Shown here piece by piece: positions 1 to 34,749 of a stretch of 34,749 bases of DNA (position 1 is the first letter of the stretch; every line of letters begins with the position of its first letter). This DNA comes from an uncultured Opitutia bacterium (lineage in GTDB: Bacteria; Verrucomicrobiota; Verrucomicrobiia; Opitutales; Opitutaceae): NCBI GenBank assembly GCA_903859715.1, contig CAIONS010000024.1:1-34749 (forward strand), in the 5' to 3' direction. The notes under the pieces were generated by a model, which saw nothing but the letters and a program-made list of their open reading frames with translations, was not told the DNA's origin and did not search any database. The position numbers were made by a program, and so were the translations under genes.

Positions 1-159
1 GCCCTGTTCGCGCAGATCCTCGACGATGCGGGGCGCTCCGTAGTTGCCCCGACTGGCCCGGTGGGCCGCGGCGATTTGAACGGCCAGATCGGCATCCTGA
101 CGCTGCCGGGCGCTGGGCCGGTGCAGGCGCCAACGGTAGTACGGGATAAGAATAAGTAT
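1..159 (-). pseudogene. IS3-family transposase (OrfB) fragment
   Basis: Read on the minus strand, positions 141 down to 1 give 47 codons beginning YYRWRLHRPSARQ and continuing with HRASRGNYGAPRIVEDLREQG. This is the characteristic segment of IS3-family OrfB transposases just before the DDE catalytic core (family pattern: YY-W, H--SRG-YG-PRI---L---G). The homology stops at about position 142, and an in-frame TAG lies at 160-162. The first 30-40 residues usual for OrfB, and all of OrfA, are therefore missing. The other end runs off the window, so the DDE domain cannot be assessed. The 5' truncation makes it a decayed insertion sequence, consistent with the accessory character of the left end. 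The family assignment is confident; whether the catalytic part survives is unknown. Confidence 0.82.
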
Positions 160-424
160 CTACTCAAGTCGTTGGACGAGATTCCACTTCGCGGACAAGT
201 TCGGGCCTCGCACTACAAGGCCTACATTGGAGCGCTCAGCTGGGCCTTCGACCAGACCAAGGAGTTTGCCGGGCTCGCGGTAGCCACGCGTCTGCTCTGT
301 TTTCACAACCGACGAGATAACCATTTGCCGTGCAAATGGCGTCACCCCGAAATGGTCCGTCGCGAAGCAGTTAACGTGCTTACTTTTGCATTTTATGACA
401 TATTCAATGAATTAAGTGCAACTT
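160..424. other. stretch without a convincing gene
   Basis: Between the transposase fragment and the hipB promoter I see no convincing gene. A 121-codon plus-strand reading frame (61-426) runs antisense through the transposase fragment, and a 61-codon minus-strand frame lies opposite it. Neither has recognisable motifs. Base composition shifts to AT-rich from about 370 onward. Confidence 0.4.
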
Positions 425-480
425 GATGCATTTTAACTCCAACTCCTACTTTCATTGACGAAACATGGTTAGTATGCATC
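425..480. promoter_or_regulatory. candidate HipB operator (spaced inverted repeat)
   Basis: GATGCAT at 425-431 is mirrored by ATGCATC at 474-480, upstream of hipB. HipB-type antitoxins repress their own promoter by binding paired palindromic sites. The right half-site would lie next to the candidate -10 element. The arms are short (7 bp) and far apart, so this is a suggestion only. Confidence 0.3.
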
Positions 481-494
481 TTTAAGCACATTAA

Positions 495-503
495 TGCTAT
501 AAA
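495..503 (+). promoter_or_regulatory. candidate extended -10 promoter of hipBA
   Basis: TGCTATAAA at 495-503 fits an extended -10 element (TGn followed by a TATAAT-like hexamer). It lies in the most AT-rich stretch of the left end, and transcription would start about 20 bases before the hipB ATG at 533. No good -35 hexamer is present at the usual distance. Confidence 0.4.
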
Positions 504-532
504 CCCTATCAATCGGTAAAACTGAGCCTGTT

Positions 533-853
533 ATGGACCTATCTTACAAGACCCCCGAGGAATTGCAGACGGTGATGGGCGAGCGACTGCGGTCGCTTCG
601 TCTGAGTCGCAATCTGGCCCAGAGCGAATTGGCCAACAAGGCCGGTTTGTCGCTACGGGCTCTTCACAATCTTGAGGCGGGTGCGGGTTCGACTATCGAA
701 AGCTTGGTGCGGGTTCTGAAAGCGTTAAACGCCGCGAACGCCATCGAGCTGCTGGCGCCGCAACCCCAGGTCAGTCCGCTGATGCTGCTCAAGCAGGGAC
801 ACCAGCCTCGCCGAGCTGGGCGGGTGCGCGCCCGCAAGGGAGGCGAAGCATGA
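533..853 (+). CDS. hipB: HipB-like XRE-family antitoxin
   Basis: A 106-residue protein with an XRE/Cro-type helix-turn-helix at about residues 15-70: GERLRSLRLSRNLAQSELANKAGLSLRALHNLEAG, where the QSELA and SLRALHNLE parts are the two helices of the DNA-binding unit. In HipBA systems this protein neutralises the HipA kinase and represses the operon. Its stop overlaps the hipA start in an ATGA arrangement (850-853), so the two are translationally coupled. The C-terminal 35 residues are Arg-rich and likely flexible; HipB tails contribute to toxin contact or proteolytic turnover. The start at 533 follows the candidate promoter; no Shine-Dalgarno sequence is seen. An ordinary XRE regulator is the alternative, but the coupled hipA makes antitoxin much more likely. 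Confidence 0.85.
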   Translation: MDLSYKTPEELQTVMGERLRSLRLSRNLAQSELANKAGLSLRALHNLEAGAGSTIESLVRVLKALNAANAIELLAPQPQVSPLMLLKQGHQPRRAGRVRARKGGEA

Positions 854-2121
854 CCTCTGTCATTGAAGTTCGGATATGGAATACGCTCGTCGGCGCCGTT
901 GCCTCCGATCCTGCGCTCGGCTGCTATGCCTTTGAATATGACGCGGGCTGGCGTCGTCGCGGGATCGAACTGGCACCGCGCCTGATGCCGACCACCGCCG
1001 CGGAGTCGATCTTTGCCTTTCCGGCCCTCGGCGAGTCCTACAAGCGTTTGCCGGGACTTTTGGCCGACGCTCTGCCGGATGACTTCGGCAACGGCTTGAT
1101 CGATTCCTGGATGGCGACACACGGCGTGGACAAGAACGAAGTCACCGCACTCGACCGGCTGGCTTACATGGGCAAGCGCGGCTTGGGTGCGCTGGAATTC
1201 CGCCCGAGCAAAGGGGCCACCAAAGAAAGCGCCCGGCCGCTCCAAATGAAATCCCTCGTGGAAACAGCCCGCAAAGTTGTGAAGGGGGATTTCGGCGACG
1301 ACACTCATGCGCAGGCGGCGCTCGCCAACATTATCAGGGTGGGCACATCCGCCGGCGGCGCTCGGGCCAAGGCGGTGATCGCCTGGCATCCCGTCACGCA
1401 CGAAATTCGCAGCGGCCAGTTCGACGTCGCGCCCGGATTCGAGCATTGGCTCCTGAAATTCGACGGCGTCGGCAAGGATTTGGAACTCGGAACCTCGGCC
1501 GACTACGGCCGAATCGAACACGCCTACTACCGCATGGCGACCGCCGCGGGCATCGTCATGTCGCCGTGCCGCCTGCTGGAGGAAAATGGTCGCGCCCACT
1601 TCATGACCCGACGCTTCGACCGCGAAGGAAACACCAAGCATCACCTCCAGTCGCTCTGCGCGTTGTCGCATCTCGACTACAAGCAGCGCGCAACCCACGC
1701 CTACGAACAGTATTTTCTTCTCATCAGCGAACTGAGGCTCGGTGACGAGGCTCTGGCGCAGGCGTTCCGCCGGATGGCCTTCAACGTCATGGCGCGAAAT
1801 TGCGACGACCATACCAAGAATTTCGCCTTCCGACTCACGCAAGGTGGCCAGTGGGAACTGGCCCCGGCCTATGACGTCACCCACGCGCACAACCCAAAGA
1901 GCGAATGGGTCAGTCAGCATCTCATGAGTGTAAACGGCAAATTCGATGAGATTGGGCGGACGGATCTGCTCAAGGTGGCCGACCGATTCGGCGTCGGCCG
2001 AGCTGGATCACTGCTGGCAGAGGTCAAGGCGGCTGTGGGGAACTGGTCATCGTTCGCTGGCAACGCTGGCCTGGGCTCTGCCGTCACCGACAAAGTCGCG
2101 CGAGATTTTCGTGTGGTCTAG
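850..2121 (+). CDS. hipA: HipA-family Ser/Thr kinase toxin
   Basis: 423 residues, close to the 440 of E. coli HipA. HipA kinases inhibit growth by phosphorylating targets such as glutamyl-tRNA synthetase. The kinase elements are all visible. A Gly-rich loop VGTSAGGARAKAV (164-176) holds Ser167, which sits where the autophosphorylated Ser150 of E. coli HipA lies. The catalytic loop NCDDHTKN is at 317-324 and LAPAYDVT ends near 343. Asp319 and Asp342 are 23 residues apart, the same spacing as catalytic Asp309 and Mg-binding Asp332 in E. coli. The N-terminal subdomain (about 1-120) fits HipA_N. No lesion is seen, so the toxin is probably active. Its position next to an IS remnant and a tRNA-end sequence suggests acquisition with a mobile element. 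The natural substrate cannot be read from the sequence. Confidence 0.9.
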   Translation: MTSVIEVRIWNTLVGAVASDPALGCYAFEYDAGWRRRGIELAPRLMPTTAAESIFAFPALGESYKRLPGLLADALPDDFGNGLIDSWMATHGVDKNEVTALDRLAYMGKRGLGALEFRPSKGATKESARPLQMKSLVETARKVVKGDFGDDTHAQAALANIIRVGTSAGGARAKAVIAWHPVTHEIRSGQFDVAPGFEHWLLKFDGVGKDLELGTSADYGRIEHAYYRMATAAGIVMSPCRLLEENGRAHFMTRRFDREGNTKHHLQSLCALSHLDYKQRATHAYEQYFLLISELRLGDEALAQAFRRMAFNVMARNCDDHTKNFAFRLTQGGQWELAPAYDVTHAHNPKSEWVSQHLMSVNGKFDEIGRTDLLKVADRFGVGRAGSLLAEVKAAVGNWSSFAGNAGLGSAVTDKVARDFRVV

Positions 2122-2337
2122 CATGAGAAGTCATGCACAATTTCTGGTCGGCGGCAAATGTTACGACGTATCCAACAAATGGACTGTAACATCGCCGGCC
2201 CATTTCAAATTAGGTTGCCACAAGGTTGCCAGAAATGGTGTTTTTGGCTTCACTTTTTGGGATTTTGGTGCTTCTCTTTGCTCGTTCTAAAACACTAACA
2301 ATCAACTAAGTCCGCGTTTATTCGCGATTTAGCTTCA
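2122..2337. other. noncoding stretch before the tRNA-end sequence
   Basis: No gene is supported here. The sequence becomes AT-rich toward 2250-2335. A small inverted CGCG...CGCG lies just ahead of the tRNA-like segment. Reading frames in this interval are out-of-frame continuations of hipA shadows. Confidence 0.4.
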
Positions 2338-2374
2338 GCGGCCAGAATCGGTTCGAGTCCCGTTGGCCGCCCCA
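2338..2374 (+). other. tRNA 3'-end remnant, candidate attachment site
   Basis: The segment reads as the end of a tRNA: T-stem ATCGG (2347-2351), T-loop TTCGAGT (2352-2358), T-stem CCCGT (2359-2363, one C-C mismatch), acceptor strand TGGCCGC (2364-2370), discriminator C, then an encoded CCA (2372-2374). No D-arm or anticodon arm lies upstream at normal spacing. The heptamer GCGGCCA that would pair with the acceptor strand sits directly before the T-arm (2338-2344), leaving a minihelix rather than a tRNA. Integrases of phages and genomic islands commonly recombine in tRNA 3' ends and leave such a copy at one border. The accessory genes on its left and housekeeping-type genes on its right fit a border. 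No integrase gene is visible in the window. Confidence 0.55.
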
Positions 2375-2498
2375 TTTTGATGGCGAGCAGGTTATGTACG
2401 TGCGGTCGGGAACTTCCAGGACCGGATCTGTACTGTCCTTTTTATCTCCGCCTTTGCCGTTGCCCAGCTATCGGTGGGTTTCAGGCTGGATGGGTCCC

Positions 2499-3272
2499 AT
2501 GCCGCGCGTCCGCCTCCTCACCTTCAATATCGCCCATGCCCGCGGACTTAATCCCATCCAGGGCCTGACCTCGGCGCGGAAGCTGCGGCTCAACCTGCGC
2601 AAGATCGCCCGGCTGCTCGACGAGTTGAAGCCGGACATCGTCGGACTGCAGGAAATCGATGAGTGCTCCCGCTGGGCGGGCAATTTCGACCATCTTGACT
2701 ACCTGCGGCTGCATGCCGGGTTTCCCCACGCCGTTTTTGGCATCAACAACCGCCGGAAGGGCCTGCTGAACCTGTGCTATGGCAACGCCTTCCTCTCGCG
2801 CCATCCCATCGTGGCGACGGAGACGATCGCGTTCGGCCTGCGCAGCGTCGGCGAGAAGGGCTTTCTCTTCGCCGAATTCGACATCGGCGGCCGCCTCGTG
2901 CCGGTCGTGAACCTCCATCTTCATTTCAGCTCGCGCGAGCACCGGATCCGGCAGCTGGGCCGGCTGCTGGCCTGGCTGCGCGAGAAGCAGGGTGTCCGCC
3001 GCAAGCACTGGCATGTGCCTCCGATCATCTGCGGCGACTTCAACAATCCCGGCACGAGTCCCGACGCGACCGCCGCGCTGCTCAGCCATCTTTCGGATTA
3101 CTACGACTACGTCCTGCATCCGGTGAACGGCCGCACGTTCCCGTCGCCGCTGCCCAGCCGGATGCTGGACTTTGTTTTCCTGCCGCCTACCTGCATGGAG
3201 GTGCGGAGCGAGGTGGTGCGGACGTACATCTCCGACCATCGGCCGGTGATGGTGGATTTCGAACTGGCGTAG
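2499..3272 (+). CDS. endonuclease/exonuclease/phosphatase family protein
   Basis: A 257-residue protein of the EEP (DNase I-like) superfamily of Mg-dependent phosphodiesterases. The ordered motifs are LLTFNIAHARG near the N-terminus (Asn of the first motif), IVGLQEID (metal-binding Glu), NAFLSRHPI, NLHLHF, ICGDFNNPGTSPD (the GDFN motif) and a final YISDHRPVMVDF (catalytic SDH). The start at 2499 begins immediately before the first core strand. Upstream ATGs at 2394 and 2490 would add residues without family similarity. The protein has no signal peptide or membrane segment. The substrate could be DNA, a phospholipid or an inositol phosphate; the family does not decide. It stands alone, between the tRNA-end sequence and a palindromic repeat. 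Confidence 0.85.
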   Translation: MPRVRLLTFNIAHARGLNPIQGLTSARKLRLNLRKIARLLDELKPDIVGLQEIDECSRWAGNFDHLDYLRLHAGFPHAVFGINNRRKGLLNLCYGNAFLSRHPIVATETIAFGLRSVGEKGFLFAEFDIGGRLVPVVNLHLHFSSREHRIRQLGRLLAWLREKQGVRRKHWHVPPIICGDFNNPGTSPDATAALLSHLSDYYDYVLHPVNGRTFPSPLPSRMLDFVFLPPTCMEVRSEVVRTYISDHRPVMVDFELA

Positions 3273-3291
3273 CCTGATTCAGGCTGGTGGG

Positions 3292-3424
3292 AACCACGAA
3301 TGGACACGAATTCATTTCGAGCAGTCTGTGTTGTCCGGGGCAAATCACGCCGTGCTTTCCAGCAACATCGAGGTTTGCTCCGGGGTGATTTCCTATTCGT
3401 GTGGATTCGTGTCCATTCGTGGTT
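3292..3424. repeat. palindromic intergenic repeat, family A
   Basis: A perfect 20-bp inverted repeat: the arm at 3292-3311 (AACCACGAATGGACACGAAT) is mirrored exactly at 3405-3424. The unit ATTCGTGT also occurs again just inside the right arm (3394-3401). The 93 bases between the arms have no gene. The element lies between the stop of the EEP gene and the convergent amidohydrolase, so it could fold as a long hairpin ending both transcripts. From general knowledge, sequences of this type recur in Verrucomicrobiota and Planctomycetota genomes. Confidence 0.85.
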
Positions 3425-3435
3425 GAATGGCTTGC

Positions 3436-4776
3436 TCAGGTCTTTGGCCAGGACTCCTGCTCGTCGAAATCAGGCAGGACGGCGTCGCGGAATTTCTCCC
3501 CGTGGATGAAGCGCCGCGGGGTGGCCGGACGGGAGAGGAGCGAGTAAAGTTTGCGGGCGGAGAACACGATCAGGTCCGCCGGCGAACCGGGTGCGATCAG
3601 ACCGTAGCCGGGCAGGCCCATGATTGCGGCGGGCCCGGTCGTGACCACGGCGGGAGAGAAGGCCAGCCGGGTGTCGAGGTGGGCGAGGCGCACGCTTTCG
3701 ATGTAAACCTCGATCAGGTCGAAATCGCCCCAGCCGATGAAGGCATCGCGGACATTGTCGCCGCCGCAGGCCACCGTGACACCGGCCTCGATCAATTCAT
3801 GCAGCAGCGTCAGTCCGCGCCATTGCGGGGTGCGCGGCGCGCCAAAGGCCTCTCCTTGCGGTGCGGGGCCGCGCGTCCGGCCCTGCAGGTGAAGATTGGT
3901 GAGCGGCAGCGAGATGATACCGATGCCGGCTTCCTTCACGAGGGCGATGGTCTCGCGCGCCCGGGCCGGGTCCTGGACGGAAAGCGAACAATTGTGGCCG
4001 CAGGCCACGGGATGGGGAAACTGGTTGCGCAAGATCGCCTCGGCGGTGGCGCGGAGGCACTCGGCGTGGGCCAGACCGCTTTCGTCGACGTGCAGGTCGA
4101 GGCCGATGCCGAGTTCGCGGGCCGCGGCCATCAGATAATCGAGTTGCTTGGGCAGATCGGGATTCGGCTGGGGAAATCCGCCCATGGCCGTGGCCTTGTA
4201 CCGCGCCGTCAGCTCGATGATGCGGTCGCCGCCGCCGGAGAAGAACTCCGTGAAGCTGCACAGCGAGATGGTCTGAATCTCGACGCGACCTTTCCACTCG
4301 GCCCGCAGGCGCTCGAGTGCGGCGTGGCTGCCCGCCCCGACTTTGCGACCGGTATCGAGATGGGTGCGAAGTGCGTTGGTGCCATGCGCCCAAGTGGTGC
4401 GCAGACCGAACTCGGCGCGGCGGTAAACGTCCTCCTCCGTCCAGCGCACGCTGTCGGCTCCGAGAATGGCGAGCGATTCCCAGAAATCACTGTGCCGGCC
4501 GGGCGCGCGGTCCCACGTGTAGCACTTGTCGAGGTGTGTGTGGACTTCGAGGACACCGGGAAAAACCAGGACGCCGCCGAGGTCGGTGACGGCGCCGGCA
4601 AAATTTCCGGCTTCGGCCGGGGCCCCCGAATCGCGCACGGCGATGATGCGATTGCCCTCAACGGTTACGTCACATTCCCGCCAGGGTTCCAGTATAGCGT
4701 CCGCCAAGCCGGCTGGCTGATTGAGCGGAGCAGGCAGGCAGGCGAGGGGAATGCGGGCGCGGCGGAAAAGATGCAT
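3436..4776 (-). CDS. cytosine-deaminase-like amidohydrolase
   Basis: 446 residues (E. coli CodA has 427), amidohydrolase superfamily TIM barrel. The metal-site elements are in order: FPGVLEVHTHLDKCYTWD (His79, His81), GLDLHVDESG (His and the catalytic Glu equivalent to E. coli Glu217), PVACGHNCSLS (His) and CGGDNVRDAFIGWG (the Asp). The stretches ISLPLTNLHLQGR and LPGYGLIAPGSPADLIVF are distinctive of the CodA branch. CodA converts cytosine to uracil; relatives act on creatinine, isoguanine or 5-methylcytosine, so the exact substrate is open. It lies 60 bases downstream of a solute-binding protein gene on the same strand, suggesting that the pair serves uptake and deamination of one heterocyclic compound. 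No signal peptide is present. The start at 4776 is the only one giving the usual N-terminal beta-sandwich. Confidence 0.8.
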   Translation of the reverse strand: MHLFRRARIPLACLPAPLNQPAGLADAILEPWRECDVTVEGNRIIAVRDSGAPAEAGNFAGAVTDLGGVLVFPGVLEVHTHLDKCYTWDRAPGRHSDFWESLAILGADSVRWTEEDVYRRAEFGLRTTWAHGTNALRTHLDTGRKVGAGSHAALERLRAEWKGRVEIQTISLCSFTEFFSGGGDRIIELTARYKATAMGGFPQPNPDLPKQLDYLMAAARELGIGLDLHVDESGLAHAECLRATAEAILRNQFPHPVACGHNCSLSVQDPARARETIALVKEAGIGIISLPLTNLHLQGRTRGPAPQGEAFGAPRTPQWRGLTLLHELIEAGVTVACGGDNVRDAFIGWGDFDLIEVYIESVRLAHLDTRLAFSPAVVTTGPAAIMGLPGYGLIAPGSPADLIVFSARKLYSLLSRPATPRRFIHGEKFRDAVLPDFDEQESWPKT

Positions 4777-4836
4777 GGCAGAGAAGGTGGGTGGTGAAAA
4801 TGAGCAGGCGGTGCGATTCGTCCGGTCTGGATTGAG

Positions 4837-5877
4837 CTACTTTTTCCCGGCAGCGGGGTCCGCCGGCACAAACTCGAAGCGGGCAAATTGCTCAAGGGGC
4901 ATCGGCGCCGGTAGAACCTTCAGTTCGACGAGGGTGTTGACCATGTCCGTCAGGCGGGCGGGGGTGATCAAGCCCAAGCGCTCGCCTTTGGCCGGATCGC
5001 CTTCCACCAGGCGGTGGGTTTTCAAGGCGGCGATGGAATAGGCGATCATGCCCGGAGTCTGCGTCGGGCTTTCCCGCTGAATCAGAACGCCCGCCGCCGC
5101 GGAGTCGCCGTGCAGGTACTCTGTCCACCCGCGGGCGGACGCCGCCAGGAACGCCCGGACGGCGTCGGGGTGCTCACGGGCAAAGGTCTGACTCGTGAAA
5201 ATCACCCGGTAGGGATCGTAGCCGCCGTCGGCGATCAGCAGGGTCCGGGTCTTCACTCCCTGCAGGCCCACGTAATACGGCTCATTGGAAATGAAGCACT
5301 GCTGGATGAAATTCTTGTCGGCCATGAACCGCGCGAGGCCGAAGTCATGCGGGAAAATGCCGAGATGGATGCCGTAGTGGGCCTCGACAAACGCGATCCA
5401 ATTGGAGCCGGGCGAGGCCATGACGGACTTCCCATCCAGATCCTTGAATGATTTTACGGGACTTTCCTCATGCAGGAGGATCGCCTGCGGATCATGCTGC
5501 ATCTGCGCTCCCACGATCAGCAGGGGCAGGCCGCGGGAGACCGCGAGGATGACATCGTCGCTGCGGCCCATCGCAAATTCGATCTGCCCCATGGCGATTT
5601 TTTGCAGGCCCGAGACGCCGGGGCCGCCCGGGACGATCGTGACGTCCAGGCCGGCATCGCGGTAATAATTTTTCGCCAGGGCCTCGAAGTGACCGCCGTG
5701 CTCGGCGGAGGGAAACCAATCGAGCTGAAATCCCACCTTCACCAGCGGCTTTTCCCCGGCGGGAACCGGCTCGGCGGAGGTCTTCGCCGCGTCGGCCGAC
5801 CGGCTGCAGCCCGCGAACAGGATTTGCGCCAGCATCAGACACCCCACATTCCAGCAGACAGAGAGCTTGGTACTCAT
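4837..5877 (-). CDS. lipoprotein ABC-type solute-binding protein, NMT1/THI5 type
   Basis: 346 residues. A lipoprotein signal runs to Cys24 (LAQILFAGC, a good lipobox), followed by a Ser/Ala linker. The mature part begins KVGFQLDWFPSAEHGGHFEALAKNYYRDAGLDVTI, the hallmark opening of the NMT1/THI5/SsuA-like group of periplasmic binding proteins, which bind pyrimidine precursors of thiamine, alkylsulfonates, taurine or nucleobases. A second hallmark is the DLDGKSVMASPGS segment. The gene is the first of a two-gene minus-strand unit with the cytosine-deaminase-like amidohydrolase. That points to a pyrimidine-like ligand, but this is inference. No permease or ATPase gene lies alongside, so it must use components encoded elsewhere or act without them. 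Confidence 0.82.
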   Translation of the reverse strand: MSTKLSVCWNVGCLMLAQILFAGCSRSADAAKTSAEPVPAGEKPLVKVGFQLDWFPSAEHGGHFEALAKNYYRDAGLDVTIVPGGPGVSGLQKIAMGQIEFAMGRSDDVILAVSRGLPLLIVGAQMQHDPQAILLHEESPVKSFKDLDGKSVMASPGSNWIAFVEAHYGIHLGIFPHDFGLARFMADKNFIQQCFISNEPYYVGLQGVKTRTLLIADGGYDPYRVIFTSQTFAREHPDAVRAFLAASARGWTEYLHGDSAAAGVLIQRESPTQTPGMIAYSIAALKTHRLVEGDPAKGERLGLITPARLTDMVNTLVELKVLPAPMPLEQFARFEFVPADPAAGKK

Positions 5878-6061
5878 GGAGAGGTACGGTACGGGGTCTG
5901 AAGTGGAGGATTCAAAATGAAATTCGGCTCTGACCGGGTGATAGCAGCATTCATGCTAACACCGTTTGCCGGGCGCGAGGTTTTCGATGTGCACCGGGCC
6001 GGATCGGGCGCAAAAAGAGCCGTTGCACCACGGCGGGTTTGCCCTTGAGTTGGCCGCTCGC

Positions 6062-6868
6062 ATGACCCGCCTCGCTGAAACTTTCGCCCGTGTCCGCGCC
6101 CAGAAACGCGCGGCCTTCATCGGCTACGTGTGTGCCGGGGACCCGGATTTTGAGACGTCCCTCGCGGTCTGCCGCACGCTGCTCCAGAGCGGCGTCGACA
6201 TCCTTGAGCTGGGCGTGCCGTTTTCCGATCCGCTGGCCGATGGGCCGACCAACCAGCTGGCGGCCCAGCGCGCCCTGGAAAGTGGCATGACCGCGGCCCG
6301 CGTGCTTGAGCTGGTCCGCCGGATCCGGGCGGAGTTTCCCGCCGCGCCGCTGATTTTCTACACCTACTACAACCTCGTGTTCGCGAATGGCGTCGACGCC
6401 TACATTCGCGCCGCCAAGGCCGCCGGTCTGGATGGCTTGCTGACCCTGGACCTTCCGCCGGAGGAAGCGGGCGAAGTCACGGCCGCCTGCCGGCAGCATG
6501 GAGTGGACACCGTTTTCATCGTGGCGCCGACCACGCCGGAGGCGCGGATCGCCACGATCGCTGCGGCGACGACTGGGTTTATTTATTATGTCTCACGCGA
6601 AGGCGTGACGGGCGTGCGGAAGGATGCCGCCGTCAACATTCCCGAGGCCGTGGCGCGGATCCGGGCCCATACGAAGCTGCCAGTGGCGGTGGGATTCGGT
6701 ATTTCCACCCGCGTCCAAGTGGCCCAGGTCGCCGCGCAGGCCGATGGCGTCGTGGTCGGCAGCGCCCTCGTCAACTGCATCCGGGACAATCTGGGCGCGC
6801 CGGCGAAAATCGTCGAGCAACTGGCCGCGGTGACGGTGGAGCTGGCGGCGGGCACGCATCGGAGTTGA
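6062..6868 (+). CDS. trpA: tryptophan synthase alpha chain
   Basis: 268 residues, the same length as E. coli TrpA, if started at 6062. The longer frame opening at 5966 adds 32 residues without similarity. TrpA cleaves indole-3-glycerol phosphate to indole and glyceraldehyde 3-phosphate and channels indole to TrpB. The signature ILELGVPFSDPLADGPT places catalytic Glu49 and Asp60 at exactly the E. coli positions. FIYYVSREGVTGVR and VAVGFGIST provide the phosphate-binding loops. The cytoplasmic TIM barrel is complete. Unusually, no trpB or other trp gene is adjacent; the next gene (77 bases on) is a sugar-nucleotide epimerase. The pathway may be split in this genome, or trpB may lie outside the window. 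Confidence 0.93.
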   Translation: MTRLAETFARVRAQKRAAFIGYVCAGDPDFETSLAVCRTLLQSGVDILELGVPFSDPLADGPTNQLAAQRALESGMTAARVLELVRRIRAEFPAAPLIFYTYYNLVFANGVDAYIRAAKAAGLDGLLTLDLPPEEAGEVTAACRQHGVDTVFIVAPTTPEARIATIAAATTGFIYYVSREGVTGVRKDAAVNIPEAVARIRAHTKLPVAVGFGISTRVQVAQVAAQADGVVVGSALVNCIRDNLGAPAKIVEQLAAVTVELAAGTHRS

Positions 6869-6944
6869 GCAGGAGCGATGTGGGCCGGCAGATTGCAGCC
6901 ACCCTTAGCTTGCCCCGCTCCTCGTCCCCCACCTACTGTCTTTC

Positions 6945-7898
6945 ATGGCCAAGATTCTTGTCACCGGTGCCGCCGGTTTCATCGGCAGTCACACCACGGA
7001 TTTCCTCCTGGCCGAAGGGCAGACCGTGGTGGGGGTCGATAACCTCCGGACCGGTCACCGGGAGAATCTCACGGCCGCCCTGCGATCGCCCCGGTTTGCC
7101 CTGCATCCGCTCGACGTTGCGGCCCCCGGCGCCCTGGCGGCGCTGGTGGCGGCGGAGCGGCCGGACGCGATCATCCATCTGGCGGCGCTGGTCAGCGTGC
7201 AGGAGAGCATCGCGAATCCTGCGTTGAATTTCTCGCTCAACCTCCAGGCCACCCATCTCGTGGCCGAGGCGGCGCGGGCCTCGGGTGTCGGCCGGGTAGT
7301 GTTTGCCTCATCTGCCGCGATTTATGGCGATGGCGTGGCGCAACCGGTCCGCGAGGCGGCGGAAAAGCGCCCGGTCAGTCCCTATGGTGCCGCGAAACTT
7401 GCCTCGGAAGATTTGCTGCTGGGGCATGGCGCTTGCTACGGCTTCACGGTGCGCTGCCAGCGGTATTTCAATGTCTACGGTCCCCGGCAGGACCCGGCCT
7501 CGCCCTATTCGGGGGTCATCTCGATCTTTGCGCGGCGCTACCGCGAAGGAAAGCCCGTGGCAATTTACGGCGATGGCCGGCAGACCCGGGATTTTGTCGC
7601 GGTGCGCGACGTCGCCCGGGCCAACGCACTCGCGGCGACACGGCCCGGCCTCATCTCCGGGGCGGTCAACATCTGCACGGGCCGCGCGACATCGCTGCGC
7701 GAGCTGGCGGAGATTTTTTCCACGCACAATCCCGGGGTGGCTGCGCCCACGTACGCCCCGGCGCGGCCGGGTGACATCCTTCATTCCCTGGGCGACCCGG
7801 CGTCGGCCGGCGCCGAACTCGGGTTCAAGGCGACTACGGCTGTGGCCAAGGGCCTGGCGGAACTGATCTCCGAAACCGCCGTCCCTCTTCTCTCATGA
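6945..7898 (+). CDS. NAD-dependent sugar-nucleotide epimerase
   Basis: A 317-residue extended short-chain dehydrogenase (UDP-glucose 4-epimerase/WbpP group). It shows the nucleotide-binding GAAGFIGSH (8-16), Asp32 for the NAD ribose, the HLAALVSV strand, the active-site Ser in FASSAAIYG and the catalytic pair Tyr147/Lys151 in SPYGAAK. NVYGPRQDP and IYGDGRQTRDFVAVRDV are typical of epimerases acting on UDP-GlcNAc or UDP-glucose. It probably supplies a precursor for polysaccharide or LPS. Its stop overlaps the start of the following diguanylate cyclase (ATGA at 7895-7898), which implies coupled translation and hints at c-di-GMP-linked exopolysaccharide. Substrate specificity cannot be settled from sequence, so no gene symbol is given. 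Confidence 0.88.
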   Translation: MAKILVTGAAGFIGSHTTDFLLAEGQTVVGVDNLRTGHRENLTAALRSPRFALHPLDVAAPGALAALVAAERPDAIIHLAALVSVQESIANPALNFSLNLQATHLVAEAARASGVGRVVFASSAAIYGDGVAQPVREAAEKRPVSPYGAAKLASEDLLLGHGACYGFTVRCQRYFNVYGPRQDPASPYSGVISIFARRYREGKPVAIYGDGRQTRDFVAVRDVARANALAATRPGLISGAVNICTGRATSLRELAEIFSTHNPGVAAPTYAPARPGDILHSLGDPASAGAELGFKATTAVAKGLAELISETAVPLLS

Positions 7899-8797
7899 GC
7901 CGAAAAATCCTGATGATCGATGATGACCGGATGCAGTACCGGCTCACCCAGGCGCATTTCAAAAATTTCCGCGGCGAGGACTTCACATTGGACTGGGCCG
8001 CCACCTATGAGGAAGGACTGGCGCGGCTGCTGGAGGGCGGCTTCGCCGCCTGCCTGCTGGATTACCAGCTGGGCGAGCGCAACGGACTCGAATTGATCCG
8101 GGCGGCGGTCGCCGGCGGATCCCATACGCCGATCGTCTTCCTGACGGCGGAGGCGTCGGAGCGGGTGGACATCGAGGCAATGAATGCCGGGGCGCTCGAC
8201 TATCTGGTCAAAGGGGAAATTTCCTCGCGCACGCTGGAACGCTCGCTGCGTTACGCATTGAAACTTGGGGATACGCTCGAAGCGCTGCGGAAGCTGGCGA
8301 CGCACGACCAGCTCACGAGCCTGCTGAACCGCCGGGAGTTTGATCGCATTCTGGCCGAGGAAAAGGAACGCTCGCGGCGCTTCGGCCATCCGTTCGCGCT
8401 GGTGCTGGTGGACATCGACCATTTCAAGTCGGTCAACGACACGCACGGCCATCCGGTGGGCGATGCGGTGCTGCAGGAAGTCGCGATCCGGCTGACGCGC
8501 GGACTGCGCGATGTCGACCGGGCGGCGCGATTTGGCGGCGAGGAATTTGCGCTCATCATCATGCAGGCCGACCGCAAGATCGCGCTGGAGGCGGCGCAGC
8601 GCGCCTGCGCCTCGGTCCGGAGTTCCCCCATCCAGATCGATGGCGGCCCCGAACTGCAGATCACCGTGAGTGCCGGCGCGGCGGAGATGCCCGCGGATGC
8701 GGCCTCGGGAATGGAACTCGTGGCGGCCGCGGACAAGGCGCTCTACGCCGCAAAGTCACGCGGGCGGAATTGCGCGGTGGCTTTCAGCGAGCTGTGA
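7895..8797 (+). CDS. response regulator with GGDEF diguanylate cyclase domain
   Basis: 300 residues in two domains. The receiver domain (about 1-122) has acidic residues Asp9-Asp11, phosphoacceptor Asp56 in ACLLDYQLG, Thr84 and Lys106. The GGDEF domain (about 130-300) has DQLTSLLNRREFD, LVDIDHFKSVND and the active GGEEF at 214-218. An intact inhibitory I-site RDVD (205-208) sits exactly five residues before GGEEF, so product feedback is expected. It should make c-di-GMP from two GTP on phosphorylation by an unlinked histidine kinase; no kinase gene is adjacent. The layout resembles PleD/WspR-like regulators with a single REC. The start overlaps the epimerase stop, and the 3' end overlaps the convergent lipid-kinase gene by 14 bases. 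Confidence 0.92.
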   Translation: MSRKILMIDDDRMQYRLTQAHFKNFRGEDFTLDWAATYEEGLARLLEGGFAACLLDYQLGERNGLELIRAAVAGGSHTPIVFLTAEASERVDIEAMNAGALDYLVKGEISSRTLERSLRYALKLGDTLEALRKLATHDQLTSLLNRREFDRILAEEKERSRRFGHPFALVLVDIDHFKSVNDTHGHPVGDAVLQEVAIRLTRGLRDVDRAARFGGEEFALIIMQADRKIALEAAQRACASVRSSPIQIDGGPELQITVSAGAAEMPADAASGMELVAAADKALYAAKSRGRNCAVAFSEL

Positions 8798-9659
8798 CAT
8801 CCGTCGGAGCCAGCACGCGCAGGCTGCGCGGCTGGGCCACAAATTCGATGCGAGCACCGGCCTGATGCGTTTCGCCGTCGGTGTGGATGAGTCCGGGAGC
8901 AGGCCGGACGACGACGAAGTCCGGACCTTGGAGCCGCAGGACGCCACCGGCGCGGCCAATCGAACCGGAAAAAAGCCGCGCCAGCAAGGGGAGGGCGTTC
9001 CAGACAGTCACGCGCGGCACGACGGTGAGATCGAGCAGGCCATCGTCGACGCGGGCGCCGGGAGCGATGAAGGCATGGTTGCCGTATTGGTCGCTATTGG
9101 CGACGGCCACGGTGAATGCCTGCACCTCGGTGCGATGTTCGCCCTCTTCGATCCAGCAATCCTGCGGCGCCCACGTGCGCCATAGCCGGGCGCTGGTCGT
9201 GAAGTACCGGAGTAATCCGCGGTGAGTGAGCTGGTTAAACTGTGCGGCCACTTCGGCCTCAAAGCCAAGGCCGGCGGCGGTAAAGAATGGGTGGCCGTCC
9301 GCGAGGCCGGTATCGATCAGTCGTGGATGACCGGTGCGGAGAATTTCCAGCGAGTGTTCCACCGGGCCGTGGATTCCGAGATGCCGGCCCAGGCCGTTGC
9401 CCGAGCCGCAGGGAATCAGACCCAAGGTGGCCGGCGTATGGACCAACCGGGCCGCCACTTCGTTCAAGGTGCCGTCGCCGCCGACCGCGACGATGAGTTC
9501 GCAGCCGTCATCGAGGGCCCGGGCGGCCAGGGCGCTGGCGTGACGGGGATGCGTGGTGACGTCGACTTCAGCGCCTAGCGTGGCGGCAAAGGTCTGCACC
9601 CGGAAAAGGACCCGGTGGGCTCCGCCGGAATGCGGGTTAACGATGAAGCGGGTCTTCAC
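8784..9659 (-). CDS. diacylglycerol/lipid kinase family protein
   Basis: A 291-residue protein of the DAGK catalytic-domain family (YegS/DgkB/BmrU group). The N-terminal nucleotide-binding domain starts RFIVNPHSGG and holds the diagnostic GGDGTLNEVA (60-69), then LGLIPCGSGNGLGRHLG, which is the conserved GTxND-like loop in its GSGNGLGR form. The C-terminal beta-sandwich includes TAAGLGFEAEV and the closing PGLIHTDGE motif typical of the family. It phosphorylates a lipid such as diacylglycerol, phosphatidylglycerol or a sphingoid base at the inner membrane face; the substrate is not readable. It is divergent from miaA with about 90 bases between them, and its stop lies inside the 3' end of the convergent diguanylate cyclase gene. 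Confidence 0.87.
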   Translation of the reverse strand: MKTRFIVNPHSGGAHRVLFRVQTFAATLGAEVDVTTHPRHASALAARALDDGCELIVAVGGDGTLNEVAARLVHTPATLGLIPCGSGNGLGRHLGIHGPVEHSLEILRTGHPRLIDTGLADGHPFFTAAGLGFEAEVAAQFNQLTHRGLLRYFTTSARLWRTWAPQDCWIEEGEHRTEVQAFTVAVANSDQYGNHAFIAPGARVDDGLLDLTVVPRVTVWNALPLLARLFSGSIGRAGGVLRLQGPDFVVVRPAPGLIHTDGETHQAGARIEFVAQPRSLRVLAPTDVTAR

Positions 9660-9751
9660 GGTCCAGAGAAAGACGACGAGCCATGGGAAGGGCGAGCGCC
9701 GAGCTGATTCTTCGCCTCGCGCGTTGCGGCAAAGATGTCTTGATGGGCGCG

Positions 9752-10654
9752 ATGAAACCCACCGTCCATGTCCTCACCGGCTGCACTGCCACGGGCAAGA
9801 CGGAGTGGGCGTTGCGCTGGGCGGAGGCGAGGAGTGCGGAAATCGTGTCGTGCGACTCGCTGCTGTTTTACCGCGGGATGGATCTCGGTACGGCCAAACC
9901 CACGGCCGCAGAGCAGGCGCGCGTGCGGCATCATCTGATCGATCTCATCGATGTGACGGGACGGATGGATGTCACGCAGTACGTGATCCAGGCCCGGGCG
10001 GCGGTGAGGGACATCCAGGCGCGGGGCCATGCGGTGCTGGTGGTCGGCGGCAGCGGGTTTTATCTGAAAAGTTTTTTTGCGCCGGTGGCGGACGAAGTGG
10101 TGGTACCGGCGGCGTTGAGGGCGGAAGTGGCCGGCCTGACGCGGGAGGAAGCCGTGGCGCGGCTGCGGTCGCTCAATCCCGGCGGACTTGGGGCGCTCGA
10201 CGTGGAGAACCCGCGCCGGGTGACCCGGGCACTGGAGCGATGCCTCGCCTCCGGCCGGACTTTGGCGGAGCTGGCGGCGGATTTTGCGCGGCAGCCCGGG
10301 CCGTTCGCGGACTGGCGGATCGAGCTGACCCAGATTGACCGGCCAGCGGAGGAGCTGGCACAGCGCATTGAAATCCGCGTCGCGGAAATGCTGTGCGCGG
10401 GACTGGTGGCCGAGGTCCGGCAATTGCTGGCGGCGGGGTTGAAGGAGAACCCGAGCGCGTCGCGGGCGATTGGCTACCGCGAAGTGATCGACTGTCTGGA
10501 GGGAAAATTACCCGAAGAGAAACTGGCGGCGGAAATCGCCCAGAACACGCGTGCACTGGTGAAGAAGCAGCGCACGTGGTTTCGTACGCAGCTGCCATCG
10601 CACCGGACGGTCATGGCGGCGGACCTGACGATCGCGGGTCTGTTTGCCGTCTGA
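9752..10654 (+). CDS. miaA: tRNA dimethylallyltransferase
   Basis: About 300 residues. MiaA transfers the dimethylallyl group to N6 of A37 in tRNAs reading UNN codons. The P-loop GCTATGKT opens the protein, followed by CDSLLFYRGMDLGTAKPT (the conserved substrate-binding DS-YRGMDIGTAKP region), VVGGSGFYLKS, NPRRVTRALE, AIGYREVIDCLEG and NTRALVKKQRTWFR. All are family landmarks. The chosen ATG at 9752 puts the P-loop at residues 10-17, as in homologues. An ATG at 9743 is equally open, and 9683 is too long. No Shine-Dalgarno sequence decides. The gene is monocistronic here, diverging from the lipid kinase gene and converging on the TolC-like gene with 37 bases between stops. Confidence 0.94.
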   Translation: MKPTVHVLTGCTATGKTEWALRWAEARSAEIVSCDSLLFYRGMDLGTAKPTAAEQARVRHHLIDLIDVTGRMDVTQYVIQARAAVRDIQARGHAVLVVGGSGFYLKSFFAPVADEVVVPAALRAEVAGLTREEAVARLRSLNPGGLGALDVENPRRVTRALERCLASGRTLAELAADFARQPGPFADWRIELTQIDRPAEELAQRIEIRVAEMLCAGLVAEVRQLLAAGLKENPSASRAIGYREVIDCLEGKLPEEKLAAEIAQNTRALVKKQRTWFRTQLPSHRTVMAADLTIAGLFAV

Positions 10655-10691
10655 CGAGCCAAGCCGCGGGGGGCCGTGACTACGCAGGCGC

Positions 10692-12218
10692 TTACTTTTC
10701 GGCCAGCATGACGTGGTAAACGTCGAGCGAAGTACCCTCAAGGAAGCGGAGATTGGCGAGTGCGTTGCGCAGGTTAACCTCGGCCTGCAACTGGGTCACG
10801 CGCGCGGTCTCCAGGGCGTTTTGGGCCTGAAGCACATCGTAGCTGGTCGCGAGGCCGGCATCGAATTTGGCCTTTTGCAGCTCATACTGCTTCTGCGTGA
10901 GAGTGGTGGTCAGCGTGGCGGCCTCGACGCCCTCCTGATTGGAGAGCACGGCGCGGACGGCGGCCCGGACCTGCACCATGAGCGTCTGGTCGGTCTGGTC
11001 GTAAGTGGTCTGCTCGCTCTGCAGGTTGGCGAGCGCCTGCCGGTATTGGGCGCGGGTGGCGCGCATGCCGATCGGAATACTGAGCGTGAGGCCCACATTC
11101 CAGTTGTAACCGGGGCCGGACCACACGGTGGAATTGGCGTCGGAATAGGAATGCTCGGTGCTGTTATAACCGGCGCCGGCGACGGCGTTCAATTGTGGCA
11201 GGTTGCTGCGCTTGGCCCGCAGGGCGTCGAGCTTGTATTGCTCGATGGTGGCCTGGACCACGGCGAGATTCGGGCCGTTGTCCCGGGCCAGCTTGTAGGA
11301 ATAGGCAAACGAGGGGTTGACCGTGGGCAGGGCGGGGAACTCCACCTGGCCGATGGGGCTGGTGAATTCGCGCTCACCGAGGGCTTGGAGCAGCGTGTCC
11401 TCGGCGTTGTCCATCGCCTGCTTGAAGCCGATCAGCGCGCTCTGCGCGGTGGCGACGCCCGCCTGGGCTTGGACGACATCCAGGTCCGTGAGCACGCCCG
11501 TGTTCCGCTTGGAGGTGTTTTCATCCAAGAGCTGCTGGGCAAGTTTCAGGCTGTCCTGGCCGACGACATACTGTTTGCGCGTGTAGATCAGGTTCGAATA
11601 CGCGGTCTCCACGTTATAGATCGTGGTGAGGACGGAACTCTTGAGGTTGAGGTTGGCGATCTTCTCGCCGAGCTGGGCAATCTGGATGGTGGCGCGGTTG
11701 TAGTCGGTGCCGGCGCCCTGCAGGAGAGGTTGGGTGACGTTCAGGGACACCGCGCCGTTGTAGGCGGGGTTGAACAGGGTCTGGACGGTATTGCTGTAGT
11801 CGCGCGACAGGCCGTAACTGGCCGTGACCGTGCCGCCCGTGATCACAGGCTGGATCAGCGACAGACTCATGCTTTGATCGTTGGTCTGGGGATTGGCTCC
11901 GCCGATCGTGGTGGACGTGCTGTAAAGCGCGACCGGGCTTTCAACCACGGACTTCTGCCAGGTGGCGTCAAACACCGGGTCATATCCGGCCTTGGTGATG
12001 ACCACCTGGTCCTTGGCGAAGCTGACCGCGAAGTTCTGGATCCGGACGGCAAAATTCTTCTCGAGGGCCCGGGCGACGCATTCCTCGATCGAGAGCGCGG
12101 GTGCGGCGGCCACCGGCGGGGTGCTGAGGGCCGGGGTGGCAGGTGCTTCGGCCCGGGCGACGGTGAGCGCGGCCAGACTGAGGAAAAGGAGAAGGGCTCG
12201 AACGGATGGGCGTGGCAT
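10692..12218 (-). CDS. TolC-like outer membrane efflux protein
   Basis: A 508-residue protein starting at 12218 with a classic signal peptide (Arg near the N-terminus, then LLLFLSLAALTVARAEA). An ATG further upstream gives a 25-residue extension of no apparent use. The mature part begins SIEECVARALEKNFAVRIQNF, the standard opening of the outer membrane efflux protein repeat. It contains long Gln/Ala-rich coiled-coil helices typical of the TolC tunnel, in two repeated halves (for example LDVVQAQAGVATAQSALIGFKQAMDNAEDTLLQALG and, near the end, YDVLQAQNALETARVTQLQAEVNLRNALANL). It would form the outer-membrane channel for a tripartite efflux or type I secretion pump. No adaptor or pump gene is adjacent. 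It is the last gene of the minus-strand run from argS, 323 bases after the PpiD-like gene, so it may have its own promoter. Confidence 0.9.
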   Translation of the reverse strand: MPRPSVRALLLFLSLAALTVARAEAPATPALSTPPVAAAPALSIEECVARALEKNFAVRIQNFAVSFAKDQVVITKAGYDPVFDATWQKSVVESPVALYSTSTTIGGANPQTNDQSMSLSLIQPVITGGTVTASYGLSRDYSNTVQTLFNPAYNGAVSLNVTQPLLQGAGTDYNRATIQIAQLGEKIANLNLKSSVLTTIYNVETAYSNLIYTRKQYVVGQDSLKLAQQLLDENTSKRNTGVLTDLDVVQAQAGVATAQSALIGFKQAMDNAEDTLLQALGEREFTSPIGQVEFPALPTVNPSFAYSYKLARDNGPNLAVVQATIEQYKLDALRAKRSNLPQLNAVAGAGYNSTEHSYSDANSTVWSGPGYNWNVGLTLSIPIGMRATRAQYRQALANLQSEQTTYDQTDQTLMVQVRAAVRAVLSNQEGVEAATLTTTLTQKQYELQKAKFDAGLATSYDVLQAQNALETARVTQLQAEVNLRNALANLRFLEGTSLDVYHVMLAEK

Positions 12219-12541
12219 GATGGAAAAGGCGTGAGCGGGAAGTGAAAGTGAGAACACGGTGGCTGTCGAAAAGTTACTGGGTTTCAGGCCCATGGGTGAA
12301 AGACGGGCGAACGGGCCCGGAATCCACGCCGATCATGCGCCTATGACGGATCGAGTCAGCAAAAGTTTCATCGCGTCCGGTACTTAAGCCATGGGGCGCG
12401 GACCCGGCGGTCAGGGAAACGGACGTGGCAACGAAGGACGGCATGGCGCGACGACCTTCGTCGCGGTGAGGCCCTGATTCGAGGCGAAACCAGTCGAGCG
12501 GTTCGCGGCGGGGATGAACGGTTGGCGCCCGGCGGCCAGGG
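12219..12541. other. intergenic region with a short perfect hairpin
   Basis: No gene is supported in these 323 bases. An 8-bp perfect hairpin, CGCGACGA-CCT-TCGTCGCG, lies at 12447-12465. That is about 80 bases after the PpiD-like stop in the direction of transcription. No U-run follows it on the minus strand, so it is not a standard intrinsic terminator. The remainder presumably holds the promoter of the TolC-like gene, but no clear -35/-10 pair stands out. Confidence 0.4.
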
Positions 12542-14203
12542 TCATTTGGCCGCAGGCTCGGTCCGCTTCAGCTCCTGCTCGACGAGGGCGTTGAGCTGGG
12601 CGCTGGCGCCAATGCGGGCGTTGACGGTGGCCAGCTGAGTGCGCATGGCGGTGTAGGCCGGCCCGGTCTCGCTGAAATCAGGCAGCTTCTTGTCGATGAC
12701 GTAGACGAAGAGACCCTGGTCCTTGGCCACGATCATCTCGGAGACCTGGCCCTTTTCCAACCGCTCCAGCGCGCCGGCGACGGAATAGTCGAGGTCCTTC
12801 GGGGGAGTGCGGCGCGTGAACGGGGCGAGGGTCTTGGGGACAATCTTGACGGAGGTGGCGCTCGCGGCGGTGGCGATGGCCTTGTCGAAGGGTTCGCCTG
12901 ACTTCAGGAGTTTCTCGATGAGGCTGCGGAGGGTCTTGCCAAATTCGACGAAGCGCTTGCTCCGCTCGTTTTCCGTGTAATCGGCGGTCACCTTGGCCCG
13001 CACCTCGGAGAACAGGGGCTGGCGCGAGGGAATCGACTCCCGCCAGAAAAGCACCACGGCGCCGCCGGGCGCGGCGAGGGCGTCGGAGTAGGCGCGGCTG
13101 GCGTCGAGCTTGAAGGCCTCGTTCGCGATTTCGGCCGAGCCGCCGAGTTCGGCGGGGCCGGCCTCGCGGGTAAACGGCGCAAGGGACTTCAGCGTGATGT
13201 GCTGCGCAGCGAGAAGGCTGTCGAAGGCGGGCGTGCCGGGGGCGATCTTGCCGTCGTAGAGCGCGAACGAAAGGTCGGAGGCGGCCTTCGAGGCGAAGCG
13301 CTGGGCGCGCTCAAGCTTGAGGGCGGCCTCGACCTGCGGGCGAACGGCGGCGTAATCGGCGGCGGGATCGGGCTTGGCGCCGGCAGGTTTGACCGCGGGA
13401 TTGGGGAAGCGGCCGGGATTCGCGTCGTAGTAGGCGCGCACGTCGGCGTCGGTCACGCTGACCGAACCCGTGTAGGCCGCGGCGGGAAAGTAGGCGACGG
13501 CGGTGGCGACGCTGGGCGCGATGGTGTAGCGGAAGGAATTGTCCGCAAAAAACCTGGTCAGGACGGCGTCCGTGACCGGGATGGACGGATTGAAGCTCGC
13601 GTAGTCGGCGGTGGCGGTGGCGAGCGTCCAGACGGAGTCGGAGCGGGCCAGCTGGGCCTTGACGTCGGCGGGCAGCACGTAACCCGGGCCGGCGATGATC
13701 TTCTGGACCTGGTTGGCGCGGACATCGTCGGAAATCACGCGGCTGACCTCGGCCTCGGTGAGACGGGGATTGGATTTCAGGGAATCGCGGAAATTGCCAT
13801 AGCGCTTGGCGTCGAACTGGCCGTCCTCGCCGGCGAAAACCCGGAGGCCCTTGATGTAGTCGGCCACTTCTTGGGCAGTCGGAGGGGGAAGATGGAGCTG
13901 GTCGGCGAGGGCGAGGGCGGCGACGCGCTGGAAGGCGTAGTTTTGCAGATCGGCACCCTCGAGCGAGTTATAGCCGGTCTGGAGGTTCACACTGATGCTC
14001 GCATCGCCGATGAGGCGGGCCTGGTCTTCCTGGGAGCCGAGGTTGTAGCCAAAGAAATCGCGGCTGACCGTCTGGCGCTCGGTGCGGCCGAGATTGGAAC
14101 CGGGGCCGAACGCGATGATGAACGAGATGATGGTACTGATCAGGATCAGTGCAAAAATGACGCGGAAGTGTTGCTGAAAGGTTTTCTGGATCCAGGAAAT
14201 CAT
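12542..14203 (-). CDS. PpiD/SurA-like periplasmic folding factor
   Basis: 553 residues when started at 14203, where the frame becomes MISWIQKTFQQHFRVIF; the upstream extension is an out-of-frame shadow of yihY. One N-terminal membrane helix (VIFALILISTIISFIIAFG) anchors a large periplasmic part, the topology of PpiD. The SurA_N-like helical segment (about 45-200) has features such as DFFGYNLGS and TAQEVADYIKGLRVFAGEDGQFD. I find no clear parvulin signature. The middle segment keeps only the tail pattern of a PPIC domain (ANEAFKLDASRAYSDAL...GGAVVLFW), so isomerase activity is doubtful and chaperone function likelier. It lies 58 bases after the YihY-like gene on the same strand. The role in outer-membrane protein folding is inferred from the family. 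Confidence 0.75.
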   Translation of the reverse strand: MISWIQKTFQQHFRVIFALILISTIISFIIAFGPGSNLGRTERQTVSRDFFGYNLGSQEDQARLIGDASISVNLQTGYNSLEGADLQNYAFQRVAALALADQLHLPPPTAQEVADYIKGLRVFAGEDGQFDAKRYGNFRDSLKSNPRLTEAEVSRVISDDVRANQVQKIIAGPGYVLPADVKAQLARSDSVWTLATATADYASFNPSIPVTDAVLTRFFADNSFRYTIAPSVATAVAYFPAAAYTGSVSVTDADVRAYYDANPGRFPNPAVKPAGAKPDPAADYAAVRPQVEAALKLERAQRFASKAASDLSFALYDGKIAPGTPAFDSLLAAQHITLKSLAPFTREAGPAELGGSAEIANEAFKLDASRAYSDALAAPGGAVVLFWRESIPSRQPLFSEVRAKVTADYTENERSKRFVEFGKTLRSLIEKLLKSGEPFDKAIATAASATSVKIVPKTLAPFTRRTPPKDLDYSVAGALERLEKGQVSEMIVAKDQGLFVYVIDKKLPDFSETGPAYTAMRTQLATVNARIGASAQLNALVEQELKRTEPAAK

Positions 14204-14261
14204 GGAGGGAAAAACGGCGACGCTAGGTCGCCAGTGGTGCGAGGCAAGGGCGAAGTGGGGA

Positions 14262-15728
14262 CTAGCGCCGGGCCGGCTCGCCCATGGCGAAAGGCGGCTG
14301 GGAGTCGTCGAAGGCGTGCTCGGCAAAGAGCTGCTCAAAGCTTTTCTGGAACAGCTCCTGTTCGCCCATCCGCTCAAGGGCGGCACTGTAATGCTGCAGG
14401 ATGGGGTCGATGCGCTCCAGCTCCTGGCCGACCGGGTCATCGCCCAGGTTGTTGTCGAGGCGCTTGAATTCGAACAGGGTGATGTGGCTCAGCGGCCGGG
14501 CCGGCTGATAGAAATAATCCGTCGGTGCGCCCCCGGGCGGCGGCGGGATCGGCGTCAGGAGCTTCATGTCCACGAGCCGGTTGAGGCACTCGTTGAGGGT
14601 CTGGGTGGGGACCTTGAGCATGTCGCCGAGATGCGAGGCGGTGACGGCCGGCAGGCACTCCCGGAAGCGCCGGCAGATCGTCAGCAACACGACCAGCGAC
14701 AGGCGCTCGCGCATCGATTCGCTGAGGCGGCTCCACGCGGCCTCGCTGCTGCGGAAATGGGCGTTCTGTACCGCATAGCTGAGCTGCCCGCCGATGAGGA
14801 CGAAGAGCCAGAAAACATACAGGCCGAGCATGAGGATCGGCAGGACGCCGAGGGAGCCGTAGAGGCTCTTCTCGAGGTAAACCCGCCGCAGGTAGAGGAA
14901 GGCGACGAAGTTGTTCAACAGCAGCAGCGCGGCGACGACGACGGCCCCGATGAAGGCGGCGCGCCAGAGCACGCGCGTATTGGGCGTGAAGCGGTAGAAG
15001 AAGGTGAGCAGGATGACGAGCACCAGGCCGGAGAAGAGCGGCAGGGACCAGCGCAGCGCCTCGAGCAATTCGCGGCCGAAGGGCAGGCGTTCGAGGAAGA
15101 CGTTGATGAAGGCGCCGGCGCCGAGCAGCGTGAGCGAGGCGAAGAAGAGGACGGCGCCCAGCGTGAGGACGGTCCAATAGAACATCACGCGCATGAGGAG
15201 AGTGCGGCCGTTGCGCACGCCCCAGATCTCGTTGAAGGTGTCCTCGATTGTCTTGAAGAGGAATAGGACGATCAGGATGAGCGTGAGGGCGCCGAGTGCG
15301 CCCGCCGTGCCGGAGCGGGAGCCGGCGATGATGCCCTTGATGAGCTCGGTCAGCCCGGTATGAGGCGCCGAGGCGTTGGTGCCGACGCTCATGCTTTCCA
15401 GCTGCTGCAGCTGCGGGGCCACGCTCTTGATCACGGTGCTGAACTGGTTCGCAAGCACGGCCGGGTCGCTGTCCTGCCCGAGCATGAAGCCGCCGACGAG
15501 CACCGCGACCCCGATGAGCGGGCCGAGCCCGAGCAGCGAGCTGAAACTCAGTGCGGCGGCGCGGCTGGCGGCCTTGGTTTCGCCGAAGACGGTGAACGTG
15601 ATCGAGATCACGCGGAGCACGGCATAGGTGCGACCGCGCAGCGAATGGTCCTTCAGGTAGGCCGTCTGCCAGATTTCCCGATGGAAAAGTTGGACGATTT
15701 TTCTGCCGCGCTCAACAAGACTGGCCAT
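14262..15728 (-). CDS. YihY/virulence-factor BrkB family membrane protein with C-terminal winged helix
   Basis: 488 residues. The first ~340 form the multi-helix YihY/BrkB domain: ALSFSSLLGLGPLIGVAVLVGGFMLG, ALTLILIVLFLFKTIEDTFNEIWGVRNGR (the conserved N-IWG region), MFYWTVLTLGAVLFFASLTLLG, SGLVLVILLTFFYRFTPNTRV, AAFIGAVVVAALLLLNNFVAFLYL and GVLPILMLGLYVFWLFVLIGGQLSYA. The family was once called ribonuclease BN, but that assignment was wrong; its function is still unclear, possibly transport or envelope integrity. The last ~130 residues form a cytoplasmic domain resembling a winged helix (TASHLGDMLKVPTQTLNECLNRLVDMKLLTPI), an extension also known in some longer YihY proteins. It follows the GYF-domain membrane protein gene by 16 bases, so the two are co-transcribed. 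Confidence 0.85.
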   Translation of the reverse strand: MASLVERGRKIVQLFHREIWQTAYLKDHSLRGRTYAVLRVISITFTVFGETKAASRAAALSFSSLLGLGPLIGVAVLVGGFMLGQDSDPAVLANQFSTVIKSVAPQLQQLESMSVGTNASAPHTGLTELIKGIIAGSRSGTAGALGALTLILIVLFLFKTIEDTFNEIWGVRNGRTLLMRVMFYWTVLTLGAVLFFASLTLLGAGAFINVFLERLPFGRELLEALRWSLPLFSGLVLVILLTFFYRFTPNTRVLWRAAFIGAVVVAALLLLNNFVAFLYLRRVYLEKSLYGSLGVLPILMLGLYVFWLFVLIGGQLSYAVQNAHFRSSEAAWSRLSESMRERLSLVVLLTICRRFRECLPAVTASHLGDMLKVPTQTLNECLNRLVDMKLLTPIPPPPGGAPTDYFYQPARPLSHITLFEFKRLDNNLGDDPVGQELERIDPILQHYSAALERMGEQELFQKSFEQLFAEHAFDDSQPPFAMGEPARR

Positions 15729-15744
15729 GGGCGCGTGGCGGGAC

Positions 15745-16494
15745 TCAGGACATCAGGTACCACGAGACCGCCCCGATTCCGCACAGGCCGAGCGCGGCCG
15801 AAACGAAGACGGGCAGATAGCTCACAAAGATGGTGCACAGGTACATGCCCAGCGAACCGGCGGCGAGGGCCAGCAGCGGCATCGGATGGCCGTTGGTCCA
15901 GAAAAAGAATCCCACGAAGCCGAAGCCCGCGGCGGCCCGGAAACGGATGAAGGGATAGAAACTCACCACGCCGAGCCCCAGCATGGTGGCGAGGAAAAGG
16001 TCGAAGGCGGCGAGGATCACCAGCGGATAGCCGAGCAGTTTGGGGTAATCCACGGCCATGATCGCGTCCACGGCGGGCAGGGCTTCACCGGCGGCGGCGA
16101 GCAGCAAAATCACGATGATGGCCCAGCGGCCGATGCCGGCGGCGCGGGCCATGGCGATGCTGGGGTCCTGCTTGCCGGATGTCTCGGCGGTGCGGCCCTC
16201 GGCGGCGGCGAGCATTTCATCGACGGTGATCGGCGCGGCGCTGTCGTTTTCCTGGTTGAGCAGGTCGAGCTTCACCTTGCTCTTGATCTTGAGCTTCTTT
16301 CGCTGGGGAAAAACCTGGGCCATCAGATCGGGGTTGGAGCCGATCGCTGCCCATTGCTCGGAGGTGGCGTCGTAAAACAGGGTCTCGGCGGTCACCTGGC
16401 CGGTGTCGGCGAGGGAGATGAGCTGCTCGAGGTTGAACGGTCCGCGGGCTTCCGTCTCGGTCTCGCTGCGGATATAAATTTCCTCCAGTGCCAT
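15745..16494 (-). CDS. GYF-domain (DUF4339) membrane protein
   Basis: 249 residues. The N-terminal ~65 residues form a GYF_2/DUF4339 domain (EEIYIRS...GPFNLEQLISLADTGQVTAETLFYDATSEQWAAIGSNPDL), a small fold thought to bind proline-rich peptides. A basic Lys-rich linker (RKKLKIKSKVKL) follows, then a membrane domain of about five helices (for example WAIIVILLLAAAGEAL, LVILAAFDLFLATMLGLGVVSF, VSAALGLCGIGAVSWYL). The function is unknown. The tight spacing to the YihY-like gene (16 bases) suggests the two work together. argS lies 68 bases upstream on the same strand. The start at 16494 is the first codon of the domain. Confidence 0.78.
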   Translation of the reverse strand: MALEEIYIRSETETEARGPFNLEQLISLADTGQVTAETLFYDATSEQWAAIGSNPDLMAQVFPQRKKLKIKSKVKLDLLNQENDSAAPITVDEMLAAAEGRTAETSGKQDPSIAMARAAGIGRWAIIVILLLAAAGEALPAVDAIMAVDYPKLLGYPLVILAAFDLFLATMLGLGVVSFYPFIRFRAAAGFGFVGFFFWTNGHPMPLLALAAGSLGMYLCTIFVSYLPVFVSAALGLCGIGAVSWYLMS

Positions 16495-16522
16495 AAGCCG
16501 GGCAATGTGGCCGTGCCCCCGG

Positions 16523-16550
16523 GGCGCAGCAAGAGTTTATTGGCTGCGCC
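16523..16550. other. hairpin between argS and the GYF-domain gene
   Basis: GGCGCAGC (16523-16530) pairs perfectly with GCTGCGCC (16543-16550) around an AT-rich 12-base loop, just after the argS stop. No U-run follows in the direction of transcription. It may attenuate or stabilise the argS transcript; it is not a canonical terminator. Confidence 0.35.
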
Positions 16551-16562
16551 GGAACACGTTCT

Positions 16563-18335
16563 TCACATCCGCGTCAGCGTGCGCAGCCCGAGCAGGTTCA
16601 GGCCGGTCTCCAGGACCAACAGGGTCCGGCCGCAGAGCAGCAGCCGGCGGGCGCGGATCGCGGGATCACCGACCGCGACTTTGTCCGCGGCGTAAAAGGC
16701 GCTGAATTCGCCGGCGAGCTCGTAGAGATAGAGGGAAAGGAAATGTGGCCGCAGGGTGTCGGTCGCGAGCCGGATGGCGTCGGCAAACTTCACGAGTTTG
16801 CGGGCGAGCGCGAGTTCGGCCGGGGTCTCCAGGGCACCGGCCTGCCCGGTGGGATCGGGGTTGGCAGCGGTCGCGCCCGACTCCGTCGTGCCAAGCTTGC
16901 GGAAGATCGAATGGATGCGGGCGCCGGCGTAGAGCAGGTAGGCGGCGGTGTTGCCTTCGAGGGAAATAATCTTGTCCCACGCGAAGACATAGTCACTGGA
17001 ACGGTTTTGAGAAAGGTCGGAGTACTGGATCGAGGCCACGCCCACGACAGCGGCGATCTTCTGTCGTTCGTCGGGCGGGATGTCGGCGCTGCGTTCGCTG
17101 ACGAGGGCAAAGGCCCGGGCTTCGGCTTCGGCGAGCAGCTCCTTGAGCTTGATGGTTCCGCCATCGCGGGTGCGGAGCGCCTTGCCATCCTCGCCAGTTA
17201 TGACCCCGAAGGTCACGTGGTGCAGCTCGGGCAGCCGGTAGTGTTTCGCGGCGAACCATTTTTTCACCGCGAGGAAGAGCTGCTCGAAATGGTCGGCCTG
17301 GCGGAAATCCGTAACGACGACGATGCCGTCGGCGTGGAAGTGCTCGGTGCGGTAGAGCGCGGTGGCGAGGTCCGTGGTGGCGTAGTTGCTGGCGCCATCG
17401 GCCTTCCGCATGATGAACGGCTGGGTCTTGAAGCGTGCGTGCTCGGGATGAAACACGACGAGCGCGCCCTGGCTTTCCTCTGCGAGGCCGGTCTCGGTCA
17501 GTTCGCGATAGATGCGCTCGACCTGGTCGTTGTAGAAGCTTTCACCGAGGGTGACGTCGAACGTGATGCCGAGCTGGTCGTAGATCTGCTGGAAGGCGCC
17601 GAGACTGGCTCCGTTGATCTCTTTCCAGATGGCGAGGTTGGCGGGATCGCCGCCCTGCAGCTTTACCAGCTCCTGGCGGGCCTGTTCGAGGACAGCGGGA
17701 TCGGCCTCGGCGGCGGCATTGCCAACTTTATAGAGGCGCTCAAACTCCTCAAGCGGATCGGCGGCGAGGGCGACGGGGTCGAGGTGGCGCTGATAAGCCC
17801 AGATGAGTTTGCCGAACTGCGTGCCCCAGTCGCCAATGTGATTGTCGCGAATGACCTTCGCGCCGCTGAACTCCAGCAACCGGCAGATGGCCTCGCCGAT
17901 GACGGCCGAACGCAGATGACCGACGTGCATCTGCTTCGCCGTGTTGGGCGACGAGTAATCGACGACCCACGTCTGGCCCTGCCGGACGGTGGCCGCACTG
18001 GCCTTCAGGTGGGCGGCGGAATCGTGGGTGCGCAGCCACGCGAGCAGGGTGGCGGGCTTCAGCGTGAAATTGATGAAGCCGGGTCCGGCGATGACGACAT
18101 CGTAGTCGGCGGACACTTCGGCGGGCAGGGCGGTGGTGAGCTTTTCGGCGACTGCGCGGGGGTTGAGTTTGCGGGCCTTGGCGTAGCCGAGGACACCATT
18201 GGCCTGAAAATCTCCATGGCGCGCATCTGCCGTGCGCACCTCGGGTGCGAAGGCGGCGGCCTCGAGCCCGGCGGTGACCGCGGCGGACTTGAGGGCCGTG
18301 TCGAGGGCGTCGGCGAGATTGAACGGAACAGGCAT
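16563..18335 (-). CDS. argS: arginyl-tRNA synthetase
   Basis: A 590-residue class I aminoacyl-tRNA synthetase charging tRNA-Arg. The N-terminal Arg-tRNA synthetase additional domain (about 1-110) ends before VVDYSSPNTAKQMHVGHLRSAVIGE, where HVGH (137-140) is the HIGH signature. GDWGTQFGKLIWAYQ and MRKADGASNYATTDLATALYR are conserved active-site parts. The KMSKS loop is replaced by the ArgS-typical GEDGKALRTRDGGTIKLKELL. The C-terminal DALR anticodon domain starts near SLEGNTAAYLLYAGARIHSIFRK and ends TRM. The length matches the family (E. coli 577), and the cytoplasmic enzyme is complete. It is the first gene of the minus-strand envelope gene run and is divergent from the DeoA-family gene. 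Confidence 0.95.
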   Translation of the reverse strand: MPVPFNLADALDTALKSAAVTAGLEAAAFAPEVRTADARHGDFQANGVLGYAKARKLNPRAVAEKLTTALPAEVSADYDVVIAGPGFINFTLKPATLLAWLRTHDSAAHLKASAATVRQGQTWVVDYSSPNTAKQMHVGHLRSAVIGEAICRLLEFSGAKVIRDNHIGDWGTQFGKLIWAYQRHLDPVALAADPLEEFERLYKVGNAAAEADPAVLEQARQELVKLQGGDPANLAIWKEINGASLGAFQQIYDQLGITFDVTLGESFYNDQVERIYRELTETGLAEESQGALVVFHPEHARFKTQPFIMRKADGASNYATTDLATALYRTEHFHADGIVVVTDFRQADHFEQLFLAVKKWFAAKHYRLPELHHVTFGVITGEDGKALRTRDGGTIKLKELLAEAEARAFALVSERSADIPPDERQKIAAVVGVASIQYSDLSQNRSSDYVFAWDKIISLEGNTAAYLLYAGARIHSIFRKLGTTESGATAANPDPTGQAGALETPAELALARKLVKFADAIRLATDTLRPHFLSLYLYELAGEFSAFYAADKVAVGDPAIRARRLLLCGRTLLVLETGLNLLGLRTLTRM

Positions 18336-18622
18336 CCGCTCACTTCACAGCCGTGCCCCGGGCTCGCGCAAGCGTGGAGTTGGACCGGGTTTAGGCAGGC
18401 AGGGCAGGACTTGCACAGGACAGGCCGAATCCGTCTGCCGGCACCGGCTCCGTGGCTGGACGCTTGATGAGTCGGGCCAGGTCGCCCTGCCTGAAGGGTC
18501 CGTCCCCAAGGGGATTTGAGTCTTAACGCAGGGCAGTTTCGGCTCGACAAATTCGCTGGAGCGAGTGTGATGGCAAACTTTTCCGCGCCGCGGCCCCTAC
18601 CGTGGCACCCCATCTTATCCAC
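18336..18622. other. divergent intergenic region between argS and the DeoA-family gene
   Basis: There is no gene in these 287 bases; they must hold two divergent promoters. A 10-bp inverted repeat, CAGGCAGGGC at 18396-18405 and GCCCTGCCTG at 18484-18493, encloses 78 bases and could be a regulatory or RNA structure. No convincing -35/-10 pair is visible. Confidence 0.35.
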
Positions 18623-19966
18623 ATGAGCAAACGCAATATTCCTACTCGCCGGTTCATCAAACCCACCTTCGAGTTCCTGATCGAAAAGAAGCGCGACGGC
18701 GGCGAGTTCACCCAGGAGGAAATTCGCTACATCATTGATAGCACGCTGGATGGCGAGATGCCTCAGCACCAGTTGTCCGCGCTGATGATGGCGATTTATT
18801 TCTCCAACATGTCCGCCCAGGAAACGGCCGACCTGACCGAGGAAATGATGCTTTCCGGCGAGGTGATCGACCTTTCGCACATCGCCAAGCCCAAGATCGA
18901 CAAGTACTCCACCGGCGGCGTGGGCGACAAAACCTCCCTGGTGCTTGTACCCCTTGCGATGGCCAGTGGCGTCGTCGTTCCGATGATGTGCGGGGTCGAG
19001 CACGACTACGTCATCAACACCCTCGACAAACTGGGTTGCTTCCAGGGCTTCAAGAGCCAGCAGACGATCGAGCAGTTTTCCTCCCAGCTCGCCTGCATCG
19101 GCGGCGCGATCGTTGCGCAGAGCGAAGCCCTCGCTCCGGCGGATGCCAAATTCTATGCCCTCCGCAAGGAGACCGGCACCATTCCGAGCCTCCCACTTAT
19201 CACCGGCAGCGTGTTGTCCAAGAAGCTCGCCGAGGGTTCCGAGGGTCTCGTGATCGACGTGAAGTGGGGCAACGGCTCCTTCATCAAGGACCTCGAGCAG
19301 GCCAAGCAGCTTGCCCGTTCCATGACCCGCGTCGGCCGCTCGATGAAGCGTCGCTGTGTCGCGCTCGTGACCGACATGAACCAGCCGCTCGGCGACACCG
19401 TCGGTACTTCCCTCGAGGTCAAGGAAGCCATCGCCCTCCTGAAGGGCGAGGGTCCGGAGGACATGAAGGAACTCGTGCTCAAGCTCGGCATGGAGATCGT
19501 CCGCCTGGCCGGCGTCGCGGGTTCGACCCTCTCCGCCAAGCAGACTGTGCAGCGCCATCTGACCGACGGTTCCGCGCTCGCGAAGTTCAAGGACCTCGTG
19601 AAGGCGCAGGGCGGCGACACCACCTTCATCGACCACCCGGAGAAATTCCCGGCGGCGAAACACATCCGCAAATTGCCCGCCCCGAAGCGTGGCTATGTGC
19701 ACACCATCAATGCGGCGATGATCGCCCGCGGCGTGCACCTCCTGGGGGCCGGCCGGGAAAATCCGCAGGACAAGCTCGATTACGCCGTGGGCGTTTCCGA
19801 GATCAAGAAGGTCGGCACGCAGGTGAAGCAGGGCGAGCCGCTGATGATGATCCATTATAACGACGAGGCGAAACTCGAGCAGGCGCTCGACCACTTCAAG
19901 AATGCGTACCGCCTCGCGCCGAAGCGTCCGACGCCTCCGCCGCTCATCGTCGAGCGCGTGGCGTAA
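18623..19966 (+). CDS. DeoA/pyrimidine-nucleoside phosphorylase family protein with altered active site
   Basis: 447 residues from 18623 (E. coli DeoA 440). The whole length aligns by eye with thymidine/pyrimidine-nucleoside phosphorylases, which split pyrimidine nucleosides with phosphate. Supporting stretches are DGEMPQHQLSALMMAIYF, YSTGGVGDKTSLVLVPLA, FYALRKETGTIPSLPLITGSVLSKKLAEG, ALVTDMNQPLG and DYAVGVSEI. Two active-site segments differ. The invariant KHSTGG is KYSTGG (catalytic His85 of E. coli is Tyr95), and the SGRGLGHTGGT phosphate/nucleoside loop reads CGVEHDYVINT (123-133), keeping only a Gly and the final Thr. The Arg, Ser and Lys equivalent to E. coli Arg171, Ser186 and Lys190 are kept at the right spacing. 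So the fold is clear, but the reaction or substrate is probably different. A shorter start than 18602 was chosen because MSKRN begins the similar region. A terminator follows. Confidence 0.8.
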   Translation: MSKRNIPTRRFIKPTFEFLIEKKRDGGEFTQEEIRYIIDSTLDGEMPQHQLSALMMAIYFSNMSAQETADLTEEMMLSGEVIDLSHIAKPKIDKYSTGGVGDKTSLVLVPLAMASGVVVPMMCGVEHDYVINTLDKLGCFQGFKSQQTIEQFSSQLACIGGAIVAQSEALAPADAKFYALRKETGTIPSLPLITGSVLSKKLAEGSEGLVIDVKWGNGSFIKDLEQAKQLARSMTRVGRSMKRRCVALVTDMNQPLGDTVGTSLEVKEAIALLKGEGPEDMKELVLKLGMEIVRLAGVAGSTLSAKQTVQRHLTDGSALAKFKDLVKAQGGDTTFIDHPEKFPAAKHIRKLPAPKRGYVHTINAAMIARGVHLLGAGRENPQDKLDYAVGVSEIKKVGTQVKQGEPLMMIHYNDEAKLEQALDHFKNAYRLAPKRPTPPPLIVERVA

Positions 19967-19985
19967 GGCCTCCGCTAACGTCTAC

Positions 19986-20019
19986 AAAAAAGCCCCGGCT
20001 GCGAAGCCGGGGCTTTTTG
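19986..20019. terminator. bidirectional intrinsic terminator
   Basis: A perfect 10-bp GC-rich stem, AGCCCCGGCT (19991-20000) and AGCCGGGGCT (20005-20014), with a GCGA tetraloop. It is flanked by a run of A before and a run of T after. It lies between the convergent DeoA-family gene and the glycine-zipper lipoprotein gene and serves both strands. Confidence 0.95.
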
Positions 20020-20024
20020 TTTGA

Positions 20025-20555
20025 TTACATCCAGTATCCCCGGACGAAGACGTAGCCTCCGCCACGGTTTTCCCAGTGGGCGGCGACGTAGCTCTGGCTG
20101 GTCGGCGGGGGAATTTCCCAGTGACCCTGAGCCCACGTGTAGCCGGCGCCATTGTAGTCCCAGTAACCCGGGATCCAGAGGGCGTTCGGGGCCGGAGCCG
20201 GACCGACCGTCTCGGTCACCTGCGGAGGTGGCGGTGGGGCGGGAGGGGTCTGCTGGACGACGACAGTGCGATAGGCGACCGGGCGTTGGGCATAGCCGCC
20301 GCCGTAGACCGTGCCGTTCTCGTTATCCTTGGCATTGCCGAGCGTACCGCCGGCAATGGCACCTGCGGCAGCGCCAATCAGGGCGCCGGCGGCGCCATTA
20401 TGGCCGCCGCTGTTATTGCCGATAATCGCCCCGGCCAAAGCGCCGAGGGCGCCACCGGCCACTGCGCCTTGCTGGGTGTTGGGTCCGGTGCCCACGCAGC
20501 CGGTCAAAAGCGTACCCAAGGCGAGGGCGGGAATGAACAGATGTTTTGAGTTCAT
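20025..20555 (-). CDS. glycine-zipper, YXWGXW-repeat lipoprotein
   Basis: 176 residues. A lipoprotein signal peptide has its lipobox LLTGC at Cys20. A long glycine zipper (about 28-75: GAVAGGALGALAGAIIGNN and GAAGALIGAAAGAIAGGTLG) is typical of outer-membrane-associated small proteins. A proline-rich linker (PPAPPPPPQ) leads to two C-terminal copies of the aromatic YXWGXW-type motif (YTWAQGHW and YVFVRGYW). Such proteins are abundant, poorly understood envelope or surface components. It is the second of two minus-strand genes for small exported proteins, 33 bases after the preceding one, so an operon is likely. Its 3' end abuts the shared terminator. The function is unknown. Confidence 0.82.
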   Translation of the reverse strand: MNSKHLFIPALALGTLLTGCVGTGPNTQQGAVAGGALGALAGAIIGNNSGGHNGAAGALIGAAAGAIAGGTLGNAKDNENGTVYGGGYAQRPVAYRTVVVQQTPPAPPPPPQVTETVGPAPAPNALWIPGYWDYNGAGYTWAQGHWEIPPPTSQSYVAAHWENRGGGYVFVRGYWM

Positions 20556-20588
20556 GCTGGTGAAAATTGAAGAGGAAACGTCAGGCAG

Positions 20589-21149
20589 TTACCAGCGGCC
20601 GTGACCGTGATAAAAACCGCCGCCATGATAGTACCCACCGTGGTAACCGCCATGGAAGCCGAAGCCCAAGCCGATGCCCAGCGCGAGCGGACCATACAGA
20701 CCCCACGGGGAATAATACGGGTCACCCGCATAGTAATACGAAGCATACGGGTCAGCCTGGGTGTAAACCACGGTCGGCGCAGCCTGCGTGTAGACGACGG
20801 TCGGCGCGGGCGAAGACGGAACCGCGACGGTGTTCGCCACCACGGCAGTCTGGCCAGGCGAGCCGGCGGACGGGAGGAGTTGGTACGCGACCGTGTTCAG
20901 CTGCCCGCTGGCCAATTTGTAGGTGACGGTGATCTGAGCGGCCGTCTGGTCGATTTTTTCGACACTGATGCCTTGGGCGGCGGCGACGTTGGTCAGTTCA
21001 GCCGGCGAAGGAAGCCGGGGAGCGTAAATGATCCGGGATGGAGCCGGAACCGCGGCCGAATCGGCCACGGGAGCGGCGGTCTGGGCTTGGGCACCGAGGG
21101 CGATAAGCCCGGCGGCGAGCAGGAAAGCAGGAATGAGTTTGGTTTTCAT
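20589..21149 (-). CDS. small exported protein with Gly/His/Tyr-rich tail
   Basis: A 186-residue protein, not recognised as a named family. It has a clear Sec signal peptide (KTKLIPAFLLAAGLIALGAQAQ). The middle region, EITN-like PSPAELTNVAAAQGISVEKIDQTAAQITVTYKLASGQLNTVAYQLLP, looks like a small alpha/beta fold. A tandem PTVVYTQA repeat follows. The last ~45 residues are low-complexity and rich in Tyr, Gly and His (for example YYYAGDPYYSPWG and GGYHGGYYHGGGFYHGHG), resembling metal-binding or adhesive surface tails. It is probably co-transcribed with the glycine-zipper lipoprotein gene. A plausible role is a cell-surface or periplasmic stress protein, but this is a guess. Confidence 0.7.
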   Translation of the reverse strand: MKTKLIPAFLLAAGLIALGAQAQTAAPVADSAAVPAPSRIIYAPRLPSPAELTNVAAAQGISVEKIDQTAAQITVTYKLASGQLNTVAYQLLPSAGSPGQTAVVANTVAVPSSPAPTVVYTQAAPTVVYTQADPYASYYYAGDPYYSPWGLYGPLALGIGLGFGFHGGYHGGYYHGGGFYHGHGRW

Positions 21150-21254
21150 GGTCTGGAAGTGGTTAACGTTAGCTTAATCCTATGACTCCGAAAGGACACC
21201 TGAGGTTTCGCGATTTTTGACAATGATTCGATTTGAAGGTTTCCCGCGGCTGGC

Positions 21255-21298
21255 GTGTCTGTCGGGCGAGCCGGTTAGCCGGCGGATCGGACAGGCAC
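21255..21298. other. 44-base two-tier hairpin
   Basis: GTGTCTGTC (21255-21263) pairs with GACAGGCAC (21290-21298) with one G-U pair. Inside it, GCCGG-TTAG-CCGGC (21270-21283) forms a second stem. It lies between the GH29-like stop and the start of the exported protein gene. It has no following U-run on either strand, so it may be a weak terminator of the GH29-like gene or a structured 5' leader element. Confidence 0.35.
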
Positions 21299-21395
21299 TC
21301 AACCTTTGTAATGAGCGAACCCTACCATTGGTCCGGTGGATTTTCAACCTAGAGGCCTGCTTCGTGCGGGCCATGAAGAAGGCGCGGCCTCTTAT

Positions 21396-22379
21396 TTATG
21401 CCATCGGCCGTACGGCGCGTCCGAGCGCCGCCAGCTGCGGGCGGAAGCTTTCGTCGATCAACCCGGCGGCGGTCAGCGGCACGTCCCACGAGACGGCGCC
21501 GCCCTTGCCGTTGATGAACTTGGTGTAGCCGATGGTGAGTTCGTCGGGGAAGCGCACGGGGCCCTTGCCCCACCAGTCGCCCATGAGGGTGAGCACGTGG
21601 AGCTGGGCGCCGTTGAGGAAGCGCCCGTAGTTCGCGAGGCGCGAATAGTCCGTCACGTTGCCCGGCGCCACGGTCATGTCGCGCTCGATTTCGCCGGGCG
21701 TATAGTCCTCGTACTCGGTCATCGAGTAGAGCGGGGTGCGCAGCCCGTTGTTGAAAGCGACGATGGAATCGGGATTCCCTGCCTTAAGCGCTGCAGCGAA
21801 ACTCCGGTAGTTGGGCGCGTCGAGGTGCTGGTACTTCGCGTGATCGTAGGGGCCGTCGATCCACCAGCCGCTCACGGTTTTCCCCCAGCGCAGCGACCAC
21901 TCGCGGACGACCGCTTCCCAGTTGGTCTGCAGCGCAGTCATGCGCTCGTCCGGCGTCCCTTCGAGGCGGGTCCTGGCGATGGCATCACTGGCGGGCGCGG
22001 CTCCGGGCAGGTACGCCATGAGGCGGATGCCATGGCGGGCGAGGGCACGTCCCAAGTCGGCGACGAGGTCGCGCTGCGAGCACTTGCTGGGTTGAATGCC
22101 GACGATGTCGTCGTAGGTCCGGTTGGGCGAGAGATAGAAACCGGAATTCTGCCCGAGGGTGAAAATGAAATAAGGCACGCCGGCATCGGCCAGCTGCTGC
22201 GCGAGGGCGGCCACGTCGAATGCATCGATGCGCCGGTTCCACTCGCTGACCGGCAGCGCGGTCGGCTGCAGGTTGCTGGCCGTGTCGGCGAGATAGCAGC
22301 CGAAGACGCCCCAGCGGCACTTCATGAGCCAATCGGTGTTGGCGCGTTTCCAAGGCTCCAAGTTCGCGGGCGGCTTCAT
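21396..22379 (-). CDS. GH29-like (alpha-L-fucosidase fold) protein
   Basis: 327 residues. The fold resembles the catalytic barrel of glycoside hydrolase family 29. An N-terminal WLMKCRWGVFGCYLAD stands where fucosidases have the W---KFGMF-HWG motif, then come FDVAALAQQLADAGVPYFIFTLGQNSGFYLSPN and VSGWWIDGPY. The Asp of the last motif would correspond to the nucleophile of the GH29 W-NDG motif. The later region (GGAVSWDVPLTAAGLIDES) also fits. It has no signal peptide, so it would act in the cytoplasm or be non-classically exported. It is shorter than most fucosidases because the C-terminal beta-domain is absent. It may be a glycosidase of unknown specificity or a non-catalytic relative. It diverges from the small PLDc_N gene. 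Confidence 0.65.
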   Translation of the reverse strand: MKPPANLEPWKRANTDWLMKCRWGVFGCYLADTASNLQPTALPVSEWNRRIDAFDVAALAQQLADAGVPYFIFTLGQNSGFYLSPNRTYDDIVGIQPSKCSQRDLVADLGRALARHGIRLMAYLPGAAPASDAIARTRLEGTPDERMTALQTNWEAVVREWSLRWGKTVSGWWIDGPYDHAKYQHLDAPNYRSFAAALKAGNPDSIVAFNNGLRTPLYSMTEYEDYTPGEIERDMTVAPGNVTDYSRLANYGRFLNGAQLHVLTLMGDWWGKGPVRFPDELTIGYTKFINGKGGAVSWDVPLTAAGLIDESFRPQLAALGRAVRPMA

Positions 22380-22523
22380 ATGAGGAGGCAGGGATGAACG
22401 TCCGGCCTTTCCGCTTCAATCCCGCAGTAATCGGAATGAGGGCAGGCCCCAGGTATGCTCCATCGCTGTGCGCCGCCTGCTTTTCTTGGGAACCACCCGT
22501 CGTGGAGGGACACGATAGATATC

Positions 22524-22703
22524 ATGAACAACGGGCTTAATTACTTCCTCTCCATCCTCTGGTTCGTGCTGTGGATCGTGGCGATCGTCGATTGCGTGAA
22601 GAGCAGCAATCCCAACAAGGTCCTCTGGATCATCGTCATCATCCTGCTGCCGTTCCTCGGATCGATTCTGTATTTCATGCTTGGGCGTCGCACTGCCGCC
22701 TAA
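22524..22703 (+). CDS. PLDc_N-domain small membrane protein
   Basis: 59 residues from the ATG at 22524; a longer frame from 22455 adds unrelated residues. Two membrane helices (YFLSILWFVLWIVAIVDCV and VLWIIVIILLPFLGSILYFML) are joined by the loop KSSNPNKV and followed by GRR. This is the phospholipase D-nuclease N-terminal (PLDc_N) motif, here as a free-standing protein, as is common in many bacteria. No function is established for such stand-alone copies. It lies 60 bases upstream of the metallophosphatase gene on the same strand, and the two may share a transcript. Confidence 0.8.
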   Translation: MNNGLNYFLSILWFVLWIVAIVDCVKSSNPNKVLWIIVIILLPFLGSILYFMLGRRTAA

Positions 22704-22763
22704 GGTGCACGGGTTCCCGCAACCTGCGCTCGACCCGCGACGAACGGCCGCTTTGCTGGTGGC

Positions 22764-24305
22764 ATGAATTTGCGCGGCTGGTGTTCAGTTGCTGGATTGA
22801 CCCTCCTGTGGGCCACGGGCGCGGCGGCCTCGACGGCGCTGGTTCACGGCGTGGTGTTTGACGACCGCAATGGAAACGGCGTCCGCGACGTCGGCGAGCC
22901 GGGCCTTGCGGGTGTCGGCGTTTCCGATGGCACAGCGGTGGCCCTGACCGATGCCAGCGGCCGCTACGAATTCGCTGCGTTGGACGGAGCCACGCTCTTC
23001 GTCATCAAGCCCCGGGGCTGGCGTCCGCCGGTCACGGCGCAGCATCTCCCGCAGTTTTATCGCCGGCCCGTGTCCGGCATGCCGCCAGGCACAGCGATTG
23101 ATTTTCCGCTCTTAAAAAGTGACGAGGCCGATGATTTTCGCGTGCTGCTCTTCACCGATCCGCAACCCGCTTCGGCCAAGGAGGTGGGCTACTTCGACCG
23201 GACGATCATTGACGGGCTCGCCGGCACCCGTGACTTCGCCTTCAGCGTGACGCTCGGCGACGTGGTCTATGACCGGCACGAACTCTATGCCTCGCTCACC
23301 GCGGCCATGGCCCGGATCGGTGTTCCGACGTACAACGTCGCTGGCAACCATGACCTCGATCTCGGGACTGCCGACGACCGCCATGCGATGACGAGTTTCG
23401 AACTGGCCTACGGTCCATCGACCTATGCGTTTCACTACGGCCGGGTGTTGTTCGTGGCGCTCAACGACGTGCGCTTCCTCGGCGGCCCGCGTTACATCGG
23501 CGGACTGCGTGAGGACCAGTTCGCATTTCTGGAAAATCTTCTGCGGGTGACGCCGCGCGACGAACTCGTGGTGCTGATGATGCACATCCCGTGGTTTTAT
23601 CCGAATCCGCTGAACGCCGAGACGTTTCGCGTCGCCGACCGTGCGCGCCTGTTCGCGCTGCTGCAGGACCGGCCGCACAATCTCTGGCTCTCAGGCCATA
23701 CGCATTACCAGCGTCACGTCTTCTACGGCGCCGCCGATGGCTGGCACGGCGCCCAACCGCTTCACGAGTACAACGTCGCGGCTGCCTGCGGCAGTTTTTG
23801 GGGCGGTCCGCCCGATGCCAGCGGCATTCCCATCGCCACGATGGCGGATGGCACGCCGCACGGCTATGGCATCCTCACGGTAGCGGGCGCCGAGGTGCGC
23901 CTGGATTACCGCGCGGTCCGCCATCCGCCTGACGACCAGATCGGCCTGCATGTGCCCATGGCCGTCAAGCCACGCACGGGCTACATTTCCTATTACGCCA
24001 ATGTCTTCAACGGCCACGACGGTTGGAAGGTCGAGTCACGCGTGGATGGCCGGACGTGGAATGCCATGCGCCGCGTGCTCGACTGGGATCCCGCCTATGC
24101 GAAACTGTATCTCGACCAGGACACCCTGACGGTCCCGCTGGCAACGCCGCGGCTGCCGGACCCGATGGTCTGCTATCATCTCTGGCGCAGTTATCTTCCC
24201 GCCGATCTTGCCGTCGGCCCGCATGTCATCGAAGTCCGCGCGACGGATCCGGCCGGGCAGGCGTTTACGACCAGACAGGAGATGCGAGTGGTTGAACCTC
24301 AGTAG
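22764..24305 (+). CDS. exported calcineurin-like metallophosphatase
   Basis: 513 residues. A signal peptide (to about residue 23, ending GAAAS) precedes an SdrD-B/CarboxypepD-like beta domain (about 27-110: VHGVVFDDRNGNGVRDVGEPGLAGVGVSD). The metallophosphoesterase core (about 125-370) has FTDPQ, LGDVVYD, VAGNHDLD, MMHIPW and SGHTHYQRH, which supply the two-metal ligands; the first motif has Gln where His is usual. A C-terminal beta domain (about 385-510) corresponds to the MetallophosC region. This three-part design is typical of exported phosphatases of Bacteroidota and Verrucomicrobiota that act on phosphodiesters or phosphorylated sugars. The substrate is unknown. It converges on the sigma-factor operon, with 36 bases between stops. 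Confidence 0.87.
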   Translation: MNLRGWCSVAGLTLLWATGAAASTALVHGVVFDDRNGNGVRDVGEPGLAGVGVSDGTAVALTDASGRYEFAALDGATLFVIKPRGWRPPVTAQHLPQFYRRPVSGMPPGTAIDFPLLKSDEADDFRVLLFTDPQPASAKEVGYFDRTIIDGLAGTRDFAFSVTLGDVVYDRHELYASLTAAMARIGVPTYNVAGNHDLDLGTADDRHAMTSFELAYGPSTYAFHYGRVLFVALNDVRFLGGPRYIGGLREDQFAFLENLLRVTPRDELVVLMMHIPWFYPNPLNAETFRVADRARLFALLQDRPHNLWLSGHTHYQRHVFYGAADGWHGAQPLHEYNVAAACGSFWGGPPDASGIPIATMADGTPHGYGILTVAGAEVRLDYRAVRHPPDDQIGLHVPMAVKPRTGYISYYANVFNGHDGWKVESRVDGRTWNAMRRVLDWDPAYAKLYLDQDTLTVPLATPRLPDPMVCYHLWRSYLPADLAVGPHVIEVRATDPAGQAFTTRQEMRVVEPQ

Positions 24306-24341
24306 ACCGGGCGTCGGCGAATGGAGCTATGTCAGCTCCGC

Positions 24342-24716
24342 TCACGGCGACGGTTCGGGTGGCGGCTCTTCGTCAAACATGATCAGCGCCAGGGTACCGA
24401 GAGTAACGGCGAGACCGATCATGGTCTTGGGCTCCAGGAGAGTGTCCAGCCAGGCATCCGCCTGCAGTCCCAGCTGGTTGAAGGGACTGGAACCGAGAGA
24501 GGGGACCATGATCAGGCCCAATCCGACCGCGAGCGCGGCGACGAGCCATTCGAATGGCCGCCAGCCAGCGATCAGCCTTGGGCGGGCGGGCAGCGCACGG
24601 ACGACTCGCATGGAAAATCCGTCGTCGACGACCGGCGCGAACCGGGATTGCCGAAGCAGAGCGTCGAGCGGATCGCTTTCCGGTGAAGGCAGGGGATTCA
24701 AATTTGAGGATTCCAT
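24342..24716 (-). CDS. putative membrane anti-sigma factor
   Basis: 124 residues. A short cytoplasmic N-terminus (SDPLDALLRQSRFAPVVDDGFSMRVVRALPAR) is followed by two membrane helices (FEWLVAALAVGLGLIMVPSLG and TMIGLAVTLGTLALIMF) and an acidic Pro-rich tail. Its start lies 19 bases inside the 3' end of the ECF sigma gene, so translation is coupled; partner anti-sigma factors are usually placed this way. It lacks the zinc-binding HxxxCxxC motif of common ZAS anti-sigma proteins. The anti-sigma role is inferred from position and the FSMRVVRAL-like segment that recurs in such proteins. I do not recognise a named family. Confidence 0.68.
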   Translation of the reverse strand: MESSNLNPLPSPESDPLDALLRQSRFAPVVDDGFSMRVVRALPARPRLIAGWRPFEWLVAALAVGLGLIMVPSLGSSPFNQLGLQADAWLDTLLEPKTMIGLAVTLGTLALIMFDEEPPPEPSP

Positions 24717-25240
24717 GAGGCAAGAAGAGGGCGGAGCTTGTCTTTGCCGCGGGCAAGATGGGTTTTCACGGTGCCGAGCGGCCAGCCGGTGATCCCGGCG
24801 ATCTCCGGGTGAGTGAGGTTCTGTTCATAGAAAAGATGCAGCGCGGTTTGCTCGTCGGGATCGAGCCGGCGCAGGGCGGCGCTGAGATCCTCGTGGAGTT
24901 CGACGGCGCGGGCGGGAGACGGCGCGGTTTCGCCGCTGCCAGGATGATCCGGCTCCCAAGCGGCAGGTTCCGGCCGGCGCCGGGCGTTGCGGAAATGGTT
25001 GTGAGCGATTCCGAAGAGCCAGGTGGTGAAGCTGGCCTCGCCCCGATAGCGGGACAATCCGCGATAGGCCTGAAGGAAGGTTTCCTGCGCCAGGTCGTCG
25101 GCCAGCGCATGGTTGCCGCGCGTGAGATGCCGCAGGAACCGGCGCACGGCGGACTGATGGCGCTGCACGAGTTCGCCGAAGGCCGCACGGTCATCATGGA
25201 CAAGGGCGCGGGCGATGAGCTCGGAATCGGGCGGGATCAC
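24698..25240 (-). CDS. ECF-type RNA polymerase sigma factor
   Basis: A 180-residue sigma-70-family protein with only regions 2 and 4. Region 2 holds ADDLAQETFLQAYRGLSRYRGEASFTTWLFGIAHNHFRNARRR, which binds core polymerase and the -10 element. A variable linker rich in Pro/Ala follows. Region 4 (ALRRLDPDEQTALHLFYEQNLTHPEIAGITGWPLGTVKTHLARGKDKLR) carries the helix-turn-helix for the -35 element. It should direct transcription of a stress or envelope regulon. It overlaps the upstream DUF6249 gene by 4 bases (ATGA) and the downstream membrane protein gene by 19 bases, so the three genes are one translationally coupled unit. The expected autoregulated promoter would lie upstream of 25677. Confidence 0.9.
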   Translation of the reverse strand: MIPPDSELIARALVHDDRAAFGELVQRHQSAVRRFLRHLTRGNHALADDLAQETFLQAYRGLSRYRGEASFTTWLFGIAHNHFRNARRRPEPAAWEPDHPGSGETAPSPARAVELHEDLSAALRRLDPDEQTALHLFYEQNLTHPEIAGITGWPLGTVKTHLARGKDKLRPLLASWNPQI

Positions 25241-25677
25241 GGCTTGCCCGACGGATCGCGATCAAACGGTCCGGCGGACTTGTCCGAGCGCATCAGGCCG
25301 AACAACCCGAGCAGCAAATAAGCGATGCCGATGAACGCGGGGATGGCGGCAAACCCCCGCGCATCGCCCGCCATGCAGTAATAGAGTGCCGCGCCGACCG
25401 CGATCAGGACCAGGCCGCGGCGCAATTCCCACCAAGGACTCCAGCGATGGGCCCAGCGGCGGCCGCACCGATCCGCCACGATGTCCCGGTCGGGCAGCGG
25501 CTGGCCTTTTTCCAAGGCGAGGCGCGCGGTTTCATGCCAGAGTTCCTGCCGGCGCTGCCGGAAGAAGCCCGAGATGAGGACCAGACAGATGACGAAGCCG
25601 AAGATGACGATCAGGTTGTTGTCAAAACGGCCAAAGAGGGCGAAAGGATGAAGCAGGCAGGTGGCAGTTGAATACAT
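25237..25677 (-). CDS. DUF6249-type membrane protein
   Basis: 146 residues from 25677. A longer frame starting at 25773 adds a segment with no membrane or domain character. It has three hydrophobic helices: NNLIVIFGFVICLVLISGFF, then RGLVLIAVGAALYYCMAGDARG and FAAIPAFIGIAYLLLGLFGLM. Between the first two is the conserved cytoplasmic segment RRQELWHETARLALEKGQPLPDRDI, which I associate with DUF6249. Proteins of this type are often encoded beside ECF sigma factors. The gene comes first in the operon and overlaps the sigma gene by 4 bases. It may sense envelope state or help hold the sigma factor, but the mechanism is not known. Confidence 0.72.
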   Translation of the reverse strand: MYSTATCLLHPFALFGRFDNNLIVIFGFVICLVLISGFFRQRRQELWHETARLALEKGQPLPDRDIVADRCGRRWAHRWSPWWELRRGLVLIAVGAALYYCMAGDARGFAAIPAFIGIAYLLLGLFGLMRSDKSAGPFDRDPSGKP

Positions 25678-25775
25678 GGATATGAATTGGTTTCGGAGGT
25701 GAGTGTCGCGAGGGCGGCGGTTGGATTCAAAAATCCTCCAATAAAATTGCCCGGGGACCGGAGCTGGTTCCAATT

Positions 25776-27044
25776 ATGGCCATGCCTGACCCGTTGCCCA
25801 CGGAAAATCTTGAGACTACGCCCGCCCGTCCCGAGCCGGCCGAGCGCGCCCCGATCGACCGCTCGGCGTGGCCGAAGCCTTGGGCGCAGTTGAAGTACTT
25901 CACCTTTGCACCTGCGATTTTCCCCCGGCTGCTCGGGCAAGTGTCGTCCGATGCGCGGCAGGGCGACTTCGTCAACGTTTACGACAAGAACGGCAATCTC
26001 ATGGGCGGCGGACTCTTCAACCCGCGCGCCAAGATTCCATTGCGGGTCGTCTGCCACTCGACCGAGCCCGTCACCGAGGCGTATTTCGACACGGCAATCC
26101 GCCGCGCGGTCGCGTTGCGCCGGGAGCTGTTCAAGCTCGACGAGACGACGGACGCCTACCGGCTCATCAACTCGGATGGCGACGGCCTCAGCGGCCTGAC
26201 AATCGACCGCTATGGCGACACGCTGCTGTGCGAGATCTACAGTCTCGGCATCGCGCAACGGCTGCCTGCGTGGCTGCCGCTGCTGCATGAACTGGCCGGG
26301 ACGAAGTTTGCCCGTGTCCACGTGGACCACGATCTCGGCAGCCTGGAGGGCATCAAGCCTTCGATCTTCAAGGAGACCAACGCCGCCGCGCCGGTGAAGG
26401 TGAAGATCCGCGAGCATGGCGTGCGCTACGAGGTGGACTATGCCGAGGGGCACAAGACCGGCTTTTTCTGCGACCAGCGGGACAACCGGGAGGCCTTTGC
26501 GCGGTTCACCAAGGGGGCCCGCGTGCTCGACCTGTGCTGTTACACGGGCGGGTTTTCGCTCAACGCCAAGGTGCTCGGCGCCGCGGACGACGTGACGAGC
26601 GTGGACCTCGACGAAGCCGCGATCGCGCAGGCGAAGCGGAATGCGAACCTCAACCAGGTGCGGCTCAAATTCGTGCACGCCGATGCCTTCGCCTACGCGC
26701 GGCAGATGCAGCAGAACGGGGAGAAGTGGGATGTCGTGATGCTGGATCCGCCGAAGTTCATCTTCACCCGAGACGACCACGGCAACTGGGAGGGGCGTCA
26801 AAAATACGAGGACCTCAACCTGCTCTCGATCTCGCTGGTGAAGCCGGGCGGGATTTTTGTGACGTGCTCGTGTTCCGGCCTGCTGAGCCTGGAGGATTTC
26901 GAGGCGCATGTGATCAAGGCCGCGCACCGCCAGAACCGGCGCCTGCAGTTTTTCGACCGCACGGGCCCGGGCGTGGATCATCCGGTCTACTCGAACTGCC
27001 TCGAGAGCCGCTATCTCAAGGTGCTCTGGGCGCGGGTGGTCTGA
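25776..27044 (+). CDS. rlmI: RlmI-type 23S rRNA (cytosine-C5) methyltransferase
   Basis: A 422-residue class I SAM-dependent methyltransferase of the RlmI/RlmK group; RlmI makes m5C1962 in 23S rRNA. An N-terminal PUA-like domain (about 40-110, KYFTFAPAIFPRLLGQV...GDFVNVYDKNG) precedes a central insert (LINSDGDGLSGLTIDRYGD) and the Rossmann core. The landmarks are HKTGFFCDQRDNR, VLDLCCYTGGFSLNA (SAM motif I), DVVMLDPPKF (motif IV) and FVTCSCSG with the catalytic cysteine. The length exceeds E. coli RlmI (396) by a Pro-rich N-terminus. The specific target base is inferred from the family. Two starts (25776, 25782) are possible. It diverges from the sigma operon. Confidence 0.88.
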   Translation: MAMPDPLPTENLETTPARPEPAERAPIDRSAWPKPWAQLKYFTFAPAIFPRLLGQVSSDARQGDFVNVYDKNGNLMGGGLFNPRAKIPLRVVCHSTEPVTEAYFDTAIRRAVALRRELFKLDETTDAYRLINSDGDGLSGLTIDRYGDTLLCEIYSLGIAQRLPAWLPLLHELAGTKFARVHVDHDLGSLEGIKPSIFKETNAAAPVKVKIREHGVRYEVDYAEGHKTGFFCDQRDNREAFARFTKGARVLDLCCYTGGFSLNAKVLGAADDVTSVDLDEAAIAQAKRNANLNQVRLKFVHADAFAYARQMQQNGEKWDVVMLDPPKFIFTRDDHGNWEGRQKYEDLNLLSISLVKPGGIFVTCSCSGLLSLEDFEAHVIKAAHRQNRRLQFFDRTGPGVDHPVYSNCLESRYLKVLWARVV

Positions 27045-27125
27045 GCGTGAGATTCGACGGCTCCCTGGCCTATACTCGGGTGGGAGTGGTCGGTCGGCCT
27101 CAGCCGATCTCCTCGTCGAGCTGGG

Positions 27126-27160
27126 TTGACACTGGCTACCATCAATCTACCATCTTGGTA
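27126..27160 (+). promoter_or_regulatory. candidate leaderless promoter and operator of the mazEF-like operon
   Basis: TTGACA (27126-27131) is followed after 16 bases by TACCAT (27148-27153). A start about seven bases downstream would fall on the ATG at 27160, giving a leaderless mRNA. Over the -10 lie two copies of CTACCATC (27136-27143, 27147-27154). A 5-bp palindrome TACCA-TCT-TGGTA occupies 27148-27160, and a third CTACCAT follows at 27170. These are good candidates for antitoxin autoregulation. Confidence 0.55.
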
Positions 27161-27405
27161 TGCCAGCAACTACCATTAAGCTAGAGTCCGATCTGGTCAA
27201 AAAGGTCACGGTCATGAAGCCGAAGGACGAAAGCATCTCCGGTTATGTACGCAGCTTGATCGAGAAAGAGCACCGCGCACGCACGCACCGGGTGGCGGCG
27301 AATACCTACCAGCAGTTCTTGCGGGAGAATCCCGAGGAACGGATGGCCATGGAAGTCTGGGAATCGGCGCCGCTCAGCGAGCAGGTGGAGCCACCGAAGC
27401 CATGA
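27160..27405 (+). CDS. MazE-like antitoxin (ribbon-helix-helix type)
   Basis: 81 residues. The N-terminal half, MPATTIKLESDLVKKVTVMKPKDESISGYVRSLIEKEHR, reads as a ribbon-helix-helix DNA-binding unit (short beta strand TTIKLE, two helices). The rest (AANTYQQFLRENPEERMAMEVWESAPLSEQVEPP) is acidic and likely disordered, as expected for a tail that wraps the toxin. The stop overlaps the toxin ATG in an ATGA arrangement (27402-27405). Repeats at its promoter suggest self-repression. It belongs to the RHH-type antitoxins that partner MazF/PemK toxins rather than to the AbrB-type MazE of E. coli, so no gene symbol is assigned. Confidence 0.8.
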   Translation: MPATTIKLESDLVKKVTVMKPKDESISGYVRSLIEKEHRARTHRVAANTYQQFLRENPEERMAMEVWESAPLSEQVEPPKP

Positions 27406-27725
27406 AGCGCGGCACAATGGTCTGGGTGGATTTGAACGACGCGATGCCGCCGGAACTGGGCAAGGTGCGGCCCGGAATCGTGGTATCGGGTACGCCGCAC
27501 AATGAAATGCTGGGCACCGTGGTCATTGTGCCAACCTCGAGTCTGGCGCCGGAAATATGGCCCCTGCGCCTGGGCGTGGGCCGCTTTGCGGGCAAGGAGA
27601 GCTTTGCGGTCGTTCCCGGCATTCGTCAGGTGAAAAAAAGCCGGTTGCGCGGGGTGTTGGGAGAGCTCTCGGTAGAGAGCATGGAACAATTGGACGAATG
27701 CTTGGAAGCGTACCTACACGAGTGA
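27402..27725 (+). CDS. mazF: MazF/PemK-family toxin (mRNA interferase)
   Basis: A 107-residue protein of the PemK/MazF fold. MKRGTMVWVDLND is the conserved first strand, KVRPGIVVSG is the RP-IVVS motif with the catalytic Arg, VVIVPTSSLA supplies the VPxTS/T strand, and a SRL-RGVLGELS tail has the (K/R)-SRL pattern before the C-terminal helix. MazF toxins cut mRNA at short motifs and stop growth until the antitoxin returns. No key residue is obviously missing. The gene overlaps the antitoxin by 4 bases. Its stop overlaps a GTG start (GTGA at 27722) of a third, frameshifted reading frame, so the operon seems to be three genes long. Confidence 0.88.
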   Translation: MKRGTMVWVDLNDAMPPELGKVRPGIVVSGTPHNEMLGTVVIVPTSSLAPEIWPLRLGVGRFAGKESFAVVPGIRQVKKSRLRGVLGELSVESMEQLDECLEAYLHE

Positions 27726-28278
27726 AATCCGCGCGCAAATTTCGGGTCAGGACGCTGGCCCAGGCGCATGCCTTTGTGCTGGCGGCAAGTGCGCGATTTT
27801 CGCCGACAAGAAAGTGGATCGGCCGAACCTCTGGGATGTGACCGACATGCCGGGAAAGCAGCCGGGCGAGGCTGGATGGGGTAAAAGGGTCGGCGCGGTC
27901 TGGGGTTGGAAAAACCAGCTGCCCGCAGAGTACCCTGATGAGATTTTCTATGGCAAGGACGAGACGGGACGGGCGGTGCTCATGACGCTCGGGCACTTGG
28001 CGGAGGAGCATTACCCGAAGTTTCACCGACCCGTGGAAGAGTGCAGCCCGATGGCGCGGAAAATCCATGCCTTGGTCAAAGTCGAGCCCATGACCACAAC
28101 TGCGCTGCGGAAGGCCGTCGCGCAAAAGGACAAACTCCTGCGCGCGGCCTTCTCAAAGGCACTGATCGAGCTGCAGGTGACGCTGAACATCGTCCGCTCG
28201 AACGCCCCGGAGATTGAGACCGACACCTGGCTGCGCTTCGGCGAGCTGTACCCGTCGATTGGATCCGGCGCGAAGTAG
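27722..28278 (+). pseudogene. AlkZ-like/winged-helix protein gene broken by a frameshift
   Basis: Translation from the GTG at 27722 starts VKSARKFRVRTLAQAHAFVLAA and then loses sense (SARFSPTRKW) before a stop at 27839-27841. From about 27789 the neighbouring frame continues sensibly: CAIFADKKVDRPNLWDVTDMPGKQPGEAGWGKRVGAVWGWKNQLP, then a winged-helix-like tail (MTTTALRKAVAQKDKLLRAAFSKALIELQVTLNIVR) to 28278. Joining the two needs one extra base near 27780-27790, so a one-base deletion (or a sequencing error) is indicated. The product would be about 185 residues and resembles short proteins related to the AlkZ/YcaQ glycosylase winged-helix family. An internal ATG (27814) could still give 154 residues. 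The family call is from memory of sequence style and is moderate. The start overlaps the mazF stop, suggesting co-expression. Confidence 0.65.
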
Positions 28279-28355
28279 CGGCCAGTAGCAGCCGACGTAA
28301 GGAGGCTGGATTGGAATCGCGCAGGCGGAAGAGCCTCAAGCTGACTCTGAAGGGA

Positions 28356-28467
28356 TGGCCACAAAAAGGCGCAAGGGCATGGGGCTGCGAAGGAGTCGAC
28401 ATCGCGCTTATAAGCGCACGGGAGACTGGAGCCGGAGCCTTGGAATTTTTGTGCCTTTTTGTGGCCA
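28356..28467. repeat. palindromic repeat, family B, copy 1
   Basis: Outer arms of 19 bases (28356-28374, starting TGGCCACAAAAAGG; 28449-28467, ending TTTTTGTGGCCA) pair with a single mismatch that is a G-U in RNA. A central palindrome, GCGCTTATAAGCGC, lies at 28404-28417. It occupies the gap between the AlkZ-like pseudogene and the convergent esterase gene. The same plan recurs at 30761-30879. The element contains no gene. Confidence 0.88.
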
Positions 28468-28541
28468 AATGTCCTGGCCGGTATTTCCGAGGTGCCTCGA
28501 AACAGCCTCCTCACGTTGGCTGCTACAGCGGTCTTTTAAGC

Positions 28542-29273
28542 CTAGCCAAACAACGCCTTCAGTCCCGATGGAAACGTATCCGCCAGCGCGGTGTAATGAT
28601 CACGCTTCGGGAATTGCTCGGACGTGATCTGGAGGCCGGTGAACGGCTTGGCCGCGAGCTGGGCCTCGAGTAAAGCGAGGTCGCCGTGCATCGATTCCGA
28701 GTCCTTGCCGCCGACGCCGAGGTACAGTTGGGCGGGCAGGGCGGATTGATGCGCGCGCAGGCGTTTGGCTTGGTCGAGAATGGCGCGATTGTCCCACCAG
28801 ATCGAGGGTGCGCTGGCCAGATGGTGCGTGAAAAACGGCGTCTTCTGGAACAAGGCGTGGAGCACGAGCAGCGAACCCAGGGAATGTCCGGCGATACCGC
28901 GGGTTTTGGCGTGAACCGGATGGCGCCGCTCCAGTTCCGGCCAAAGCGTTGTCGTGAGGAATTTTAGGAACGCCTCCGCTCCGCCGCTCGAAGGTTCATC
29001 GGGATGAGGCGCGGGCGTGTAGTCGCGACCCCGTTGGTTGGTCCCACGGCCGTAGCCGGCGCCATAGCCGACGCCGACGAGCAGGAGCGGCGGCACCGCG
29101 CCCGCGGCGCGCACCGCGCGATAGCCTTTCACACCATAGCTGAACTGATCGTCCCCATCCATGAACAGCATCACCGGCCAAGGCCCCGGCTCTGTCTCAG
29201 GATCAGGCGCGCTGACGTAGATCCAATAGTCCGTGCCGGTTTCGGGCGACGGGAGCTGGAAGGTGGGCTTCAC
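28542..29273 (-). CDS. putative alpha/beta-hydrolase esterase
   Basis: A 243-residue alpha/beta hydrolase of the putative esterase (esterase D/IroE/Fes) group. The visible landmarks are VMLFMDGDDQF, LLLVGVGYGAGYGRGTNQRGRDYTPAP with its Arg-Asp-Tyr signature, and SSGGAEAFLKFLTTTLWPELERR. The nucleophile elbow GHSLGS has Ser131; the catalytic Asp candidate is in GVGGKDSES and the His in KRDHYTAL. There is no signal peptide, so it is cytoplasmic. Relatives hydrolyse S-formylglutathione, trilactone siderophores or short-chain esters; the actual substrate is open. It is the last gene of a minus-strand set with the CDGSH and DUF1272 genes, with gaps of 21 and 27 bases. Confidence 0.86.
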   Translation of the reverse strand: MKPTFQLPSPETGTDYWIYVSAPDPETEPGPWPVMLFMDGDDQFSYGVKGYRAVRAAGAVPPLLLVGVGYGAGYGRGTNQRGRDYTPAPHPDEPSSGGAEAFLKFLTTTLWPELERRHPVHAKTRGIAGHSLGSLLVLHALFQKTPFFTHHLASAPSIWWDNRAILDQAKRLRAHQSALPAQLYLGVGGKDSESMHGDLALLEAQLAAKPFTGLQITSEQFPKRDHYTALADTFPSGLKALFG

Positions 29274-29300
29274 AGGCGCTTCGCCGGGTCGCGCGCTTTC

Positions 29301-29549
29301 CTAGCGTGAGCCGCAGGGTTGCGACCGGAGCACGCGAAGGGTTGATGCGGGATTTTTCAGGAGCTGGGCAGCGGGACGGATGGGCCGCCGGACTAGCTCC
29401 CCGCCGCAATTAGGGCAGACAAAGCCGAGCTTGGTCGAAGCGCAGTCGAAACAGAATGTGCACTCGAAGGTGCAGATGTAAGCGTCCCTGGCCGACGGCG
29501 GAAGATCCCGGTCGCAGCATTCGCAATTGGGGCGAAGTTCGAAGGACAT
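29301..29549 (-). CDS. DUF1272 cysteine-rich protein
   Basis: An 82-residue protein that matches DUF1272 in full: the opening SFELRPNCECCDRDLPPSARDAYICTFECTFCFDC and the core CPNCGGELVRRPIRP are the family signature. Nine cysteines in the first 48 residues (three in CECC, four in CTFECTFCFDC, two in CPNC) imply one or two structural zinc sites. The function of the family is unknown. The C-terminal 25 residues beyond the signature are poorly conserved. It lies between the CDGSH-protein gene and the esterase gene, in the same direction and with short gaps. Confidence 0.88.
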   Translation of the reverse strand: MSFELRPNCECCDRDLPPSARDAYICTFECTFCFDCASTKLGFVCPNCGGELVRRPIRPAAQLLKNPASTLRVLRSQPCGSR

Positions 29550-29570
29550 GGGGAACGATGGGCCGCAGGC

Positions 29571-29807
29571 TCACACCGTCTTATGCGAACCGTCGCAGAA
29601 CGGGGCGTTCTTTGACTGCTTGCACGCACACCACGCCACGGTCTGGCGCTCAGTGAGCTCGGTCTTGCGCGGCGCGAAGCCGGTGCCCTTGTGGCTGCCA
29701 TCGCAAAATGGCTGGTTCTTCGAGTTGCCGCACGTGCACCACCAGTAGGTGCCGGGCGGCATTTCCTGAACGATGGGGGATCTTTGCGGAATATTGGGCG
29801 TGGGCAT
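29571..29807 (-). CDS. double-CDGSH iron-sulfur protein
   Basis: 78 residues from 29807. An earlier ATG at 29852 would add 15 residues lying in repeat-derived sequence. Two CDGSH zinc-finger-like [2Fe-2S] motifs are complete: WCTCGNSKNQPFCDGSH and WCACKQSKNAPFCDGSH, each with the three Cys and one His that ligate the cluster. Single-chain, double-CDGSH proteins occur widely in bacteria as small soluble electron-transfer or redox-sensing proteins. The short N-terminus has no targeting signal. It is the first gene of the CDGSH/DUF1272/esterase set; the family C palindromic repeat lies just upstream. Confidence 0.92.
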   Translation of the reverse strand: MPTPNIPQRSPIVQEMPPGTYWWCTCGNSKNQPFCDGSHKGTGFAPRKTELTERQTVAWCACKQSKNAPFCDGSHKTV

Positions 29808-29850
29808 GGAAGGGAGCGACAGGAGTTTGGAACGCGGATGATTAAGACCC

Positions 29851-29962
29851 AAACTTTCGATCCGTTTTACAGGAGGTAACGGAGGGAACGGAGGAGGAGA
29901 TTTTCTGTTCCAGGCCTTGCTCGGTTTCCTCCGTTACCTCCTGTAAAATGGATCGAAAGTTT
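29851..29962. repeat. palindromic repeat, family C
   Basis: The arms of 35 bases at 29851-29885 (starting AAACTTTCGATCCGTTTTAC) and 29928-29962 are inverted copies differing at one position. The arms carry the unit AGGAGGTAACGGAGG, whose relatives continue imperfectly into the 42-base loop. The element sits between the yebC stop and the CDGSH gene start on the minus strand. A transcript from yebC would form a very stable hairpin here. Confidence 0.92.
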
Positions 29963-29974
29963 AGGATCGGAATT

Positions 29975-30706
29975 TTATTTGACCGCGGCCCACACCCGCT
30001 GGACGTCGTCGTGGTCCTCAAGGGCCTGCAGGAATTCGCCGACGTCGCCACGCGCGGCGTCGTCCAGCTCGGGAAACATCTTCGCGAGGTAGCCGATTTC
30101 ACTCGTGACGACCGTCCAGCCGTTCTTCGTCAGCCAGACCGAGACGGCGTGGACGGAATGGCGCTCGGTAATGAAGCGGGCCCCGGCACGCTCGGCCGGG
30201 ATATCGTCGTTCTGTTCGTGGGTGAGGACCTCGAAATCATTGGCGCCGGCCTCGATGGCGGCCGCTTCCCGGTCCACGGCCATATCGGCATGGTGCGCCT
30301 CGACGAGGCCGACATGCTCAAAGAGAAACTTGTTGCTGCCGGCCTGGCCGAGGATGCCTCGCTTGAAGAGCTGGCGGATTTCCGGGGCGATGCGCTGGTG
30401 GTTGTCGGTGTAGGCCTCGACGATGACCGGCACCTTGTGCGGGGCGTAGCCCTCGAAGACGACGTGCTCCAGCGCGGTCTTGTCGCCGCCCACGCCGGAG
30501 CCCTTGGCGATAGCCCGCTCGATGACGTCGCGCGTCACGCTGGCCTTCCGGGCCTTTTCGACCGCGGCGAAGAGCCGGGCATTGGCCGCGAGGTCACCGC
30601 CGCCGAGCTTGGCGGCGACGGTCATTTCCTTGACGAGTTTGCCGACCGTCTGGCCCTTCTTCAGGTTGACGATCGCGCGTTTGGCGTGGAGCCACTGGCG
30701 TCCCAT
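29975..30706 (-). CDS. yebC: YebC/PmpR-family regulator or translation factor
   Basis: 243 residues from 30706, where the protein starts MGRQWLHAKRAI as in homologues; the 22-residue extension to 30772 reaches into a repeat. Diagnostic stretches are GKLVKEMTVAAKLGG, NARLFAAVEKARKASVTRDVIERAIAKG, EGYAPHKVPVIVEAYTDN, RIAPEIRQLFKRGILGQAGSNKFLFEHVG and a closing ALEDHDDVQRVWA. The family has been described as DNA-binding transcriptional regulators (PmpR, quorum sensing) and more recently as ribosome-associated factors that ease translation of proline stretches; the sequence does not decide. This is notable given the nearby efp gene. It is on the minus strand; a family B repeat lies upstream and a family C repeat downstream. 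Confidence 0.92.
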   Translation of the reverse strand: MGRQWLHAKRAIVNLKKGQTVGKLVKEMTVAAKLGGGDLAANARLFAAVEKARKASVTRDVIERAIAKGSGVGGDKTALEHVVFEGYAPHKVPVIVEAYTDNHQRIAPEIRQLFKRGILGQAGSNKFLFEHVGLVEAHHADMAVDREAAAIEAGANDFEVLTHEQNDDIPAERAGARFITERHSVHAVSVWLTKNGWTVVTSEIGYLAKMFPELDDAARGDVGEFLQALEDHDDVQRVWAAVK

Positions 30707-30760
30707 AAGACCGGCCAGTGTGAAGGCCGCCACGGCCGCGGCAATGCCGAACATGCGGAG

Positions 30761-30879
30761 GGTTGGCCACAAAGAGGCACAAGGGCTCCAAGGCTTCGTC
30801 TCGTCTCTCCCGCGCGCCTATAGGCGCAAGGGTGGCTCGTTCGCAGTCCCCGAGCCTTTGTACCTCTTTGTGGTCAACC
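30761..30879. repeat. palindromic repeat, family B, copy 2
   Basis: The 28-base arms (30761-30788, starting GGTTGGCCACAAAGAGGCAC; 30852-30879) match at 25 of 28 positions, with all three differences G-U compatible. The central palindrome GCGCCTATAGGCGC is at 30814-30827. The plan is the same as the copy at 28356-28467; the core differs by a compensatory T-A to C-G exchange. It lies between the divergent yebC and carbonic anhydrase genes, so it must sit in or near their promoters. Confidence 0.9.
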
Positions 30880-30960
30880 CGGCTTGGAATTAACCATGGC
30901 GGCTCGGTGATGGAGTTCGGGGTGGACAATCGTGGCGGGGTTCGGAGCATGCCGGTGCGT

Positions 30961-31611
30961 ATGGACTCCCTGACTCACTTGTTTGATCAGAACAAAGCCT
31001 GGGCGGACGCCATCCGGCGGCGGGATCCGCAGTTTTTCGAGAAACTCTCGCTCCAGCAGAGCCCCGAGTATCTGTGGATCGGCTGTTCCGACAGCCGCGT
31101 GCCGGCGAACGAGATCATTGGCCTGCTGCCGGGCGAGGTCTTCGTGCATCGCAATATTGCGAATGTCGTCGTCCACACCGACCTGAACTGTCTTTCCGTG
31201 ATCCAGTTCGCCGTCGATGTCCTGAAAGTGAAGCACATCATGGTGGTGGGGCATTATGGCTGCGGCGGCGTCCGCGCCGTGTTGCGCTGCGAACGGGTCG
31301 GCCTCGCTGACAACTGGCTGCGGCACGTGCAGGACGTGAAGGACAAGCACGACGCTTGCCTCTGTACCGAGCCCGACGAGGGCGTGCGCAGCGCGCGGCT
31401 CTGCGAACTGAACGTCATCGAGCAGTCGGCTAATGTCTGGCAGACCACAATCGTTCAGGATGCTTGGGCGCGCGGGCAGGAGCTGACGATTCACGGCTGG
31501 ATCTACGGCCTGCGCGATGGCCGGTTGCACGACCTCAAATGCTCGGGCAGCAGCCTGAAGGAAGCCTCGGCGAATCACGACGCGGCGATCGCCGCGGCGA
31601 CGAAGTCGTAA
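30961..31611 (+). CDS. can: beta-class carbonic anhydrase
   Basis: 216 residues from 30961 (E. coli Can 220); MDSLTHLFDQNKAW aligns with the E. coli start. An ATG at 30949 is also possible; starts further upstream run into the palindromic repeat. It interconverts CO2 and bicarbonate in the cytoplasm. The zinc ligands are seen in WIGCSDSRVPANE (Cys and the Asp-Arg dyad) and GHYGCGGVRAVL (His and Cys). FVHRNIANVVVHTDLNCLSVIQFAVDVLKVKHIMVVGH, NWLRHVQDVKDKH, CELNVIEQSANVWQT and IHGWIYGLRDG complete the family. The N-terminal residues suit the usual dimer arm. Downstream are a family D repeat and a terminator shared with efp. Confidence 0.94.
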   Translation: MDSLTHLFDQNKAWADAIRRRDPQFFEKLSLQQSPEYLWIGCSDSRVPANEIIGLLPGEVFVHRNIANVVVHTDLNCLSVIQFAVDVLKVKHIMVVGHYGCGGVRAVLRCERVGLADNWLRHVQDVKDKHDACLCTEPDEGVRSARLCELNVIEQSANVWQTTIVQDAWARGQELTIHGWIYGLRDGRLHDLKCSGSSLKEASANHDAAIAAATKS

Positions 31612-31628
31612 GGTGGGGCGTTCAGGAA

Positions 31629-31704
31629 GGTAGGCGAATCCTCCGGATGAGCCGCGCCTGCCCGCGAAAGGCCCAAACGGCTCATCCGGAGGATTCACCC
31701 TACC
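31629..31704. repeat. palindromic repeat, family D, copy 1
   Basis: Arms at 31629-31654 and 31678-31704 are inverted copies with a small indel/mismatch near the outer end. The core unit GAATCCTCCGGATGAGCCG is itself partly palindromic (TCCGGA). The loop is 23 bases. It lies 18 bases after the carbonic anhydrase stop and just before the intrinsic terminator. A second copy is at 34677-34744. Confidence 0.9.
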
Positions 31705-31713
31705 TCGGAACAC

Positions 31714-31746
31714 AAAAAAGCCCGCGAAATGAACCGCGGGCTTTTT
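31714..31746. terminator. bidirectional intrinsic terminator
   Basis: An 8-bp stem, AGCCCGCG (31719-31726) and CGCGGGCT (31735-31742), has an 8-base loop, with A-run before and T-run after. It separates the convergent carbonic anhydrase and efp genes and works on both strands. Confidence 0.93.
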
Positions 31747-31768
31747 AAGCAGAAAGGATTGTCTGGAC

Positions 31769-32326
31769 TCAGACGCGTCCGAGGTACGTGCCGTCGGCCG
31801 TGCTGACCTTGATGATCTCGCCTTCCTTGATGAAGAGCGGGACCTGCACCATGAGGCCGGTCTCGAGCTTGGCGGGCTTCTGAACGTTGCTGGCGGTGTC
31901 GCCCTTGATGCCGTCGGAGCTCTCGATGACCTTGAGCGCCACGGTGGAGGGGAGTTCGACGGTGAGCGGCTTTTCGTCGACGAAGAGCACGTCGACCTTG
32001 CCGCCGGGCGTGAGGTAGTTCTTCACGTCGCCGAGGGTCTCGGCGCTGAGCTCGGTCTGCTCGAAGGTCTCGGGATCGATGAACGCGAAGGCCTCGCGGT
32101 CGGCGTAGCTGTACTCGAGGCTCTTTTTCTCGGTCGGGAGCACCTCGATGGTGTCGGTGGACGCGAAGCGCTGGTCGAGGGCCTTGCCGTAGCGGAGATT
32201 GCGCATCTTGATCTGCACGAACGCGCGGAGATTGCCCGGCGTGCGATGCTGCGTCTCCATGACGAGGTGGGGTTCACCGTTGAATTTGATGACTTGGCCT
32301 TTGCGGATATCGTTGGCGGCGGGCAT
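31769..32326 (-). CDS. efp: translation elongation factor P
   Basis: 185 residues from 32326, the normal EF-P length. EF-P binds between the P and E sites and rescues ribosomes stalled on consecutive prolines. The N-terminal KOW-like domain begins NDIRKGQVIKFNGEPHLVMETQHRTPGNLRAFVQIKMRNL. The middle OB domain includes YSYADREAFAFIDPETFEQTEL, and the C-terminal domain contains GIKGDTASNVQKPAKLETGLMVQVPLFIKEGEIIKVSTADGTYLGRV, the EF-P signature region. The loop tip reads TPGNL: Asn32 replaces the Lys (E. coli Lys34, beta-lysylated) or Arg (rhamnosylated in Pseudomonas). So the known modifications cannot occur at this residue. The gene diverges from lpxC-fabZ and shares a terminator with the carbonic anhydrase gene. 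Confidence 0.95.
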   Translation of the reverse strand: MPAANDIRKGQVIKFNGEPHLVMETQHRTPGNLRAFVQIKMRNLRYGKALDQRFASTDTIEVLPTEKKSLEYSYADREAFAFIDPETFEQTELSAETLGDVKNYLTPGGKVDVLFVDEKPLTVELPSTVALKVIESSDGIKGDTASNVQKPAKLETGLMVQVPLFIKEGEIIKVSTADGTYLGRV

Positions 32327-32420
32327 GACGAAGGGGTCGGTTGGATGCGGTTTTAAGGAGTGAAAGGGTCCAGAGTGAAGAACCGGCTCCGGCGGTGTCA
32401 AGGCCGAGCCGGGCGGGGCA

Positions 32421-32498
32421 AGCTCGAAGATGGAAATCCGAAATTCAAAAGGAGTTCGGAGAATCCCAATTCGAATTTCGTGCTTCGCCCTTCGAACT
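32421..32498. repeat. imperfect inverted repeat in the efp/lpxC intergenic region (family E)
   Basis: Arms 32421-32446 and 32473-32498 pair at about 19 of 26 positions. The best part is CGAAATTC (32439-32446) against GAATTTCG (32473-32480). The region is built from short AATTCGAA-like units and contains no gene. It lies in the divergent promoter region of efp and lpxC-fabZ. Confidence 0.5.
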
Positions 32499-32558
32499 TC
32501 GCCGGGAATCTCCGCTCTTGCGCTCTGCCCGGCGGGTTTCCGAGACTGCCCCAACCCT

Positions 32559-33884
32559 ATGAAACAACGCACCCTCGCGCGCGAGGTCTCCATCACCGGC
32601 AATGCGCTGCACACGGGCGAAGCAGTCACCCTGACGATGAAGCCCGCGCCCGCGGACCATGGCATCGTGTTCCGGCGCATCGACCTGAGCGGCAGCCCGG
32701 AACTGCGCCCGCGCGTCGACCAGGTGACCGATGTCGTCCGGGCCACCACGATCCAGTCCGGCCACGCGAAGATCCACACGGTCGAACACGTCCTCAGCGC
32801 GCTCAGCGGCTGCGGCATCGACAATGTCATCCTGGAGATGAACGCCTCCGAGCCGCCGATCATGGACGGCTCCGCCAAGCCCTATGTGAACATGATCCTG
32901 CAGGGTGAGCCGGTCGAGCAGGACAAGGAACGCGAGTATTTCACGCTGGATGCGGCCGTGTCGGTCACGCGCGGCGACTCCTCGATCATCGCGCTGCCGT
33001 GCGACGAGCTGAAGATTTCCTGCACCTCCGCCGACAATCGCGGCATCCACACGCAGCATCTGTCCCTGACGATCGACCCGGACGTCTACATGACGCAGGT
33101 CGCGGCGGCCCGGACGTTCACGATCTACGAGGACATCGAGGAGCTCCTGAAACTCGGCAAGATCAAGGGCGGCTCGCTCGACTGCGCCGTGGTGATCCGC
33201 GGCGACAAGATCATCTCGAAGGAGCCGCTGCGTTTTAAAGACGAGTTCGTCCGTCACAAGATCCTCGATATCATCGGCGACATCGTGCTGCTCGGCATGC
33301 CGCTGAAGGCGCACATCATCGCGACACGCCCCGGCCACGCGATCAACGCCGAGCTGACCAAGGCCCTCTACGCCAAGCTGGAGGAGCGCCGGAAGGGCCC
33401 GAAGAAGAAGCCGCGCCCGGTGACCGTGCTGCCGACGGAGACCTCGCTCGATATCCGCCGCATCCTCGACACGATCCCGCACCGCTACCCGTTCGTGATG
33501 GTGGACCGCATCGTGGAGTTCATCGGTCAGGACGAACTGGTCGCGATCAAGAACGTCACGATCAACGAGCCGTATTTCATGGGCCATTTTCCGACCAATC
33601 CGGTGATGCCCGCCGTGCTCCAGCTGGAGGCGATGGCGCAGGCCGCGGGCATCATGATGCTCCGGCGCAGCGGCAACGTCGGCAAGACCGCCTTCTTCAT
33701 GAGCGCGGACAAGGCGAAGTTCCGGAAGCCCGTCCGCCCCGGCGACCAGCTCATCATCAATGCCAAGATCACCAAGATCCGCGGCGACAAGATCGCCGCC
33801 GCCGAGTGCAACTGCACGGTGGACGGCCAGGTCGTCTCCTCGGCGGAGCTGATGTTCGCCATCGTGGACGAAGGCGACGAGTAA
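32559..33884 (+). CDS. lpxC-fabZ: fused LpxC deacetylase / FabZ dehydratase
   Basis: 441 residues from 32559; longer starts reach into repeat-like sequence. The N-terminal part (about 1-275) is LpxC, the zinc deacetylase making the committed step of lipid A synthesis. It shows [10 protein letters not shown] (catalytic Glu and zinc His), [25 protein letters not shown] (zinc His and Asp) and [10 protein letters not shown] (catalytic His). A basic linker ([11 protein letters not shown]) leads to FabZ (about 300-441), the 3-hydroxyacyl-ACP dehydratase, with [13 protein letters not shown] and [20 protein letters not shown] carrying the active-site His and Glu. The fusion couples the use of 3-hydroxyacyl-ACP in lipid A with fatty acid synthesis. 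It is known in Bacteroidota and Verrucomicrobiota. lpxA follows after 4 bases. Confidence 0.96.
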
Positions 33885-33888
33885 GCCC

Positions 33889-34677
33889 ATGGCCGGCAAA
33901 ATTCATCCCACCGCCATTATCGAACCCGGCGCGCAGCTGGGTGCCGACGTTGAGATTGGTGCGTATGCGTATGTCGGCGGCACGGCGGTTCTCGGGGCCG
34001 GAACGCGCCTGCATCATCACGCCACGGTCGAGGGCCATACGGTGATGGGTGCGCAGTGCCAGGTGTTTCCCTACGCCTGCATCGGTGGCAAGACGCAGGA
34101 CCTGAAATACAAGGGCGGGAAACCGGGCGTGCGCATCGGTGATCGGAATGTGTTCCGCGAGTATGTGAGCGTCCACGAGGCGACCAACGACGGCGAATTC
34201 ACGATCATCGGCTCCGACAATCTCATCCTGGCCTACTGCCACGTCGCGCACGACTGCGTGCTCGGCAACAAGATCATCATGAGCAACTACACCGGGCTCG
34301 CCGGTCATGTGATCGTCGAGGACTCGGTGGTGGTCGGCGCCTACGGCGCGGTGCACCAGTTCTGCCGCCTCGGGGCCCATGCGATGCTGTCGGCCTGCTC
34401 GAAGCTCGTGCAGGACCTGCCCCCGTATTTTATCGCCGACGGCTCACCCGCCACGCTGCGCGCGTACAACAAAGTCGGCCTGGAGCGCAGCGGCTTCACC
34501 GCCGAGCAGATCGACCGCGTTCGTCAGCTCTACCGTCTGCTGTACCGCGACGGCCTGAACCGCTCGCAGGCGCTGGAAAAACTCGCGGCCCATGAACACG
34601 CCGCGACCGCGGAGTTCCAGCGGATGATCGCCTTTGCGAAGGCCAGCGAACGCGGACTGGCGCCGGGTGGATCGTAG
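33889..34677 (+). CDS. lpxA: UDP-N-acetylglucosamine acyltransferase
   Basis: 262 residues, as in E. coli LpxA. It adds a 3-hydroxyacyl chain to UDP-GlcNAc, the first step of lipid A. The left-handed beta-helix is visible as hexapeptide repeats (IHPTAIIEPGAQLGADVEIGAYAYVGGTAVLGAGTRLHHHATV). The LpxA marks include IGGKTQDLKYKG, NVFREYVSVHEAT, the catalytic His in AYCHVAHDCVLGN, and GAYGAVHQFCRLGAHAMLSACSKLVQDLPPYFIADG. The C-terminal helical domain starts GLERSGFTAEQIDRVRQLYRLLYRDGLN. It lies 4 bases after lpxC-fabZ and is clearly in the same operon. The stop codon touches the left arm of a family D repeat, so the transcript ends in a strong hairpin. Confidence 0.96.
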   Translation: MAGKIHPTAIIEPGAQLGADVEIGAYAYVGGTAVLGAGTRLHHHATVEGHTVMGAQCQVFPYACIGGKTQDLKYKGGKPGVRIGDRNVFREYVSVHEATNDGEFTIIGSDNLILAYCHVAHDCVLGNKIIMSNYTGLAGHVIVEDSVVVGAYGAVHQFCRLGAHAMLSACSKLVQDLPPYFIADGSPATLRAYNKVGLERSGFTAEQIDRVRQLYRLLYRDGLNRSQALEKLAAHEHAATAEFQRMIAFAKASERGLAPGGS

Positions 34678-34744
34678 GTAGGGCGAATCCTCCGGATGAG
34701 CCGTTCGTGGACGGACGCGGCTCATCCGGAGGATTCGCCCTACC
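34677..34744. repeat. palindromic repeat, family D, copy 2
   Basis: A perfect 27-bp inverted repeat: 34677-34703 is mirrored exactly at 34718-34744 around a 14-base loop. The arm contains GGGCGAATCCTCCGGATGAG. It begins on the last base of the lpxA stop codon. It is the same family as 31629-31704, with arms intact here. Confidence 0.95.
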
Positions 34745-34749
34745 TCAAC

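Follow-up and report, generated by a model that had tools for sequence, protein, structure and literature searches.

The two palindromic elements at 28356–28467 (minus strand, copy 1) and 30760–30880 (plus strand, copy 2) of the window, the whole 34,749-nt stretch of DNA analysed here, belong to a repeat family with at least 42 full copies in the genome of an uncultured Opitutia bacterium (G000). The copies are dispersed and intergenic, are present or absent between species, occupy orthologous slots in either orientation and are nested in other palindromes beyond permuted flanks. On balance, we favour an old MITE-like, non-autonomous palindromic family that tends to sit in palindromes, is flipped or swapped via its arms and has its tip repaired by template switching. 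We infer that the element moves.

A dispersed intergenic palindrome family

Copy 1 is inverted relative to the family consensus and has 19-nt arms (28356–28374 and 28449–28467) that are 95% complementary. Copy 2, in consensus orientation, has 29-nt arms (30760–30788 and 30852–30880) that are 90% complementary, and lies between two divergent genes, a yebC-like gene on the minus strand and a carbonic anhydrase gene on the plus strand. Whichever strand was taken, both copies folded more strongly than dinucleotide-shuffled sequence (z −6.6 to −9.8). Across the window, the arms gave four matches against 0.32 expected, and none of 100 shuffles contained four. These results confirmed the plan shared by the two palindromes that a sequence-only reading had described. 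The T-A to C-G exchange between their cores was also as that reading gave it: the strandless core of copy 1, GCGCTTATAAGCGC (28404–28417), is of the minority T-A type, and that of copy 2, GCGCCTATAGGCGC (30814–30827), is of the majority C-G type. The sequence between arm and core had appeared hardly conserved because the two copies are opposite in orientation; once copy 1 was reversed, its minus strand gave a 76% match to copy 2 across query positions 9–126 of 131.

The element is about 115 bp long. Its inverted arms (TTGGCCACAAARAGGCRCAA...) enclose an imperfect stem, which ends in a 5-bp hairpin tip whose loop is TATA-like. The earlier description knew only two copies and named further genome copies as the first thing to look for; a profile search of G000 gave 50 matches, from which 42 full copies were aligned after omission of five duplicates of the same DNA and three matches scoring below 40 (the truncated L050, plus L044 and L047, whose interiors differ). 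Recent copies identical to one another were not found. None of 43 copies fell inside a gene predicted by a home-made gene caller. The 42 copies that could be classified lay between tandem (21), convergent (12) or divergent (9) genes, and their orientation relative to the tandem genes was even (10:11). Ten of 57 related genomes contained a match at E ≤ 0.001, and presence at genus level was patchy (7 of 12 genomes, G000 included).

Within literature coverage that left out subscription papers, a combined-term search with CCACAGAG returned no paper, the arm and related strings gave only a chance match to a primer, and searches on MITEs, REPs, nesting and ERIC (titles and abstract starts) returned no description of this family.

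Orthologous slots and nesting

The slots of 30 of 43 copies were located in the fetched part of the sister genome G005, the other 13 slots not being located there. Ten slots contained the element in the same orientation, ten contained it inverted and ten were without it, so that the interior was reversed at half of the slots shared by the two sister species. The slot of copy 2 holds the element in G000 and G005, only 11–18 bp in G008, G010 and G011, and the same arms around a different interior in G002, G004 and G009.

The clearest inversion was L043, whose inverted orthologue scored 59 against 48 for the best of 24 paralogues; at L016, the arms are identical in both species and the interior is reversed. 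Among the nine inverted orthologues first tested, two (L017 and L043) were nearer the G000 copy than all G005 paralogues, two (L013 and L019) were outscored by one paralogue each, and L020, L029, L036 and L016 were no closer than paralogues. Replacement by another copy therefore fits as well as in-place inversion for several slots, and could explain most inverted slots other than L043. The arms in inverted pairs favoured neither the swapped nor the unswapped state (45 versus 42 differences of 340).

Element-free slots mostly contained remnants (L026, L063/L003) or other palindromes (copy 1 slot, L037), and at L018 the element was lost together with its enclosing palindrome; L025 and L002 were scored as absent without a reading of the sequence. 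Short gaps that had diverged also occurred among the element-free slots, and the eight slots read as sequence showed no clean target-site duplication.

In G000, the only genome in this permutation analysis, 10 of 41 copies lay within another palindrome, against a permuted mean of 2.8, and none of 5000 permutations was as high. Copies nested above the 99th percentile of mismatched flanks numbered only 3 of 38 in G000, 2 of 24 in G005, 1 of 13 in G009, 1 of 15 in G007, 1 of 44 in a multi-phylum set and none of 15 in G003. Copy 1 is itself enclosed by a GTAG-type palindrome, with a left arm (GTAGCAGCCGACGTAAGGAGGCTG) at 28285–28308 on the plus strand and a right arm at 28503–28526 on the minus strand. 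Complementarity of the 15 nt just outside the element arms was not above that of mismatched flanks; the outer arms are therefore not locus-specific pairs. If confirmed widely, the nesting would suggest an insertion mechanism with a preference for hairpin loops.

The favoured reading would accommodate these observations as follows. The arms would be the ends recognised by a mobiliser; active master copies would retain matched arms, and resident copies would decay independently. Insertion would prefer loops, single-stranded or extruded, of palindromes already in place, and afterwards the interior might be flipped or exchanged with another copy, via template switching or recombination between arms.

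An ordinary MITE moved by a transposase, whose terminal repeats co-evolve with that one enzyme and so acquire the paired arm changes between species, and whose core is a symmetric protein-binding site, is possible but doubtful. The size, the terminal inverted repeats (19–29 nt in the window copies), the non-coding sequence and the intergenic placement all fit. The same GCCACAAARAGGC arms occur in Acidobacteria, Planctomycetota, Verrucomicrobia and a Geobacter bin, and are the best-kept part across phyla in a search that demanded exact arms. However, inspection by eye of 98 arm matches in G000 (up to two mismatches; draft genome of 71 contigs) recognised no autonomous element of 0.6–4 kb with the same arms, no mobiliser of the element was found, and the inspected slots lacked a clean target duplication. 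This reading alone also leaves inversion and nesting unexplained, and a symmetric site does not explain the double changes seen in a minority of copies (2 of 42). As described in part in PMC3733652, bacterial MITEs and ERIC/RUP-type repeats share with the element a length of 70–300 bp, terminal inverted repeats of 15–30 bp, non-coding sequence, intergenic location and tens of dispersed copies. For the element, by contrast, we found neither a cognate insertion sequence nor a target duplication; it forms a full-length hairpin with a conserved tip, carries its interior in both orientations at orthologous slots and often lies inside other palindromes. Slightly more doubtful still is a wider proposal, namely palindromic mobile DNA of a multi-phylum class that would travel in the form of a single-stranded hairpin and integrate into palindrome loops in Russian-doll fashion; its members would carry nearly any interior, and template switching during replication would both flip and proof-read them in hairpin form.

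Pairing at the tip and in the stem

Pair 5-10 of the 14-base core was C-G in 145 copies and T-A in 28, with two mismatches; independence would predict 125.8 standard pairs, and 173 were observed. Its neighbour in the loop, pair 6-9, showed no covariation (128 observed, 128.5 expected). The counts came from 226 matches, reduced to 194 by removal of 32 duplicates; the 175 copies with at most three core differences from the consensus were entered, a cut-off biased towards the consensus core. In G000, the two T-A cores are mutually distant (ranks 32 and 22 of 42). Independent core exchanges are few, because G007 and G016 each represent one subfamily.

Over the whole hairpin in G000 (44 pairs, 42 copies), 85.2% of cells were paired against 85.8% after shuffling, 486 of 500 shuffles reached the observed pairing or more, and the covariation score was 0.105 against 0.113 in shuffles. 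Most arm differences therefore reflect independent decay. The view that they are mostly G-U compatible did not extend to the family, whose most variable arm pair was G-T in 17 copies, but A-C in 9, A-T in 7 and G-C in 7 (of 40 copies having a letter on each side). Between species, the consensuses differ by paired changes in the arms. The RNAalifold structure behind covariance model R1 comprises 20 pairs. Some copies have a perfectly palindromic internal loop in place of the asymmetric one; L040 is a clear single case, and its orthologue keeps the usual asymmetric loop.

The sequence-only reading had proposed that a fold is kept by selection or copied as a hairpin. The two-sided changes at pair 5-10 bear this out at the tip, and the arms and stem within the genome do not; copying as a hairpin gains from the palindromised loops. 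Covariation across the genome copies, the check then suggested, thus gave for the whole hairpin the shuffle-level pairing that had been named as counting against the proposal, and across genomes a signal at the core pair.

Template switching at the tip would convert one-sided mutations to two-sided ones and yield the C-G/T-A core exchange, making a conserved RNA unnecessary; selection on the tip would yield the same two-sided pattern. Template switching between inverted repeats is described in PMC8604942 as homogenising arms and inverting spacers, and in PMC8794818 as producing multibase compensatory changes. The element would resemble these cases in arm homogenisation, spacer inversion and multibase compensatory changes, although they concern yeast genes and RNA genes and the substrate here is a family of repeats dispersed in bacteria.

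A conserved structured RNA, or an RNA processing or stability hairpin with pairs held by selection, is improbable. It is consistent with the strong folding of both window copies, the two-sided changes at the core pair, the paired changes between species consensuses and, in nine same-orientation orthologue pairs, somewhat better conservation of arms and interior (0.91, 0.87, 0.86) than of 40-nt flanks (0.82, 0.78). We dropped it as the main reading because pairing within the genome is at shuffle level and orientation is random, both relative to tandem genes and between sister species. G-T and A-C mismatches both build up, which also argues against it, as does Rfam: the 14 matches at E ≤ 5 within 28200–31000 included none at gathering score and none overlapping either copy. 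These sub-threshold matches were to miRNA models and fell mostly on a separate palindrome near 29.9 kb.

Two-sided 'compensatory' changes are commonly read as proof that a folded RNA is functional. This family shows them at the tip and between species, and not over the stem within a genome; it offers a natural test bed for separating selection on structure from template-switch mutation.

Y1 transposases and terminators

We regard a REP/REPIN-type repeat moved by a Y1 transposase (RAYT or TIRYT) as marginally less probable than a structured RNA. Y1_Tnp matches were found in all seven element-bearing genomes of the genus against two of five element-free ones, and copy 1 lies within a GTAG-type palindrome; Opitutus terrae, likewise a member of Verrucomicrobia, is highly enriched in GTAG repeats according to PMC3733652. 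The element resembles GTAG REPs and REPINs with RAYT in being palindromic, intergenic and dispersed. It differs from them in that its aligned ends lack the GTAG/CGTC tag, its unit is far longer and its arms are not hairpins themselves. A RAYT mobiliser had been suggested earlier, and Y1 transposase genes are indeed present, but none of 19 Y1 loci was flanked by element arms (±1.5 kb where the contig allows); at one locus, L230, an arm-like pair lies about 1.1 kb away, to one side.

The 335-aa Y1 gene is bounded by perfect terminal repeats of its own, 28–30 bp long and with GGGGTCAG, at the three loci inspected. They contain a GGGGWSAS-like motif, a likeness to the TIRYT-associated TIR families described in PMC3733652, which are also repeated inverted-repeat families in Y1-bearing genomes. 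The sequence of these repeats differs from the element arms at the three loci, and a TIRYT TIR family was rejected as the identity of the element.

A bidirectional transcription terminator kept between genes is very improbable, since 21 copies are in tandem and 9 in divergent placements and neither window copy contains a site (GC-rich hairpin followed by a T run; the region has 3, shuffles 2.9), even though convergent genes flank 12 of the 42 classified copies, compared with 30 of the 167 gaps of 100–500 bp in G005.

Two window copies and their family

Both palindromes described by the sequence-only reading were found, at 28356-28467 (copy 1, minus strand) and 30760-30880 (copy 2, plus strand). 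They folded far above shuffled sequences, and the element arms matched the window 4 times versus 0.32 expected. The reported core exchange was present in both copies. The element is not fully symmetric and therefore has an orientation. The interior had been called hardly conserved because the two copies lie in opposite orientations: copy 1 is inverted relative to copy 2, and the interiors match once read in the same sense.

The supposed pair proved to be part of a family. A sequence search of the window's own genome (3,181,295 bases, 71 contigs), with 40 of 51 first-look candidates scored, gave at least 82 element matches on both strands, and a pattern search with up to 2 mismatches in the arms gave 98 matches versus 10 with the reversed control. 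Searching the retrieved loci with a profile identified 50 matches, of which 42 were retained in the own-genome alignment. The consensus is about 115 bp long, with arms TTGGCCACAAARAGGCRCAA and a core that is mostly GCGCCTATAGGCGC. According to a home-made gene caller, 43 copies lay in tandem (21), convergent (12), divergent (9) or unclassified (1) gene contexts, and orientation in the tandem gene pairs was 10:11. Gene context and orientation gave no support for a directional RNA or terminator; a terminator scan likewise gave no support for a terminator role of the element.

Covariation in the hairpin

We examined the consensus hairpin (44 pairs) in the 42 own-genome sequences against shuffles. 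The compensatory change proposed for the folded element did not extend over the whole hairpin: paired cells were 85.2% versus 85.8% in shuffles, the covariation score was 0.105 versus 0.113, and 13 versus 11.9 pairs had a two-sided change. These values are near those of the shuffles, indicating that the own-genome copies decay independently over the hairpin. Two pairs were exceptions: arm pair 18-128, with 2 G-C copies and 36 standard pairs versus 32.8 expected, and core pair 72-77, with 2 T-A copies and 42 versus 38.2. The two T-A copies are not closely related to one another (ranks 32 and 22 of 42).

Across 175 copies from all sources, the two-sided core change was confirmed, with 145 C-G, 28 T-A, 1 C-A and 1 A-A. 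The pair inward of it, at the loop edge, was standard in 128 copies versus 128.5 expected, and the outward pair was C-G in 172, G-C in 2 and mismatched in 1. Because T-A cores make up all of one relative (G007, 16 of 16 cores called) and most of another (G016, 6 of 8), independent core exchanges are few. The consensuses of seven genomes differed two-sidedly at arm pairs 7-111, 9-109, 14-104 and 17-101 and at core pair 58-63; the more distant G016 showed further two-sided differences. The core exchange is a genuine sign that the tip behaves as a hairpin, but most of the structure is a decaying repeat.

Reversal and nesting

About 1.17 Mb of the sister species' genome (G005) was compared. Both flanks were placed there for 30 of the 43 copies: 10 had the element in the same orientation, 10 reversed and 10 lacked it; the slots of the remaining 13 were not located in the compared part. 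Among the first 18 pairs, 9 of each kind, the orthologue beat every sister-genome paralogue in 5 same-orientation and 2 reversed pairs. Mean orthologue scores were 53.7 (same orientation) versus a paralogue mean of 39.8, and 44.2 (reversed) versus 38.3. Over 340 arm positions of the reversed pairs, neither state, swapped or unswapped, was preferred (45 versus 42 differences). Stated most cautiously, interiors were turned over through the arms, some by in-place inversion and others possibly by exchange with a different copy. Locus L043 is the clearest case of in-place reversal. At L016, the arms are identical in both species and the interior is reversed, being no closer than paralogues. Among the 30 commonest loop types, an asymmetric loop had turned palindromic at L040 in the own genome and at L114 and L293 in the sister genome; the sister orthologue of L040 keeps the asymmetric loop.

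Copy 2, with a yebC-like gene on one side and a carbonic anhydrase gene on the other, is shared with the sister species. Its slot is 11-18 bp long in three relatives (G008, G010, G011) and holds the same arms with another interior in three others (G002, G004, G009). The copy 1 slot of the sister genome contains an unrelated palindrome.

Copy 1 itself lies within an outer GTAG-type palindrome (arms 28285-28308 and 28503-28526). Complementary flanks scoring at least 22 enclosed 10 of 41 own-genome copies; re-pairing the left with the right flanks gave 2.8 on average, and 0 of 5000 re-pairings reached 10. At a score of at least 30, the numbers were 8 versus 1.5. The enclosing arms of the ten were CACGAAGGGCACGAAG-type in 7 and GTAG-type in 3. 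An intact palindrome lay entirely in one flank at 1 of the 41 copies. Nesting is shown for the own genome only; a stricter measure gave a weak signal in other genomes and none in G003. The best label for the element is a MITE-like palindromic repeat whose turnover is unusual. Nesting, interiors reversed at shared slots and covariation confined to the tip each have known precedents; what is new is their occurrence together.

The GTAG-type palindrome also occurs without interruption, with 19-28 bp spacers, in the sister genome and at L046. A separate long palindrome of another family lies at 29848-29965 (46-nt arms, 91% complementary, TTTTACAGGAGGTAACGGAGG...CCTCCGTTACCTCCTGTAAAA); at the L026 and L012 slots, palindromes of its type enclose or adjoin other ones. 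In the sister genome, the L037 slot (L347) has a palindrome with CACGAAA-type arms beside a leftover right arm of the element, as if nesting runs the other way too.

Distribution and Y1 transposase genes

With a 117-nt consensus query and scoring limited to 15 candidates per genome, matches at E ≤ 0.001 were found in 10 of 57 relatives, own genome counted: 7 of 12 genomes of the genus and 3 of another genus of the family. Y1_Tnp matches occurred in 9 of the 12 genus genomes (7 of 7 with the element, 2 of 5 without it), a small though suggestive difference. A RAYT mobiliser had been envisaged; the Y1 loci were not flanked by the element. At three loci, a long Y1 gene has its own perfect terminal repeats of 28-30 nt with GGGGTCAG; those at L042:6337-7344 (own genome, contig C47) are 29 nt, and those of the G005 and G009 loci are similar. 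The L042 gene is TIRYT-like; GGGGTCAG is close to the GGGGWSAS motif given for TIRYT genes in PMC3733652.

Of 387 genomes sampled from the phylum, 6 carried the exact two-arm pattern, and the control pattern had no match among the matches listed. Across 84,980 species genomes, the pattern gave at least 103 stretches; the 80 titled ones included Pyrinomonadaceae and other Acidobacteria, Planctomycetota, Verrucomicrobia, Thermoanaerobaculales and a Geobacter bin. A profile match to the interior was found in only 49 entries of this multi-phylum set, among the matches listed; in others the arms surround different sequence. In Acidobacteria and Planctomycetota (L115-L217), the arms are often prolonged by further units of about 10 bp (GGCACAAAAAGCACAAAA), so that A-tracts recur with roughly helical spacing.
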